This document shows positions 1 to 64,000 of a DNA stretch of 64,000 bases, in pieces; positions within the stretch are counted from its first letter, which is position 1, and the number at the start of each line of letters is the position of its first letter. The position numbers and the translations under genes are program-made. The notes beneath the pieces were generated by a model that saw only the letters and a program-made list of their open reading frames with translations, was not told the DNA's origin and searched no databases. The stretch covers positions 2,232,001 through 2,296,000 of the forward strand of contig NZ_CP035042.1 of NCBI RefSeq assembly GCF_009834345.1. The letters run 5' to 3'. Source of the DNA: Billgrantia tianxiuensis (GTDB taxonomy: Bacteria > Pseudomonadota > Gammaproteobacteria > Pseudomonadales > Halomonadaceae).

Positions 1-379
1 CCGTCATCGTCACCACGCCGCAGGACATTGCCCTGCTCGACGCGCGCAAGGGCATCGAGATGTTCCGCAAGGTGAACGTGCCGGTGCTGGTGTCGTGGAG
101 AACATGAGCCTGCACGTGTGTTCCCAGTGCGGTCACGCCGAACCGATCTTCGGCGAAGGGGGCGGCGAGCGTATTGCCGGGGAGTACGATACTCGCGTGC
201 TCGGCAGGCTGCCGCTGGCATTGTCGATCCGCGAACAGGTCGACGGTGGCCGGCCCACGGTGGTCGCCGAGCCGGAGGGGGAGGTGACCCACACCTTCCG
301 CGACATGGCGCGGCAGATCGCCAAGGCGCTCGAGGGTCAGTCGACGGATGAGGGGCCGAGCATTTCCTTCAGCGACTAA
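1..379 (+). CDS. apbC: Mrp/ApbC iron-sulfur cluster carrier ATPase, C-terminal part (frameshifted)
   Basis: C-terminal third of a P-loop Fe-S carrier ATPase that loads clusters onto apo-proteins in the cytoplasm. Bases 3-89 translate to the typical [20 protein letters not shown] stretch. The frame is then lost at 89-90, where restoring one G gives the family sequence VLGVVENMS. It continues as [13 protein letters not shown] with the conserved CxxC cluster ligand pair, then [10 protein letters not shown] and a normal C-terminus. The 5' end lies outside the window. The frameshift is most likely a base-calling deletion, since the same kind of lesion recurs throughout the window. Confidence 0.9.
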
Positions 380-427
380 CGGCGTTTGGCCCAGGAGCGT
401 TTGCCATGGGCCGTGACGAGTGCACCA

Positions 428-450
428 AGGGCCGCTATGATAGCGGCCCT
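428..450 (+). terminator. Hairpin downstream of apbC
   Basis: Perfect 10-bp stem AGGGCCGCTA / TAGCGGCCCT with a three-base TGA loop, 48 bases after the apbC stop codon. There is no T-tract after it, so it may be a Rho-assisted end or a 3' processing barrier and not a classic intrinsic terminator. Confidence 0.5.
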
Positions 451-592
451 AGGCTATATCCGAAAACTGGCTGCGCTCGGTCATACGGCGTTAAAAATCG
501 GCTTAAAATGCTCATTTACTAAAGTAAACTCCGCTCTTGCGCCGATTTTTGCCTGGTCTGACCTTCGCTCGCCGTCTTTTCGGCCATAGCCT
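451..592 (+). repeat. Nested palindromic intergenic element, copy 1
   Basis: A 142-bp hairpin-forming element between apbC and dcd. Outer arms 451-466 and 577-592 pair over 14 of 16 positions. Middle arms AAAAATCGGC (493-502) and GCCGATTTTT (541-550) are perfect. The centre has TTTACT-aa-AGTAAA (515-528) flanked by GCTCA and CTCCGCT. Related copies lie at 23664-23804 and 34528-34643, with a variant near 1261. Copies keep the pairing but change the bases. The function is unknown; candidates are a REP/MITE-like repeat or a structured 3' end. Confidence 0.8.
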
Positions 593-631
593 ACTTCTTC
601 ATTCTTCGGCACAACTCTTTCAGGACGTCCC

Positions 632-1198
632 ATGAGCATCAAGCCCGACAGTTGGATCCGCCGCATGGCCGAGCGGGAAGGTATGATCGAACCCTTCGAA
701 GCCGACCAGGTGCGTTACGTGAACGATCAGCGGGTGATCTCCTTCGGTACCTCCAGCTACGGCTACGACGTTCGCTGTGCCGACGAGTTCAAGGTGTTCA
801 CCAATATTCACTCCGCGGTCGTCGACCCCAAGGCGTTCGACGAGAAGAGCTTCGTCGACATCAAGGGCGATGTCTGCATCATCCCGCCCAACTCCTTCGC
901 CCTGGCGCGCACCGTGGAGTACTTCCGCATCCCGCGCAGTGTGCTGACCATCTGCCTGGGCAAGTCGACCTACGCCCGCTGCGGCATCATCGTCAACGTG
1001 ACGCCGCTGGAGCCGGAGTGGGAAGGGCACGTGACCCTGGAGTTCTCCAACACGACCAACCTGCCGGCCAAGATCTACGCCAACGAGGGCGTGGCGCAGA
1101 TGCTGTTCCTGGAGTCGGACGAGGTGTGCCAGACCTCCTACAAGGATCGCGGTGGCAAGTATATGGGGCAGAGGGGAGTGACTTTGCCCCGCACCTGA
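632..1198 (+). CDS. dcd: dCTP deaminase
   Basis: 188 residues, the usual length for dCTP deaminase, which converts dCTP to dUTP and so feeds dTMP synthesis. The trimeric dUTPase-like fold is recognised from [13 protein letters not shown] near residue 35, [10 protein letters not shown], and the conserved active-site segment [17 protein letters not shown] containing the catalytic glutamate. The start [13 protein letters not shown] matches the family N-terminus. It stands alone between two intergenic palindromic elements. Confidence 0.96.
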
Positions 1199-1260
1199 GA
1201 GAAAGCGTCGATTTATTGCTGCGCTCGACCTTCTGAGCGCCGGCGGTGCCGAGGCGTCGG

Positions 1261-1346
1261 ACCGTCAAAATCCTCATGTAGCAGGCTACACTCCGGTTGA
1301 CTCGCAGCCTTCGGCTTCTCGCCCCTTTGGGGCCAGCCTACGGCTG
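1261..1346 (+). repeat. Variant of the palindromic element plus three tandem mini-hairpins
   Basis: Downstream of dcd. The core TGTAGC-ag-GCTACA (1277-1290) sits in the same CTCA...CTCCG frame as the cores of the three nested palindromes, but with different stem bases. It is followed by three stems with three-base loops: AGCC-ttc-GGCT (1306-1316), GCCCC-ttt-GGGGC (1321-1333) and CAGCC-tac-GGCTG (1334-1346). The rest of the 1199-1423 gap shows no gene. Confidence 0.6.
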
Positions 1347-1423
1347 TTTGTCGCTTCGCTCGGTATTGCGCTCCGGCGGCGATCAGCATGTCATCGCTCG
1401 CGACATAAATCGCCGGCTTTCTA

Positions 1424-2149
1424 CTATTTCTCGTCCAGTTCTTCGGCGGCGTCGGCGTGGGAGAGGCGTAGCCCCTGTGGTGGCAGCGGGGTGCCGTCGA
1501 GCACGGCGGCCTCGCCCTCGAGGCGCAGCCGGCCCTCGAGGAACCACTTCACCGCGATGGGATAGATCAGGTGCTCGCGGGCGTGAACCTTCTCCTTCAG
1601 GCTCGCCTCGGTCTCGCCCTCGCTCACTTCCACCACCGCCTGGATCGCGACCGGGCCGCCGTCGAGTTCCTCGGTGACGAAATGCACGCTGCAGCCGTGC
1701 TCGGCCACGCCGTCGGCCAGCGCCTTGGCGTGGGTGTTCAGGCCACGATAGGCGGGAAGCAGAGAAGGGTGGATGTTGAGCATGCGGCCATGGAAGCGCT
1801 GCACGAAGCGCGAACTGAGTATGCGCATGAAGCCGGCCAGCACCACCAGGTCCGGCTCATGGCGCTCGATCACCTTGATCAGGGCGCCATCATAGGCTTC
1901 GCGGCTGTCGTACTCGCCGTGGGGCAACACCACGGCATCGATGCCGGCATCGCGGGCTCGTTGCAGGCCGTAGGCATCCGCGACGTTGGAGATCACCGCG
2001 ACGATCTCACCGCCGAGGCGGTCGTGGGTCTGCTCGTCGATCAGCGCTTGCAGGTTGCTGCCATTGCCGGAAATCAGCACCACGACCCGGCGCGCGCCGG
2101 TCGGCTCGGGCGTCAGGTCGTTGAGGGTGTCGCTGGCGTAGTCGCTCAT
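1424..2149 (-). CDS. purN: Phosphoribosylglycinamide formyltransferase 1
   Basis: GAR transformylase, the third step of purine synthesis, which transfers a formyl group from 10-formyl-THF to GAR. The 241 residues are somewhat longer than E. coli PurN (about 212) because of an N-terminal extension and a C-terminal tail. It shows [15 protein letters not shown] (substrate loop), the catalytic Asn/His in [13 protein letters not shown] and the Asp in [11 protein letters not shown]. Its ATG overlaps the purM stop by four bases (ATGA), so the pair is translationally coupled. Confidence 0.96.
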
Positions 2150-3222
2150 GCCTCGAGGTTCTCCAACTGCACGGCTTCTTCATCTTCGTTGCGAGCAACG
2201 ATCTCGCCGATGCGGTAGACCGTCTCTCCCTGCGCCTGCAGGTGGGCGCGGGCCTGGTCGGCCTGGGCGGAGGGAACGACGACGACCATGCCGATGCCGC
2301 AGTTGAGCACGCGATACATCTCGCGTTCCTCCACATTGCCCTGCTGTTGCAGCCAATCGAACAGGGCTGGGCGGGTCCAGCTCTTCACGTCGATGCGTGC
2401 GGCGAGCATATCTGGCAATACCCGCGGGACGTTTTCCAGCAGTCCGCCACCGGTAATGTGGGACAGGGCGTGCACCGCCACACCGCTTTCCTTGATCAGC
2501 GACAGCAGCGGCTTGACGTAGATGCGCGTGGGAGCGAGCAAGGCGTCGCCGAGCGGCTGGCCGTCGATGGCGGTATCCAGCGATGCGTCGCTGACCTCGA
2601 GGATCTTGCGGATCAACGAATAACCGTTGGAGTGCGCCCCGGTGGAGGCGATGCCCAGCAGCACGTCGCCTTCGCCGACCTTGCTGCCGTCGAGGATTTC
2701 GGACTTCTCCACCACACCGACACAGAAACCGGCAAGGTCGTAGTCGCTGCCTTCGTACATGCCGGGCATCTCGGCGGTTTCGCCACCCACCAGGGCGCAG
2801 CCGGCGCGCTCGCAGCCTTCGCCAATGCCGGTCACCACGTCCGCGGCGATGTCCACATCCAGCTTACCCGTGGCATAGTAGTCGAGGAAGAACAGCGGCT
2901 CGGCGCCGGCTACCACCAGGTCGTTGACGCACATGGCAACCAGGTCGATGCCGATGGTGTCGTGGCGGCCCAGGTCCATGGCCAGGCGCAGCTTGGTGCC
3001 CACGCCATCGGTGCCGGAAACCAGCACGGGCTCACGATAGCCCGAAGGCAGCTGGCACAGGGCACCGAAGCCGCCCAGCCCGCCCATCACCTCGGGGCGC
3101 AGGGTGCGCTTGGCAACGCCCTTGATGCGGTCGACCAAGGCATTGCCGGCATCGATGTCGACGCCAGCATCCTTGTAGCTCAGCGATGCCTTGGCGTTGT
3201 CGGGAGAGGTGGAATCGGTCAT
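2146..3222 (-). CDS. purM: Phosphoribosylformylglycinamidine cyclo-ligase (AIR synthetase)
   Basis: 358 residues from the chosen ATG at 3222 ([20 protein letters not shown]). It closes the imidazole ring of AIR using ATP in purine synthesis. It has [56 protein letters not shown] and [16 protein letters not shown], all standard PurM motifs. A longer open frame runs upstream, but family members start near this methionine. First gene of the purM-purN operon. Confidence 0.97.
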
Positions 3223-3378
3223 GGCCTGTCCTGTACGAAGAAGCGCGGTTGATGGTCCGTTGGCCGGCACGCGCGAGTTGGCGCCTGACGGCCGAAGCAG
3301 TGGGCAAGATCGGGCCGGAATTGTAGCATCACAGCGCACGGCTCGCATCGCCGTGGTTGGAGAACGCAGGGAGGGGTG

Positions 3379-4454
3379 ATGCGTAAAGAATGGTGGGTCC
3401 TGATCGGTGCAGTGGCCGTGGTGTGGTTGCTGTTCCAGTTGGAAGCGATGCTGATGCCGTTCATCGCCGGCATGATCCTGGCGTACCTGACCGATCCGCT
3501 GGCCAATCGTCTCCAGCGCCTGGGTTTGTCCCGTACCCTGGCGGTATGCGGAGTCTTCCTGATCCTGGTGGTGATCCTGGTGGTGGCTTTGCTGGTGTTG
3601 ATTCCACTGGCAGTACAGCAGGTGCGCCAGTTCGGCCTGATGATTCCCGGTATCTTCGATTGGGTGGAAACCGTCCTGGCGCCTCAAATCCGCGGCTGGA
3701 CGGGCCTGGACGTGGCGGCCGACCTCGATGACGTGCAGCAGACGCTGGCCCAGCACTGGCAAGATGCGGGGGCTATCTGGCGCCGTTCCTAGGCAAGATC
3801 GGCCGTTCCGGGGCAGCCTTCCTGGCCTGGGTGACCTATGTGGCACTGATCCCGGTGGTCACCTTCTACCTGCTGCTCGACTGGGATCGGCTGCTGACCA
3901 ATCTGCGCAGCATGGTGCCGCGTCGCTGGGAAGCCGATGTGGTTCGCCTGAGCCGCCGCTGTGACGACGTGCTCTCGGCCTTCCTGCGCGGTCAACTACT
4001 GGTCATGCTGACGCTGGGTGCGATTTATGCCGTGGGACTGACCGCCATGGGGCTGCGTTTTGGGCTGTTGATCGGCATGGCCGCGGGACTGGCCAGTATT
4101 GTGCCGTTCCTGGGCTTCATCGTCGGCATCAGCGTGGCGCTGGTCGTGGCGTTCTTTCAGTTCGGCACCTGGCTGGCGCTGCTCGGTGTACTCATCGTAT
4201 TCGCCATCGGCCAGGTGCTCGAGAGCGTGGTACTCCAGCCCAAGCTGCTGGGCGATCGCATCGGGCTGCATCCGGTGGCGGTCATCTTCGCCGTGCTGGC
4301 CGGCGGTAACCTGTTCGGCTTCACCGGTGTGCTGCTGGCGCTGCCGGCCGCCGCGGTGATCATGGTACTCTTGCGGGAACTCAACGAACGCTACAAGCGC
4401 AGCAGTCTCTACGACGCCCAGAAGCGGGATCGTTGCCACGAGGATTCTCCATGA
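3379..4454 (+). CDS. AI-2E family / PerM-type permease (frameshifted)
   Basis: Inner-membrane protein of the AI-2E exporter/PerM family, 358 residues once repaired, with about eight hydrophobic segments. The N-terminal half ([20 protein letters not shown] to [10 protein letters not shown]) and the C-terminal half ([20 protein letters not shown] to NERYKRSS) are in different frames. One G missing from the run at 3768-3772 explains this. The start at 3379 follows GGGAGGGG. The stop overlaps the hda start (ATGA), the common perM-hda arrangement. The substrate is unknown. Confidence 0.87.
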
Positions 4455-5152
4455 GCCGAGCGCCGGCGCAGCTGCCATTGGGAGTGGGGCTGCGCGACGA
4501 TGCCACCTTCGACAGTTTTCTGCCGGCGGCCAATGCCAGCCTGGTGGATCGTCTCTCGCATCAGTTCGATGCCGGCGGTGAACCGTTCCTCTATCTGTGG
4601 GGAGCGCCGGGCAGCGGTCGCAGTCACCTGTTGCAGGCTGCCTGCCACGCGGCGTCCGATCGCGACTTGCGCGCGCTCTACCTGCCGCTGCGTGACCTGG
4701 GGCACTTCCCGCCGCTGATGCTCGAGGATGTCGAGCGGCTCGACCTGGTAGCCATCGACGACATCGACAGCGTCATCGGCCGGCGACGCTGGGAGGAGGG
4801 GCTTTTCCACGCCTTCAACCGCTTGCGGGATGCCGGCAAGCGGCTCGTGGTGTCGGCCGCCGCGGCGCCACGCCAGCTACCAGTCAAACTGCCGGATCTG
4901 GCCTCGCGTCTGACTTGGGGTGTGACCTTTCACCTGCAGCGTCTCGACGACGGCGAGCGGCTGCAGGCGCTTCAGCTACGGGCCCGGGTGCGTGGGATGC
5001 AGTTGCCCGACGAGGTAGCACGTTACATCCTCCACCGCGGACCGCGTCGCCTCGACGAGCTGTTCGAGGAACTCGCCGTACTCGATAGCGCTTCGCTGTC
5101 CGCCCAGCGCAAGCTGACCATTCCCTTCGTCAAGCAGGCGCTGGGCTGGTAG
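4451..5152 (+). CDS. hda: DnaA regulatory inactivator Hda
   Basis: 233-residue DnaA-like AAA+ protein. Hda acts with the beta clamp to promote hydrolysis of ATP-DnaA and prevent re-initiation. Features are an N-terminal clamp-binding-like AQLPLGV, FLPAANASLVDRL, a P-loop with Arg replacing Lys (GAPGSGRSHLL, as is usual in Hda), Walker B LVAIDDIDSVIG, and a C-terminal lid. The start is the ATG overlapping the upstream permease stop; a longer frame from a TTG is unlikely. Confidence 0.92.
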   Translation: MSRAPAQLPLGVGLRDDATFDSFLPAANASLVDRLSHQFDAGGEPFLYLWGAPGSGRSHLLQAACHAASDRDLRALYLPLRDLGHFPPLMLEDVERLDLVAIDDIDSVIGRRRWEEGLFHAFNRLRDAGKRLVVSAAAAPRQLPVKLPDLASRLTWGVTFHLQRLDDGERLQALQLRARVRGMQLPDEVARYILHRGPRRLDELFEELAVLDSASLSAQRKLTIPFVKQALGW

Positions 5153-5160
5153 TGACGCCG

Positions 5161-5709
5161 TCAGCGGCTGAGGTTGACCTCGAGCCGCTGGCCGTTGCGC
5201 AGCGATACCTGGCGCAGGATCACCTGACGCTCACCGCGTGAATTGACCATGCTGCCCGAGACGTAGAACTCCCCGGCCGGAAGCCCGTTGAGGCTGAAGT
5301 TCCCATTGGCATCGGTGCGGGTGGTGTGGGTGTACTCGCGCGCCCGAGGATCGGCCGGTTCGACGGCTCTTCCTGCCAGGGCATGTTCCGCGGCTTCGGC
5401 CGAGTAGGTAGTGACAGGGGCGACGGAGATCGTTTCCCCGCCCCCGGGAGTGCCGTTGAGGCTGAGCCTGCCTGTGATGGCAGCACTACCGCGTTTTTCC
5501 AAAGAGGCATATTCATCCACGGGGAACGCCACCTGGCGGGCGATGCGGCCTGGTGACGGAGCGGGGCGCTCGGCATCCGGGCGTCTTTCGTCTGTGCGGG
5601 ACGGCTCGCCGATCTCGATCACTTCGATGCGCTCAGGAGGGGGGCCAGGCTGCATCTGACAGCCGGCAAGCGTCAGGCCCAGCAGGACCAGGGGAATCCA
5701 GGCTTTCAT
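5161..5709 (-). CDS. Predicted lipoprotein with carboxypeptidase-regulatory-like domain
   Basis: 182 residues from the ATG at 5709. The signal peptide ends in a lipobox LTLAGC (acceptor Cys17), so a lipoprotein is expected. A Pro/Arg-rich linker precedes a small beta-sandwich-like region with repeats resembling carboxypeptidase regulatory domains (ITGRLSLNG, RTDANGNFSLNGLPAGEFYVS). No enzymatic motif is seen. Convergent with hda, eight bases apart. The specific role is unknown. Confidence 0.7.
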   Translation of the reverse strand: MKAWIPLVLLGLTLAGCQMQPGPPPERIEVIEIGEPSRTDERRPDAERPAPSPGRIARQVAFPVDEYASLEKRGSAAITGRLSLNGTPGGGETISVAPVTTYSAEAAEHALAGRAVEPADPRAREYTHTTRTDANGNFSLNGLPAGEFYVSGSMVNSRGERQVILRQVSLRNGQRLEVNLSR

Positions 5710-5793
5710 TCGGTACGTCCTCAAAACCATGCCCGTGCGCATCGAGCATAAACGATGAGAGTAGGCCGGTGACAGACCTGAGGGGCAAATGAA

Positions 5794-5822
5794 AGGCCCG
5801 CCGAACGGGGTTCGACGGGCCT
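5794..5822 (-). terminator. Intrinsic terminator after the phasin gene
   Basis: On the minus strand AGGCCCGTCGAAC-ccc-GTTCGGCGGGCCT forms a 13-bp stem (one U-G pair) followed by a short T-rich stretch. It lies 41 bases beyond the phasin stop codon. Confidence 0.75.
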
Positions 5823-5862
5823 CGGAAGCTGCAATCTCGGAAGCTGCAACGCGGTGGCGCGG

Positions 5863-6234
5863 TTACGACTTCGAAGCCAGCTCGGATGCGGCCTGTTGTG
5901 CCTGACTCAGGCTGCTCTGGGCCAGCTTCTGGCTTTCCTGGAAGAACTCTTGATGCAGAGAGACGACCTTCTCGGCATCTCCCTTGACGCGCTCGGCCAT
6001 GCCCTTGGCAAGCTGTTGCTGCGCTTCGGCATAGCGGCGCAGGCCGTCGGCATCGCGTACGTCGAGCAGTTCACGGGCCTGTGTAAGGCCGGCTTCGGCA
6101 TAGCCCTTGGCCGCGTCCAGTTGGGCGGTGAAGAGCTTTTCGGTGTAATCGATGCTCAAAGCCGCATAAGCGCGGGCCGGGCCGAGAAGCATGGCTTCGA
6201 ACGGTTTGGTATCGAAGCTGAAAGACTTCATCAT
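5863..6234 (-). CDS. Phasin family protein
   Basis: 123 residues, largely helical, with MKSFSFDTKPFEAMLLGPARAYAALSIDYTEKLFTAQLDAAKGYAEAGLTQ. This is the amphipathic pattern of small phasins that coat polyhydroxyalkanoate granules. The start at 6234 is preceded by GGAGG ten bases upstream; an adjacent in-frame ATG follows directly. It stands as a single gene with its own terminator. PHA granule binding is inferred from the family. Confidence 0.8.
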   Translation of the reverse strand: MMKSFSFDTKPFEAMLLGPARAYAALSIDYTEKLFTAQLDAAKGYAEAGLTQARELLDVRDADGLRRYAEAQQQLAKGMAERVKGDAEKVVSLHQEFFQESQKLAQSSLSQAQQAASELASKS

Positions 6235-6366
6235 TGTGCGTGAACCTCCGGGTTCTTCTCTATAGCGAACGGTCAACCTATCCTATTGCGCTGCAACGTA
6301 GCAGAGTTATTTGTGCGCTGCAACATGAAGCTTGATACGTTTTGTCGCATGCCCTTAGGCTGTGCA

Positions 6367-7368
6367 TCAGATCGCGCACTCGATGCGATTGCGCCCGTTG
6401 CGCTTGGCCTGCAGCAATAACGTATCGGCACGGTGAATCAGATCGACGACGAAGCGGTCGTCGTGCGTGAGACTGGCGATGCCGACACTGACGGTGAGCC
6501 GCGTGGTCTGGTTCAGCGTCCGCTGCAAGCGCTCGGCGATCTCTTTTGCTCCAGCGGCCGTGGTTTCGGGCATCAGGATGAGAAACTCGTCGCCGCCATA
6601 GCGGCCAACCAGATCACACTCCCTGACGGTGGCAAGTACGGTGCGGGCTACGTTGCGCAGGGCTTCGTCACCAGCAAGGTGACCCTCGGTGTCGTTGATT
6701 TCCTTGAAATGGTCGATGTCGAGCATCATCAGGCACAACGACTGTTCGTAGCGGAAGGCGCGACGCAACTCCAGTTCGGCCAGTTCCAGCAGGTAGCGGC
6801 GATTGTAGGTCTCGGTCAGATAGTCGCGTATCGCCAGTTGGGTGAGCTTCTCGTTGGCGGCAACCAGTTCTGCGGTGCGCTCGTGCACCCGACGCTCGAG
6901 CTCCTGGCTGTGCGAGTAGGTTCCGGCCATCTTCTCGGACAGTAGCGACATGTCGCGGGATACACCGAAAAGATGGGTAACGGCGCCTTCCTGGTCGGTG
7001 ATGGGCACCAGCAGGGTTTGCCAATGGCCATGCTGGCAAATACCGTCGCGGTCGATATAGCCGCCTTTCTCTTCGTAGCGAATTGGGCTGCCGCACTCGA
7101 CGCAGCGGTTCAGGTTGGCGATCACTCCATGGCACATGGGGGCGGGTAGCAACTGCTCGATGCGCTTGCCGATGAAGGTGGCTTCGTCACCGAGCATGGC
7201 CTGGCGCGTCGGGTTCATGGCTTCGATGACGAAGTCGGTCGGCCCCTCGACGCGAACGATGAACATATGCTCAGGACAGTACTCCCAGAGATTGTGGACC
7301 AGCAGCATACCGGCGTTAGCATTCAACCGGTTAAGAATATTCGACGTCATCCAGCTCGTCTTGTGCAT
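6367..7368 (-). CDS. Diguanylate cyclase with N-terminal PAS domain
   Basis: 333 residues from the ATG at 7368, which has AAGGGAG seven bases upstream. It makes cyclic di-GMP from GTP. An N-terminal PAS-like region (about 20-145) is followed by a short coiled coil (SQELERRVHERTAELVAANEKL) and a complete GGDEF domain with DIDHFKEINDTEGH, an RxxD inhibitory site (RECD) and an intact GGDEF motif near 258-262. The PAS part has a CVEC pair and CQHGH, possible metal or redox ligands. No transmembrane helix. Divergent from the FNR-type regulator gene. Confidence 0.88.
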   Translation of the reverse strand: MHKTSWMTSNILNRLNANAGMLLVHNLWEYCPEHMFIVRVEGPTDFVIEAMNPTRQAMLGDEATFIGKRIEQLLPAPMCHGVIANLNRCVECGSPIRYEEKGGYIDRDGICQHGHWQTLLVPITDQEGAVTHLFGVSRDMSLLSEKMAGTYSHSQELERRVHERTAELVAANEKLTQLAIRDYLTETYNRRYLLELAELELRRAFRYEQSLCLMMLDIDHFKEINDTEGHLAGDEALRNVARTVLATVRECDLVGRYGGDEFLILMPETTAAGAKEIAERLQRTLNQTTRLTVSVGIASLTHDDRFVVDLIHRADTLLLQAKRNGRNRIECAI

Positions 7369-7625
7369 GGTGAAGCTCCCTTGAGTCGCGCCCCCCTTGT
7401 TCCCAGAGGTGACGCTATGCATCCGGCTCCCAAAAATCAGTGAGGTCTGCGGCGTTGCAGCATTAACACTAGGTGGGCGTTTTTCTTCGTGCAGCATGAT
7501 TTTCGTCATGCCTGCTGGGGAGTCTCTCTTTGGCTTGACCCGCCAATGGCATGAGGTAACTCAAACTGCGGCGCACAAGGAGGCTCCTATACTTAATCTG
7601 TGTCCCAAGGAATAAGGGCTACGCC

Positions 7626-8375
7626 ATGGCGAATCATGGAAAAAGATTCGATGATTCAACGGCTTCACAGTGCCTTTCATGCTATTTGAAAGCACTTTGC
7701 CTACCTCGAGACCTGACGCCCGAACAGTTTGGAACCCTTGGTCGTATCGTCGATGCTCCCGTGAGGCTCGACAAACGGGAGTCCTTGGTGCAACAGGGAG
7801 CGACCTTCAGTCATCTGTATGCCGTGCGTACCGGCAGTCTCAAGCAAGTCACCGACGGCGCGAATAGCGAAACGCTGCTGACCGCTCTGTATCTGCCTGG
7901 TGACATCATTGGTTTCGATTCCATCGGCTCTGGCCACTATTCCGGCACGATCGTTGCCTTGGAGTCGTCGTCCGTGTGCCGCTTGCCTTTCGAGTGCTTG
8001 GATGAGCTGAGTTCGCGAATGCCCATCCTGCGCCGTCACCTACAGCGCAACATCAGCCGGACGATGCAGGAAGAGAGACTGCGGCTTCATCAACTGCTGT
8101 CTCGCACCGCGGAGGCCCGCCTGGCTTATTTCCTGCTGGGTATCTCCAACCGTTTTCGTCAGCGCGGCTATTCGCCGCATCACTTCCGTCTGGCAATGTC
8201 GCGCGGCGACATCGGCAGCTATCTAGGCCTGACGCATGAAACCGTGGGCAGGACCCTGGCGGCCTACCAGGCCCAGAGACTGCTTTATGTCAGCGGTCGC
8301 GACTATCACCTGCTTGACGTGACCAGGCTCGAGCGACTGGCCTCTTCCACCGGCAGGCGGCAGAAGAGGGCATGA
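7626..8375 (+). CDS. FNR/Anr-type oxygen-responsive transcriptional regulator
   Basis: 249-residue Crp/Fnr-family regulator. N-terminal Cys16, Cys19 and Cys25 (C-x2-C-x5-C) with an internal Cys118 match the four ligands of the oxygen-labile [4Fe-4S] cluster of FNR. A cNMP-like beta roll is followed by a long dimer helix and a C-terminal helix-turn-helix (RGDIGSYLGLTHETVGRTL). The recognition helix reads HETVGR where FNR has VETISR, so the serine that reads TTGAT is glycine, as in CRP. An FNR-like box lies downstream at 9031. It probably controls anaerobic or microaerobic genes. Confidence 0.85.
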   Translation: MANHGKRFDDSTASQCLSCYLKALCLPRDLTPEQFGTLGRIVDAPVRLDKRESLVQQGATFSHLYAVRTGSLKQVTDGANSETLLTALYLPGDIIGFDSIGSGHYSGTIVALESSSVCRLPFECLDELSSRMPILRRHLQRNISRTMQEERLRLHQLLSRTAEARLAYFLLGISNRFRQRGYSPHHFRLAMSRGDIGSYLGLTHETVGRTLAAYQAQRLLYVSGRDYHLLDVTRLERLASSTGRRQKRA

Positions 8376-8385
8376 GCCGCTTGGC

Positions 8386-8880
8386 CTAGGCGTGATGCAA
8401 GAGCAGCGAGGCGCTGTGATGCTCTCGGAATTCGAGCAGCACATGACACTCCGCCTCCTTTTCGCTGACGAAGTCGATGAAAGGCCGGTGTAGCTCCGGT
8501 GTGGCATTCGTCTCGAGTAGCCAGGCGAAGAATCTCTTCGACTCCACCGCCGTGAGGATGGCTTGATCGAGTAGCTGGACAGCCATGCCATCGTCCACGA
8601 CGAAGAAGTGCTGGCGCGTCACCTCGAAGTTGGGGGGATTCACTGGGACAGTGCTGATACAGGCTTCCAGATCGAGGTGACTGGCGATCTGGTGCAAGGT
8701 GGCTAGTCTGCTTTCGCATTGCAGGCCCAGGCTTGCCATGAGTCGACTGACCTGTGGAGCAGTGGGCAAGAAGCCGAGAGTCAGCCGGCGATAGCGCTGA
8801 AGCTCTGCCATTTCATGGGCGCTGGCTAGTGTCAGCTGCTCTTGGGGGAGAAGCAGCAAGGAAGCTTGCATGTTCATCAT
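8386..8880 (-). CDS. Uncharacterised helical protein, possibly ferritin-like
   Basis: About 164 residues, not confidently assigned. It is mostly helical by composition, with spaced acidic and histidine residues (AHEMAELQRY, CESRLATLHQ, VSEKEAECHVLLEF, EHHSASLLLHH) that could suggest a ferritin or rubrerythrin-like fold, but the strict ExxH pairs are not clear. The start is uncertain: ATG at 8880, 8877 or 8871, or GTG at 8895, with no strong ribosome binding site. It is convergent with the FNR-type gene and divergent from fumC, with an FNR-like box between. Confidence 0.6.
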   Translation of the reverse strand: MMNMQASLLLLPQEQLTLASAHEMAELQRYRRLTLGFLPTAPQVSRLMASLGLQCESRLATLHQIASHLDLEACISTVPVNPPNFEVTRQHFFVVDDGMAVQLLDQAILTAVESKRFFAWLLETNATPELHRPFIDFVSEKEAECHVLLEFREHHSASLLLHHA

Positions 8881-9030
8881 GTCGTTTGAATCCACGAGTC
8901 TTTCGCTGTTTGCGAGTCGTTGTTAGGTGCCTTCCATTGGTCTGGCGAAGTGATCTTAGGAGTGTGGGAGCAAACGAAACAACGACAACTGTCACAAAAC
9001 CAAGCGATCCTGCTGCGATCGGGGCCTTTC

Positions 9031-9044
9031 TTGATAATTGTCAA
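9031..9044. promoter_or_regulatory. FNR/Anr-like box upstream of fumC
   Basis: TTGATAATTGTCAA matches the TTGAT-N4-ATCAA consensus at nine of ten defined positions. It lies 111 bases before the fumC ATG and about 150 bases before the divergent orphan gene. An FNR-type regulator is encoded 0.7 kb away. Confidence 0.65.
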
Positions 9045-9155
9045 CTTGTCACCGCCGGGGCTGTCACTTGGCGGGAAGACAGGCTGCTTGTTCCTTGCAT
9101 GTGGCTCCTCCCGGACCCATGGTGAAGGAGAAGAATCGGTCAACGAGGGAACGAC

Positions 9156-10538
9156 ATGAGCGAACAGCATCGTATCGAGCGCGACAGCATGGGGGAGCTG
9201 CGGGTGCCGGGCTCGGCACTCTATGGTGCCCAGACCCAGCGCGCCGTGGAAAACTTCCCGGTTTCGGGCCAGCCGATGCCGACGGCCTTCATCCATGCCA
9301 TTGCCCGGATCAAGCTGGCCGCGGCCAAGGTGAATCGCGATCTCGGCCTGCTCGATGGCGTACGGGCCGAAGCCATCGTCGCCGCTGCCCAGGAGATCGT
9401 CGACGGCAAGCACGACGACCAGTTTCCCGTGGACGTGTTCCAGACCGGCTCGGGCACCTCGAGCAACATGAACGTCAACGAGGTAATCGCCCATCTCGCC
9501 AGTCGTGACGAGCTGAAGGTCGGGCCCAACGACCACGTCAACATGGGGCAGTCGAGCAACGACGTGATCCCCACCGCCATCCATCTCTCGGCGGCATTGG
9601 AGGTCACTGCACGGCTGCGCCCCGCGCTGGTGCAGCTGCGTGCCACTATCGATGAGCGGGCCCTCGAGCTGGATCGGGTGGTCAAGACCGGGCGCACTCA
9701 CTTGATGGATGCCATGCCGCTGCGGCTCGGACAGGAGCTGGGCGGCTGGTCGAGCCAGGTGGGACAGGCCATCGAGCGTATCGACAGTGCCATGGTGAGG
9801 CTTTCTCGTCTGGCCCAGGGCGGAACGGCAGTGGGTACGGGAATCAACGCGCATCCTGAGTTCGCCGAGCGCATGGCACAAGAACTCAGTGCCCAGACCG
9901 GTCTCTCCCTGGCACCCAACGACAGCTTCTTCGCCAGCCTCGGCTCTCAGGATGCTGCCGTCGAGCTGTCCGGACAGCTCAAGGGCCTGGCCTGTGTGAT
10001 CATGAAGATTGCCAACGACCTGCGCTGGATGAACTCGGGGCCGCTGGCCGGGCTTGGCGAGATCGAACTCGAGGCGCTGCAGCCCGGCAGTTCGATCATG
10101 CCGGGTAAGGTCAATCCGGTGATTCCCGAATCGGCCGCGCAGGCGGCCGCGCAGGTGATCGGCCTGGATGCGGCGGTCACCGTGGCCGGACAGAGCGGCA
10201 ACTTCCAGCTCAACGTGATGCTGCCGCTGATCGCCAACAACCTGCTGACCTCGATCACGTTGATGACCAATACCGCGCGACTGCTGGGCGAGCGGGCCAT
10301 CGCCACCTTCCGGGTACGGGAGGATAGGCTGGCCGAGCCGCTGGCGCGCAATCCCATCCTGGTGACGGCGCTGAACGGAGTGATTGGCTACGATGCGGCG
10401 GCGGCCATCGCCAAGCAGGCCTACCAGGCCGGGCGACCGATCGTCGAGGTGGCCGCGGAGCAGACAGATTTGAGCCGCGAGGAACTCGAGCGCCTGCTCG
10501 ACCCGGCCCGGTTGACCGAGGGGGGAATACCCGACTGA
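9156..10538 (+). CDS. fumC: Class II fumarate hydratase
   Basis: 460-residue iron-independent fumarase of the TCA cycle (fumarate to malate). Visible are FPVDVFQTGSGTSSNMNVNEV, GRTHLMDAMPLRLGQE, and the superfamily signature GSSIMPGKVNP with the catalytic serine around residue 317. The ATG has GAGG seven bases upstream. Its position downstream of an FNR-like box suggests oxygen control. It is oxygen-stable, unlike class I enzymes. The 10539-10599 gap before glpD contains no recognisable gene. Confidence 0.97.
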   Translation: MSEQHRIERDSMGELRVPGSALYGAQTQRAVENFPVSGQPMPTAFIHAIARIKLAAAKVNRDLGLLDGVRAEAIVAAAQEIVDGKHDDQFPVDVFQTGSGTSSNMNVNEVIAHLASRDELKVGPNDHVNMGQSSNDVIPTAIHLSAALEVTARLRPALVQLRATIDERALELDRVVKTGRTHLMDAMPLRLGQELGGWSSQVGQAIERIDSAMVRLSRLAQGGTAVGTGINAHPEFAERMAQELSAQTGLSLAPNDSFFASLGSQDAAVELSGQLKGLACVIMKIANDLRWMNSGPLAGLGEIELEALQPGSSIMPGKVNPVIPESAAQAAAQVIGLDAAVTVAGQSGNFQLNVMLPLIANNLLTSITLMTNTARLLGERAIATFRVREDRLAEPLARNPILVTALNGVIGYDAAAAIAKQAYQAGRPIVEVAAEQTDLSREELERLLDPARLTEGGIPD

Positions 10539-10599
10539 ATCACTTCAATCCTGTTGCTTGCGGTGGAGGCTCGCAAATGGTCTAACCTGGCGATGGGAG

Positions 10600-12101
10600 T
10601 CAGGCCGCCAGCACCTGACGATGGGCTTCGACATGGGCGTTCAAGCGCTCTACCTGACGCGGCGTCAGGCGCAGGCCGAGCTTGGTGCGTCGCCAGAGGA
10701 TATCCTCGACCTCGAGAGCCCATTCATGATCGAAGAGATGATCGGCCTCGGCGGCAGTGAAGCCGGCGCCGAACTCTTCGCCCAGGTCTTCGGGGCCCTT
10801 GGCTCCTTCGAGAAACCGCAGGCACAGGCTGCCATAGCTACGAGCGAAGCGGCGCGCACGCGCCTCTCCGAGCCAGGGGTAATCGTGCAGCAGGCGTGCC
10901 ATGAAGCTCTGCTGGCTGCCGATCTCGCCCCCGGCAGTGAGGCGGTTGCGGTCCAGCTTGGCCCCATGCCGGGCAGGGCAGGTGCCAGCTGTTTCAGAGC
11001 GGCTTCCGCCAGCTTGCGGTAAGTGGTGATCTTGCCGCCAAATACCGAGAGCATCGGTGCGCCGGAAGCGTCCAGCGCCAGCGTGTAGTCGCGGGTCATG
11101 GCCGAGGGGTCGGCCGACTCGTCGTCGCATAGCGGACGCACGCCGGAGAAGCTCGCGATCACGTCACGACGGGCGAGCTGGCGGCGGAAGTGAGCATTGA
11201 CCACGCCGAGCAGGTAGTCGACTTCCTCCTCGCTGATCGAGGCCTTGGCCGGGTCGCCCTGATAGCGCCGGTCGGTGGTGCCGACCAGACTGAAGTCGTC
11301 TTCGTAGGGCAGCACGAAGACGATCCGGCGATCGCTATTCTGCAGGATATAGGCACGCTCATCGGCATTGAGCCGGGGCACGATCAGGTGGCTGCCCTGG
11401 ATCATGCGAATCGAATATTGCGACGGCCGTGCCGCCTGCTCGCGCACCACTCGCTCGACCCAGGGGCCGGCCGCGTTGACCAGCGTGCGTGCGCGACGCT
11501 CGAAGCGCTGCCCGCTGCGTACGTCCTCGAGTTCGACATGCCACACCCCATCCTTTTCGTGCGCCCGTGTGCAGCGTGTTCGCACTAGAATCTCCGCGCC
11601 TCCCTGACGGGCCTGAATGGCGTTGAGCACCACCAGGCGCGCATCATCCACCCAGCAATCCGAATATTCGAATCCGCGTACCATTTCTTCCTTGAGCGGT
11701 GAATCGGAACCAAAACGAACACCCCGCGATCCGGGCAGTTGCCTGCGCTTGCCCAGGTGGTCGTAGAGAAACAGGCCGGTGCGAATCATCCAGGCCGGTC
11801 GCAGGTGAGAGCGGTGGGGCAGGATGAAGCGCAGTGGCCAGATGATGTGCGGTGCCTTGCGCAGCAGGACTTCACGTTCGCGCAAGGCCTCGCCGACGAG
11901 GCGAAACTCGCGATGCTCGAGATAGCGCAAGCCGCCATGGATCAGCTTGCTGCTTGCCGATGAGGTGGCGCCGGCCAGGTCGCCCTGTTCGCAGAGCCCC
12001 ACGCTGAGCCCACGGCCGGCGGCGTCGTTGGCAATGCCTGTGCCGTTGATGCCGCCGCCGATGATGAAGATATCGAGTAGCTTGTGAGAGGTGTGCGCCA
12101 T
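10600..12101 (-). CDS. glpD: Aerobic glycerol-3-phosphate dehydrogenase (frameshifted)
   Basis: FAD-dependent enzyme that oxidises glycerol-3-phosphate to DHAP and passes electrons to quinone at the inner membrane. 500 residues after repair (E. coli 501). N-terminal FAD motif DIFIIGGGINGTGIANDAAGRG, then SSKLIHGGLRYLE, LVGTTDRRYQGDP, SGVRPLCDDE and SVFGGKITTYRKLAE. The last part (KLDRNRLTAGGEIGSQQSF to VEAHRQVLAA) is in another frame because one base is missing from the C run at 10962-10965. GlpR operators lie upstream. Confidence 0.93.
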
Positions 12102-12145
12102 GGGGAGGCTCCGAGCATACGGCCCAGGGGCGGGGCCGAACCGAT

Positions 12146-12186
12146 AATGTTTGAAAACGAACATAGAACAATCGAAATCGAACATC
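12146..12186. promoter_or_regulatory. GlpR operators upstream of glpD
   Basis: AATGTTTGAAAACGAACATA (12146-12165) matches the E. coli GlpR consensus WATGTTCGWTAWCGAACATW at all but two positions. A second, weaker site with a perfect CGAACAT half (12179-12185) follows. The surrounding 12102-12297 gap holds nothing else clear. Confidence 0.8.
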
Positions 12187-12297
12187 AAGAGCCAAGAGCG
12201 CAACGCCGCCTCGTCGTATCGGCGAGAAGCGGAACGCTCGAGAAGGCTGCCTGTGAAAAGGCTGCCTGAAGGAGAAGAAGGAAGAGGGGGCTATGGC

Positions 12298-13055
12298 TCA
12301 GGCGATATGCAGGGCGACGTCGTTGACCTGCATGAGATGAACGATGCGCTCGGGGGCTGGCGATCGGTGAACAGGGCATCCAACTGGGCGATGTTGCCCT
12401 GGCGGACGACGGGATTGCGATGGAATTTCGAATGATCGGCGATCAGGTAGACCTGACGGGAGTTGTGAATGATGGCCTGGGCGACGCGCGCCTCCTGGTA
12501 GTCGAACTCCAGTAGCGAGCCATCCTCGTCGATGCCGCTGATGCCGATGATGCCGAAATCCACCTTGAACTGGTTGATGAAGTCGATCGTTGCCTCACCG
12601 ATGATGCCGCCGTCACGCGAACGGACCTGGCCGCCGGCGATGATGACGTTGAAATCCTCCTTGTGCTGGAGGATGGCGGCTACGTTGAGGTTGTTGGTGA
12701 TTACCTCGAGCCCCTGGTGGTCGAGCAGCGCCTCCGCTACCACTTCGTTGCTGGTACCGATGTTGATGAACAGCGAAGCGTGGTCGGGAATATGGCCGGC
12801 GACCAGCGCGGCAATCCGCCGCTTGGCCTCGAGATTGAGGTTCTTGCGTGTGCTGTAGGCGGTATTGACGGTGCTGGATTCGAGTCCTGCGCCGCCATGC
12901 ACGCGACGGATCATGCCTTCTTCCGCCAGCGCGTTGAGGTCCCGGCGTATGGTCTGCGGGGTGACGGAGAAGTGATCCGTCAGCTGTTCGATACTGGCAT
13001 AGCCCTGGCGGCGCACCAGGTCAACGATGGCATCTTGTCGTTGTTGCTGGTTCAT
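12298..13055 (-). CDS. glpR: DeoR-family glycerol-3-phosphate regulon repressor (frameshifted at 3' end)
   Basis: 252 residues after repair, exactly the E. coli GlpR length. N-terminal DeoR helix-turn-helix ([41 protein letters not shown]), then the sugar-phosphate isomerase-like sensor domain with [14 protein letters not shown] and [10 protein letters not shown]. One base missing from the G run at 12352-12356 diverts the C-terminus; restoring it gives [17 protein letters not shown]. The start at 13055 follows AAGGGAG. It lies between glpD and glpK, which carry matching operators. Confidence 0.92.
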
Positions 13056-13147
13056 GGCGGCTCCCTTTCGATCACGCGAGTGTAAGCGATTCGGCACGCT
13101 ATCGGCAGGCAATCAGCGATTTATTCTACGAAAGTCGTAAAGCATTG

Positions 13148-13188
13148 CGAACATACTCAAGTACTCTTGGTGATCATAAACGAACATA
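13148..13188. promoter_or_regulatory. GlpR half-site repeats upstream of glpK
   Basis: Two CGAACAT half-sites (13148-13154 and 13181-13187) in the glpR-glpK gap. The second sits in a partial palindrome 13169-13188 ending AACGAACATA. Same half-site as before glpD. Confidence 0.65.
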
Positions 13189-13205
13189 CAACGACGGGAT
13201 GCAAC

Positions 13206-14693
13206 ATGGCCGACTACCTACTCGCCATCGACCAGGGCACTACCAGCTCGCGTGCCATTCTCTTCGACCGCGGCGGCCATGTGATCCAGGTGGCCCAGCG
13301 TGAATTTCCCCAGCATTTTCCCCATGACGGCTGGATCGAACACGATCCGCAGGATATTTGGGACACCGTACTGGCCACATGCCGTGACGCGATAGAGCAA
13401 TCCGGGGCTGCTCCCGAGGCGCTTGCCGGTATCGGCATCACCAATCAGCGAGAGACCACCCTGCTGTGGGACCGGGCCACGGGACAGCCGCTCTATAACG
13501 CCATCGTCTGGCAGGACCGGCGGACAGCGGATTTCTGTCGGCAGCTGCGCGACCAGGGCCACGCCGACCTCGTCCAGGCACGCACCGGACTCTTGATCGA
13601 CCCCTATTTCTCTGCGACCAAACTGGCCTGGTTGCTTGATAACGTGGAAGGGGCCCGCGAACGTGCCGAGCGCGGTGAACTCGCCTTCGGTACAGTGGAC
13701 AGCTTCCTGCTGTGGCGGCTCACCGGGGGGCGCGTGCATGCCACCGACGCTACCAACGCCTCGCGTACGATGCTGTTCAACATCCATACCCAACAATGGG
13801 ACGACGAGCTGCTGGCGCTGTTTGGCATTCCTCGCGGGGTGCTGCCGGAGGTGCGCGACAGCAGCGACGACTTCGGCCGAACCGATTCTCAATGGCTGGG
13901 GGTCGAGCTGCCCATCGGCGGGGTGGTCGGCGACCAGCAGGCGGCGCTGGTGGGGCAGGCCTGTTTCGAGCCGGGCATGGGAAAAAGCACCTATGGCACT
14001 GGCTGCTTCATGATCGTCAATACGGGTGACAAGCCGGCGCAGTCGCGCAACCGCCTGCTGACCACCGTGGCCTACCGTATCGATGGCAAGACCACCTATG
14101 CCCTCGAGGGCAGCATCTTCGTGGCGGGGGCCGCCGTGCAATGGCTGCGTGATGGCCTCAAGCTGTTCGACCATGCCGCCGAAACCGAGGCGTTGGCCAA
14201 GCAGACCCGCGCTGGGCATAGCGTCTACCTGGTGCCTGCCTTCACCGGACTGGGGGCGCCCCACTGGGACCCCAAGGCGAGGGGCGCGATCTTCGGCCTG
14301 ACACGGGATACTGGAATCGCCGAGATCGTGGCTGCCGGGCTGCAGGCGGTCTGCTACCAGACCCGCGACCTGCAGACCTGCATGAGCGATGACATGGGGG
14401 CGCCTCCTGGCACCCTGCGTGTCGATGGCGGCATGGTGGCTAACAGTTGGCTGGTCCAGTTCCTGGCCGATATGCTGGGCGTACGGGTCGACCGGCCCAC
14501 GGTGCTCGAGACGACAGCGCTAGGGGCGGCCTACATGGCGGGGCTGCACTTCGGCTGGTACCGCGACCTCGAGGAAATCGCCGAACTGTGGCGCTGTGAG
14601 AGAAGCTTCACGCCCAGCATGCCGGAGGCCGAGCGCGAGCGGCTCTACCAAGGCTGGCTCGAGGCGGTGGAGCGTGTAAAAAGCGGCGTCTGA
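13206..14693 (+). CDS. glpK: Glycerol kinase
   Basis: 495 residues, FGGY kinase that phosphorylates glycerol to glycerol-3-phosphate with ATP. Features are the N-terminal phosphate loop [77 protein letters not shown] and [22 protein letters not shown]. The start is the ATG at 13206 ([11 protein letters not shown]); an upstream in-frame GTG would add an unsupported extension through the operator. Divergent from glpR. Confidence 0.97.
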
Positions 14694-14696
14694 AGC

Positions 14697-14724
14697 TTGC
14701 AAAAGCCTGCGATATCGGTAAGAT
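14697..14724 (+). promoter_or_regulatory. Promoter of the tRNA-Val pair
   Basis: TTGCAA (-35, 14697-14702) and TAAGAT (-10, 14719-14724) with a 16-base spacer, 47 bases before the first tRNA. The -35 box starts just after the glpK stop codon. Confidence 0.7.
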
Positions 14725-14770
14725 ATGCATCCGTTGCCGCCGCTTGAGGTGAGCAAGAAAAGGCCGAGAC

Positions 14771-14847
14771 AGGACCATAGCTCAGTTGGTTAGAGCGCCA
14801 CGTTGACATCGTGGAGGTCGGCGGTTCAAATCCGCCTGGTCCTACCA
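14771..14847 (+). tRNA. tRNA-Val(GAC), copy 1
   Basis: 77 nt including an encoded CCA. Acceptor AGGACCA/TGGTCCT, anticodon arm CCACG-TTGACAT-CGTGG with anticodon GAC, T arm GGCGG-TTCAAAT-CCGCC. The cloverleaf is complete. Confidence 0.97.
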
Positions 14848-14864
14848 GCCTTTTCGTCTTTTTC

Positions 14865-14941
14865 AGGACCATAGCTCAGTTGGTTAGAGCGCCACGTTGA
14901 CATCGTGGAGGTCAGCGGTTCAAATCCGCTTGGTCCTACCA
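14865..14941 (+). tRNA. tRNA-Val(GAC), copy 2
   Basis: 77 nt, 17 bases after copy 1 and nearly identical. The T arm is AGCGG-TTCAAAT-CCGCT: the first stem pair is A-T in place of G-C, a compensatory change. CCA is encoded. Confidence 0.97.
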
Positions 14942-14949
14942 GAATTCGA

Positions 14950-14980
14950 ACGCCCCGAGGCCAGTGTCTCGGGGCGTTTT
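14950..14980 (+). terminator. Intrinsic terminator of the tRNA operon
   Basis: ACGCCCCGAG stem pairs with CTCGGGGCGT across an eight-base loop and is followed by TTTT. It begins nine bases after the second tRNA. Confidence 0.9.
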
Positions 14981-14995
14981 GCATTGCATCATTCG

Positions 14996-15481
14996 TCAAT
15001 GCGAGGACAGGAAGTCGGGCAGGTCGGTACGCGCGTTGAACACCTCGACCAGCGCCTCGATGCCCGCCTGATCCACCTCGTCGAAGCGTCCGTGCCGCGG
15101 GCTGTCGAGATCCAGCACGCCCCACAATGTCCCTTGGCGCAAAATCGGCACCACCAGCTCCGAGTTCGATGCCGCATCGCAGGCGATGTGGTCGGCGATG
15201 GCATGCACGTCGTCGATGCGCTGGGTTTGGCGGCTCCTGGCGGCGCCGCCGCACACCCCCTTGCTGAAGGGGATCGGGTTGCAGGCCGGCTTGCCCTGGA
15301 AGGGGCCAAGCGTGAGCAGCTCGGGCTGGCGCTGCAGGTAGAAGCCGGCCCAGTTGAGCTCCGGCACCTGCTGCATGATGAAAGCGCAGGTCTGGGCGGC
15401 GTTGATCAGCCAGTCGCGATCGTCGAGCAGAGCCTCGAGCTGACGGGTCAGCAGCGTGTAGTTGGGCATGTCCGGTGCCAT
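14996..15481 (-). CDS. Free methionine-R-sulfoxide reductase (GAF domain)
   Basis: 161-residue single GAF-domain protein of the fRMsr/YebR family, which reduces free methionine-R-sulfoxide. The family cysteines are seen in GKPACNPIPFSKGVCG and in HIACDAASNSELVVPI, the signature that includes the catalytic Cys. VLDLDSPRHGRFDEVD is also typical. An ATG at 15469 is a possible alternative start. The gene is convergent with the tRNA operon. Confidence 0.9.
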   Translation of the reverse strand: MAPDMPNYTLLTRQLEALLDDRDWLINAAQTCAFIMQQVPELNWAGFYLQRQPELLTLGPFQGKPACNPIPFSKGVCGGAARSRQTQRIDDVHAIADHIACDAASNSELVVPILRQGTLWGVLDLDSPRHGRFDEVDQAGIEALVEVFNARTDLPDFLSSH

Positions 15482-15580
15482 GGAATCTCTAGTACTCAGT
15501 TGTTGGGTTTGAAGAATGGTCTGGTCGTCACTAGCTTTCGGATAGTAAGGACATCCGTAGGTCGATCAGGAGGATTGAGT

Positions 15581-15880
15581 ATGCATGTAGTTGCCGATGT
15601 CAACGTGACGCCGATCGGGGCGGGAGCCTCGCTGTCGTCTCATATCGCCGCCTGCGAGGAGGTGATCGAGGAGGCTGGGCTCAAGTATCGCTTGCACGCC
15701 CACGGGACCAATATCGAAGGCTCCTGGGAGGAGGTGATGCGCGTGATCCAGCGTTGCCACGACGTGCTGCACGAGCGCGGTGCGCCGCGGGTGGACAGCG
15801 CGATCCGCATCGCCACGGCCACCGACAAGGATCAGAGCCTCGAGGAGCGGATCGATAAGGTCGAACGCAAGATCGGCTGA
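15581..15880 (+). CDS. MTH1187-family thiamine-binding protein
   Basis: 99 residues, start MHVVADVNVTPIGAGASLSSHIA, preceded by AGGAGG seven bases upstream. This is the ferredoxin-like MTH1187/YkoF fold (COG0011) associated with binding of thiamine or its precursors in the cytoplasm. GLKYRLHAHGTNIEGSWEEVM is a typical segment. Single gene; physiological role inferred from the family. Confidence 0.85.
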   Translation: MHVVADVNVTPIGAGASLSSHIAACEEVIEEAGLKYRLHAHGTNIEGSWEEVMRVIQRCHDVLHERGAPRVDSAIRIATATDKDQSLEERIDKVERKIG

Positions 15881-15903
15881 TTCGAGCCGTTCCTGTCAAA
15901 CGA

Positions 15904-15930
15904 ACGGGCCGACGCATGGCGTCGGCCCGT
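15904..15930. terminator. Bidirectional terminator between the thiamine-binding gene and metQ
   Basis: Perfect 12-bp stem ACGGGCCGACGC-atg-GCGTCGGCCCGT located between two convergent genes, with short T-rich stretches on both sides. Confidence 0.85.
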
Positions 15931-15958
15931 TGTCATTCATATGGCGAATCGCCCGGCA

Positions 15959-16774
15959 TTACTGCCAGCCAGGCACCGCGCCACCGTCGAACAGCTCCAG
16001 CGCCTTGGCGGCGACTTCGTCGCTCTGGTAGGCCGAGACCAGTTGCTGGATCTCCTCGCGCTCCTCGTCGCCGGAGCGCACCGCGATCAGGTTGACGTAG
16101 GGCGACTCGGGGCCTTCCTTGATCAGCGCATCGTCCAGGCGCAGGCCGGCGGGCTGGGCGAAGGTGTTGTTGATGAAGGCCAGGTCGACGTCAGGCAGCA
16201 CGCGCGGCAGCTGGGCCGCCTCGATCTCGCGGAAACGGAACTCGTTGGGGTTCTCGATCACGTTGACCGGGGTGGCTTCGAGGTTCTCGGGATCGTCCAG
16301 CACGATCAGGCCGGCGTTGTGCATCAGGATCATCGCGCGACCGCCGTTGGTGGGGTCGTTGGGCAGGGCGATGATGGCGCGCTCGGGCAGTTCGTCGATG
16401 CTGTCGTGCTTCTCGGAGTAGGCGCCGATCGGATAGACGAAGGTATGGCCGGCCACGGCCAGGTCGTAGCCGCGATCTTCGATCATGCTGCGCAGGTAGG
16501 GCTCGTGCTGGAAGGCATTGGCATCGAGGCTGCCATCGGCCAGCGCCGCATTGGGTGAGACGTAGTCGGTGAACTCGATGATCTCGACTTCGAGGTCGTA
16601 GCGGTCGCGGGCGATCCCGACCGCCACTTCCATTACCTCCGACTCGGGGCCGGACATGGTGCCGACCTTGATCGAGCGGGTCTCGGTGGCGCCGTCGTCG
16701 TTGCCGCAGCCGGCAATCAAGGTGGCGCCGACCAGGGTGGCGGCGCCGAGCAGGCGGGTCAGGGTTGCTTGCAT
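15959..16774 (-). CDS. metQ: Methionine ABC transporter substrate-binding lipoprotein
   Basis: 271 residues from the ATG at 16774, with AAGGAG nine bases upstream. The signal peptide ends in the lipobox LIAGC (Cys23). The NLPA-family binding domain carries GTMSGPESEVMEVA, DYVSPNAALADGSLDANAFQHEPYL, ALPNDPTNGGRAM and AFINNTFAQPAGL, typical of MetQ. Last gene of metN-metI-metQ; delivers D/L-methionine to the inner-membrane permease. Confidence 0.95.
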   Translation of the reverse strand: MQATLTRLLGAATLVGATLIAGCGNDDGATETRSIKVGTMSGPESEVMEVAVGIARDRYDLEVEIIEFTDYVSPNAALADGSLDANAFQHEPYLRSMIEDRGYDLAVAGHTFVYPIGAYSEKHDSIDELPERAIIALPNDPTNGGRAMILMHNAGLIVLDDPENLEATPVNVIENPNEFRFREIEAAQLPRVLPDVDLAFINNTFAQPAGLRLDDALIKEGPESPYVNLIAVRSGDEEREEIQQLVSAYQSDEVAAKALELFDGGAVPGWQ

Positions 16775-16803
16775 TTGGGTCGTTCTCCTTGCGTGAGATG
16801 CAG

Positions 16804-17457
16804 TCACTTGCGATCCGACTTGCGTACCAGGTAATCCCCCAGGCTTTGGAAGCCCTGCACCATGACCACCAGGATGGCCACGGTGATCAGCATGATGGTG
16901 GGGTTGAAGCGGTTGTAGCCGTAGCGAATGCCCAGGTCGCCCAGGCCGCCGCCGCCCACGGCCCCGGCCATGGCCGAGTAGCTCACCAGGGTAACCACGG
17001 TAATGGTCAGGCCGGTGATAATGCCGCCGCGGGCTTCCGGCAGCAATACCTTGGTGATGATCTGGTGAGGTGTGGCGCCCATCGACTGGGCGGCCTCGAC
17101 AAGTCCCGGCGGAATCTCGTTGAGTGCACCCTCCACCAGGCGGGCGACGAACGGAATGGCGGCGATGGTCAGCGGCACGATGGCGGCATTGGTGCCGATC
17201 GAAGTGCCGACGACCATGCGCGTGAAGGGGATGATCGCCACCATCAGGATGATGAAGGGGATTGAGCGGCCGATATTGGTCACCATGCCCAATACCTGGT
17301 TGAGCGCCGGGCGCGCCAGGATCTGGCGAGGGCGGGTGACGTAGAGCATCACGCCCAGCGGCACGCCGAACAGGGCCGAGATCACGCCCGACACGGCAAC
17401 CATGTAGAGCGTGTCCAGGGTCGCCTGGAGGATCAGGTCAATCATCGCGCTGGACAT
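16804..17457 (-). CDS. metI: Methionine ABC transporter permease
   Basis: 217 residues, the same length as E. coli MetI, with about five membrane segments. EAA loop LVEAAQSMGATPHQIITKVLLPEA couples to the ATPase. The start at 17457 overlaps the metN end by 20 bases and has GGAGG nine bases upstream; an ATG at 17445 is the alternative. Middle gene of the operon. Confidence 0.94.
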   Translation of the reverse strand: MSSAMIDLILQATLDTLYMVAVSGVISALFGVPLGVMLYVTRPRQILARPALNQVLGMVTNIGRSIPFIILMVAIIPFTRMVVGTSIGTNAAIVPLTIAAIPFVARLVEGALNEIPPGLVEAAQSMGATPHQIITKVLLPEARGGIITGLTITVVTLVSYSAMAGAVGGGGLGDLGIRYGYNRFNPTIMLITVAILVVMVQGFQSLGDYLVRKSDRK

Positions 17458-18529
17458 GGCCGAGCACCTCCACGTGAAGATCATGGGTTTCGAGATAGTC
17501 GATGGCGCGACGGGTCTGCTCGGGTGAACCGAGCAGTTCGGCGATCATCAGCCCCAGGGTGCGCTCCTGGATCGACTCAACCTTGGCCTGGAGAATGCTC
17601 ACGTCGACGCCGCACTCCCGCGCCAGGCGCGAGATGAGCGGCGTGGAGACGGCGTCGCCGGAGAACGCCAGGCGAACTACCGGGTGGGTATGCTCGCCCG
17701 GCGCCTCTTCCAGTCGCTCGACCAGCGCCTTGGGCGGCTCCAACTGCAGGAAGTCGTTGAGGAACTCGCGGCCGAGCCGGGTTCGCGGGGCGGTGAAGAA
17801 ATCGCCCACCTCGGCCTCCTCGACCAGTTCGCCATCGGAGATCAAGCTGACCCGATGGCAGATCGATTTGACCACCTCCATCTCGTGGGTGATCAGCAGG
17901 ATGGTCAGGCCAAGCTTCTGGTTGATTTCGCGCAGCAGGGCGAGGATCGAGCCGGTAGTCTGGGGGTCTAGAGCCGAGGTCGCCTCGTCGCAGAGCAGCA
18001 CGCGGGGCTCGCTGGCCAGCGCCCGGGCGATGGCCACGCGCTGCTTTTGCCCGCCGGAGAGCTGGGCAGGGTACTGGCGGGTCTTGTCGGCCAGTCCGGT
18101 CAGCTCGAGCAGCGGCAGCACGCGCTCGCGGATCGCGCCACGCTTCATGCCCATCAACTCCAACGGCAGCGCGACGTTGTCGAATACGTTGCGTGTGGTC
18201 AGCAGGTTGAAGTGCTGGAAGATCATGCCGATGCGATGTCGGGCCTGGTTGAGTTCGGCGGCGGAGAGATCGGTCATCTCCTGGCCGTCGACCACGACAC
18301 TGCCGCTGGTGGGGCGCTCGAGCAGGTTAACGCAGCGGATCAGGGTCGATTTGCCGGCACCGGACAGGCCGATGACGCCGTGGATGCTGCCCTGGGGCAC
18401 GTGCAGATCGACGTTCCGGAGGGCCTCGATCGTTCTGGTTGGCATGTCGCGGCGACGCGCGGCGAATGGTAGCCGGCTTCCGGGCCTGCTGAGATGGTAG
18501 GTCTTGGAGACGTTGCGTAGCGTGATCAT
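17438..18529 (-). CDS. metN: Methionine ABC transporter ATP-binding protein
   Basis: 363 residues from the ATG at 18529 (MITLRNVSKTYHL). Walker A GLSGAGKST, Q loop MIFQHFNLL, signature LSGGQKQR, Walker B VLLCDEATSALD, H-loop ITHEM, then a C-terminal NIL domain that binds methionine and inhibits transport. A roughly 20-residue insert (SRPGSRLPFAARRRDMPTR) lies between strands near the N-terminus. It is preceded by a structured leader with a terminator, suggesting attenuation. Confidence 0.95.
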   Translation of the reverse strand: MITLRNVSKTYHLSRPGSRLPFAARRRDMPTRTIEALRNVDLHVPQGSIHGVIGLSGAGKSTLIRCVNLLERPTSGSVVVDGQEMTDLSAAELNQARHRIGMIFQHFNLLTTRNVFDNVALPLELMGMKRGAIRERVLPLLELTGLADKTRQYPAQLSGGQKQRVAIARALASEPRVLLCDEATSALDPQTTGSILALLREINQKLGLTILLITHEMEVVKSICHRVSLISDGELVEEAEVGDFFTAPRTRLGREFLNDFLQLEPPKALVERLEEAPGEHTHPVVRLAFSGDAVSTPLISRLARECGVDVSILQAKVESIQERTLGLMIAELLGSPEQTRRAIDYLETHDLHVEVLGHVQRDD

Positions 18530-18593
18530 CTGGCTTCCTGGGGCCGTCCCGGTGGTGCGGGCGCAGCGGTAGCCAGAGCGGATGACCGGAACG

Positions 18594-18738
18594 AAAAAAA
18601 GGCCACCCTGACGGGTGGCCATCAACGCTGGACACACCCTTTTAGCTGCACTTCACGCTGCTGGACAGGGAATTCGTGATTCCTCGCCGGCAGCGTGGGC
18701 GCCCGCAATCCGGGTACAAATCGGCGCCTGAAATGTGA
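18594..18738 (-). ncRNA. Structured metN leader or independent small RNA ending in a terminator
   Basis: Minus-strand transcript predicted from about 18738. It contains an 8-bp stem CACGCTGC/GCAGCGTG enclosing an inner GGAAT-cac-GAATTCC hairpin, a GGCGCC...GGGCGCC stem, a GGGTGTGTCC segment, and a terminator GGCCACCC-tgac-GGGTGGCC (18601-18620, plus-strand sense) followed by seven T on the transcript. GGGTGTGTCC could partly pair with the terminator arm as an antiterminator. The terminator lies 65 bases before the metN ATG. I do not recognise a known SAM riboswitch class. Confidence 0.6.
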
Positions 18739-18744
18739 GGCGGC

Positions 18745-18773
18745 ATCTTAGGACCAAAGGTGTATCGTGTCAA
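18745..18773 (-). promoter_or_regulatory. Strong sigma70-type promoter for the metN leader
   Basis: Minus-strand TTGACA (-35, 18773-18768) and TAAGAT (-10, 18750-18745) with a 17-base spacer. Confidence 0.85.
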
Positions 18774-18979
18774 TCCATTTGGTGAATGCGCGGTGCCCCT
18801 GGCGCTTTGTTTGGTAAAATTTGCTGGATATACCCTGGTTGGCATGCGTTCGTTTCGTTGTCGGTGCCGTCATGCGGGCCGGCACCGATGGACGTAGGGT
18901 AGCTGAATTCTTAAACTGCCAGCCCATCCTTTTCTTTTTGCTCTTCACTCTCCCTGTCGGGAGCTGCCCAGGAGACGCC

Positions 18980-19609
18980 ATGTTCACAGGCATCGTTCAG
19001 GGGACGGCCGAGATCGTCGCCATCAAGGAAGCCGAGGCATTCCGCACTCATGTCGTGAGCCTGCCGGAATCTCTGCGCGAGGGGCTGGAACTCGGCGCTT
19101 CGGTGGCGCACAACGGCGTCTGCTTGACCGTGACGGCCATGGAGGGGGAGCGCGTCAGCTTCGACTTGATGCGCGAGACGCTGCGCGTGACCAATCTCGG
19201 CGCGCTGCGCGAAGGCGACCGCGTCAATATCGAAAGGGCAGCGCGTTTCGGCGATGAGATCGGCGGTCACGCCATGTCCGGGCACGTCATGGCAATGGCC
19301 GTGCTGGTCGAGCTGGACGAAGCGCCGAACAATCGCCGGCTATGGTTCGAAGTGCCGCATGCACTGGGACGCTTCCTGTTCGACAAGGGGTACATCGGCG
19401 TCGATGGCATCAGCCTGACGATCGGTGCGGTGAGGCATGCTTCGGCCGATCATGGTCCGCGCTTTTGCGTCGACCTGATCCCCGAAACGCTGGAGCGCAC
19501 TATTCTGGTCGATCGCGTGCCGGGCGACTGGGTCAACATCGAGATCGATCCGCAGACCCAGGCTATCGTCGAGACCGTGGAGCGGGTGCTCGCCTCGCGC
19601 GGTGCCTGA
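18980..19609 (+). CDS. ribE: Riboflavin synthase alpha subunit
   Basis: 209 residues in two tandem lumazine-binding repeats. It converts 6,7-dimethyl-8-ribityllumazine to riboflavin. The N-terminus MFTGIVQGTAEIV is diagnostic; VAHNGVCLTVT, DLMRETLRVTNLG and GGHAMSGHV are repeat 1 and the family core, and FDKGYIGVDGISLTI is repeat 2. The ATG follows GGAG. No FMN riboswitch is visible upstream. The 19610-19807 gap downstream has no recognisable gene. Confidence 0.95.
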   Translation: MFTGIVQGTAEIVAIKEAEAFRTHVVSLPESLREGLELGASVAHNGVCLTVTAMEGERVSFDLMRETLRVTNLGALREGDRVNIERAARFGDEIGGHAMSGHVMAMAVLVELDEAPNNRRLWFEVPHALGRFLFDKGYIGVDGISLTIGAVRHASADHGPRFCVDLIPETLERTILVDRVPGDWVNIEIDPQTQAIVETVERVLASRGA

Positions 19610-19807
19610 ACTCCGGCTTCAAATGACCGTTTCGTCAAGTCTGCGTTGGCAGCTGCACTGGCGCGTGGCGCAGAGTTTGCTTATACAGAGCGAACCGTGC
19701 CATGGCGTTCAAGGCGGGCCTCGCATCGCAGGCAGCCCTTGGGTACCATGTGCGACTTTTCTCGCCCCCCTGGTCGACGGCCAGCCCTAGTGCGCAGGAA
19801 TGCCAAA

Positions 19808-21108
19808 ATGAAGAACATGCTCGATAAACACTTCAAGCTGACGGAACACAATACCAGCGTGAAGACCGAGGTCATTGCGGGAGTCACCACCTTCCTGACC
19901 ATGGCCTATATCATCTTCGTCAACCCCAGCATTCTCTCCGAAGCGGGCATGGACTACGGCGCGGTGTTCGTCGCGACCTGCCTGGCCGCCGCCGTCGGCT
20001 GTCTGATCATGGGGCTGTGGGCCAACTATCCCATTGCCCAGGCGCCGGGTATGGGGCTCAACGCCTTCTTCACCTACGGTGTCGTGCTCGGTATGGGCTA
20101 CACCTGGGAGGCGGCGCTGGGGGCGGTGTTCCTGTCCGGCTTCTGTTTCTTCCTGCTCAGCGCCTTCAAGATTCGCGAATGGATCATTCACTCCATTCCG
20201 CTCTCCCTGCGGCTGGGCATTGCCGCCGGTATCGGCCTGTTCCTGGCCATGATCGCGCTCAAGAACGCCGGTATCGTGGTGTCGAACCCGGCCACCTACG
20301 TGGCGCTGGGCGATCTCTCCGAGCCCGCTGCCATCTATGCACTGCTGGGCTTCTTCGCCATTACCGCCATGGCCTATCTGCGCATCACCGGCGCGGTGAT
20401 GATCGGTATTCTCGGCGTGACCGTGCTGGCCATGATCCTGGGCATAACCAGTATGGCGGCCTGATGTCGATGCCGCCTTCCATCGCGCCGACCTTCATGG
20501 CGCTGGATCTCGCCGGAGCGCTCGACGTGGCCATGCTCAGCGTGATCTTCGCCTTCCTGTTCGTCGACCTGTTCGATACCTCGGGCACCCTGGTCGGCGT
20601 GGCCCACAAGGGCGGGCTACTCGACAAGGACGGCAAGCTGCCGCGCTTGGGTCGCGCCATGATGGCCGACAGTGGCGCCTCCATGGCCGGTGCCGTGCTG
20701 GGTACCTCGACCACCACCAGCTATATCGAATCCACCGCCGGCATCGCTTCGGGCGGGCGCACCGGTCTCACCGCCGTGGTGGTGGCCGCGATGTTCCTGA
20801 TCAGCCTGTTCTTCGCCCCGCTGGCCGGCTCGATTCCCGCCTACGCCACGGCTGGCGCGCTGCTCTACGTGGCGGTATTGATGGCCGGAAGCCTGGCGCA
20901 CGCCAACTGGGACGATCCGACCGATGCTGCCCCTGTGCTGATCGCCGCGCTGGCAATGCCGTTGACGTTCTCGATCGCTGAAGGCATCGCGTTGGGCTTC
21001 ATCAGCTACGCTGCTATCAAGACCCTCTCCGGCCGCTTCCGGGACCTCAATCCGGCCGTGGTCGTGCTGGCGATCCTGTTCGTGTTGAAGTTCCTGTTCC
21101 TAGACTGA
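19808..21108 (+). CDS. NCS2/AzgA-family purine permease (frameshifted)
   Basis: 433 residues after repair, about 12-14 membrane segments. Hallmarks of the GhxP/AdeP (AzgA) branch are [57 protein letters not shown] and [24 protein letters not shown] single G lost at 20455-20456 puts the second half in another frame; restoring it gives GITSMGGLMSM. It lies upstream of apt and gpt, so import of adenine, guanine or hypoxanthine is likely; the exact substrate is not determined. Confidence 0.9.
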
Positions 21109-21130
21109 CATTTCCTCACCGAGACCTGCG

Positions 21131-21676
21131 ATGAGCATTTACGGCGACTACATCAAGTCCGTGATCCGAACCGTCCCCGACTGGCCGCAGCAGGGGGTCA
21201 ACTTCCGCGACATCACGCCGCTGCTGCAGAACAGCTCGGCCTTTCGCAAGCTGATCGACAGCTTCGTGCACCGCTACCAGGAGATGGAGCTCGACGCCAT
21301 TGCCGCCATCGATGCGCGCGGTTTCATCATTGGTGCGCCGGTGGCCTATGAACTGGGCTGCAGCTTCGTGCCGGTGCGCAAGAAGGGCAAGCTGCCGTTT
21401 CGCACCATCAGCGAGACCTACACGCTGGAGTACGGCCAGGCCGAGGTGGAACTGCATTCCGATGCATTCCGCCAGGGGGACCGCATCCTGATCATGGACG
21501 ACCTGATCGCCACCGGCGGCACCATGCTGGCTGCCGCCAAGCTCATCACCCGCACCGGGGGCCAGGTAGTGGAGACCGCTACCATCATCGACCTGCCGGA
21601 GATCGGCGGGTCTGCCAGGATTCGTGAAGCCGGTTTCGGCGTCTTTGCGGTCTGCTCCTTCAATGAGGACGAGTGA
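21131..21676 (+). CDS. apt: Adenine phosphoribosyltransferase
   Basis: 181 residues. Salvages adenine to AMP with PRPP. PRPP-binding motif [15 protein letters not shown], base-binding region [14 protein letters not shown], and [16 protein letters not shown] are typical. It lies 22 bases after the purine permease, with gpt following 7 bases after. Confidence 0.96.
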
Positions 21677-21683
21677 CACCATC

Positions 21684-22163
21684 ATGAGCAACGCCCGCTA
21701 CCACCAGCACTTCACCGTATCCTGGGACCAACTGCATCGCGACGTGCGTGAACTCTGCCATCGCCTGGTCGAGCGCGACTTCAAGGGCATCGTGGCGATT
21801 ACCCGGGGCGGATTGATTCCTGCGGCGCTGATTGCGCGCGAGCTCAACGTTCGTCTGATCGATACCGTTTGCATCAAGAGCTACGACCACATGGACCAGG
21901 GCGGGTTGGACGTCATGAAAGGCGTGGATCATGACGGTGACGGCTGGCTGCTGGTGGACGATCTGGTCGACACCGGCAAGACGGCTCGCAAGGTACGTGA
22001 AATGCTGCCCAAGGCGCATTTCGTGACCGTCTATGCCAAGCCGGAAGGGCGCCCGCTGGTGGACCAGTACCTGACCGAAGTGGCGCAGGATTGCTGGATC
22101 CAGTTCCCTTGGGACATGGGGGTGGCTTACGTCGAGCCGCTGGTCGATCAGGTCAAGCGCTAG
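21684..22163 (+). CDS. gpt: Xanthine-guanine phosphoribosyltransferase
   Basis: 159 residues from the ATG at 21684 ([20 protein letters not shown]). Converts guanine or xanthine to GMP or XMP. PRPP motif [38 protein letters not shown] and [11 protein letters not shown] match Gpt. It follows apt in a purine salvage operon. Confidence 0.94.
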
Positions 22164-22235
22164 CTGCCTGCAAGCCATCGCCAGTGCAATCGAACCCTGG
22201 TTAAGGTCAACCGCACGTCATATCGAGTGATCGCC

Positions 22236-22918
22236 ATGAGTTGTCCATTGCCCGAAAGCTGGCAGCGCTGGCTGGGAAATGAATTCACCTTGCCCTACAT
22301 GCAGTCGCTGCGCGACTTCCTGGCGGCGGAGAAGGCCGCCAGGAAAGTGATCTACCCGCACTCCTCGAACTGGTTTCGAGCCTTCGAACTCACGCCGCTG
22401 GAGCGGGTCAAGGTGGTGATCCTGGGGCAGGATCCGTACCACGGACCCAACCAGGCGCATGGTTTGTGTTTCTCGGTTCGCCCCGGAGTCCCGGCGCCGC
22501 CTTCGCTGGTCAACATCTACAAGGAGCTGGCCGTCGATGTCGGCTTCCAGCCGGTGGATCACGGCAACCTCGAGCACTGGGCGCGACAGGGCGTGCTGCT
22601 GCTCAATACCTCGCTGACGGTGGAGCAGGGCAATGCCGGCTCGCACCGTGGCAGGGGCTGGGAGACCTTTACCGATCGTGCCATCGAGACGGTCAACGCT
22701 CATGCACCGCCTTCCGTCTTCCTGTTGTGGGGCAGCCATGCCCGGCAGAAGAAGGCGCTGATCGATACTTCACGACACCTGGTGCTGGAGTCGCCGCATC
22801 CTTCGCCGCTCTCCGCCCACCGAGGGTTCTTCGGCAATCGCCATTTCTCCCGGCCAATGCCTTTCTCGAGGCGAACGGTCGCGAGCCGATCGACTGGCAG
22901 CTCCCTGCCATGCCCTGA
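22236..22918 (+). CDS. ung: Uracil-DNA glycosylase (frameshifted near 3' end)
   Basis: 227 residues after repair. Removes uracil from DNA. Catalytic water-activating motif [46 protein letters not shown] and [18 protein letters not shown], the minor-groove loop. A G missing at 22852-22853 changes the last 22 residues; restoring it gives [18 protein letters not shown] and a stop at 22918. Sits between gpt and upp but 72 bases from gpt, so it may have its own promoter. Confidence 0.94.
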
Positions 22919-22945
22919 GGTGGTGGGGGAGTTGCCTGGCATGCC

Positions 22946-22974
22946 TTAACCTGTTCGCCGGTTACGGGTAAAAT
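22946..22974 (+). promoter_or_regulatory. Promoter of upp
   Basis: TTAACC (22946-22951) and TAAAAT (22969-22974) with a 17-base spacer, about 60 bases before the upp ATG. Confidence 0.55.
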
Positions 22975-23033
22975 GCGCGCGACTCGTCCACAAGACTCAG
23001 CTTGCCCTTCCATCCCACGCCGAGAGGTCCGTC

Positions 23034-23663
23034 ATGAGCGTCCATGCCATTCAACATCCGCTGGTCCAGCACAAGCTGGGTCTGATGCGCGAAGCCGGCA
23101 TCAGCACCAAGAGCTTTCGTGAGCTGGCCGGAGAGCTGGCCAAGCTGCTCACCTACGAGGCGACCAAGGATCTGGAGCTGGAGGAGCAGAACATCGACGG
23201 CTGGAGCGGCAAGCCGATCCCGGTGAAGCTGCTCAAGGGCAAGAAAGTGACCATCGTGCCGATCCTGCGCGCCGGGCTAGGCATGCTGGATGGCGTGACC
23301 GACCTGATCCCCAGTGCCCGGATCAGTGTGGTGGGGCTCTATCGTGACGAGGAGACGCTCGAGCCCGTGCCGTACTTCGCCAAGTTTGCCAATGACTTGG
23401 ACGAGCGCATGGCGATCGTGATCGATCCCATGCTGGCGACCGGCGGCACCATGGTGGCAACGCTCGACATGTTGCGCGAGCGCGGTTGTCAGCAGATGAA
23501 GGTGATCGTGCTGGTGGCGGCCCCCGAAGGGATCAAGCGGGTGCAGGACGCCTATCCCGACATCGAGATCTACACCGCCGCGGTGGACGATCACCTCGAC
23601 GAGAACGGCTATATCGTGCCGGGCCTCGGCGATGCAGGGGACAAGATCTTCGGCACCCGATAA
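23034..23663 (+). CDS. upp: Uracil phosphoribosyltransferase
   Basis: 209 residues. Makes UMP from uracil and PRPP. N-terminal [37 protein letters not shown] motif [10 protein letters not shown], and the C-terminal [12 protein letters not shown] uracil-binding loop are all present. Followed by a palindromic element that starts at the first base after its stop codon, then uraA. Confidence 0.97.
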
Positions 23664-23804
23664 TTTTTTGCCATTAACCTGCCTGCGCTCGGCCATGCTG
23701 TGTCAAAAAGCGGCTCAAGATGCTCATTTACTCCAGTAAACTCCGCTCTTTCTCCGCTTTTTTCCTTGCCTGGCCTTCGCTCGTCGAGGTTCATTGGCAA
23801 AAAA
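23664..23804 (+). repeat. Nested palindromic intergenic element, copy 2
   Basis: 141 bp starting directly after the upp stop. Outer arms TTTTTTGCCA (23664-23673) and TGGCAAAAAA (23795-23804) are perfect; middle arms AAAAAGCGG (23705-23713) and CCGCTTTTT (23754-23762) are perfect; core TTTACT-cc-AGTAAA (23727-23740) in the same GCTCA...CTCCGCT frame as copy 1. It could also serve as the upp terminator. Confidence 0.8.
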
Positions 23805-23899
23805 CGCAAGATGCTGCCCCTGAGATCGCGATCCAGGGGCGTTTTTCTGGGCAGGATGCCTTCATTCGAACCAACGATACAAAAGAAGGATAGCTTCCC

Positions 23900-25140
23900 A
23901 TGAACGAACACGTGGCGACTGCGCAGGCGCCGGTCGAATCCTTGCCCAAGGTGATTCTGACCGGAGCGCAGATGCTTTTCGTCGCCTTCGGCGCGCTGGT
24001 ACTGGTGCCGCTGTTGACTGGCCTCGACCCCAGCGTGGCGCTGTTCACCGCCGGGGTCGGTACCCTGGTGTTCCACGGCGTGACACGCGTCACCGTGCCG
24101 GTCTTCCTGGCCTCGTCGTTCGCTTTCATCGCGCCGATCCAGGGCTCGGTGGCCAGTTTTGGCGTGCCGGCTACCATGGGTGGGTTGATGGCGGCGGGGC
24201 TGGTCTATGTGGCGATCTCCCAGGCGGTCCGTCTCAAGGGCACCGCCTGGTTGCATCGCCTGCTGCCGCCGGTGGTGGTGGGGCCGGTCATCATGGTGAT
24301 CGGCCTGGCCCTGGCGCCGGTGGCGGTGAGCATGGCTACCGGCGAGACCAGCGATCAAATCGACTATGGCCCCGCCATCCTGCTGTCGATGGCCAGCTTG
24401 CTGGTCACGCTGGTGCTGGCAGTATTCGGGCGCGGCCTGTTGCGCCTGGTGCCCATCATGGGCGGTATCCTGGTGGGCTACGCCATGGCACTGCTGATGG
24501 GGCTGGTCGACTTCACGCCGGTGCGCGAGGCCGCCTGGCTGGCTCTGCCGGCGTTCACGGCGCCGAGTTTTCACTGGGCGGCGATCCTGTTCATGATCCC
24601 AGTGGCCATCGCCCCTGCCGTCGAGCATATCGGCGACATGATCGCCATCGGCTCGGTCACGCGCAAGAACTACCTGGAGAAGCCCGGCCTGCACCGCACC
24701 CTGCTGGGCGATGGCCTGGCGACCTCCACGGCGGCGTTGTTTGGCGGCCCGCCCAATACCACCTATTCGGAGGTGACCGGGGCGGTGACCCTGACCCGCG
24801 CATTCAACCCGAAGATCATGGTCGTTGCGGCCTGCTTCGCCATCGGCCTGGCCTTCGTTGCCAAGCTCGGCGCATTGCTGCAGACCATCCCGGGGCCGGT
24901 GATGGGCGGCATCATGACGCTACTGTTCGGCTCCATCGCGGTGGTCGGCATGAACACTCTGGTGCGTGCCGGCCACTCGCTGACCGCGCCGCGCAACCTG
25001 GTGGTGGTGTCGCTAATCCTGGTATTCGGTATCGGCGGCATGCAGTTCGGTGGCGGCCAGTTCACCCTGCAGGGGTAAGCCTGGCCGCGCTCGTGGGCAT
25101 CGTCCTCAATTGGGTGTTGCCCCGCGCCGAGGAAGAGTGA
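23900..25140 (+). CDS. uraA: Uracil:H+ symporter, NCS2 family (frameshifted at 3' end)
   Basis: 413 residues after repair; NCS2 nucleobase permease with about 14 membrane segments. QMLFVAFGALVLVPLLTGLDPSVALFTAGVGT, then SSFAFIAPIQ, AIAPAVEHIGDM and GLATSTAALFGGPPNTTYSEVTGAV match UraA. One G missing from the run at 25072-25075 gives an early stop; repair extends it as VSLAALVGIVLNWVLPRAEEE. Located after upp, so uracil uptake and conversion to UMP are paired. Confidence 0.92.
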
Positions 25141-25189
25141 CTGAACTTCGTTTGAAAAGCCCGCGAGCGTAGACGGTTTTCGGGCAAAG

Positions 25190-25771
25190 CTAGGCGTGAT
25201 GCAACTCCCTGCCTCCCTCCGAAAAGGTTGGTGGGGAGTTGGCGCTGACGATCACGCACTCATGCTCGCCCACGTTGCGAAAGCGATGGGGCAGGCGCGA
25301 ATCGAAGTAATAGGCATCGCCCGCGCGCAGGATCCGGGCCTCGCCGGCCACCGTGAGCTCAATTTCCCCCGAAATCACCACGCCGCCTTCCTCGCCGTCG
25401 TGCTCGAGCATGTCGGCACCGGTGTCGGCCCCGGGCGGGTAGCGTTCATGGATGATCGACATGCTGCGGTCAGGGCGGCGTGCCGCCACCAGCCGCCATG
25501 ACAAATGGCCGTCACCGATCTCGGTGAGCTCATCGGCGGGATAGAAGGCACGCGGCGGGGAGGGTTCGTCCCCGGCGAAGAAGGCGCTGATCGATACCGG
25601 CAGCGCATCGAGAATCTTCTTCAGCGAGCTGACAGAGGGGCTGACGCTGTTCTGTTCTATCAATGAGATGGTGCTGTTGGTAACGCCGGCTCGCTTGGCC
25701 AGCTCGCGTTGGGATAGCTTACGCGCCTTGCGCAACTCGCGCAGGCGGCCCCCCACATCAAATCCTTCCAT
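25190..25771 (-). CDS. XRE-family regulator with C-terminal cupin domain (PuuR-like)
   Basis: 193 residues from the ATG at 25771; a GTG at 25807 would add 12. N-terminal helix-turn-helix (LRELRKARKLSQRELAKRAGVTNSTISLIEQNSVSPSVSSLKKIL) and a C-terminal cupin barrel (GADMLEHDGEEGGVVISGEIEL, GDAYYFDSRLPHRFRNVG). Regulators of this build control polyamine or amino-acid catabolism in related bacteria. The target here is unknown; convergent with uraA. Confidence 0.8.
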   Translation of the reverse strand: MEGFDVGGRLRELRKARKLSQRELAKRAGVTNSTISLIEQNSVSPSVSSLKKILDALPVSISAFFAGDEPSPPRAFYPADELTEIGDGHLSWRLVAARRPDRSMSIIHERYPPGADTGADMLEHDGEEGGVVISGEIELTVAGEARILRAGDAYYFDSRLPHRFRNVGEHECVIVSANSPPTFSEGGRELHHA

Positions 25772-25916
25772 TGTCAGGGTCCAGGGTCCGTTCGATTTGT
25801 TTGACACATGATACCCTCGCCGCCGCCCTCGTGCATGAGATGATCCGGATCATGGCGCATGCACGATTGGCGCGCTCGTCATGGCACCGGCGTGCCGGCT
25901 AAGGCATCATGGAGGC

Positions 25917-26561
25917 ATGACCGATCGATCAGAAGCCCGTGCCTTGAACCCCTCGACCGATGTTACCGGCTTGATACTGGCCGGCGGGCAGGGCAGCCGC
26001 ATGGGCGGATGCGACAAGGGGCTGGAGCGGCTTGATGGCATCGAGCTGGTCGGCCATGTCCGGGCGCGCCTGGAGGGGCGGGTGGCCGAAGTGCTGATCA
26101 GTGCCAACCGTCACCTGAAAAGCTACCGAAGGCTGGCCGACCGCGTGGTGGTCGACGGCGAGCAGGGCTTCCAGGGGCCGCTGATGGGCATTTGCAGTGG
26201 TCTTGGCGTTGCGACCACGCCGTGGGTGCTGGTGGTGCCCTGCGATACGCCGCTGCTTCCACATGATCTGGTGGCGCGCATGGCGGCCGGTATCGGCGGG
26301 CATCGGATCGCCGTGGCCCATGACGGCGAGCGCTTGCATCCGGTGATCATGCTGCTCGAGCGTCGACTGGCAAGCGACCTGCAGGCGGCACTGGCAGCGG
26401 GGGAGCGCAAGGTCGGCCGTTGGCTCGAGCGCCACGACTGGACCCGCGTTGACTTCAGCGACTGCCCCGGCGCCTTCAGCAATCTCAACACCGAAGAAGA
26501 CAAGCGGCGTCTAGAGGCGCGTTTGCAAAGACCGGATTTGGAAAGGAAAGAGGAGGGATGA
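25917..26561 (+). CDS. mobA: Molybdenum cofactor guanylyltransferase
   Basis: 214 residues. Attaches GMP to molybdopterin to make the MGD cofactor used by DMSO-reductase-family enzymes. Nucleotide-binding motif LILAGGQGSRMGGCDKGL, metal-binding VPCDTPLLPHDL, and FSNLNTEEDKRRLE at the C-terminus. The ATG at 25917 follows GGAGG very closely. First gene of the cofactor operon; its stop overlaps the mobB start (ATGA). Confidence 0.93.
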   Translation: MTDRSEARALNPSTDVTGLILAGGQGSRMGGCDKGLERLDGIELVGHVRARLEGRVAEVLISANRHLKSYRRLADRVVVDGEQGFQGPLMGICSGLGVATTPWVLVVPCDTPLLPHDLVARMAAGIGGHRIAVAHDGERLHPVIMLLERRLASDLQAALAAGERKVGRWLERHDWTRVDFSDCPGAFSNLNTEEDKRRLEARLQRPDLERKEEG

Positions 26562-27147
26562 TCCTGATGACATCCGCGGAGCATGCCCAGCTCGACTTCG
26601 ACGATGCGTTGCCGCTGCTCGGCATCGCGGCGTGGAGCGGAACCGGCAAGACCACCCTGTTGGAAGCGCTGTTGCCACGTCTTCGGCAGCGTGGGTTGCG
26701 TGTCGCCGTGATCAAGCATGCCCATCACGACTTCGATGTCGACCAGCCTGGCAAGGACAGCCATCGGCTGCGCCAGGCCGGTGCCGCACCGATGTTGGTT
26801 GCCTCCCGCGCCAGGTGGGCCATGATGATGGAAACCCCGAGCGCCAGGAGGCCGACCTGGCGCAATTGATCGAGGCGGTACGACCGCAACGGCCCGACCT
26901 GATCCTGATCGAGGGGTTCAAGGCGTGGCCCTTGCCCAAGCTGGAGCTGTACCGCGAGGCGCTCGGCAAGACGCTGCGTGTGGCGGAAGACCCCTGGATC
27001 AAGGCGGTGGCGAGCCAAGCGCCAATGGAGGTCCCGGCTGGCGTCGAGTGGTTGAACCTGGACGATGTCGATGCCATAGCCGAGTGGATCGCTGCCTGGC
27101 CGGCGCGTTGGCCGGGCGAGCGGGTGCCGCGGGTAGCCCAGTCATGA
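26558..27147 (+). CDS. mobB: Molybdopterin-guanine dinucleotide biosynthesis adapter MobB (frameshifted)
   Basis: 196 residues after repair. GTP-binding partner of MobA. P-loop [46 protein letters not shown], and after the frameshift [19 protein letters not shown]. One C is missing from the run at 26835-26838. The 27148-27199 gap before moaC is short. Confidence 0.9.
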
Positions 27148-27199
27148 ACCTCTCATTTTCGAACCTTTACCCGCTCAATCGATTCCGAGGCTGCCTCAC

Positions 27200-28009
27200 A
27201 TGAGTCTGACCCATCTCAACCAGCGCGGCGAGGCACACATGGTCGACGTCGCCGACAAGGCGGAAAGCCGCCGAGAAGCCACCGCCTCCGGTCATGTCCA
27301 GATGAAGCCCGAGACGCTGGCCCTGCTCAGCGAAGGGGGACTGCCCAAGGGCGACGTGCTGGCGACGGCGCGTATCGCCGGCATTCAGGCGGCCAAGCGC
27401 ACCCACGAGCTGATTCCGCTGTGTCATGCGCTGCCCCTGTCGAAGGTTGCGGTGGATTTCCGCCTGGACGAGCAGAATTCCCGCGTCGAGGTCTTTGCCA
27501 CCTGTCGCCTCAATGGTCGTACCGGTGTCGAAATGGAAGCGTTGACGGCGGTTTCGGTGGCGTGCCTGACGCTCTACGACATGTGCAAGGCGGTGGACAA
27601 GGACATGGAAATCGGCGCCATTCATGTCGATACCAAGCGCGGTGGGAAGTCGGGAGATTATCAGCGTCAAGCCGATGCTTCCGCGACTCCCATCGTGACG
27701 GGTGAGGGGGCGGCGGGCCAGGTGTCGGTAGGGAGCCGTTGCGATATCGACTCTCCCTGCGTGCGGGTGAAATTCCTGGCCGAGTTGCGTGAGCGCCTGG
27801 GTATCAGCGAACTCGTCTTGCCCCTGGACAGCCTGCCGAGTACCGACGTCGGTGGCTTGAAAAGCGCTCTTGTGAAGCGCGACGCTCGCTTCTCGCGACT
27901 GACCGAGGGGCGCGTTCTGTGTGCCGTGAATCAAGTCATGGCGCTGGATCCAACGCCCATCACCAATGACGATGAGGTGGCTTTCTTCCCGCCGGTAACG
28001 GGAGGATGA
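27200..28009 (+). CDS. moaC: MoaC-MoaD in a single open frame
   Basis: 269 residues. Residues 1-162 are MoaC (cyclic pyranopterin monophosphate synthase): [80 protein letters not shown] roughly 26-residue linker leads to a complete MoaD ([18 protein letters not shown] to FFPPVTGG), the ubiquitin-like sulfur carrier with its essential C-terminal GG. Either a natural fusion or two genes joined by a lost base: a GTG at 27724 with GAGGGGG upstream could start a separate moaD. Confidence 0.85.
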
Positions 28010-28014
28010 ACGAC

Positions 28015-28480
28015 ATGATTCGGGTACAAGAAGCCCCTTTCGACTCAGGGGCCGAGCAGCAGCACCTTCTGACGGGCGCTCGGATATCGGCGCGGTGGTC
28101 AGCTTCACCGGGCTGGTACGCGACTTCAATGAGCGTCCCGACGTGAGTGCGCTGACTCTGGAGCACTACCCGGGAATGACCGAAGCTGCCCTGGGCGAGA
28201 TCGTGGCGGAGGCCGAGTCGCGCTGGCCGCTCCAGGGGGTGCGGGTCATTCATCGTGTTGGACGGCTTTCCCCGGGGAGCCTATCGTATTGGTGGTGGTG
28301 GCTAGCGCTCACCGCCGCGCGGCCTTCGAGGCCTGCGACTTCATCATGGATTACCTGAAGACTCGTGCGCCTTTCTGGAAAAAGGAGCACAGCATTACCG
28401 GGGACTACTGGGTTTCCGAGCGTGAATCGGATCACCGGGATGCCAGCCGCTGGGAGAGCGATGATGACAAGATTCCCTGA
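28015..28480 (+). CDS. moaE: Molybdopterin synthase catalytic subunit MoaE (two frameshifts)
   Basis: 155 residues after restoring two bases. Transfers sulfur from thiocarboxylated MoaD to cPMP. Segments in three frames: [19 protein letters not shown], then [15 protein letters not shown] through [12 protein letters not shown], then [32 protein letters not shown] with the conserved lysines. Lesions lie near 28078 and in the G run 28274-28277. Follows the MoaC/D stop by five bases and overlaps the moaA start. Confidence 0.9.
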
Positions 28481-29477
28481 GCCCTTGCCATCGGAATTGA
28501 TCGATGGCTTCGGCAGGCAGGTTCGCTACGTGCGAATCTCCGTTACGGATCGCTGCGACTTTCGCTGCGTCTACTGCATGAGCGAAGAGATGACCTTTCT
28601 GCCGCGTGCCCAGATTCTGACGCTGGAAGAGCTGGGCATGGTGGCGCGGGCATTCGTCGAGATGGGCGTGGAGAAGATCCGCTTGACCGGCGGTGAACCT
28701 CTGGTGCGACGTGGTATCGATCAGCTCATCGAGCAGACCAGTGTGCTGCCCGGGCTGCGCGATCTGGCCATGACCACCAACGGCGCGGGCTTGGTGAAGC
28801 ATGCCCGACGCTTGCGTGAAGCGGGCTTGAATCGGCTCAATATCAGCCTGGACACGCTCGATCCGCAGCGCTTTCGCCAACTCACCCGCACCGGAGATCT
28901 CGAGCGTGTACTCGATGGACTACGTGCGGCGCGGGAGGCCGGATTCGAACGCATCAAGCTCAATGCCGTGATCCTCAAGGGACGCAACGACGACGAGGTG
29001 CTGGATCTCGTTGAATTCGCCCGGTCGGAAGGCGTCGACCTGAGCTTCATCGAGGAGATGCCGCTGGGGGATGTGTCCGATCATTCGCGTGCCGAGACCT
29101 TCTGCTCCAGCGATGAAGTGAAAGCCATCATTGAGTGTCGTCATGCATTGATCCCGACGACCGAGTCGACACTCGGGCCATCGCGCTATTTCCGCATGAC
29201 CGATAGCGATAGTCGGATCGGCTTCATTTCTCCCCACAGCCATAACTTCTGTGCCAGCTGCAATCGCGTGCGCGTCACGGCGGAAGGGCGGCTACTGCTC
29301 TGCCTGGGCAACGAACACTCTGTCGATTTGCGTGCCGTGCTGCGCCAGCACCCGGGCGACCTCGATGCCTTGAAACAGGCCATCGTCGCGGCGCTGCCGC
29401 TCAAGCCCGAGCGACATCATTTTACCACCGATGGCGATGTCCAGATCGTGCGATTCATGAACATGACGGGTGGCTGA
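28461..29477 (+). CDS. moaA: GTP 3',8-cyclase MoaA
   Basis: 338 residues from the ATG at 28461 (a second ATG follows at once). Radical-SAM enzyme for the first step of molybdopterin synthesis. N-terminal [4Fe-4S] motif in [20 protein letters not shown], a second cluster site [20 protein letters not shown], and the essential C-terminal GG. Overlaps moaE by 20 bases. Last gene of the operon. Confidence 0.95.
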
Positions 29478-29545
29478 GCCCTGACAAGCCGGCACTTTTA
29501 CTTCCCACTTCAGCGATTTTCGGCCTTGCGTTGATGGGGATTTTC

Positions 29546-29573
29546 TTGCCAATTCGGCAAATCGGCATATACT
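29546..29573 (+). promoter_or_regulatory. Promoter of the H-NS-like gene
   Basis: TTGCCA (29546-29551) and TATACT (29568-29573) with a 16-base spacer; the expected start is near 29580. Nothing gene-like lies between the moaA stop and this promoter. Confidence 0.75.
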
Positions 29574-29576
29574 TTC

Positions 29577-29609
29577 GACGAGTGAGTCATATGACTCTCT
29601 CGTCTTTTT
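29577..29609 (+). promoter_or_regulatory. Terminator-like palindrome at the start of the H-NS-like transcript
   Basis: GACGAGTGAGTCAT and ATGACTCTCTCGTC form 14-bp arms with one mismatch and no spacer (29577-29604), followed by five T. It covers the expected transcription start and lies 18 bases before the start codon. Could be an operator, an attenuator, or a 5' stabilising hairpin. Confidence 0.65.
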
Positions 29610-29627
29610 CTTGCATGGAGGAGGCCA

Positions 29628-29918
29628 ATGTCCAGCGAAACCCTGGAGCGTATCGCCCGTAACAAGAACGTGGCTCGTGCCGCGGCTCGCCAGTTGAGCA
29701 TGGAGCAGCTGCACAAGCTCTCCGATGTGATCGGCGAGGTCATCGAGCAGAAAAATGAGGAAGAGAAGCTCCGCAAACAGGAAGAAGCGGACAAGGAAAG
29801 GAAGCTGGCTGAGATCCGCGAGGCCATGAGCGATGCCGGCCTCTCCGTGGAAGATCTCGTAGGTGAACAGCCGCGTCGTCGGCGTGGTCGTCCGCCCAAG
29901 AATGCCAGCGGTTCGTGA
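29628..29918 (+). CDS. Short H-NS-family protein with C-terminal AT-hook-like motif
   Basis: 96 residues. Residues 1-75 align with the H-NS oligomerisation region: SMEQLHKLSDVIGEVIEQKN, a charged coiled coil, and RKLAEIREAMSDAGLSVEDLV. The usual H-NS DNA-binding domain (about 40 residues) is absent; instead the protein ends RRRRGRPPKNASGS, an AT-hook-like RGRP core. It probably binds DNA as a nucleoid protein. The start has GGAGGAGG upstream. The stop is clean, so truncation by frameshift is not evident. Confidence 0.75.
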   Translation: MSSETLERIARNKNVARAAARQLSMEQLHKLSDVIGEVIEQKNEEEKLRKQEEADKERKLAEIREAMSDAGLSVEDLVGEQPRRRRGRPPKNASGS

Positions 29919-29952
29919 TCCGGCAGGGTACGAGTCGTCTGCTCGCGCAGCT

Positions 29953-29990
29953 CAGGCCGGAGGGGAACATGACGTATCCCCTCCGGCCTG
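29953..29990. terminator. Bidirectional terminator between the H-NS-like gene and the RNase J-like gene
   Basis: Perfect 14-bp stem CAGGCCGGAGGGGA / TCCCCTCCGGCCTG with a ten-base loop between two convergent genes. Confidence 0.75.
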
Positions 29991-30073
29991 CTGCATTCCG
30001 GCCTGCCGTATTGAGTGTGAAGTCTAAATGGATTTCGCTCGGCTAGCCGATGCAACGTGCTCAGCCAATGGGG

Positions 30074-31741
30074 TCAGCGGAAGGCCGGAGATTCCACCGC
30101 AATCAGTTGGAGATGAACGTCCGGTAATTGGCGCAGGTGCTGTCCCAGCCAAGAGGTGATCAGCGGCTGCAACGCGGTACGCAGCTCGGCCAGGCTATCG
30201 GCTTCCAGCCCTTCCAAACGCTCATCGAGCCATTCGGTGAAGCTCTCTTCGTCCATCGCGCTGACTCGATGCGCATCCATCATGAGACGCCCGATCCGTG
30301 TCCAGCCCGTGTCCGTCGAGGCGACGGACACGGCCAAGTGCAGGATGCCGTGGCGTGACGAACCATGCTCGGCAGTGAGGCCCGGTAGCGGCGTGACGGC
30401 ATTCTGGCTGATGATGCAAGGACGCTGGGGATGACGCGACTCGAGGCTCAGGCCGTCGCCATCGAGTCGAATCAGGTCACCGTTGACCGGTGCCAGAGGC
30501 GCCAGGATGCCCATCGATTCCGCCAGCTCGCGATGCGCCTGCTGATGGCGATGTTCGCCATGGACCGGCAGCAGGTGGCGTGGCTTGATCCAGCCATAGA
30601 AAGTGTGTAGCTCGTCCTGGGCGGGATGCCCCGAGGCATGCAGTTCGGGGTGGTTGAATTCATCCCATACCGCCACGTCCAGGCGGGCCAGGGCGTGCTT
30701 CAGACGCTCGATCTGGCGTTCGTTGCCGGGGATCGCCTTGGCCGAGAAGATCACGGTGTCACCGGGCATCAGCTCGAAGCTGTGATGACGGCCGTTGGCC
30801 AGGCGACTGAGGGCGGCACGCGGCTCTCCCTGGCTGCCGGTGGCGATGACCAGTACCTCATTGGGCGGCAGGTAGCCCAGGTCCTCGACCGGCACCAGCG
30901 GCGGCATGTCATCCAGGTAGCCGAGACCCCGGGCCACCGCCACCATGCGCTCCATGGCCCGCCCCATCAGGCTGACCCGGCGGCCGCATCGCTCGGCCGC
31001 CTGAGCCACGGCCAGCACCCTGGCCAGGTTGCTGGCAAAGCAGCTCACCACGACGCGGCCCGAACACTGGCTCAGGCGATGTTCCAGCGCCCTGGCCACT
31101 TCGCCTTCGCTGCGCGAGTGGCCGGGCATGGGCGCGTTGGTGGAGTCGCCCACCACCAGGTCGACCGGGGCCAGGGCACGGAACAGAGAGCCCTTCACCG
31201 GCGTACCGATCAGCGGCTCAGGATCCAGTTTCCAGTCGCCGGTATGCAGTACGCGGTAGTCGCCGGCGGCGATCAGCAGGGCGCAGCTCTCCGGTATCGA
31301 GTGAGTCAGTGGCAGGTAGCGCAGGGTGAAGGGGCCGTTCTCCAGCGCCTCGCCCGGCTCGATCACCTGGATGGCATCGACGGCCAGGCCGCGCTCGATG
31401 AACTTGGCCCGCAACAGGCCGGCCGCCAGGGGCGTGGCGTACACCGGACATTGCCATTTGGGCCATAGCCAGGCGGCAGCGCCAATGTGGTCCTCGTGAC
31501 CATGGGTGATGATCAGTGCCCCAGGACGGATACCGAGCGCTTCGGGGGTTTCCAGGCTGGGCACCTGAAGCGGTGTGTCCGGCAGGTCCTGGCGAATCAT
31601 CATGCCGCAATCGACGGCGATCCATGCGTTCTCAAGCCCATAGAGTCCCAGGTTCATGCCGATTTCTCCGCACCCCCCCAAGGGCAGGAAGTAAAGCGGG
31701 GAACGGCGGCGGGGACGGATAGTGGCGTGAGTCGAATGCAT
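30074..31741 (-). CDS. RNase J-family ribonuclease (metallo-beta-lactamase/beta-CASP)
   Basis: 555 residues. Metal ligands HGHEDH at 80-85, FLPLGGCGEIGMN at the N-terminus, HTGDWKLDPEP, VVGDSTNAPMPGHSRSE, then beta-CASP motifs (SCFASNLARV, IATGSQGEP, SAKAIPGNE, HASGHPAQDEL, LPVHGEHRH). RNase J acts in RNA maturation and decay as 5' exonuclease and endonuclease. The chosen start at 31741 has no clear ribosome binding site; an in-frame start at 31792 is possible. Divergent from purU. Confidence 0.9.
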   Translation of the reverse strand: MHSTHATIRPRRRSPLYFLPLGGCGEIGMNLGLYGLENAWIAVDCGMMIRQDLPDTPLQVPSLETPEALGIRPGALIITHGHEDHIGAAAWLWPKWQCPVYATPLAAGLLRAKFIERGLAVDAIQVIEPGEALENGPFTLRYLPLTHSIPESCALLIAAGDYRVLHTGDWKLDPEPLIGTPVKGSLFRALAPVDLVVGDSTNAPMPGHSRSEGEVARALEHRLSQCSGRVVVSCFASNLARVLAVAQAAERCGRRVSLMGRAMERMVAVARGLGYLDDMPPLVPVEDLGYLPPNEVLVIATGSQGEPRAALSRLANGRHHSFELMPGDTVIFSAKAIPGNERQIERLKHALARLDVAVWDEFNHPELHASGHPAQDELHTFYGWIKPRHLLPVHGEHRHQQAHRELAESMGILAPLAPVNGDLIRLDGDGLSLESRHPQRPCIISQNAVTPLPGLTAEHGSSRHGILHLAVSVASTDTGWTRIGRLMMDAHRVSAMDEESFTEWLDERLEGLEADSLAELRTALQPLITSWLGQHLRQLPDVHLQLIAVESPAFR

Positions 31742-31905
31742 CGGCAAATCTAGACCAGACAATGGAAACTTCACTATACGGGAACGTCGCAATCCTCCAC
31801 AAATGCGATGTCGGCAGCGCTCCCTCCGAGTGAGACGTGTTCCGGGTATGCCGAGTTCGCTACAATGCGCGCTTCCTGCATCCCGTTCAGCACCAGGTTG
31901 GGCTC

Positions 31906-32760
31906 ATGTCTCACTACTATCGACTCGTCGTTTCCTGCCCCGATCGCCGCGGTATCGTGGCCCGTGTGTCCGGCTTCATTGCCGGCCATGGCGGTTCCAT
32001 CACCGAGGCCAACCAGCATTCCGACCTGGAAGCGGGGCGCTTCTTCATGCGCTACGAGATCCTGGCCGACTCCATCGGCATGACGGCCGCTGAGCTGGAA
32101 GAAGCCTTCGAGCCCGTGGCGCGGGAATTCGACATGGACTGGGCGCTGCGCGATACGCGCCGCCGGCCACGGGTGGTGGTCATGGTTTCGCGTGAATCCC
32201 ATTGCCTGGTCGACTTGCTGTACCGCTGGACGGCCGGTGAGCTGGAAGGCGATATCGTCGGTGTGATCTCGAACCATGACGACATGCGCAGCATGGTCGA
32301 GTGGCATGGCCTGCCGTACTACCACGTGGCGGTTCCCGCCGACTACAAGAGTGCCGCCTTCGGTGAGGTGGAGCGCCTGGTCGAGGAAATGGAGGCCGAC
32401 ACCGTGGTGCTGGCCCGCTACATGCAGATCCTGCCGCCGCGGCTGTGTGAGCGCTATGCCGGGCGGGTCATCAACATCCACCACAGCTTCCTGCCGTCGT
32501 TTGCCGGGGCGCGACCCTATCACCAGGCCCATTCGCGGGGCGTCAAGCTGATCGGCGCTACCTGTCACTACGTGACCGAGGAACTGGATGCCGGTCCGAT
32601 CATCGAACAGGACATACACCGCGTGAGCCACTGCCATACCCCGCAGGACCTGGTGCGCTTCGGCCGTGACGTAGAGAAGGCGGTGCTGGCACGCGGCTTG
32701 CGCTGGCATCTCGAGGACCGGGTGCTGATTCACGGCAACAAGACCGTCGTCTTCGCCTGA
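31906..32760 (+). CDS. purU: Formyltetrahydrofolate deformylase
   Basis: 284 residues. Hydrolyses 10-formyl-THF to THF and formate. N-terminal ACT domain (YRLVVSCPDRRGIVARVSGFIAGHGGSITEANQHSD) and a C-terminal formyltransferase domain with VISNHDDM, LARYMQILPP, INIHHSFLPSFAGARPYHQA and VTEELDAGPIIEQDI. The start is the ATG at 31906; upstream codons would extend the protein without family support. Confidence 0.95.
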   Translation: MSHYYRLVVSCPDRRGIVARVSGFIAGHGGSITEANQHSDLEAGRFFMRYEILADSIGMTAAELEEAFEPVAREFDMDWALRDTRRRPRVVVMVSRESHCLVDLLYRWTAGELEGDIVGVISNHDDMRSMVEWHGLPYYHVAVPADYKSAAFGEVERLVEEMEADTVVLARYMQILPPRLCERYAGRVINIHHSFLPSFAGARPYHQAHSRGVKLIGATCHYVTEELDAGPIIEQDIHRVSHCHTPQDLVRFGRDVEKAVLARGLRWHLEDRVLIHGNKTVVFA

Positions 32761-32782
32761 GCCCGGCTCGCAGGAGCGTGGC

Positions 32783-33454
32783 ATGACCTTTTCCCAGCCG
32801 ATCCTCGCGTCGTGGTTGCTGATCGCCTGCGGCGTAATTTCCCTGCTCGTGCTGCTTCTGGCGCTGGCACAGCGCCCCTGGCGGGAGCTGCTGGCCGACC
32901 GCGGCCTGCAGCACCGCTGGCTGGCCGCCAGCGTTGCGGTCGTGTTGTTGTGGCAACTGCGGGCGCAGTCGGTGGACTGGCTGACGCTCCACCTGATGCT
33001 CACGGCTCTGCTGACGCTGCTCTTCAAGGCCCCGCTGGCGCTTGTGACCAATCTGCTGGCCAATCTCTCATTGGTGGTGCTGGGCAAGGCGGGCTGGCCC
33101 CTGCTGGGGGTCAACGTGCTGATCACCGGGGTGATACCGGTGGCGATCGTGGTCTCGGTGTGGCGCATCGTAGACCGCTACCTGCCGGACAACCTGATGC
33201 TGTTCCTGTTCGTGTGCGGTTTCTTCGGTGCGGCTCTGGCTGCGTTGGGCACGGGGTTGGCAGGGCTAGGGCTGGTCATGCTCGCCGCCAGCGACCCCGG
33301 GGCGGTCTACCTGGCACAGGAATATGCGCTCTTCCTGCCGCTGTTGATGCCCTCGGAGGCCTTTCTCACCGGCATGCTGCTCAGCGTGCTGATGGTCTAT
33401 CACCCCGCCTGGGTCGCGACCTTCAACGACCACCGCTATATCGATACCAAGTGA
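32783..33454 (+). CDS. Predicted integral membrane protein (COG3235, CbiM-like)
   Basis: 223 residues with about six hydrophobic helices. LLGVNVLITGVIPVAIVVSVWRIVDRYLPDNLMLFLFVCGFFGAALAALGTGL and SEAFLTGMLLSVLMVYHPAWVATFNDHRYID resemble COG3235 proteins, distantly related to the CbiM metal/vitamin ECF permease component. Follows purU by 22 bases. The substrate is unknown and no ECF ATPase is nearby. Confidence 0.65.
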   Translation: MTFSQPILASWLLIACGVISLLVLLLALAQRPWRELLADRGLQHRWLAASVAVVLLWQLRAQSVDWLTLHLMLTALLTLLFKAPLALVTNLLANLSLVVLGKAGWPLLGVNVLITGVIPVAIVVSVWRIVDRYLPDNLMLFLFVCGFFGAALAALGTGLAGLGLVMLAASDPGAVYLAQEYALFLPLLMPSEAFLTGMLLSVLMVYHPAWVATFNDHRYIDTK

Positions 33455-33458
33455 GTCT

Positions 33459-34507
33459 TCAAAAAGGCAGGCTGAGCTGACGCCGTGCATCGTCCGTCAC
33501 CAGCCGTACTCCCACGCCGAGCAGCCGTACCGGGCGTGCGCGACGTGCCCAGGCTTGCTCCATCAGGGCAGTGAAATTCTCCAGGGCAGGGGAGCCGCCT
33601 CGTGAGTCGAGGGTGGTCAGGGAAAAGTCGTCGAAGCGTACCTTGACGAAGGTGCCGGCGATGGGCGGGTGCCCGTGCCGTGCCAGCCTGGCGTCGAGGC
33701 GTTCGCACAGCGGCGCCAGCTCGGCGTAGCAGAGCGAGAGATCGGGCAGGTCGCTGGCGAAGGTAGTCTCCGCGCTCACCGACTTTCGTTCGCGCTCGAT
33801 GCGCACCGGTCTGTCGTCGATCCCCCTGGCAAGCTCGAACAGGCGTCGGCCGAACTTGCCGAACTCCTGCAGCAATCGGTCAAGCGGTATCCGCTGCAGA
33901 TCGTTGCAGGTGTCGATATCGAGGGCCTGCAGTCGCTTGGCCGTGGCTGGGCCAACGCCGTGCAGCTTGGTGACCGGGAGTTGGCGCACGAAGTCATCTA
34001 CCTGGGAGGGAGAAATGACGGTAAGGCCGTCGGGCTTCTCCCAGTCGCTGGCAATCTTGGCCAGGAACTTCGACGGAGCGGCGCCTACCGACACCGTGAT
34101 GCCGACGCGCTTCAGGCACTCCTCCTTCAGCCAGCGTGCCATCCAGGTGGCGCTGCCCGAGAAACGCGTCACATCGGTGACGTCGAGAAAGGCCTCGTCC
34201 AGTGACAGCGGCTCCACCAGCGGGGTGAGTTCGTGGAAGATCGCCGATATCTGGCGTGACGCTTCGCGGTAGCGATCGAAATCCCGCGCAGCAGGGTCAG
34301 GTGGGGGCACAGCCGCAATGCCCGCGCCGTCGGCATGGCGGAATGAATGCCGTAGGCACGGGCAGGGTAGTTGCAGGTCGCGATGACCCCGCGGCCCTCC
34401 GCACTGCCACCGATGGCCAGCGGCACCTCACGCAGCGCAGGGTTGTCACGCATCTCCACCGCGGCGTAGAAACAGTCGCAGTCGGCATGCAGAATCTTGC
34501 GGCTCAT
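33459..34507 (-). CDS. dinB: DNA polymerase IV (frameshifted)
   Basis: 349 residues after repair. Y-family translesion polymerase. N-terminal metal site [17 protein letters not shown], then [17 protein letters not shown]; after a base lost in the C run 34283-34285 come [15 protein letters not shown], the catalytic [41 protein letters not shown], and the little-finger domain. It lies downstream of lexA, separated by a palindromic element, and ends four bases from the convergent membrane-protein gene. Confidence 0.93.
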
Positions 34508-34527
34508 GGAGATTCGCCAGGACGTCG

Positions 34528-34643
34528 GAGCTGAGCGAGCGAAGGCCAGACAAGGCAAAAATTGGCGAAAAAGCGGAGTTTACTGTTGCAAATGAGCATT
34601 TTAAGCCAATTTTTAACGCTGTATGGCCAAGCGCAGCCAGCTC
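34528..34643 (-). repeat. Nested palindromic intergenic element, copy 3
   Basis: 116 bp starting directly after the lexA stop and read in the lexA direction. Outer arms GAGCTG/CAGCTC (34643-34638 with 34533-34528); middle arms AAAAATTGGC/GCCAATTTTT perfect (plus 34557-34566 and 34605-34614); core TTTGC-aaca-GTAAA, where a G-U pair keeps the stem in RNA but not in DNA. Same frame GCTCA...CTCCGCT as copies 1 and 2. Confidence 0.8.
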
Positions 34644-35290
34644 TTACCCCAAGGCTTGGCCGTTGCCGCCACGTATGACTCCCACCCCAATCCCCTCGAT
34701 CTCGAGTTCCTGGTGGCGCAGATCCACCTCGATCGGGGCGAAATCGGCGTTCTCGGCTTCCAGCACGACACGATGTCCCTGGCGATGGAAGCGCTTGACC
34801 GTGACCTCGTCCTCCAGGCGCGCGACAACGATCTGGCCGTCGCGCACGCGCTCGGTGCGATGCACGGCAAGCAGGTCGCCTTCGAGAATGCCGATATCCT
34901 TCATCGACAGGCCGCGAACCTTGAGCAGGTAGTCGGCACGGGGCGTGAAGTAGTCCGGCGGCAGGGGGCAATAGCGATCGATATGCTCGGCGGCCAGGAT
35001 CGGGCTGCCGGCAGCTACTTCACCGATGATCGGCAGCCCTTCACCGCTCGGTTCGTTACTGGCGGTATCGGCCTCCTGGGCCGGCAGGCGTATGCCGCGG
35101 GAGGTACCGCGGATCACCCGGATCACGCCCTTGCGTTCCAGCGCGCGCAGGTGCTCCTCGGCGGCATTGGGCGAGCGGAAGCCCAGGGCCCGGGCGATTT
35201 CGGCGCGGGTGGGGGGTAGCCGAACTCGTTCATGGTCTTGACGATGAAGTCATAGACGTTCTGCTGGCGCGAAGTGAGGGGGCGTGTCAT
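34644..35290 (-). CDS. lexA: LexA repressor / SOS regulator (frameshifted)
   Basis: 215 residues after repair. N-terminal winged helix starts [27 protein letters not shown]; a base lost from the G run 35211-35216 interrupts [21 protein letters not shown]. The C-terminal S24 autoprotease follows: Ala-Gly cleavage site in IGEVAAGSP, catalytic Ser in [11 protein letters not shown] and the Lys in EDEVTVKRF. Two LexA-box-like sites lie just upstream. Divergent from psrA, as in pseudomonads. Confidence 0.94.
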
Positions 35291-35318
35291 GGCGAACTCC
35301 GGTAGCGTGACTGCCGTA

Positions 35319-35351
35319 TTGGTCAAGTATACAGCATGGAAGCCCATACAG
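35319..35351 (-). promoter_or_regulatory. Two LexA (SOS) boxes
   Basis: Box 1, 35319-35334, minus-strand CTGTATACTTGACCAA: left half perfect against CTGTATATATATACAG. Box 2, 35336-35351, minus-strand CTGTATGGGCTTCCAT: perfect left half with a weak right half. Box 1 begins 29 bases upstream of the lexA start. Confidence 0.7.
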
Positions 35352-35390
35352 TAAAAGCCCTCGCTTCCGCTCCAGACCTGCCTGCCAGAG

Positions 35391-35465
35391 TGTTTAAAAC
35401 GCTTTGGCTTGCCTATACGTTGAGGCATAAGGCGTAATGTCGTAGACTTTTGTAATGTTTAAAAC
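35391..35465 (+). promoter_or_regulatory. psrA promoter with duplicated TGTTTAAAAC motif
   Basis: TGTTTAAAAC occurs at 35391-35400 and 35456-35465. Between them TTGAGG (35420-35425) and TAGACT (35443-35448) form a promoter with a 17-base spacer whose start would fall at the second motif. Possible autoregulatory operators of PsrA. Confidence 0.5.
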
Positions 35466-35489
35466 AGTCGTTTCCAGTGGGAACTGATC

Positions 35490-36158
35490 ATGGCCCAGAC
35501 CGATACCGTCACGCGCATCCTCGACACTGCCGAAGTCCTGTTCGCCGAGCGCGGCTTCGCCGAGACCTCGCTGCGCACCATCACCAGCAAGGCTCGCGTC
35601 AACCTTGCCGCGGTCAACTATCACTTCGGCTCCAAGAAGGCGCTGATCCAGGCGGTTTTCTCGCGCTACCTGGACCCCTTCACGGTGCGTTTCCACCATG
35701 CCCTTGACGAGCTCGAGGCTCAGCATGCCGGCAGTGTCATCCCGCTGGAAGTGTTGCTGGAAACCATGGCCCGCACCGTGCTCGAGGTACCGGCCGAGAA
35801 GCACAGTCTCAAGGTGTTCATGAAACTGCTGGGCCTCGCCTACAGTCAGGCCCAAGGACACCTGAGACGACATATACAGGAGGAGTACGGCAGCGTCTTC
35901 ACCCGCTTCACCGATTTGGTACGCCGTGCCACGCCGGAGTTGCCCGATGCCGAGCGCTTCTGGCGCCTGCACTTCGTCCTGGGTACGGTGATCTTTACCC
36001 TCTCCGGCCTCGACGCGCTGCGCGACATCGCCGAGAAGGACTACCACGAGCATGTGTCGGTGCGCGACCTGATCCGCCGCCTGCGCCCCGTGGTGGTGGC
36101 GGCGATGAATGCGCCCTTGCCGCCGCCGCCGGCCGCGCAGCCGGCCAAGGCGAGCTGA
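35490..36158 (+). CDS. psrA: TetR-family fatty-acid-responsive regulator PsrA
   Basis: 222 residues. The N-terminal helix-turn-helix ITSKARVNLAAVNYHFGSKKALIQAVFSRYL is nearly that of Pseudomonas PsrA, which senses long-chain fatty acids and controls beta-oxidation, its own gene and rpoS. The lexA-psrA divergent layout and downstream nagZ also match Pseudomonas. The C-terminal tail is Pro/Ala-rich. Its stop overlaps the next start by one base (TGATG). Confidence 0.88.
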   Translation: MAQTDTVTRILDTAEVLFAERGFAETSLRTITSKARVNLAAVNYHFGSKKALIQAVFSRYLDPFTVRFHHALDELEAQHAGSVIPLEVLLETMARTVLEVPAEKHSLKVFMKLLGLAYSQAQGHLRRHIQEEYGSVFTRFTDLVRRATPELPDAERFWRLHFVLGTVIFTLSGLDALRDIAEKDYHEHVSVRDLIRRLRPVVVAAMNAPLPPPPAAQPAKAS

Positions 36159-36676
36159 TGCGTACTCCCCGGCTCGAAGCGCTGCCGCCGCGAGACGAGA
36201 CCTGGCTCGAGATCGACATCGCCCGCCAGTGTCTCGTCCACTGGCAGGGCGAGCATGCCTTGGCGGAATGGCCGGTTTCAACCGCGCTGGCGGGAGTGGG
36301 GCAGCGTGAAGGTAGTGGCTGCACGCCGCTCGGTTGGCATTACGTAAGGGCTGCCATCGGCCATGGGCAACCGCCGGGTACCGTTTTCCGGGGCCGGCGT
36401 CCCACCGGTGAGGTCTACAGCGCGGCGCTGGCTGCGGCCCACCCCGGGCGCGACTGGATACTGACCCGTATCTTGTGGCTGTGCGGGCTCGAGCGCGGGT
36501 TCAATCGTGGTGGCGACGTCGACTCGCAGAGACGCTATATCTATCTACACGGCACGCCTCCCGACCAGCCGATGGGCGAGCCTCGCTCGCATGGCTGTAT
36601 TCGTCTGCGCGACGAAGCGCTGCTGGAGGTCTGCGCCGTGGCGCCCCCGGGCACGCCTGTCTGGCTGCATGACTGA
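36158..36676 (+). CDS. L,D-transpeptidase (YkuD domain)
   Basis: 172 residues. YkuD catalytic motif with His in IYLHGTPP and SHGCIRL (nucleophilic Cys) near 144-150. Enzymes of this family form 3-3 crosslinks in peptidoglycan or attach lipoproteins. No signal peptide is apparent at the N-terminus (MRTPRLEALPPRDETWLEID), which is unusual for a periplasmic enzyme. Coupled to psrA and followed by nagZ, another cell-wall gene. Confidence 0.85.
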   Translation: MRTPRLEALPPRDETWLEIDIARQCLVHWQGEHALAEWPVSTALAGVGQREGSGCTPLGWHYVRAAIGHGQPPGTVFRGRRPTGEVYSAALAAAHPGRDWILTRILWLCGLERGFNRGGDVDSQRRYIYLHGTPPDQPMGEPRSHGCIRLRDEALLEVCAVAPPGTPVWLHD

Positions 36677-36792
36677 CACGCCATGCTGTGTGTCGTCACG
36701 CAGCGGACGCGATGAAGGTATGTCTGGATGGCTGTCGTCATACCCGGCTTTGGTCTAGAATCAGCTCCCTTTCCGCCCCAAGGACCCCGATC

Positions 36793-37805
36793 ATGACCCA
36801 GACCCTCGGCCCGGTGATGCTCGACCTGGAAGGCACCGAACTGCGCAGCGAGGAGCGTGACTTGCTCAAGCGCCCCGAAGTGGGGGGCGTCATCCTGTTC
36901 TCTCGCAATGTCGAGCATGCGCAGCAGGTGCGGGAGCTGTGCCATGCCATTCGTCGCATTCGTCCCGAACTGCTGCTGGCTATCGACCAGGAGGGGGGCG
37001 TGTCCAGCGGCTCCGCGAGGGCGTGACCCGACTCCCTGCCATGGGTCGAATCGGCCGGGATTATGCCGTGGCCCCGGAGGTGACCCTGAGGTTGTGTCTC
37101 GATGCCGGCTGGCTGCTGGGCATGGAGATGGCGGCTTGTGGGCTGGACCTCAGTTTTGCCCCGGTGCTCGATGTCGATGTCGGCCTTTCCAGCGTGATCG
37201 GCGATCGCAGCTTCTCCTCCGACCCCCAGGCCGTGGCAGCCATGGCCGGCGCCTTCATCAGCGGCCTGCACGAAGCCGGCATGGCGGCGGTGGGCAAGCA
37301 CTTCCCCGGACACGGCGGGGTAGCGGCGGATTCCCACCTGGAGCTGCCGATAGACGAGCGCCCCTTGGAGGAGCTGCGTCAGCGCGACCTGGTGCCGTTT
37401 GCCGAACTCGCCGGCCGGCTCGACGGTGTGATGCCGGCTCACGTGATCTATTCCGCCTTCGATTCGCGCCCGGCGGGCTTCTCGGCAAGCTGGCTGGGCC
37501 TGCTGCGCGAATCGCTGGGCTTCAAGGGGACTATCTTCTCCGACGATCTCGGCATGGCCGGTGCCGGCTTTGCCGGCGCGCCGGGCGAGCGGGCTCTGGC
37601 CGCGCTCAATGCCGGTTGCGACATGGTGCTGGTGTGCAACGACCGTGCGGCGGCGTTGGAGGTGCTGGAAGCCTGTCAGGGCCGCAGCACACGGCTGACG
37701 AACCGCCTGCGCTATGGCCGTGCGCGCCCCGAACTGGCCGCCCTCGAGGCACTGGGTCGCTGGCGTCGGGTGCATGCGCGCCTGGAAGCCATGGCCACGC
37801 TCTGA
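36793..37805 (+). CDS. nagZ: Beta-N-acetylhexosaminidase NagZ (frameshifted)
   Basis: 337 residues after repair. Cytoplasmic GH3 enzyme that removes GlcNAc from 1,6-anhydro-muropeptides in peptidoglycan recycling. MLDLEGTELRSEERDLL, LFSRN, then a frameshift in the G run 36993-36998 (EGGRVQRLRE restored), GDRSFSSDPQAVAAMA and the catalytic His/Asp loop GKHFPGHGGVAADSHLELP, plus IFSDDLGMAGA. Downstream of psrA as in Pseudomonas. Confidence 0.93.
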
Positions 37806-37850
37806 TCGTCCCATTTTTCCTCAACGTACCCTCATCGATACGAGCGTTTC

Positions 37851-38429
37851 ATGCCCAAACTCGAACCCGACTTTCATGAATCCCTGGCCACCATGCGTGA
37901 TGTCATGGAGAACGCCGACTGCCTGATCAGCCACGAAGAGGTCGAACGTGCCCTGGATCGCATGGCCGAGCAGATCACTGCCGACCTGGGCGACAAGCTG
38001 CCGGTTTTCTACTGCGTGATGAACGGCGGCCTGATCACCACGGGACACCTGCTGACCCGACTGGGATTCCCGCTGGAAGTCGACTACATCCATGCCACCC
38101 GCTATCGCGGCGGTCTGCGCGGCGGTGAGCTGTTCTGGCGTGTGTCGCCGGAGATCCCCATGGCCGATCGTCATGTGGTCATCGTCGACGACATCCTCGA
38201 TGAAGGCGCGACGCTTGCCGCCATTCTCGACTACTGCCGCGAAGCCGGTGCGGCGAGCATTTCCACCGCCGTACTGGTGGACAAGCGCCATGATCGCAAG
38301 GCGGTGCCGGGCCTCAAGGCCGACTACTGCAGTCTCGAAGTGGTCGACCGCTACGTGTTCGGCTTCGGCATGGACTACAAGGGGTATTGGCGCAATGCGC
38401 CGGGGATATTCGCCCCTAAAGGTTTGTAG
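37851..38429 (+). CDS. hpt: Hypoxanthine-guanine phosphoribosyltransferase
   Basis: 192 residues. Purine salvage to IMP or GMP. PRPP motif VVIVDDILDEGATL, YCVMNGGLITTGHLL, and the C-terminal FGFGMDYKGYWRNAPGI. Distinct from the Gpt-type enzyme at 21684. Ends the lexA/psrA/nagZ neighbourhood and is followed by an intrinsic terminator. Confidence 0.92.
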   Translation: MPKLEPDFHESLATMRDVMENADCLISHEEVERALDRMAEQITADLGDKLPVFYCVMNGGLITTGHLLTRLGFPLEVDYIHATRYRGGLRGGELFWRVSPEIPMADRHVVIVDDILDEGATLAAILDYCREAGAASISTAVLVDKRHDRKAVPGLKADYCSLEVVDRYVFGFGMDYKGYWRNAPGIFAPKGL

Positions 38430-38514
38430 CTCGGTATATCTCATTCGCGATAGATTTAGGAATATCATCGCAAGCCGTGCATGCAGATTGCTGAAAGTTT
38501 TGTGAAAAATATAT

Positions 38515-38562
38515 AAGACGCCTTGTTTCATGACTTAATGGAATGCATAGGCGTCTTTTTTT
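38515..38562 (+). terminator. Intrinsic terminator after hpt
   Basis: AAGACGCCT (38515-38523) pairs with AGGCGTCTT (38549-38557) across a 25-base loop, followed by a run of T. The preceding stretch 38430-38514 is unusually AT-rich for this window. Confidence 0.85.
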
Positions 38563-38632
38563 CGTTTGAGCATGCCCTCGGCCATCTGCTCTCATTGAGC
38601 TTCTGACCTCTCATGCTTGCGGGACATTGTTC

Positions 38633-39904
38633 ATGGATTTACCTCACGTCAGCCAGGGCCTGGGCATCGTGCACCCGATCTGTATCGAGCGGGGGCGTAA
38701 TGCCGAGGTGTGGGACGAGCGTGGCACGCACTACATCGACTTCATCGGCGGTATCGGCGTCCTCAACCTGGGGCATTCGCATCCCGCGATCGTCGAGGCC
38801 GTGAAGTCGCAGGTCGATACGCTGATGCACTCGGCGTTCAACGCCGTACCGCACCGTGGCTACCTGGAAGTCGTCGAGGCGTTGGATGCGTTCGTGCCCG
38901 TTTCCTACCCGCTCTCCTGCATGCTCACCAACAGCGGTGCCGAAGCCACCGAGAACGCCTTGAAGGTGGCGCGTGCGGCGACCGGGCGTCAGGCGGTCAT
39001 TGCCTTCGATGACGGCTTCCACGGGCGCACGCTGGCGGCGTTGAATCTCAATGGCAAGGTGAAGCCCTACAAGAACCGCCTGGGCGCCTTGCCGGGCCCG
39101 GTCTACCACGTACCTTTCCCCAGCGGCGACAGCGATGTCGATGCCGACCAGGCCATGGCCGCCCTGGAGCGCCTCTTCGAGGTCGAAACACCTGCCGATG
39201 AAGTGGCGTGCATCATCGTCGAACCGGTCCAGGGCGAGGGTGGTTTCCGCGTGCTGTGTGGCGACTTCGCCAAGCGGCTGCGTGCCCTGTGCGACAGACA
39301 CGGCATCGTGCTGATCTTCGACGAAATCCAGTCGGGGTTCGGGCGTACCGGGACCCGCTTCGCCTTCTCACGGCTGGGCGTCGAGCCCGATCTGCTGCTG
39401 ATGGGCAAGAGCATAGCGGCGGGGCTGCCATTGGCGGCGGTGGCGGGTAGGGCGGAGTTCATGGACGCCGTGCCCAAGGGCGGGCTGGGCGGTACCTATT
39501 CGGGCAACGCCCTGGCCTGCGCCGCGGCGCGTACGGTGATGGCCCTGATGAGCGAAGAGGCCCTGGCGAGCTGGGGAACGCGCCAGGAGACGCTGATCGT
39601 CGAGACCCATCGACGCTGGCAGGCCAGTGGGCGCTTCCCGATGCTGGGCAATCTCACCGGCGTGGGAGCCATGCGCGGGGTCGTCTTCGAGGATACCGAC
39701 CGGGCCAGCGGTGCCGAGCACCTGGCTGCGCTGCTGACGGCGGCGCGCGAGGCCGGCGTGTTGCTGATGCCCAGCGGCCGACGGCGCAACGTGCTGCGTT
39801 TGCTGGCACCGCTGACCGCCGAGCCCGACACCCTGCAAGAAGGACTCAGGCGCATCGAGCGCGCCCTGGAATCGCTCGTTCAACCCAATACCGAGGAGGC
39901 CTGA
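38633..39904 (+). CDS. Class III aminotransferase, candidate 2-aminoadipate aminotransferase
   Basis: 423 residues, PLP-dependent GabT-like enzyme. FIGGIGVLNLGHSHPAIVEAV, TNSGAEATENALKVARAATGR, FHGRTLAALNLNGK, EPVQGEGGF, IFDEIQSGFGRTG, and PLP lysine in LLLMGKSIAAGLPLAAV. It lies two bases before the DUF1338 gene, whose product consumes 2-oxoadipate, so 2-aminoadipate or another lysine-derived amine is a likely substrate. GABA activity cannot be excluded. Confidence 0.85.
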   Translation: MDLPHVSQGLGIVHPICIERGRNAEVWDERGTHYIDFIGGIGVLNLGHSHPAIVEAVKSQVDTLMHSAFNAVPHRGYLEVVEALDAFVPVSYPLSCMLTNSGAEATENALKVARAATGRQAVIAFDDGFHGRTLAALNLNGKVKPYKNRLGALPGPVYHVPFPSGDSDVDADQAMAALERLFEVETPADEVACIIVEPVQGEGGFRVLCGDFAKRLRALCDRHGIVLIFDEIQSGFGRTGTRFAFSRLGVEPDLLLMGKSIAAGLPLAAVAGRAEFMDAVPKGGLGGTYSGNALACAAARTVMALMSEEALASWGTRQETLIVETHRRWQASGRFPMLGNLTGVGAMRGVVFEDTDRASGAEHLAALLTAAREAGVLLMPSGRRRNVLRLLAPLTAEPDTLQEGLRRIERALESLVQPNTEEA

Positions 39905-39905
39905 A

Positions 39906-41264
39906 TTGCCTGCCCCCTATCTTTCTTCCGATGAGATCCGCGATCGCTTTTCCCGGGCCATGTCGGCGATGTACCAGGCTGAGGTGCCGCAGTACGGGGC
40001 GCTGCTCGATCTGGTCGAGCGCGTCAACCGGCAAGTCCTGGAAGCCGATCCCGCCCTGGCTGGGCGCCTTGCCAGTCAGGGCGAGCTGGAACGGCTCGAT
40101 GCCGAACGCCATGGTGCCATCCGCGTGGGCACGGCCCAGGAGCTGGCCATGCTGCGCCGTCTGTTCGCCGTCATGGGCATGCATCCGGTGGGCTACTACG
40201 ACCTCTCCGAAGCCGGCGTGCCGGTACACTCCACGGCCTTCCGCCCGGTGGATGACGCGGCGCTGGCGCGTAACCCTTTCCGCATCTTCACGTCGCTGCT
40301 ACGCCTCGAGCTGATCGAGAGCCCGGCACTGCGGGAGCGGGCGGCAGCCATTCTTGCCGGCCGCGATATCTTCACCCCGGGTTGTCGCCAGCTGATCGAA
40401 CTCCATGAAGCGCAGGGCGGGCTCGATGAAGAGCAGGCCGAGCGCTTCATCGGCGAGGCCCTGGAGACGTTCCGCTGGCATCGCGACGCCACGGTAGACT
40501 TGGACACCTACCAGGCGCTGCATGCCGAGCACCGGCTGATCGCCGATGTGGTCTGCTTCCGTGGCCCGCATATCAATCACCTCACGCCGCGCACGCTGGA
40601 TATCGACGAAGTGCAACGGCGCATGCCCGACGCCGGCATGCAGCCCAAGGCGGTGATCGAGGGGCCGCCCCGTCGCGCATGTCCCATCCTGCTGCGCCAG
40701 ACCAGCTTCAAGGCGCTGGAGGAGGGAATCCGTTTTGCCGGTGAGCGGCAGGGGACCCATACCGCCCGCTTCGGTGAAATCGAGCAGCGCGGCATGGCGT
40801 TGACCGCCAGGGGGCGTGAGCGCTACGACAGCCTGCTTGGCGAAGCGCGGCGCCGCACCGCCGGTCTCGACAACGAGGCACATCAGCGCGTGCTCGAAGA
40901 AGTCTTCGCCGACTTCCCCGATGACGAGACTGTTCTGCGACGCGAGGGGCTGGCCTTCTTCCACTACCGTCTGACCGATGCCGGAACGGGGGCGGATCGT
41001 GTGGAGGGCGCCAGCCTGGAGGCGCTGATCGCCCAGGGCCTGGTGGAGGCGTTGCCACTCACCTACGAAGACTTTCTGCCGGTCAGTGCGGCAGGGATCT
41101 TCCAATCGAACCTGGGGGGCGGGCAGAATGGGGCCTATGCCGGCAACGCCAATCGCGAGGCCTTCGAGCAGGCCTTGGGGGCGCCGGTCAGCGATGAGCT
41201 GGCACTCTATGCCGAGCGTGAGCGGGCCTCCCGCGAGGCGGTGCTTCAAGCCTTGGGGCGCTGA
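39906..41264 (+). CDS. hglS: 2-oxoadipate dioxygenase/decarboxylase (DUF1338, HglS-type)
   Basis: 452 residues. Non-heme iron enzyme that converts 2-oxoadipate to D-2-hydroxyglutarate in bacterial lysine catabolism. The DUF1338 fold is recognised by VHSTAFRP (His108), GPHINHLTPRTLDID (His222/His225) and FGEIEQRG (Glu291), plausible iron ligands. The start is a TTG with GGAGG six bases upstream, two bases after the aminotransferase stop, so the two are one transcription unit. Confidence 0.87.
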   Translation: MPAPYLSSDEIRDRFSRAMSAMYQAEVPQYGALLDLVERVNRQVLEADPALAGRLASQGELERLDAERHGAIRVGTAQELAMLRRLFAVMGMHPVGYYDLSEAGVPVHSTAFRPVDDAALARNPFRIFTSLLRLELIESPALRERAAAILAGRDIFTPGCRQLIELHEAQGGLDEEQAERFIGEALETFRWHRDATVDLDTYQALHAEHRLIADVVCFRGPHINHLTPRTLDIDEVQRRMPDAGMQPKAVIEGPPRRACPILLRQTSFKALEEGIRFAGERQGTHTARFGEIEQRGMALTARGRERYDSLLGEARRRTAGLDNEAHQRVLEEVFADFPDDETVLRREGLAFFHYRLTDAGTGADRVEGASLEALIAQGLVEALPLTYEDFLPVSAAGIFQSNLGGGQNGAYAGNANREAFEQALGAPVSDELALYAERERASREAVLQALGR

Positions 41265-41313
41265 GCAGCACCTGTCACCCGAACGCTCAAGCCGTGAGAA
41301 TGGCGGCAATGAA

Positions 41314-41342
41314 AAGCCGAACCAGGAGACTTGGTTCGGCTT
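41314..41342. terminator. Bidirectional terminator between hglS and mmsA
   Basis: AAGCCGAACCA pairs with TGGTTCGGCTT between two convergent genes. Confidence 0.75.
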
Positions 41343-41359
41343 CATGCCATCGCCTGCCG

Positions 41360-42850
<1,491 letters not shown>

Positions 42851-42886
42851 TGCATTGCCTCTAGGTAAAACGAGTGTCTGTTGTCT

Positions 42887-44227
42887 TCAGTCGAGTTCGC
42901 CGAGGGTCTCACCAAGCACGTTCACGAGACGGTCGATCTCGTCGCGCTCGACGATGAAGGGCAGGCCGAGCTGAATGGTGTCGCCGCCGTAGCGCACATA
43001 GAAGCCCTTGTCCCAGCACTTCATGGCGATCTCGAAGGGGCGCCGGGCCGGCTCGCCGGGGTAGGGCTCGATCTGCAGGGCCCCGGCGAGCCCGTAGTTG
43101 CGAATGTCGCTGATATAGCGGGTGCCCTTGAGCCCATGCAGGGCCTCCTCGAATACCGGGCTCATCTCGCGTACGCGCTCGATCAGGCGATCGTTCTCGA
43201 GCACGTCGAGTGCCGCCAGCGCAGCGGCACAGGCCACCGGATGCCCCGAGTAGGTGTAGCCGTGGGGCAGTTCGAGCATGTAGTCGGGCCCGCCCTGCTC
43301 CATGAAGGTGTGATAGATCTCTCCCTGCACGATGACTGCGCCCATGGGCACCGCGCCATTGGTCAGCTGCTTGGCCACGTTGAGGATATCCGGCACCACG
43401 CCGAACTCCTCGGCGCCGGTCATGGCACCCATGCGGCCGAAGCCGGTGATGACCTCGTCGAAGATCAGCAGAATGTCGTGCGCATCGCAGATTTCTCGCA
43501 GCCGCTGCAGGTAGCCCTTGGGCGGCGGAATCACCCCGGCCGAGCCGGCCAGCGGCTCGACGATCACCGCGGCAATGTTGGAAGCATCGTGCAGCGCAAT
43601 CAGCTCCAGCAGTTCCTCGGCCCGCTCGACGCCACGCTCGGGCATGCCCCTGGTGAAGGCGTTTTCCTTCAGCAGGGTATGGGGCAGATGGTCGGCATCG
43701 ACGCCCTGGCCGAAAATGGTGCGGTTGGCGCCGATGCCACCCAGGCTGAAGCCGCCGAAGTTGACCCCGTGATAACCCTTGGCGCGACCGATTAGCTTGG
43801 TCTTGGTCGGCTTGCCCTTCTTGCGCCAGTAGGCGCGGGCGATCTTCAGTGCGGTGTCGGCACTCTCCGAGCCGGAGCCGGTGAAGAACACATGGTCGAG
43901 GCCCTGGGGCGTCAACCCACGGAGCCGATGGGCCAGCTCGAAGGCCTTGGGATGGCCGAACTGGAAGGCTGGCGAATAGTCCAGCTCGGCTAGCTGGCGG
44001 GCCACCGCCTCGGTGATCTCGGGGCGACAGTGACCGGCACCGCAGGTCCAAAGTCCCGATAGGCCGTCGAAGACCCGGCGGCCCTGGGCATCGGTCAGGT
44101 AGCTACCCTTGGCGCCGACGATGATGCGTGGGTCGCGCTTGAACTGGCGGTTGCCGGTGTAGGGCATCCAGTAGGCGTCCAACTGCTCCTGGCTCAGGCC
44201 GGCGCGCAGCGATTCTTGAACAGACAT
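42887..44227 (-). CDS. bauA: Beta-alanine (omega-amino acid):pyruvate aminotransferase
   Basis: 446 residues, class III PLP enzyme. QLDAYWMPYTGNRQFKRDPR at the N-terminus is characteristic; FTGSGSESADTALKIARAYW, RAKGYHGVNFGG, FDEVITGFGRMG, and PLP lysine in NVAKQLTNGAVPMG. Converts beta-alanine to malonate semialdehyde, substrate of the adjacent mmsA. Divergent LysR regulator upstream. Confidence 0.9.
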   Translation of the reverse strand: MSVQESLRAGLSQEQLDAYWMPYTGNRQFKRDPRIIVGAKGSYLTDAQGRRVFDGLSGLWTCGAGHCRPEITEAVARQLAELDYSPAFQFGHPKAFELAHRLRGLTPQGLDHVFFTGSGSESADTALKIARAYWRKKGKPTKTKLIGRAKGYHGVNFGGFSLGGIGANRTIFGQGVDADHLPHTLLKENAFTRGMPERGVERAEELLELIALHDASNIAAVIVEPLAGSAGVIPPPKGYLQRLREICDAHDILLIFDEVITGFGRMGAMTGAEEFGVVPDILNVAKQLTNGAVPMGAVIVQGEIYHTFMEQGGPDYMLELPHGYTYSGHPVACAAALAALDVLENDRLIERVREMSPVFEEALHGLKGTRYISDIRNYGLAGALQIEPYPGEPARRPFEIAMKCWDKGFYVRYGGDTIQLGLPFIVERDEIDRLVNVLGETLGELD

Positions 44228-44319
44228 GTCAGTACCTCGGTTGGCATTGCCGTTATTGGTGGCATTTAGTAGCAGGCTAGGTCGAAGTGAGGATAAGTTA
44301 AATCCAGATCTTTTTAAGC

Positions 44320-44339
44320 TTACGCAAGCGCTTGCTTAA
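44320..44339. promoter_or_regulatory. Palindromic operator candidate in the bauA-LysR gap
   Basis: TTAcGCAAGC / GCTTGCtTAA, ten-base arms with one mismatch, midway between two divergent genes. Fits the T-N11-A style of LysR-type sites. The rest of the 44228-44398 gap shows no gene. Confidence 0.6.
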
Positions 44340-44398
44340 CTTTTCGTCCGGGCGGCGATATTCTCGAAGGCGAACGTCATGAACGAAGGGAACGGCCC

Positions 44399-45321
44399 AT
44401 GTCACGCCGCAAGGAGGCCCTGTCGGCCCAGCCCGGCGATGCCGATCTGCGCCTGCTGAAGATCTACCGCAAGGTGGTGGAGTGCGGCGGCTTTTCTGCT
44501 GCCGAGGTAGAGCTGAACATCAGCCGCGCCGCGATCAGCATGGCGATGAACGACCTCGAGACGCGCCTCGGCCTGCGGCTGTGTCAGCGTGGACGCAGTG
44601 GCTTTTCACTGACCGATGAAGGCGCGGAAGTCTACCAGGCGACCTTGCAGCTGCTGGCTGCGGTCGAAGGGTTTCGCACCCGGGTCAATGGCCTGCATGC
44701 CTGGCTCAAGGGCGAGCTCAACATCGGTATCACCGACAACCTGGTGACCATGCCGCAGATGCATATCACCAATTCCCTCAGCGCACTCAAGGAGCGCGGT
44801 CCGGACGTGCGCATCAACATTCGCATGATCCCGCCCAGTGAAATCGAGCTGGGCGTGCTCGATGGTCGCCTGCATACCGGCGTGATACCGTCGCTCAAGA
44901 CCCTGCCGGGACTCGACTATCTCCCGCTGTACGCGGAAACCTCCCAGCTCTATTGCGCCTCGGGCCACCCATTGTTCGAGGCCGAAGACGTGACCGAGCA
45001 CCAGTTGGCGAACTGCGACGCGGTGGTTCCGGCCTATGCTCAGACGCCAGAGGTCAAGGCGCTGCACGAGCCGCTCAGGGCCGCTGCCTCGGCCACCGAT
45101 CGGGAAGGGATCGCCTTTCTCATTCTCTCCAACCGCTACATCGGCTACCTGCCGACCCACTATGCCGAACGCTGGGTGGGTAGTGGCCGGATGCGGGCCC
45201 TGAACCCGCGCGCTGGCACTATCTCACCCACTACAGCGCCATCACCCGCAAGGGCGCCCCGCCCAACCTGGTGCTGGAAACCTACCTCGAAGAGCTGCGG
45301 CGGTTGCAAAAAGGCGAATGA
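44399..45321 (+). CDS. LysR-family regulator (frameshifted at 3' end)
   Basis: 307 residues after repair. N-terminal winged helix (VVECGGFSAAEVELNISRAAISMAMNDLETRLGLRLCQRG) followed by the substrate-binding domain. One base is missing near 45208; restoring it gives ARWHYLTHYSAITRKGAPPNLVLETYLEELRRLQKGE. Divergent from the bauA-mmsA operon, which it probably regulates. Confidence 0.87.
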
Positions 45322-45350
45322 AAAAACCCGGCAGGCTTGGCCTGCCGGGT
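45321..45350 (-). terminator. Intrinsic terminator after nhaC
   Basis: Perfect 11-bp stem ACCCGGCAGGC / GCCTGCCGGGT with a three-base loop, followed on the minus strand by six T. 31 bases beyond the nhaC stop. Confidence 0.92.
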
Positions 45351-45381
45351 AGCTGAACACAATCCCACCGAGGCGAGAAGG

Positions 45382-46904
45382 TCAGCTGGTTCGTGTTGCC
45401 GGGGTGGCGCTTACGGAAGCCTCGCCAGCGGCGCCGAGGTCGGTCGCGATGGCTTCTCCCTGCTCTTCCCAAAGCTGGCGCTCCTCTTCGGTGGCGCGGG
45501 GTGAGAACAGGCCGGTCTGGGCATAGAGCAGGCCGATGACGGGAGAGAGCCAGCAGGCGAAGGCCAGCGGGATATAGAGCAGGTTCTCTACGTTGCCGTC
45601 GGCGATGCCGAGTGCCAGGGCGCTGATCACGAAGGCGCCGCCGGCATTCCACGGAATCAGGGGCGAAATGAGTGTGCCGCCTTCCTCGATGGCACGCGAC
45701 AGGTTCAGGGTCGAATAGCCCATGCCGCGATAGGTGGGGGCATACATGCGGCCGGGCAGGGCGATCGAGAGGTAGGGGTCGCCGGCGACCAGGTTGGTGG
45801 AAACCGAGGTCAGAACGGCCGAGGTCTGCAGTCCGGCGAAGCTACGCACCTTGGTCATGATGGCACGGATGATCGCCTCCAGGCAGCCGGTTTTCTCCAG
45901 CGCACCGCCGAAGCCCAGCGCGATGAGCACAAGTGAGATGGTCCACATCATCGACTGGATGCCGCCGCGGTTGAGCAGGCTGTCCATGGCGGCGATGCCG
46001 GTATCGATCGAGTAACCGCTATTGGCATAGGTCAGCACGTCATGCACGCCGACTCCCTGCACGAGCATGGCGGTGACCGCACCGGCCAGGGCGCCGGCGA
46101 ACAGCGACGGGATGGGCGGCATGCGCTTGACTGCGAGCACGATGACCAGCACCGCCGGCAACAGCAGCCAGGCGGAAATGGTGAAGTTCGCCTGCAGTGC
46201 CGAGGTAATGGCGTCGATCCGCTCGAAGGACGCGGAGTTGTCGTCGATCAGGGCGAAGCCGGCACCGAGATAGATGGCGAAGGCGATCAGCATGGCCGGG
46301 ACCGTCGTCGGCATCATGTTCTTGATGTGCGAGAAGATGTCGGTGCCGGTGACCGCCGGGGCGAGGTTGGTGGTGTCAGACAGCGGCGAGACCTTGTCAC
46401 CGAAGAAGGCGCCCGAGACCACCGCTCCGGCGGTCCAGTACATCGGGATGTCGAAGCCGGCGCCGATACCCATCAGGGCTAGGCCCACCGTGCCGACGGT
46501 GCCCAGGAGGTACCCAGCGCCAGCGACACGATCGAACACAGCAGCATGGCCGCGGCCAGGAAGATGGTCGGCGAGAGGATCGTCAGGCCGTAGTAGATCA
46601 GGGTCGGCACGGTGCCGCTGGCGATCCAGACGCCGATGATCATGCCGACGCAGATCAGCACGGAGACGGAGGGCAGCGACACGTGGATGACGTGGAAGAT
46701 GCCTTCTTCGATCTGCTTCCAGCGGAAGCCGAGCTTGACGCCGACGAGCGCCGTGATGGCCAGGCCGATGGCCAGGGGGATATGGGGCGTGAAATCGCCG
46801 AAGTAGAACAGCTGCACTGCCAGTACCAGCAGTGTCAGGACGACGGGAGTCAGCGCCAGCGCCAGACTTGGCTGCTGGTACTGGATGGGCGTTGAACTTT
46901 TCAT
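45382..46904 (-). CDS. nhaC: NhaC-family Na+/H+ antiporter (frameshifted)
   Basis: 507 residues after repair; about 11-12 membrane segments. SLPSVSVLICVGMIIGVWIASGTVPTLIYYGL, LGTSWGTVGTVGLALMGIG (restored across a base lost at 46502-46504), GAFFGDKVSPLSDTTNLAPAV, and STNLVAGDPYLSIALPGRMY are NhaC signatures. The family also includes amino- or organic-acid/Na+ exchangers, so its place inside a lysine and beta-alanine region may hint at solute transport. Halophily would also suit Na+ export. Confidence 0.88.
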
Positions 46905-46946
46905 ATTAAACTTTACCTTGGGACCAATGTGCGTTGTTCTTTGTTT

Positions 46947-46983
46947 GCTTATTCATCGATAAGCACGACTTAATCGATAAGCA
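46947..46983. promoter_or_regulatory. Direct repeats ATCGATAAGCA in the nhaC-Lrp gap
   Basis: ATCGATAAGCA at 46955-46965 and 46973-46983, 18 bases apart; the first is also half of GCTTAT-tcatcg-ATAAGC (46947-46964). Located 43-80 bases upstream of the nhaC start. The rest of the roughly 300-base gap 46905-47204 is AT-rich and holds no gene that I can see. Confidence 0.55.
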
Positions 46984-47204
46984 TTACGCTGATTCCCAAC
47001 CCTCATCGCCATGGGCAGGCGGCAGGGCCGATCACTGGGTTTGCTCCTGGAGTCGTCTTGGGCTCACCTCCTCGGGTCGTTGTCGCTTGTTGTCATGAGC
47101 ACCGTCCTTCAGGCCTAATTGTTGGCCAATCTTGATAGGAATTGGCTCCAAATAACGCTAAATTGTTTTACCTTTGTCCTTAAAAACAAATATGAGTAGG
47201 CAAT

Positions 47205-47692
47205 ATGGCTACCAAGCTGGACCGCATAGACCGTCGGATCCTGAACCAACTGCAGGAGAATGGGCGGCTTTCCATCGTCGAACTCGCCAGCCGGGTCAAT
47301 CTGACCAAGACGCCTTGCGCTCAGCGGGTGCGTCGGCTCGAGCAGGCCGGCATCATCCGCGGCTACCGTGCCGACCTCGACCCCGAGCAGCTGGGGCGGG
47401 CCACGTGCTGGTGGTGCTGGTGACGATGGAAAAGACCAGCGAAGACGCCCTGGATCGTTTCAACGAGGCCGTGCGCCTCATCCCCGAGGTGCAGGGCTGC
47501 TACATGGTGGCGGGAAACTTCGATTACATGCTCAAGGTGAGAACTCACGATATCTCCCATTACCGGGCCGTGCTGGTCCAGCAGATCGGCCGGTTGCCGA
47601 ATGTCCATCAAACGCACTCCTTCGTGGTGATGGAGCTGGTAAAAGACGAAGTGACGGTGCCGGTTCCCATCGATAACTACTTCCAGCCGTAA
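47205..47692 (+). CDS. Lrp/AsnC-family regulator (frameshifted)
   Basis: 162 residues after repair. N-terminal helix-turn-helix (LDRIDRRILNQLQENGRLSIVELASRVNLTKTPCAQRVRRLEQAGII) and C-terminal RAM domain (VLVVLVTMEK, VQGCYMVAGNFDYMLKV). One G is missing from the run 47393-47396; restored LGAGHVLVV. Divergent from nhaC and convergent with the pipecolate-oxidase-like gene, so an amino-acid effector such as lysine is plausible. Confidence 0.88.
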
Positions 47693-47697
47693 GCTTC

Positions 47698-48978
47698 TCA
47701 ACTCAACACTCTCAGGCATTGCCCCGTGTGATAGAGCGTGAAGCCGCTTTCGTAACCGGAGCTGCGTAGCGCCCTGGCCCGTATCGGCCGGGGTGTGCGA
47801 ATCGGCAGGGGCAGGGCGTCGTCCTCGTTGGTCATCAGATATTGGGCGAAACCCTTGCCTACCACGGTGCCAGTGGTGATACCGCGCCCGTTGTAGCCGG
47901 AAACCCCCAGCACGCCCGGGGCGAGTTCGAAGAGGCGCAGCGTGTGATCTGGCGTGAAGCCGATTCGTCCCGTCCAGCTGTATTCCCACTCGATGCTGCC
48001 CAACCGAGGGAAATAGTGACGCTGGATGCGGTTGGCCCAGCAACGCAGGAAGGCGGCGGGCTTGCTTTCCCCCTTGCCGAGACTGCCGAGAATCAGTCGG
48101 CCTTCTGCATCGCGACGGATGCTGCTCAGCACCATGCGGGTATCCCAGGCGCCCTGGCGCCCCGGCAGGATCTCATCGGCAGCCGTGCCGGATAGCGGCC
48201 GGGAGGCGACCTGGTAGAAGTGGCCGACGAAGAAATGGCGGCGGACCTCGTTCCAGCGATCCTCGGTGTAGGCATTGGTGGCAAGCACCAGGCGCTGGGC
48301 CTGGATGCTGCCGTGAGCGGTGGTGATCCGCCAGTCGTCTCTCGCCCGGGCGACGGCGGTGGCGGCGCTATGGGTGTACAGGCTTGCGCCGGCCGCCTGT
48401 GCGGCACGTGCCAGGCCGCGGGTGTAGGCGGCGGGGTTCAGGGTCCCGGCGCGGTGGTCGAGCAGGGCGCGGCGGATGCGCCGGGTGCCCACGTGCTCCC
48501 GGCAGGCCGCTGCCTCGAGCAGTTCCACGGGGGCTCCACGCCGTTGCAACTGCTCCGCTCGTCGTGCCAGTTCCTGCTCGCCCTTGCCATTGTGTGCTAG
48601 GTGCAAGGTACCGGTACGGGTCGCCTGGCACGCGATGCCGTGCCGTTCGATCAGCGAGAAGACGACCGCGGGTGCGCCGCCGAGGATGGTGTTGGCGCGC
48701 TCGCCGATCTCCTCACCAAGCACCGCAAGAATGTCATCCGGTGGAATCCACAGTCCCGCATTGACGAGGCCGACATTGCGTCCCGAAGCGCCGCTGGGTA
48801 CGTCGCCTGCTTCGATCAGGGTCACACTGACGCCAGCCTCGGCCAGGTGCAGGGCGGTGCTGAGACCGGTAATCCCTCCGCCGATCACCAGCACATCGGT
48901 GCGGTGATCGCCCTGCAGCATGGCCAGCTCCAGGGGCGGCTCCGGAGAGGTGTCGTGCCAGAGACAGCGTTCCTTCAT
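47698..48978 (-). CDS. amaA: FAD-dependent amine oxidase, AmaA-like (L-pipecolate oxidase candidate)
   Basis: 426 residues, DAO-family. N-terminal FAD motif TDVLVIGGGITGLSTALHLAEAGVSVTLIEA, SGRNVGLVNAGLWIPPDD, and a C-terminal GVSGYNGRGITTGTVVGKGFA. Start has GGGAGG four bases upstream. Together with the adjacent AmaB-like dehydrogenase it matches the Pseudomonas putida pair that oxidises L-pipecolate to piperideine-6-carboxylate. Substrate inferred from the neighbours. Confidence 0.8.
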   Translation of the reverse strand: MKERCLWHDTSPEPPLELAMLQGDHRTDVLVIGGGITGLSTALHLAEAGVSVTLIEAGDVPSGASGRNVGLVNAGLWIPPDDILAVLGEEIGERANTILGGAPAVVFSLIERHGIACQATRTGTLHLAHNGKGEQELARRAEQLQRRGAPVELLEAAACREHVGTRRIRRALLDHRAGTLNPAAYTRGLARAAQAAGASLYTHSAATAVARARDDWRITTAHGSIQAQRLVLATNAYTEDRWNEVRRHFFVGHFYQVASRPLSGTAADEILPGRQGAWDTRMVLSSIRRDAEGRLILGSLGKGESKPAAFLRCWANRIQRHYFPRLGSIEWEYSWTGRIGFTPDHTLRLFELAPGVLGVSGYNGRGITTGTVVGKGFAQYLMTNEDDALPLPIRTPRPIRARALRSSGYESGFTLYHTGQCLRVLS

Positions 48979-49052
48979 TGTGCCTCCCGTACATCGGGTG
49001 ATGGGGAAGGCCTCGGCGAGCCGCTGCGCCGAGGCCGTGGTTGCCCTGCCGA

Positions 49053-50546
49053 TCAGTCGAACTTGATGCCCTGGGCGAGCGGCAGCTCCCGGGAATAATT
49101 GACGGTGTTGGTCTGGCGGCGCATGTAGCTCTTCCAGACATCGGAGCCCGATTCGCGGCCGCCACCGGTCTCCTTCTCGCCACCGAAGGCGCCGCCGATC
49201 TCGGCACCGCTGGGGCCGATGTTGACGTTGGCGATACCGCAGTCGCTGCCCACCGCGGAGACGAAGGTTTCCGCCTCGCGCACGTCGGTGGTGAAGATGC
49301 AGGAGGAAAGACCCTGGGGCACGTCGTTGTTGAGTGCGATGGCCTCGTCGAGCGCTTCGTAGCCGATCACGTAGAGGATCGGTGCGAAGGTTTCGTGCCG
49401 CACCAGGTCGCTCTGGCCTTCGACCTCGACGATGGCCGGCGCCACGTAGTAGCCCTCGGGATACTGCTCGGCGAGCTGGCGCTGGCCGCCGAATACGTTG
49501 GCACCCTGCTCGCGGGCCTGGGTCAGCACCGCCTGCATGGTGTCGAAGGCCTGGCGGTCGATCAGCGGGCCGATCAGGTTGCCTTCGAGTGGGTCGCCGA
49601 TACTGATGCCGGCATAAGCCTGCTTGAGCCGGGTAACGACCTCTTCCTTGATGGAGTGATGCACGACCAGGCGGCGCAGCGTGGTGCAGCGCTGGCCGGC
49701 GGTCCCCACCGCCGAGAAGAGAATGGCGCGCACGGCCATGTCCAGGTCGGCGCTGGGCGTCAGGATCATGGCGTTGTTGCCGCCCAGTTCGAGGATGCTG
49801 CGACCGAAGCGGGCGGCCACGCGCGGCCCTACTTCACGGCCCATCCGCGTGCTGCCGGTGGCGCTGATCAGGGGAATCCTGGCGTCGTCGGTCAGTTGCT
49901 CGCCCGCGGCGCGCTCGCCGATGATCACCTGGCTGAGGTATTGGGGCGCGTCATCGCCGAACTCGGCCATGGCGCGTTCGAGCAGTGCCTGGCAGGCCAG
50001 GGCGGTGAGAGGGGACTTCTCGGAGGGCTTCCACAGCAGGCTGTCGCCGCATACCAGGGCCAGTGCCGCGTTCCAGGCCCAGGGGGCGACCGGAAAATTG
50101 AAGGCGGTGATCAACCCGATCGGGCCGAGCGGGTGCCAGCTCTCGCGCATATGGTGTCCGGGACGCTCGGAGGCGATGGTGAGGCCATAGAGCTGGCGGG
50201 ACTGCCCAACGGCGAGGTCGCAGATGTCGATCATCTCCTGTACTTCACCGAGCCCTTCCTGGAGGATCTTGCCGCACTCCCAGGTGACCAGTGCGCCCAG
50301 GTCCTCCTTGTGGCGGCGCAGCTGATCGCCGAACAGGCGCACCAGTTCGCCGCGACGCGGGGCGGGCACCTGGCGCCACGCTTCAAAGGCGCGCTGGGCG
50401 TTGGCGATGGCCGTGTCGATCTCCTGGGCAGTGGCCGTGCGCACACGACCGATCTCGCTGCCGTCGATGGGAGTGGCGACCGCGATATCGCCGTTTCGGT
50501 ACTGTTCAGGCGCCACGCCGAGGCGCTGCATCAGGGAGTCGATCAT
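49053..50546 (-). CDS. amaB: Piperideine-6-carboxylate (2-aminoadipate semialdehyde) dehydrogenase, AmaB-like
   Basis: 497 residues, ALDH7 family. GLITAFNFPVAPWAWNAALA, SATGSTRMGREVGPRVAARFGRSILELGGNNAMI, catalytic Cys in GTAGQRCTTLRRLVVH, and FGGEKETGGGRESGSDVWKSYMRRQTNTVNYS are typical of antiquitin-type enzymes. Converts the lysine-derived semialdehyde to 2-aminoadipate. Start at 50546 has AGGAGA upstream. It precedes amaA on the same strand. Confidence 0.9.
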   Translation of the reverse strand: MIDSLMQRLGVAPEQYRNGDIAVATPIDGSEIGRVRTATAQEIDTAIANAQRAFEAWRQVPAPRRGELVRLFGDQLRRHKEDLGALVTWECGKILQEGLGEVQEMIDICDLAVGQSRQLYGLTIASERPGHHMRESWHPLGPIGLITAFNFPVAPWAWNAALALVCGDSLLWKPSEKSPLTALACQALLERAMAEFGDDAPQYLSQVIIGERAAGEQLTDDARIPLISATGSTRMGREVGPRVAARFGRSILELGGNNAMILTPSADLDMAVRAILFSAVGTAGQRCTTLRRLVVHHSIKEEVVTRLKQAYAGISIGDPLEGNLIGPLIDRQAFDTMQAVLTQAREQGANVFGGQRQLAEQYPEGYYVAPAIVEVEGQSDLVRHETFAPILYVIGYEALDEAIALNNDVPQGLSSCIFTTDVREAETFVSAVGSDCGIANVNIGPSGAEIGGAFGGEKETGGGRESGSDVWKSYMRRQTNTVNYSRELPLAQGIKFD

Positions 50547-50667
50547 TCTTTCTCCTATCGTTATCATCCGAGAATGTCGTGGCGCTCAGTATCGCCACCG
50601 CTGCCGAGCGGCAACAAGCGACGATTACGACACACATCATTCCTTAATTTCATGCTAGGCGGGCGAA

Positions 50668-51554
50668 ATGAGTCGTCGACACCTTCCTTCCCTGGCTGGG
50701 CTGCAATGCTTCGAGGCGGCGGCCCGCCATCTGAGCTTCACCCGTGCGGCAGATGAGCTGAGCCTGACCCAGAGCGCCGTGAGCAAGCAGGTCGCACAAT
50801 TGGAGTCGATCCTGGAGCACCCGCTGTTCCGGCGCATCCGTCGGCGCCTGCACCTCACCCCGAGGGAGCGATCTACCTCGGCGAGGCGCGCAAGATCCTC
50901 GCCCAGGTGGAGATGTCGACGCGCTACATGCAGTCCTATGGCGGCGAGGCGGACGTGCTCAACGTGGCGACCCTGCCCACCTTCGGTGCACGCTGGCTGA
51001 TTCCGCGGCTCAACGGTTTCCGCTTTCGCCACCCCAATATCAACCTCAACATCAGCAACCGGGTCGAGCCGTTCGACATGCAGCAGGAGCGGGTGGAGGT
51101 GGCGTTCTTCTTCGGTCACGGGGCCTGGCCCAAGGCCGAATGCATCCGGTTGCTCGAGGAGGAGATCGTGCCGGTCTGCTCGCCGCAGGCGCTGGAGGGC
51201 ATGAGGGTGGAGGAACCGCTGGCGCTGACGCGGCTTGTGCTGCTGCAGAGCACCACCCGTCCCGAGGCGTGGCACGATTGGTTCGATGCCCAGGGCCAGT
51301 ACACCGAGCACAGCTACCATGGGCCGCGTTTCGATACGTTCTACATGGCGCTACGTGCGGCGCAGGCCGGCTGCGGCGTGGCGCTGGTGCCGCGCTTCCT
51401 GGTCCAGGAGGAGATCGACGAGGGCAAGCTGGTGGTTCCCTGGCCGTTCAGCCTGAAGAGCCGGGACGCCTATTACATGGCCTACCCGGAGCACATGGCG
51501 GATCTCTACAAGGTGCGCGCCTTTATCGACTGGATACGCGAGCGCATCGTCTGA
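50668..51554 (+). CDS. GcvA-type LysR regulator (frameshifted)
   Basis: 295 residues after repair. N-terminus LPSLAGLQCFEAAARHLSFTRAADELSLTQSAVSKQVAQLE is GcvA-like. One base lost from the C run 50858-50861; restored LTPEGAIYLGEARKILAQVE. Effector domain with NLNISNRVEPFDM and GCGVALVPRFLVQEEI. Divergent from the amaB-amaA operon, matching the P. putida layout in which a LysR gene neighbours amaB; likely its regulator. Confidence 0.88.
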
Positions 51555-51568
51555 CGGCGAAACGCAAG

Positions 51569-51590
51569 CGCCCCTGCCGAGGCAGGGGCG
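51569..51590. terminator. Hairpin between convergent LysR and acyl-CoA synthetase genes
   Basis: Perfect stem CGCCCCTGCC-ga-GGCAGGGGCG; no long T run. Confidence 0.65.
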
Positions 51591-51623
51591 TGACGGTCGG
51601 CAAGGCGTCGCCTGGTCAGCGGT

Positions 51624-53327
51624 TCAGGCCAGGCCCAGCTCGTGGGTGGCTTCCTCGCGCATCTTGAACTTCTGGATCTTGCCGGTGACGGTCATCGGGA
51701 ACTCGTCGACGAACTTCACGTAGCGCGGGATCTTGTAGTGGGCGATCTTGCCCTTGCAGAACTCCTTGAGCTCGTCGGCAGTGAGCTTCTGGCCCTCGCC
51801 GAGCTTGACCCAGGCCATGACCTCCTCGCCGTATTTTTCGTCGGGCACGCCGATCACCTGGACGTCGGAGATGGATGGGTGGGTGTAGAGGAAGTCCTCG
51901 ATCTCGCGCGGGTAGATGTTCTCGCCGCCGCGAATGATCATGTCCTTGATGCGGCCGACGATGGCCACATAGCCTTCTTCGTCCATGGTGGCGAGATCGC
52001 CGGTATGCATCCAGCCGGCGCTATCGATGGATTTGGCGGTGGCCTCCTCGTTGTTCCAGTAGCCGAGCATCACGCTGTAACCTCGGGTGCACAGCTCGCC
52101 GGTCTCGCCGCGGGGCACCACCGCACCGGTCTCGGGGCTGACCAGCTTGACCTCGAGATGGGGGTGGATGGTGCCCACCGTGGTCACGCGTTTGTCCAGC
52201 GGGGCGTCGGTCTGGGTCTGGAAGCTGACCGGGCTGGTTTCGGTCATCCCGTAGCAGATGGTCACGTCCTCCATGTGCATCTTGTCGATGACCTTGCGCA
52301 TCACCTCGATGGGGCAGATCGAGCCCGCCATGATGCCGGTGCGCAGGGTGGAGAGGTCGTACTGGGCAAAGTCGGGGTGTTCCAGCTCGGCGATGAACAT
52401 GGTCGGCACGCCGTAAAGCGCCGTGGCCTTCTCGTCCGATACCGCCTTGAGGGTGGCCTCCGGGTCGAAGCCGTCGCCCGGATAGATCATGGTGGCACCG
52501 TGGGTCATGCAGCCCAGGTTGCCCATCACCATGCCGAAGCAGTGGTAGAGCGGTACCGGGATCACCAGGCGGTCCTTCTCGGAGAAGCCCATGGTGCGGG
52601 CGACGAAGAAACCGTTGTTGAGGATGTTGTGGTGGGAGAGGGTGGCTCCCTTGGGCGCCCCGGTGGTGCCCGAGGTGTACTGGATGTTGATCGGCTCGTC
52701 GAACTGCAGCGTGGCCTGGACGTCGGCAAGGTGTTCTTCCGAGACCTCGTCGGCATGGGCCAGCATGCTCTGCCAGCTGAACATGCCGGTCAAGGCGCGG
52801 TCGGCGTCGAGGCATACCACGCGCTTGAGTTCGGGCAGCTTGGCGCAGGAGAAGGTGGACGGTGCGCCGTCACGCAACTCGGGCGCCAGCTCCGCTAAGG
52901 TGGCGACATAGTCGGAGGTCTTGAACTTGCCCTGCAGGATCAGCGTGGAAGTGCCGGACTGCTTGAGCGCGTATTCGAGTTCATGGGTGCGGTAGCTGGG
53001 ATTGATATTGACCAGGATGGCGCCGATCTTCGCCGTGGCGAACTGGGTGATGGTCCATTCGGCGCAGTTGGGTGACCAGATGCCAACCCGGTCGCCTTTC
53101 TTCACGCCCAGCGCGAGCATGGCCCGGGCGGCCTGGTTCACCGCCTGCTGCAGCTCTTTCCAGGTGTAGCGCAGCCCCTGATGCAGGCTGAGCAGGGCCT
53201 CGCCATCGGGAAAGCGTGCCACGGTCGCGTCGAAGCAGTCGCCGATGGTTTCGCCCTTGAGTGGCGTATCGCTGATGCCGCTGACGTAACTGTTCGGGAC
53301 GCGTTCTTGAAGTGCTTGGCGTGTCAT
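51624..53327 (-). CDS. Acyl-CoA synthetase (AMP-binding)
   Basis: 567 residues from the ATG at 53327. ANL-superfamily enzyme: P-loop-like [66 protein letters not shown], and the C-terminal catalytic Lys in [14 protein letters not shown]. It activates a fatty or short branched acid to its CoA thioester. Near a LiuR-like regulator and branched-chain catabolism genes; the acid is not known. Confidence 0.9.
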
Positions 53328-53467
53328 CGTATTACCCGTCTTGTTGTGCAGTTGGCTGCGGTAGTCGATTGCCGATGGGCGCCGTGGCTGGGCGCCCATC
53401 CGTTGAACGGCGTGGTCGGGACGTCACGTTGCGGCGGCCATGGAGTGGGCTTGTCCGATGGCGAAAC

Positions 53468-53907
53468 CTAGTCCTGGCCGAGGCGCTCGAGCACCTCGCG
53501 GGCGCGCATTTCCACATCATCGAGTTCGCGCTGCATCAGGCGAATGTCCTCCAGCTGGCGCTCCATGTTGCTGCGCTTGTCTGCCAGGATCTCCAGCAGG
53601 CGCTTGAGCTGCCGAGCGTTGCCGTCGGGCATGGCGTCGTACATCTCGATGACCTCGCGGATCTCGGCCAGCGAGAAGCCCAGGCGTTTGCCGCGCAGGG
53701 TCAGCTTGAGACGAACCCGATCCTTCTCGTGATAGATGCGGGTCTGGCCGCGACGCTCCGGCGCCAACAGCCCTTCCTGCTCATAGAAGCGGATGGTGCG
53801 CGGGGTCACCTCGAACATCCGGGCCAATTCGCCTATCGAATAGGTACGACGCTGGCGTGTCAGGCTGCCGTTGACCGGGTGGTAGCTTCCGCTTTGGATG
53901 TGCTCAT
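53468..53907 (-). CDS. liuR: LiuR-like MerR-family regulator (probable frameshift near 5' end)
   Basis: About 146 residues if repaired. Helix-turn-helix YSIGELARMFEVTPRTIRFYEQEGLLAPERRGQTRIYHEKDRVRL and a dimerisation coiled coil (LEILADKRSNMERQLEDIRLMQRELDDVE). The open frame has no ATG near the expected start; an ATG at 53907 with AGGA upstream begins MSTSKAEATTRSTAA, and one base restored at 53863-53864 joins it to LTRQRRTYSIGE. LiuR controls leucine/isovalerate and related acyl-CoA genes in other proteobacteria. Divergent from the acyl-CoA dehydrogenase. Confidence 0.82.
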
Positions 53908-53973
53908 CGCTGTTTTTCCTATGAGTTGGACGGGCCGTCGTGCGGTGTCCTCCACTAATCGCAACACTAGACG

Positions 53974-53989
53974 ACGTTAACGTTAACGT
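53974..53989. promoter_or_regulatory. LiuR-type operator
   Basis: Perfect palindrome ACGTTAACGTTAACGT, extended to ACGTAAA on one side, between the LiuR-like gene and the acyl-CoA dehydrogenase gene. Confidence 0.7.
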
Positions 53990-54129
53990 AAAGTGGTTGT
54001 CGACCAAGGGAGGTATGCGATAAAACCTAGCAAGTGCTAGGTTGGTTGGCGAGCAGGCCAGGTCTGCATGGCAATGCCAGCCATCTTTTGCTGGACGAAC
54101 GGTCCGCCCAACATTCAGAGGACAGCGCA

Positions 54130-55296
54130 ATGGATTTCTCCCTAACCGACGATCAGAAGGCGCTCGTGCAGGCCGCCGCGGATTTTTCGCGGGCGGAGCT
54201 GGCCGACCACGCCGCCGAATGGGACGCCACCTCCCACTTCCCGGTCGATGTCATCCGCCGGGCGGGAGAAGCGGGCTTCCTTGGCATTTACATCCCCGAA
54301 GAGCGTGGCGGCCTGGGGCTGTCGCGGCTCGATGCCTCGCTGATCTTCGAGCAGCTCTCTCAGGGCTGCATCTCGACGACCGCCTATCTTACCATCCACA
54401 ACATGGTGGCCTGGATGGTGGCCAGCTGGGGCAATGAGGCACTGCGCGAAAGCTGGGTCGAGCGTCTGATCAGCGGCGAGTGCCTGGGCTGCTACTGCCT
54501 GACCGAGCCGGGTTCCGGTTCGGATGCCGCCAGCCTGCGGACCAAGGCCGTGCGTGAGGGCGACGAGTATGTCATCAGCGGCTCCAAGATGTTCATCTCC
54601 GGTGCCGGGGCCAATGACGTGCTGGTGGTCATGGCGCGTACCGGTGCGCCCGACAGCGGGGCCGGGGGAGTGTCGGCGATCCTGGTGCCGGCGGATGCCG
54701 CAGGCATCGAGTATGGCAAGAACGAAGAGAAGATGGGTTGGAAGAGCCAGCCCACACGGCTGATCAGCTTCGACGGCGTGCGCGTGCCGGTGGGCAACCG
54801 GCTGGGCGAAGAGGGTGAAGGCTTCAAGCTGGCGATGAAGGGGCTTGACGGCGGCCGGCTGAATATCGCCAGCTGTTCGCTGGGCGCCGCTCAGCATGCG
54901 CTGACCTTGTCGCGAAATTACCTGCAAGAGCGCAAGCAGTTCGGCCGTGAACTGGCGCAATTCCAGGCGCTGCAGTTCAAGCTGGCCGACATGGCGACCG
55001 AACTGGCGGCGGCCCGGCTGATGGTTCGTCACGCCGCCTGGCGCCTCGACCAGGGCGATCCGGAAGCCACGGCCTACTGCGCCATGGCCAAGCGCTTCGC
55101 CACCGACATGGGCTTCAGCGTCTGCAACGAGGCGCTGCAGCTGCATGGCGGTTATGGTTACTTGAGGGAGTTTCCCCTGGAGCGCATGGTGCGCGACACC
55201 CGCGTGCACCAGATTCTCGAGGGCACCAACGAGATCATGCGTGTGATCGTGGCTCGCCGCCTGCTGGCGGACGGCGTGATCGAAGCGTTGCAATGA
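54130..55296 (+). CDS. Acyl-CoA dehydrogenase, probable isobutyryl-CoA dehydrogenase
   Basis: 388 residues. FAD enzyme: CYCLTEPGSGSDAASLRTKA, GAGANDVLVVMARTG, ERKQFGRELAQFQALQFKLADMA, LQLHGGYGYLREFPLERMVRDTRVHQILEGTNEIMRV with the catalytic Glu in LEGTNEI. Followed by HIBYL-CoA hydrolase and mmsB genes, so isobutyryl-CoA from valine is the best substrate guess. Start at 54130 (MDFSLTDDQKAL). Confidence 0.88.
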   Translation: MDFSLTDDQKALVQAAADFSRAELADHAAEWDATSHFPVDVIRRAGEAGFLGIYIPEERGGLGLSRLDASLIFEQLSQGCISTTAYLTIHNMVAWMVASWGNEALRESWVERLISGECLGCYCLTEPGSGSDAASLRTKAVREGDEYVISGSKMFISGAGANDVLVVMARTGAPDSGAGGVSAILVPADAAGIEYGKNEEKMGWKSQPTRLISFDGVRVPVGNRLGEEGEGFKLAMKGLDGGRLNIASCSLGAAQHALTLSRNYLQERKQFGRELAQFQALQFKLADMATELAAARLMVRHAAWRLDQGDPEATAYCAMAKRFATDMGFSVCNEALQLHGGYGYLREFPLERMVRDTRVHQILEGTNEIMRVIVARRLLADGVIEALQ

Positions 55297-55331
55297 GCAT
55301 TAGCGGCTATGAGCATAAGGAGAAAGCAGGC

Positions 55332-56486
55332 ATGACGGAGCTAGCGGTCATCTTCGATGAGCTGCCGACCCGCGACGGTGGGCGGATCGGTGTCGCCACC
55401 CTCAACTCGCCCAAGTCGCTCAACGCCCTGTCGCTGGAGATGGCGCGACAGCTCGACGCCAAGCTCGAGGCCTGGGCGGTGGACCGCAGTATCGTCGCGG
55501 TATGGCTGGAGGGGGCCGGTGAAAAGGCGTTCTGCGCCGGCGGCGACGTGGTAGCGCTGTACCGTTCAATGACCGAGGAGGGCGACGATCCCGGCGCTGG
55601 GCGCGACAGCCTCTTTGCCGAGACCTACTTCACCACGGAATATCGCCTCGATTACCGCATTCACACCTATCCCAAGCCGATCCTGGTGTGGGGTGACGGC
55701 ATCGTCATGGGGGGCGGCCTAGGGCTCATGGCAGGAGCGTCGCGGCGTCTGGTGACGGAGACCACGCTAATCGCCATGCCCGAGATCACCATCGGCCTTT
55801 ATCCGGACATCGGCGCCAGTTGGTTCCTCAATCGCATGCCGCCGGGCGTTGGCGCCTACCTGGGCATCACCGGGGGCCAGCTCAATGCCCGCGATGCGCT
55901 CGACCTGGGGCTGGCCGATCATTTCGTGCCGCGCGAGCGGCGTGAGGCCTTGCTGGAAGCGCTGGGCGAGACCGATTACGGCACGCGCAGCCCCCGCGAA
56001 CTGCAGGCCGGAGTGCAGCGGGTCCTCGACGAACTCGAGGCGCGCGACCAGGCTCCCGCGCCGCAGGTGGCGCCGCTGCTCGATCATCTTCAGGCGCTGG
56101 TCGGACAGGTCGATGCCGTCGCCGCGGTCGCACGTATCCTCGAGGATCGCCGTGACGACGCCTGGCTTGCGGCCAACCGCAAGCGGCTCGAGGCCGGTAG
56201 CCCACTAAGCGCCCATCTGGTCTGGCGCATGCTCGAACGACATCGCCACACCAGCCTGGCCGATGCTTTCCGCGAAGAGTTGAACCTCTCGGTGCAGTGC
56301 TGCCGGCGGGGCGATATCGCCGAGGGTGTCAGGGCCCTGCTGATCGACAAGGACAAGAGCCCCAAGTGGCAGCACGAAAGCGTTGCTCGCGTTCCCGAGG
56401 CGGACCTCCAGGCACTGCTGGCGCCGCTATGGAGCGAGGAGGAGCACCCGCTGCGCGACCTCGGTCGCGACAAGCGGAGTCAGTGA
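55332..56486 (+). CDS. 3-hydroxyisobutyryl-CoA hydrolase
   Basis: 384 residues from the ATG at 55332, which has AAGGAG nine bases upstream; an ATG at 55293 overlapping the previous stop is an alternative. Crotonase fold: ATLNSPKSLNALSLEM, GAGEKAFCAGGDVVALY, PILVWGDGIVMGGGLGLMAGASRRLVTE, MPEITIGLYPDIGASWFLNR. The acidic residue in PDIGAS distinguishes HIBCH from hydratases. Releases 3-hydroxyisobutyrate for mmsB. Confidence 0.88.
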   Translation: MTELAVIFDELPTRDGGRIGVATLNSPKSLNALSLEMARQLDAKLEAWAVDRSIVAVWLEGAGEKAFCAGGDVVALYRSMTEEGDDPGAGRDSLFAETYFTTEYRLDYRIHTYPKPILVWGDGIVMGGGLGLMAGASRRLVTETTLIAMPEITIGLYPDIGASWFLNRMPPGVGAYLGITGGQLNARDALDLGLADHFVPRERREALLEALGETDYGTRSPRELQAGVQRVLDELEARDQAPAPQVAPLLDHLQALVGQVDAVAAVARILEDRRDDAWLAANRKRLEAGSPLSAHLVWRMLERHRHTSLADAFREELNLSVQCCRRGDIAEGVRALLIDKDKSPKWQHESVARVPEADLQALLAPLWSEEEHPLRDLGRDKRSQ

Positions 56487-56532
56487 CCGAACGACGCATT
56501 TTCTTTCATAACGACAATCAGGAGCAGCTCGC

Positions 56533-57434
56533 ATGAAAATCGCCTTTATCGGCCTGGGCAACATGGGTGCCCCGATGGCCCTCAATCTGGTCAAGGCCGG
56601 CCATGAGGTCAGCGTTTTCGACCTGGTCGATTCCGCCATGCGGCGCCTCGAAGAGGCCGGAGCCCGGGCCGGTGCCAGTGCCGAGGACGCGACCCGCGGG
56701 GCCGAGGTGGTCATCTCGATGCTGCCGGCCGGCCAGCACGTTCGCCGCCTCTACATCGGTCAGTCGGACTCGTCGGGACTGTTCGATGCACTCGAAGGCA
56801 AGCCGCTGATTATCGACGCCTCCACCATTTCGCCGCAGGATGCACGCACCGTGGGCGAGGCTGCCGCCGAGCGCGGACTGACCTACCTCGATGCCCCGGT
56901 CTCCGGCGGCGTGGGTGGCGCCCAGGCCGGCACCCTGACCTTCATCGTCGGTGGCAGCCAGGCCGGCTTCGAGCAGGCCAGGCCGGTGCTGGAAGGCATG
57001 GGCAAGAACATCTTCCACGCCGGTGAGATCGGCGCCGGGCAGGTGGCCAAGATCTGCAACAACATGCTGCTCGGCATCCTCATGAGCGGCACCGCCGAGG
57101 CCCTGGCCCTGGGGTCAAGAACGGCCTTGACCCCGCCGTGCTCTCAGAGATCATGAAGCAGAGCAGCGGCGGCAACTGGGCGCTCAACGTCTACAACCCC
57201 TGGCCCGGGGTGATGGAGGGCTCCGCTGCCTCGCGCGACTACCAAGGCGGTTTCCTCACCGACCTGATGGCCAAGGATCTCGGGCTGGCGTGGGAGCTGG
57301 CGCTGGGCTGCAAGGCCACGGTGCCGATGGGCTCCCAGGCGCGCAACCTGTTTGCGCTGCACGCGGCCCAGGGCAACGGCGGGCTGGACTTTTCCAGTAT
57401 TCAGAAGCTTTACCGCTCGGGCGAGGAGAGCTGA
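56533..57434 (+). CDS. mmsB: 3-hydroxyisobutyrate dehydrogenase (frameshifted)
   Basis: 300 residues after repair. NAD motif KIAFIGLGNMGAPMALNLVKAGH, substrate motif LDAPVSGGVGGAQAGTLTFIVGG, and catalytic Lys region GAGQVAKICNNMLLGI. One G missing from the run 57111-57114; restored LGVKNGLDPAVLSEIMKQSSG. Its product is oxidised by mmsA, encoded 14 kb upstream on the other strand. Confidence 0.93.
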
Positions 57435-57454
57435 ACCCCCTTTTGGCAGCTTGG

Positions 57455-57491
57455 CGAGAAACGGGCACAATCTTGTGCCCGTTTCTCGTTT
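57455..57491 (+). terminator. Intrinsic terminator after mmsB
   Basis: Perfect 16-bp stem CGAGAAACGGGCACAA-tc-TTGTGCCCGTTTCTCG followed by TTT. Ends the valine operon ten bases before the MATE gene start. Confidence 0.88.
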
Positions 57492-57500
57492 CGAGGTCCC

Positions 57501-58904
57501 ATGCCAACGTCGCCTTCCACGGCTGAAGGCGGCTCGCGACGCCCCATGCGGCGTGAGCTGCTCGAAGGTCCCATTGCCCTGACCCTGCTGCGCAAGTGCC
57601 TTCCCGTCGTGGGCGGCATGATCGCCATGATGAGCTTCAACCTGGTCGATACCTGGTTCATCGCGCGGCTGGGGCCGCAGCCACTGGCGGCGGTGTCGTT
57701 CACGTTTCCCGTCGTGTTCGCGGTGATCAGCCTGGCCATCGGCCTGGGCATCGGCACCTCGGCAGTGGTGGCGCGGCTATTGGGGCGGGGCGATCACGAC
57801 ACGGTGCGGCGAAGGGCGACGGATGCCGCGCTGCTGGCGCTGGCGGTCGGGGTGCTGCTGAGCGTGCTGGGCCTGACCACCCTCGAGCCGCTGTTCCGCC
57901 TGCTCGGAGCCGACGCCGCACTGATGCCGCACATCCGCGACTACATGGGCATCTGGTACTTGGGCGCGGCGGCGGTGATCGTGCCAAGAGTGCTCAACAG
58001 CGTGCTGCGCGCCCAGGGCAACACCCTGATCCCCGGGCTGATGATGGCACTGGCCGCGCTGCTCAACGGACTGCTCGACTGGCTGCTGATCTTCGGCGTG
58101 GGGCCGCTGCCGGCGCTGGGCGTACAGGGCGCAGCCCTGGCTACGGTGCTGAGCTGGAGCGCCATGACCGCGGCGCTGTTCTTCCAGCGCGAGCTGCGCG
58201 AGTGTCTCGACCTGCGCCATCTCACACCGAGCGGGTTGATGGCGTCGTGGCGTGAGTTGGGCCGTATTGCCGTGCCGGCGGCGATCACCAGCGTTTTCAC
58301 GCCGCTGGCCCTGGCGCTGGTCACACGCATCGTCGCCGGGCATGGCCACCATGCGGTGGCGGGCTATGGCGTGGGTACACGCATCGAGGCCATCGCCCAG
58401 ATCGGCGTGCTGGCGCTTTCGATGACCCTGCCGCCGCTGGTCAGTCAGAACGCCGGGGCTGGGCAGCACGAGCGTGTGCGGCGGGCCATCTTCGGTTGCT
58501 TCGCCTTCGTGCTGGCGTGGCAGTTCGGCGTCTGGCTGCTGCTGCAGCTGCTCGCCCCCTGGCTGATGGCCAGCTATGCCACGGGCGACGAGATGGCCGA
58601 GGTACTGCGCAGCTTCCTGTGGTGGGTGCCGCTGGGCCTGGGCGCCCAGGGCGTGGTCATTCTGGCGGTGTCGTCTTTCAATGCGCTGCATGAGCCCGCG
58701 CGCGCCATGCGTCTCTCGGTGATCCGGCTGTTCCTGCTCACGGTGCCGCTAGCCTGGCTGGGGGGTGTGCTGGGTAGCACCCAGGGCATCTTCGTCGGCT
58801 TGTTTCTGGCCAATGTACTGGTGGGGCTGGTGGCGTGGCGCGCGCTTCGCCGGCGGCTCGATGCCATGCATGCGGATGCATCAGGTCACGCTCACAGGGG
58901 GTGA
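57501..58904 (+). CDS. MATE-family multidrug/cation efflux transporter
   Basis: 467 residues with about 12 membrane helices. MIAMMSFNLVDTWFIARLGPQPLAAVSFTFPV and the repeated half (RIVAGHGHHAVAGYGVGTRIEAIAQIGVLALSMTLPPLVSQN) are MATE features. It expels drugs or organic cations in exchange for Na+ or H+. The start is ATG at 57501, beginning ten bases after the preceding terminator, which leaves little room for its own promoter. Confidence 0.9.
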   Translation: MPTSPSTAEGGSRRPMRRELLEGPIALTLLRKCLPVVGGMIAMMSFNLVDTWFIARLGPQPLAAVSFTFPVVFAVISLAIGLGIGTSAVVARLLGRGDHDTVRRRATDAALLALAVGVLLSVLGLTTLEPLFRLLGADAALMPHIRDYMGIWYLGAAAVIVPRVLNSVLRAQGNTLIPGLMMALAALLNGLLDWLLIFGVGPLPALGVQGAALATVLSWSAMTAALFFQRELRECLDLRHLTPSGLMASWRELGRIAVPAAITSVFTPLALALVTRIVAGHGHHAVAGYGVGTRIEAIAQIGVLALSMTLPPLVSQNAGAGQHERVRRAIFGCFAFVLAWQFGVWLLLQLLAPWLMASYATGDEMAEVLRSFLWWVPLGLGAQGVVILAVSSFNALHEPARAMRLSVIRLFLLTVPLAWLGGVLGSTQGIFVGLFLANVLVGLVAWRALRRRLDAMHADASGHAHRG

Positions 58905-58988
58905 GAAAAAAGCACGGCGGGGGTTGGCATTGCTCTCTTATTGGTCTACATTCGACGAAAATGTAGAAATTATTTCAGGAGAGTCACC

Positions 58989-60170
<1,182 letters not shown>

Positions 60171-60205
60171 AAGGTCATTCACACAATTGAGCCAACGAGG
60201 GGCGT

Positions 60206-60298
60206 CGGTAACAAGTCGAAGGGGAGGTCCTACGCCAGGGATGGCGTCGGTAGCGTACAGGGATGTATTCACAGTGCCTCCCCGAAGGCTTGTTGCCG
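60206..60298 (+). ncRNA. Multi-branched intergenic element with CsrA/RsmA-type GGGA loops
   Basis: 93 nt between gcdH and the CoA-transferase. Outer stem CGGTAACAAG (60206-60215) with CTTGTTGCCG (60289-60298), inner stem GGGGAGG (60221-60227) with CCTCCCC (60277-60283), and two hairpins inside with identical GGGA loops: ACGCCA-GGGA-TGGCGT (60232-60247) and TACA-GGGA-TGTA (60256-60267). GTACAGGGATGT (60255-60266) is a perfect match to the CsrA SELEX consensus RUACARGGAUGU. It ends 30 bases before the next start codon. Confidence 0.6.
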
Positions 60299-60328
60299 GA
60301 TCAGCCCCGAGTGAGCAAGGATCTCAAG

Positions 60329-61534
60329 ATGAGTGGACCTCTTGAAGGCATCACGGTGCTCGACATGTCGCGGGTACTGGCCGGCCCTTGGGCCGGCCAA
60401 CTGCTCGCCGACCTCGGGGCGCGGGTGATCAAGATCGAGCATCCAGAACGCGGTGACGACACTCGCGGCTGGGGGCCGCCATGGCTGGCCGCTGAGGATG
60501 AGGTCGAGCGCGTGGCGGCCTACTTCCTGTGCGCCAACCGCGGCAAGCAGTCGCTGGCAGTGGACGTTGCGAGCGAGCGGGGTCAGGCGCTGATCCGCCA
60601 GCTCGCCGCCGGTGCCGACGTCATGCTCGAGAACTTCAAGGTCGGCGGCCTGGCCAAGTACGGCCTCGACTACGCCAGCCTGAAGGCGCTCAACCCACGG
60701 CTGATCGGTTGTTCCATCACCGGCTTCGGCCAGGATGGCCCCTATGCGCACCGCGCCGGCTACGACTTCATGATCCAGGCCATGGGCGGGCTGATGAGCA
60801 TCGGCGGCGAGCCGGAAGGCATGCCGATGAAAACCGGCGTGGCCATTACCGACGTGATGACGGGGCTATATGCCACCATCGGCGTGCTGGCGGCACTGTA
60901 CGAGCGTGTGCGCACCGGGCAAGGGCGGCACGTCGACGTGGCGTTGCTCGACGTGCAGGTAGCGGCGCTCGCCAACCAGGCGCTCAACGCCCTGGTCAGC
61001 GGGGTGTCGCCCGAGCGTCACGGCAACGCCCACCCCAACATCGTGCCTTACCAGGCCTTTGCCTGTGCTGATGGGCATCTGGTGCTCACCGTGGGCAACG
61101 ACGCCCAGTTCTCACGCCTGGCTGAGCTGCTGGGCCATCCTGAGTGGGCCCGGGATGCGGCTTATGCCACCAATGCTGCCCGGGTGGGCAATCGTGAGCA
61201 GTTGGTATCTCTGATCCAGTCGATCTTCCTCACCCGTCGGCGCGACGAGTGGCTGGCCGAACTGGAGGCGCGAGGCATTCCCGCCGGGCCGATCAACACC
61301 ATTGCTGAAGTGTTCGACGACCCTCAAGTGAAACACCGCGGCATGCAGCGTTCGCTCAAGCGTGGCGAACTCGACGTGCCTCAGGTGGCCTGTCCGCTGC
61401 GCTTCGACAGCGAGCCTGCACTGAGCGAGGTGGCCCCGCCCCGGCTGGGCCAGGACAGCGACACGATACTCGCCGAGATGGGCCTGACCGCCGACGATAT
61501 CGCTCGCCTGCGGCGCGAGGGCATCGTGCGCTAG
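60329..61534 (+). CDS. CaiB/Frc-type CoA-transferase, probable glutarate CoA-transferase
   Basis: 401 residues from the ATG at 60329 (GTG 60311 also possible). Family III CoA-transferase: LEGITVLDMSRVLAGPWAGQLLADLGARVIKIEHP with the catalytic Asp likely near AHRAGYDFMIQAMGGLMSIGG, plus YQAFACADGHLVLTVGND and RGIPAGPINTIAEVFDDPQV. Next to gcdH in Pseudomonas-type clusters this enzyme makes glutaryl-CoA from glutarate and succinyl-CoA. Confidence 0.88.
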   Translation: MSGPLEGITVLDMSRVLAGPWAGQLLADLGARVIKIEHPERGDDTRGWGPPWLAAEDEVERVAAYFLCANRGKQSLAVDVASERGQALIRQLAAGADVMLENFKVGGLAKYGLDYASLKALNPRLIGCSITGFGQDGPYAHRAGYDFMIQAMGGLMSIGGEPEGMPMKTGVAITDVMTGLYATIGVLAALYERVRTGQGRHVDVALLDVQVAALANQALNALVSGVSPERHGNAHPNIVPYQAFACADGHLVLTVGNDAQFSRLAELLGHPEWARDAAYATNAARVGNREQLVSLIQSIFLTRRRDEWLAELEARGIPAGPINTIAEVFDDPQVKHRGMQRSLKRGELDVPQVACPLRFDSEPALSEVAPPRLGQDSDTILAEMGLTADDIARLRREGIVR

Positions 61535-61556
61535 CGTGCCGGCGCGTGCGATAGGC

Positions 61557-62338
61557 TCAGGCGGCCGTGGGGGCCGGGCACTGTCCCAAGGCCTGGCCAT
61601 GGGCGGAAGGCAGCAGGCCCAGCGTGCCGACGCCGGGCAGCTTGACGCCGAGCGCTGCCGGATCGATGCCAAGTACCAGGCCGGCGAGATTGAATTCGAC
61701 CCCCTCCTGCAACCCGATGGCAGCACCCAGCACGCCGCCAAGTGAGAACTGTACCCCCGTGCCGCTGGGGTGGCGGCGAATACGCCCCCGCCCAGGTAGT
61801 CCTTGCCGATGGCACTGGAGGGCAGTGTCACGGAGAGCTCGGGTACCTCGCGGATCAGCCAGGCCACGAAGGTGTTGCTGTTGGGGCCAGGCCAGGCGCG
61901 GTAACGGTCGCGATAGGGGTAGTCCGGCAGCAGGGTCTCGATGCGCTCGATGGCGCGCTCGGCGGTGCTGCCGCACAGTGTGGCATGCAGGGTGGGCGAG
62001 CTGCCGAACCAGGCGCGGTCGGGCATGCCGACGCGCGAGGAGAGCGCGGGACGACCCCAGCCCGTCACCTGATGCAGCGTATAGCTTGCGGCTCCTTCCG
62101 GCTTGGTGGCCACCCAGGCGTGTACGGCAAAGATGCCGCGCCAGTTGAAGGCCCGCGCCGAGTAGACCTGTACCACCGCTTCGTGGGTCTGGCTCGGGTC
62201 GGGCGCCAGTCCCATGCTGCTGCGGTCGGCACTGCGCCAGTCGCCGCGGGTGTCGATATCCCCGAACCCCCACATGTAGAGCGGTCCGCCGGCCAGCAGC
62301 GATATCAGGATCAGCACACCAACGAACAGCTTGAGCAT
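61557..62338 (-). CDS. DUF3750-like membrane-anchored protein (frameshifted)
   Basis: 260 residues after repair. One N-terminal hydrophobic anchor (MLKLFVGVLILISLLAGGPLYM), then VVQVYSARAFNWRGIFAVHAWVATK and WPGPNSNTFVAWLIREVPEL, typical of DUF3750 proteins. One base lost from the G run 61767-61770; restored ATPSGTGVQFSLGGVLGAAIGLQEGVEFNLAGLVLG. Function unknown. Convergent with the CoA-transferase gene. Confidence 0.75.
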
Positions 62339-62354
62339 GGCGTGGCTCTCTCGT

Positions 62355-63206
62355 TCAGCGCGGCGAGAAGCGTCGCGTCAGCCCCGTCTCGGCAATCATG
62401 CGGGTCGAGATCTCTTCCACCGAGAAGCGCGTGGTGTCGATGTAGGGAATGTGCATCTGGCGGTAGAGTCCTTCGGCCTGTTCCACTTCCTGTACGCACT
62501 GGTCCAGCGAGCTGTAGCGGCTATTGGGCCGCCGCTCGTGGCGAATCGCGGCCAACCGGCGCGGGTCGATCGTCAACCCGAACAGCTTGTGGCGGTATTG
62601 GGCGAGGGCGCGAGGCAGCTTCAGGGTTCCGTCTTCGTCGAGATCGTCTTCGGTGAGCGGATAGTTGGCGGCGCGAATGCCGAACTGCAGGGCCAGGTAG
62701 AGCGAAGTGGGCGTCTTGCCGCAGCGCGACACGCCGACCAGTATCACGTCGGCCTGGTCGTACTGGTGGGTGCGGGCCCCGTCGTCGTTGTCCAGGGCGA
62801 AGTGGACCGAGTGGATGCGGTCCATGTAGACCTCATCCTGACCGATGGAGTGCGTGCGGCCCACGGTGTAGCTCGAGTGGGTGCCGAGTTCTTTCTCCAG
62901 TGGCTTGAGGAAGGTGGAGAAGATGTCCACCTTGAAGCCCGGTGCGCTGCGGATCACTTCGCGGATGGACTCATCGACGATGGTGTCGATGATGATCGGC
63001 TGCTCGCCATCGCGGACGGCGGTGTTTTCGATGATCTCGACCAGGGTGCGGGCCTTGTCGATGGTATCGATGTAGGGCTTGGTCAGCATGCGCAGGTCAA
63101 CGTTCTCGAACTGCGCAAGCAGGCTACGGCCCAGGCTCTCGGCAGTGATGCCGGTGCCGTCGGAGATGAAGAAGGCGGTACGGGACATGGCGTCGGCAAG
63201 GTCCAT
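62355..63206 (-). CDS. ppsR: PEP synthetase regulatory protein (kinase/pyrophosphorylase)
   Basis: 283 residues from the ATG at 63206; an ATG at 63188 ([13 protein letters not shown]) is equally plausible. DUF299 family: ADP-dependent kinase and Pi-dependent phosphorylase of PEP synthetase. [20 protein letters not shown]-loop [33 protein letters not shown]. Divergent from ppsA, its target. The 63207-63480 gap holds their promoters but no gene. Confidence 0.93.
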
Positions 63207-63480
63207 TACGATTGGACCACCTATTGTCGTGGCTGGTGTCGTTGGCGGCAAGGCGGAGCTGCCTTGCCGCCTGTCCCGACTACAGAAAACGCGCAAATCG
63301 TGCCGTTGTTGTAAAAAACCTCCAGTGACTTCGATGTTAGACCAATGGCGAATATGGCCGCTTGCGTTTAAGGTGGGCAGCATTGCGTTTTTCGCCTGAG
63401 GCGGCTCTGCCCGAGAAATCGGCAAGCGCAAGCGGCGCAACGGCGGCAGGGCCTCGGCAACGAAAATCAAAGGGGGTTAC

Positions 63481-64000
63481 GTGGAAGATTACATCCTGTG
63501 GTTCGATCAACTCGGCATGGACGATGTGGAGCGGGTGGGCGGTAAGAACGCCTCGCTCGGCGAGATGATCTCCAACCTTTCGGGAGCCGGCGTCACCGTC
63601 CCTGGCGGCTTTGCCACCACCGCCCATGCCTATCGTGAATTCCTCGCCCATGAAGGGCTCAACGAGCGGATCAACCAGGCCCTGGCACGACTCGACGTCG
63701 ACGATGTCAGCGAACTTGCCCGGGTCGGCGCCCAGATTCGCCAGTGGGTGATCGATACTCCGCTGCCGCCCACCTTCGAGACGCACCTGCGTAGCGCCTA
63801 CGACAAACTTGCCAGCCAGCATCCCAACCTCAAGGTGGCGGTGCGCAGTTCGGCTACCGCCGAGGACCTGCCGGACGCTTCATTCGCCGGGCAGCAGGAG
63901 ACCTTCCTCAACATCGAGGGCTTCGACAACGTCAAGCGTGCCGTGCACGAGGTGTTCGCCTCGCTGTTCAATGACCGTGCCATCTCCTACCGTGTGCATC
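63481..64000 (+). CDS. ppsA: Phosphoenolpyruvate synthase (5' part)
   Basis: First 173 residues of PEP synthase, cut by the window edge. GTG start; the protein begins [30 protein letters not shown], then [17 protein letters not shown] and [28 protein letters not shown], the ATP-grasp nucleotide-binding domain. Converts pyruvate, ATP and water to PEP in gluconeogenesis. A GGGGG stretch lies upstream of the start. Confidence 0.95.

Follow-up and report, generated by a model that had tools for sequence, protein, structure and literature searches.

The element that precedes a CoA-transferase gene in Billgrantia tianxiuensis is, judging from sequence comparison, almost certainly one copy of a dispersed palindrome superfamily that includes the Yersinia YPAL/RU-2 repeats, and YPAL appears to be one branch of this wider superfamily. 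The best explanation, which we regard as evenly poised between right and wrong, is that of a YPAL-superfamily mobile palindrome whose GGA strand, once transcribed, may capture CsrA. The copy studied here lies in a window of 64 kb (the whole stretch of DNA that was analysed), in the gap between two genes of the same strand, from the stop at 60170 to the ATG at 60329. The features of the copy and its surroundings are as follows.

58989..60170, + strand: acyl-CoA dehydrogenase-family gene, the 5' neighbour (start placed by eye; no NCBIfam model above its own cut-off).
60195..60312, + strand: whole palindromic element, one dispersed copy (blastn and covariance-model matches genome-wide; predicted pairs from 60195/60312 inwards).
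60199..60217, + strand: left outer arm, with partners within 60287-60308 (predicted fold; compensated arm-pair changes among nine own-genome copies).
60221..60228, + strand: left side of the inner closing stem, partner 60276-60283 (predicted fold).
60229..60250, + strand: hairpin 1, with hexaloop AGGGAT at 60237-60242 on a C-G pair, CANGGANG (fold; CANGGA conservation in own-genome copies).
60253..60270, + strand: hairpin 2, with the SELEX-type site GTACAGGGATGT at 60255-60266 and hexaloop AGGGAT at 60259-60264 (fold; shuffle count; GGA conservation).
60268..60272, + strand: TTCAC, the conserved TTYAC stretch 3' of hairpin 2 (near-invariant in 32 rows from other genomes; not accounted for by CsrA).
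60276..60283, + strand: right side of the inner closing stem (predicted fold).
60287..60308, + strand: right outer arm (predicted fold).
60317..60321, + strand: AAGGA, likely Shine-Dalgarno sequence, outside the element (sequence; partly unpaired in the fold).
60329..61534, + strand: CoA-transferase gene, the 3' neighbour; nearest model succinate-glutarate CoA-transferase (NF052585, 515.8 bits, below the cut-off of 750).

The original prediction had described closed outer and inner stems around two GGGA-loop hairpins, and the sequence and predicted fold bear this out. The outer stem (60206-60217/60287-60298) and the inner stem (60221-60228/60276-60283) close around both hairpins, with further outer pairs at 60199-60203/60304-60308 and 60195-60196/60311-60312. 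In the fold of 60140-60400, the loop GGA bases of both hairpins were at least 0.97 unpaired; the predicted minimum pairs the loop A with the loop U in AGGGAT, so that a GGGA tetraloop is left. The SELEX-type 12-mer RTACARGGATGT occurs once in the 64-kb window (60255-60266) and in 0 of 100 shuffles, which upholds the earlier identification of hairpin 2 with the SELEX CsrA consensus. The distance to the start codon, given before as 30 bases, has to be corrected: the start is the ATG at 60329-60331 and the outer pairs reach 60312, leaving a gap of about 17 nt. The 60171-60331 leader folds at -69.2 kcal/mol, compared with -49.3 +/- 3.6 for 200 shuffled versions, none of which was as stable (z = -5.5). 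Because the window element is a repeat copy, this z-score reflects a palindromic dispersed element, not a gene-specific leader. As a separate observation, the Shine-Dalgarno region at 60315-60327, GAGCAAGGATCTC (GAGCAAGGAGCTC in some orthologs), could form a small GGA-loop hairpin of its own.

Copies of the element are widespread. In the own genome, blastn found 12 places, and a covariance model built from nine copies (R1) found at least 26 loci at E <= 2.6e-4 among the best 150 of 1457 candidates scored. Among these, the four loci L036-L039 are incomplete or contain inserts. The seven additional R1 rows at E <= 1 represent mirror matches from the opposite strand. The element is present in 38 of 41 congeneric genomes, the own genome included, with up to 75 matches per genome. 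A further model (R2) matched at least 51 of 274 gammaproteobacterial genomes, from at least 45 of 222 genera, at E <= 0.001; the 51 are a lower bound, with 17 candidates scored per genome. In a phylum-wide draw whose share of other classes is not stated, 16 of 299 genomes matched at E <= 1e-5, all of them from the same class or closer. In one genome, G279, 145 of the 150 scored candidates passed E <= 0.01; those with the weakest scores are fragmentary. A plasmid or phage origin was rejected, as neither of the two collections searched gave a match. The earlier suggestion of a dispersed repeat with recruited CsrA sites is thus borne out in its repeat part (26 own-genome loci; presence in 38 of 41 genomes of the genus and 51 of 274 of the class); its CsrA part stands at the level of motif and fold.

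A short core pattern picked out at least 120 stretches in named genomes. The 80 loci listed come from Halomonas, Billgrantia, Vreelandella, Onishia, Stenotrophomonas, Marinobacter, Zobellella, Oceanisphaera, Rheinheimera, Saccharospirillum, Microbulbifer, Sodalis and Yersinia proxima, together with several less closely named gammaproteobacteria and one Spirochaetes MAG. R2 matched 78 of these 80. The other two, L111 and L084 (the latter from the Spirochaetes MAG), seem to have been picked up by the pattern by chance. Both were left out of alignment A6, as was L103 (a repeat of L082), and A6 holds 61 of the 83 remaining extractable named stretches (49 of 49 outside Halomonadaceae and 12 of 34 within it). 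The G279 alignment holds 100 loci, with L321-L327, three overlapping loci and weaker matches left out.

Within this family the loops are strongly conserved. Loops were counted in 32 rows that represent 29 other class genomes, each by its best match, with three neighbouring copies added and the row of the own genome removed. CANGGANG was found in hairpin 1 of 29 of these rows and in hairpin 2 of all 32. Each of the six fixed loop letters was kept in at least 31 of the 32 rows, and the four N positions varied, skewed to G and T. G279 carried CANGGANG in hairpin 1 of 100 and in hairpin 2 of 92 of its 112 copies, 192 loops altogether, the 112 rows being drawn from the 145 matches with the weaker tail mostly absent. 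Such loop counts lean to the consensus because R2 was built from pattern-selected copies, the other-genome rows are mostly best matches and the weak G279 tail is mostly absent. In the own genome, CANGGA was kept in hairpin 1 of 22/22 full-length copies, and GGA in hairpin 2 of 20 of the 21 full-length copies that have this hairpin. Duplicate views of copies were removed from the loop counts, and likewise from the orientation, arm and mismatch counts below.

Six fixed and two variable positions match the CsrA consensus in both hairpins. A high-affinity RsmE target is described as an ANGGAX hexaloop that sits immediately on a stem and whose N and X may vary (PMC4005645), and the Rsm motif 5'CANGGANG3' is quoted in PMC6849547. 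The predicted fold of the window copy has this form of CsrA/RsmA site: an ANGGAX hexaloop directly on the stem with C-G closure. The start-to-start spacing of the two GGA motifs was 22-24 nt in 207 of 211 readable rows (of 245, A7-A9), a count that still contains a few duplicate views of copies. CsrA bridging is given as 10-63 nt with an optimum above 18 nt (PMC7652899), and the loop spacing would suit one CsrA dimer. Judging by the motif, the GGA strand would quite probably bind CsrA in vitro. In the 32 other-genome rows, TTYAC, GAGC and RGCG were about as invariant as the loops. For this reason something besides CsrA probably also reads the core, and a second reader of TTYAC, GAGC and RGCG might perhaps be a mobilising enzyme.

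The stem structure is real. In 60 distinct rows, chosen by loop and TTYACRGCG letters and not by stems, we counted 273 compensated double-change cells, compared with 88 after column shuffling and 39-96 with the partners slid; nine own-genome copies showed compensated changes at 18 of 39 predicted pairs. The outer arms of G279 differ from copy to copy yet pair near-perfectly, with a median arm of 31 bp under the stop rule of the script. Three G279 loci (L225, L270 and L220:1255-1331) have unique near-perfect inverted arms of about 35-45 bp around the shared core, for which a target palindrome, inverted duplication and template switching are candidate origins. Template-switch correction of palindromes can make differing yet pairing arms without RNA selection, and the G279 arm pattern could come from such correction rather than from RNA selection. 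Mismatch type bears on this point. Among 239 copies, mismatches in the GGA-strand arms comprised 125 G.T versus 68 A.C (100 versus 68 as distinct events, p = 0.017). The difference was 48 versus 23 in other genera without Halomonadaceae (p = 0.004), 45 versus 41 in G279 alone (distinct events, p = 0.75) and 7 versus 4 in named Halomonadaceae (p = 0.55). Since cruciform DNA or palindrome correction should give equal G.T and A.C, the G.T excess points to the GGA strand as the one that folds when single; this strand looks constrained in its single-stranded form, be it RNA or ssDNA.

Gene context was obtained with a simple codon-based gene caller made for this analysis. Overall, 161 of 190 copies lie between two nearby genes: 74 tandem sense, 47 tandem antisense, 26 convergent and 14 divergent; the orientation counts leave aside copies that fall inside a gene, far from any gene or at the edge of a locus (29 of 190; 8 of 112 in G279). 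The tandem copies are weakly biased to sense (74 versus 47, p = 0.018). This bias was found in Halomonadaceae, with 51 sense and 28 antisense among 79 tandem copies (p = 0.013), and in the own genome, with 17 of 21 sense; other genera pooled gave 23 versus 19 (p = 0.64). The 104 classified G279 copies were 27 sense, 29 antisense, 42 convergent and 6 divergent. Avoiding promoter regions and preferring gene ends, as these copies do, is usual for miniature mobile elements. For sense copies between tandem genes, the median distance from the model match is 58 nt to the preceding gene and 42 nt to the following one. Preservation of the loops in sense copies only was considered and not seen: in G279, loops were intact in 20 of 27 sense versus 24 of 29 antisense copies. 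A cis role at every copy is unlikely, because G279 has no orientation bias and its loop integrity does not depend on orientation.

The own genome has one CsrA match, of ordinary sequence, and a very similar CsrA is tabulated for Halomonas hydrothermalis (preprint PMC12889724). Across the class, csrA was found in 47 of 51 element-bearing versus 188 of 223 other genomes (p = 0.18); with the comparison limited to genomes of at least 90% completeness and no more than 5% contamination, the counts were 40 of 41 versus 172 of 195 (p = 0.09). Four element-bearing genomes gave no csrA match: G048, G109 and G140 (67-88% complete) and G236 (98% complete, with nine element matches). The co-occurrence is consistent with a CsrA connection and not probative; taken as proof, csrA presence goes in the expected direction without being significant.

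The kinship with YPAL rests on order as well as on letters. The 168-nt RU-2/YPAL sequence in Table 1b of PMC2759123 has the same ordered core: compared by eye, hairpin 1, GAGCC, TACATGGATGTA and TTTACGGCG are shared in order with our copies, and YPAL likewise places two CANGGANG-type hairpins inside a dispersed intergenic palindrome. Our copies are intergenic too, with 5 of 190 called inside a gene. The difference lies in range, YPAL/RU-2 being listed for Yersinia sp. and Erwinia carotovora in PMC2229807. In the open-licence literature searched, we found no mention of YPAL with CsrA-type loops or as a class-wide family. The Rfam gathering scan of the whole window returned two tRNAs only, with three sub-threshold matches at the element; two tandem tRNA-Val (GAC) genes lie at 14771-14941 of the window. 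The Sodalis copy matched Ysr224 (RF02770) at 82.9 bits, above the cut-off of 70, on the strand opposite the GGA strand, and the window copy did so below threshold (15.9 bits, E 0.42), also on the opposite strand. Ysr224 differs in modelling that opposite strand, on which the loops lack GGA, in a relative of the element. Matches to miRNA families in the scan that gave the Sodalis match were far below their own cut-offs.

Other known systems share single traits. CsrB/CsrC and RsmX/Y/Z also carry several hairpin-loop GGA motifs per RNA, but they are dedicated sRNA genes, with 22 and 14 GGA motifs in CsrB and CsrC (PMC11882849). These decoy RNAs have their own promoter and terminator and many GGA sites, whereas the window element shows neither signal and is a dispersed repeat with two loop sites per copy. 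The name of the TwoAYGGAY RNA motif presumably refers to two GGA-containing loops. This motif is listed for gammaproteobacteria among others (PMC2864571), and it was absent from the Rfam matches of the window copy at E <= 5. REP/BIME with RAYT and ERIC are many-copy intergenic palindromes as well; REPs, however, measure 20-40 bp (PMC3733652) and are tied to RAYT transposases (PMC2817692). PF01797 (Y1/HUH) had 0 matches in the own genome (G000) and G279, one in G129 and four in G123, the latter two being element-bearing. A RAYT/REP identity is unlikely given the absence of PF01797 from the own genome and G279, though it is present in G129 and G123.

We then consider the CoA-transferase site itself. 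The CoA-transferase is present in 56 of 61 genus genomes, and 30 given as loci were examined. Of the 30 orthologous gaps, 8 contain the full element, 7 keep core-less arm remnants and 15 are without it. Seven gaps were recognised as element-bearing by script, and the assignment of L337 and of the seven core-less remnants was made by eye. The element is therefore optional at this site. The 8 full copies retain CANGGANG in 15 of their 16 loops, with varying N positions, the copy found by eye having a damaged second loop. The element here looks old and dispensable, with its loops retained where it remains. In these gaps no target-site duplication was resolved, and the 15 without the element may reflect either its loss or a lack of insertion. 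Five gaps (L344, L345, L349, L352 and L353) have lost the core and both hairpins and keep parts of the stalk arms, as if the tip were preferentially deleted. No promoter-like or terminator-like match to sigma-70-type and intrinsic patterns was found in 60100-60400, which leaves the proposed small CsrA sponge unsupported as a separate sRNA and speaks against an independent sRNA gene; a co-transcribed decoy pool is possible.

The original prediction of a CsrA-responsive leader for glutarate CoA-transferase is weakened by these gaps and by the lack of overlap between the hairpins and the Shine-Dalgarno sequence. As a cis switch, CsrA on the hairpins would reach the Shine-Dalgarno GGA and repress the CoA-transferase. 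Two strong candidate sites do lie upstream, AAGGA precedes the start codon in the 8 element-bearing orthologs, and a weak site at the ribosome-binding site can gain CsrA through high-affinity sites that lie upstream of it (PMC4005645). The 58 nt from the hairpin 2 GGA (60261) to the Shine-Dalgarno GGA (60319) fall within the 63-nt bridging limit but close to it; moreover, Shine-Dalgarno sequences contain GGA anyway, the hairpins end before the AAGGA at 60317, and 22 of 30 orthologous gaps lack the core or the whole element. We consider this reading quite improbable. Another possibility, which we would call conceivable and somewhat doubtful, is an RNA stability or processing element: as has been suggested for YPAL and ERIC, its long stalk would shield polycistronic mRNA or divide it into segments, CsrA being irrelevant or secondary. 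The position of tandem sense copies after one gene and before the next fits it, as do the gene-end preference (42 convergent versus 6 divergent in G279) and the survival of core-less arm remnants in 7 of 30 orthologous gaps. A review states that YPAL elements may affect the stability of upstream transcripts (PMC2229807), and palindromic repeats are cited as mRNA stability determinants in Yersiniae (PMC2267715). Nevertheless, stability gives no account of fixed loop letters beside changing stems.

The hairpins and TTYAC could also be recognition features of a mobilising enzyme, a transposase or similar nuclease reading folded ssDNA, with the CsrA likeness coincidental. HUH enzymes and integron integrases read a folded single strand. 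Conservation of the entire core, TTYAC, GAGC and RGCG included, points this way, as do the lack of orientation bias and of sense-specific loop integrity in G279, and YPAL is reported in a review to have moved recently and to show target-site duplications (PMC2229807). On the other hand, coincidence would have to produce the CsrA consensus at six fixed and two variable positions in both hairpins, and PF01797, the sole transposase family searched, is missing from the own genome and G279 (one match in G129, four in G123). We regard this reading as unlikely.

If, as we favour, the mobile palindrome captures CsrA, intergenic copies would be co-transcribed with neighbouring genes, and the sense RNA would present two high-affinity CsrA sites bridgeable by one CsrA dimer. 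Each sense copy would then draw CsrA to its host mRNA and may alter stability, Rho access or translation locally, and the copies together would make up a distributed CsrA decoy pool. The hairpins might be kept since CsrA binding aids the tolerance or movement of the element, not for any need of the CoA-transferase. That the biological role runs through CsrA comes close to an even chance in our judgment. More tentatively, the family may be a superfamily of miniature mobile palindromes that spans the class and has a paired high-affinity CsrA site in its conserved core, and whose insertions seed Csr regulon members and a distributed sink. Should the loops bind CsrA, a mobile element would have spread the sites of a global post-transcriptional regulator across gammaproteobacteria, each insertion being a ready-made CsrA docking station. 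This would offer a concrete route for the species-to-species divergence of predicted CsrA regulons (PMC12889724). Models of the Csr system would have to include a hidden titration pool, and YPAL-type repeats would acquire a molecular partner in CsrA.

Some copies are arranged in unusual ways. Divergent copy pairs about 200-310 bp apart occur in several genera (L101, L104, L110, L114 and L121). Some Halomonas-like copies (L011, L012 and L052:2572-2787) carry a branched insert in hairpin 1 with its own GGCCATGGATGGCC hairpin, which gives an extra GGA loop. At L363:1788-3152 (G513:C1:94287-95651), six tandem 227-bp units each hold one element and a GTAGGAGCGGCTTCAGCCGCGA-type palindrome, and twelve CANGGANG loops were read by eye on one strand of the array.
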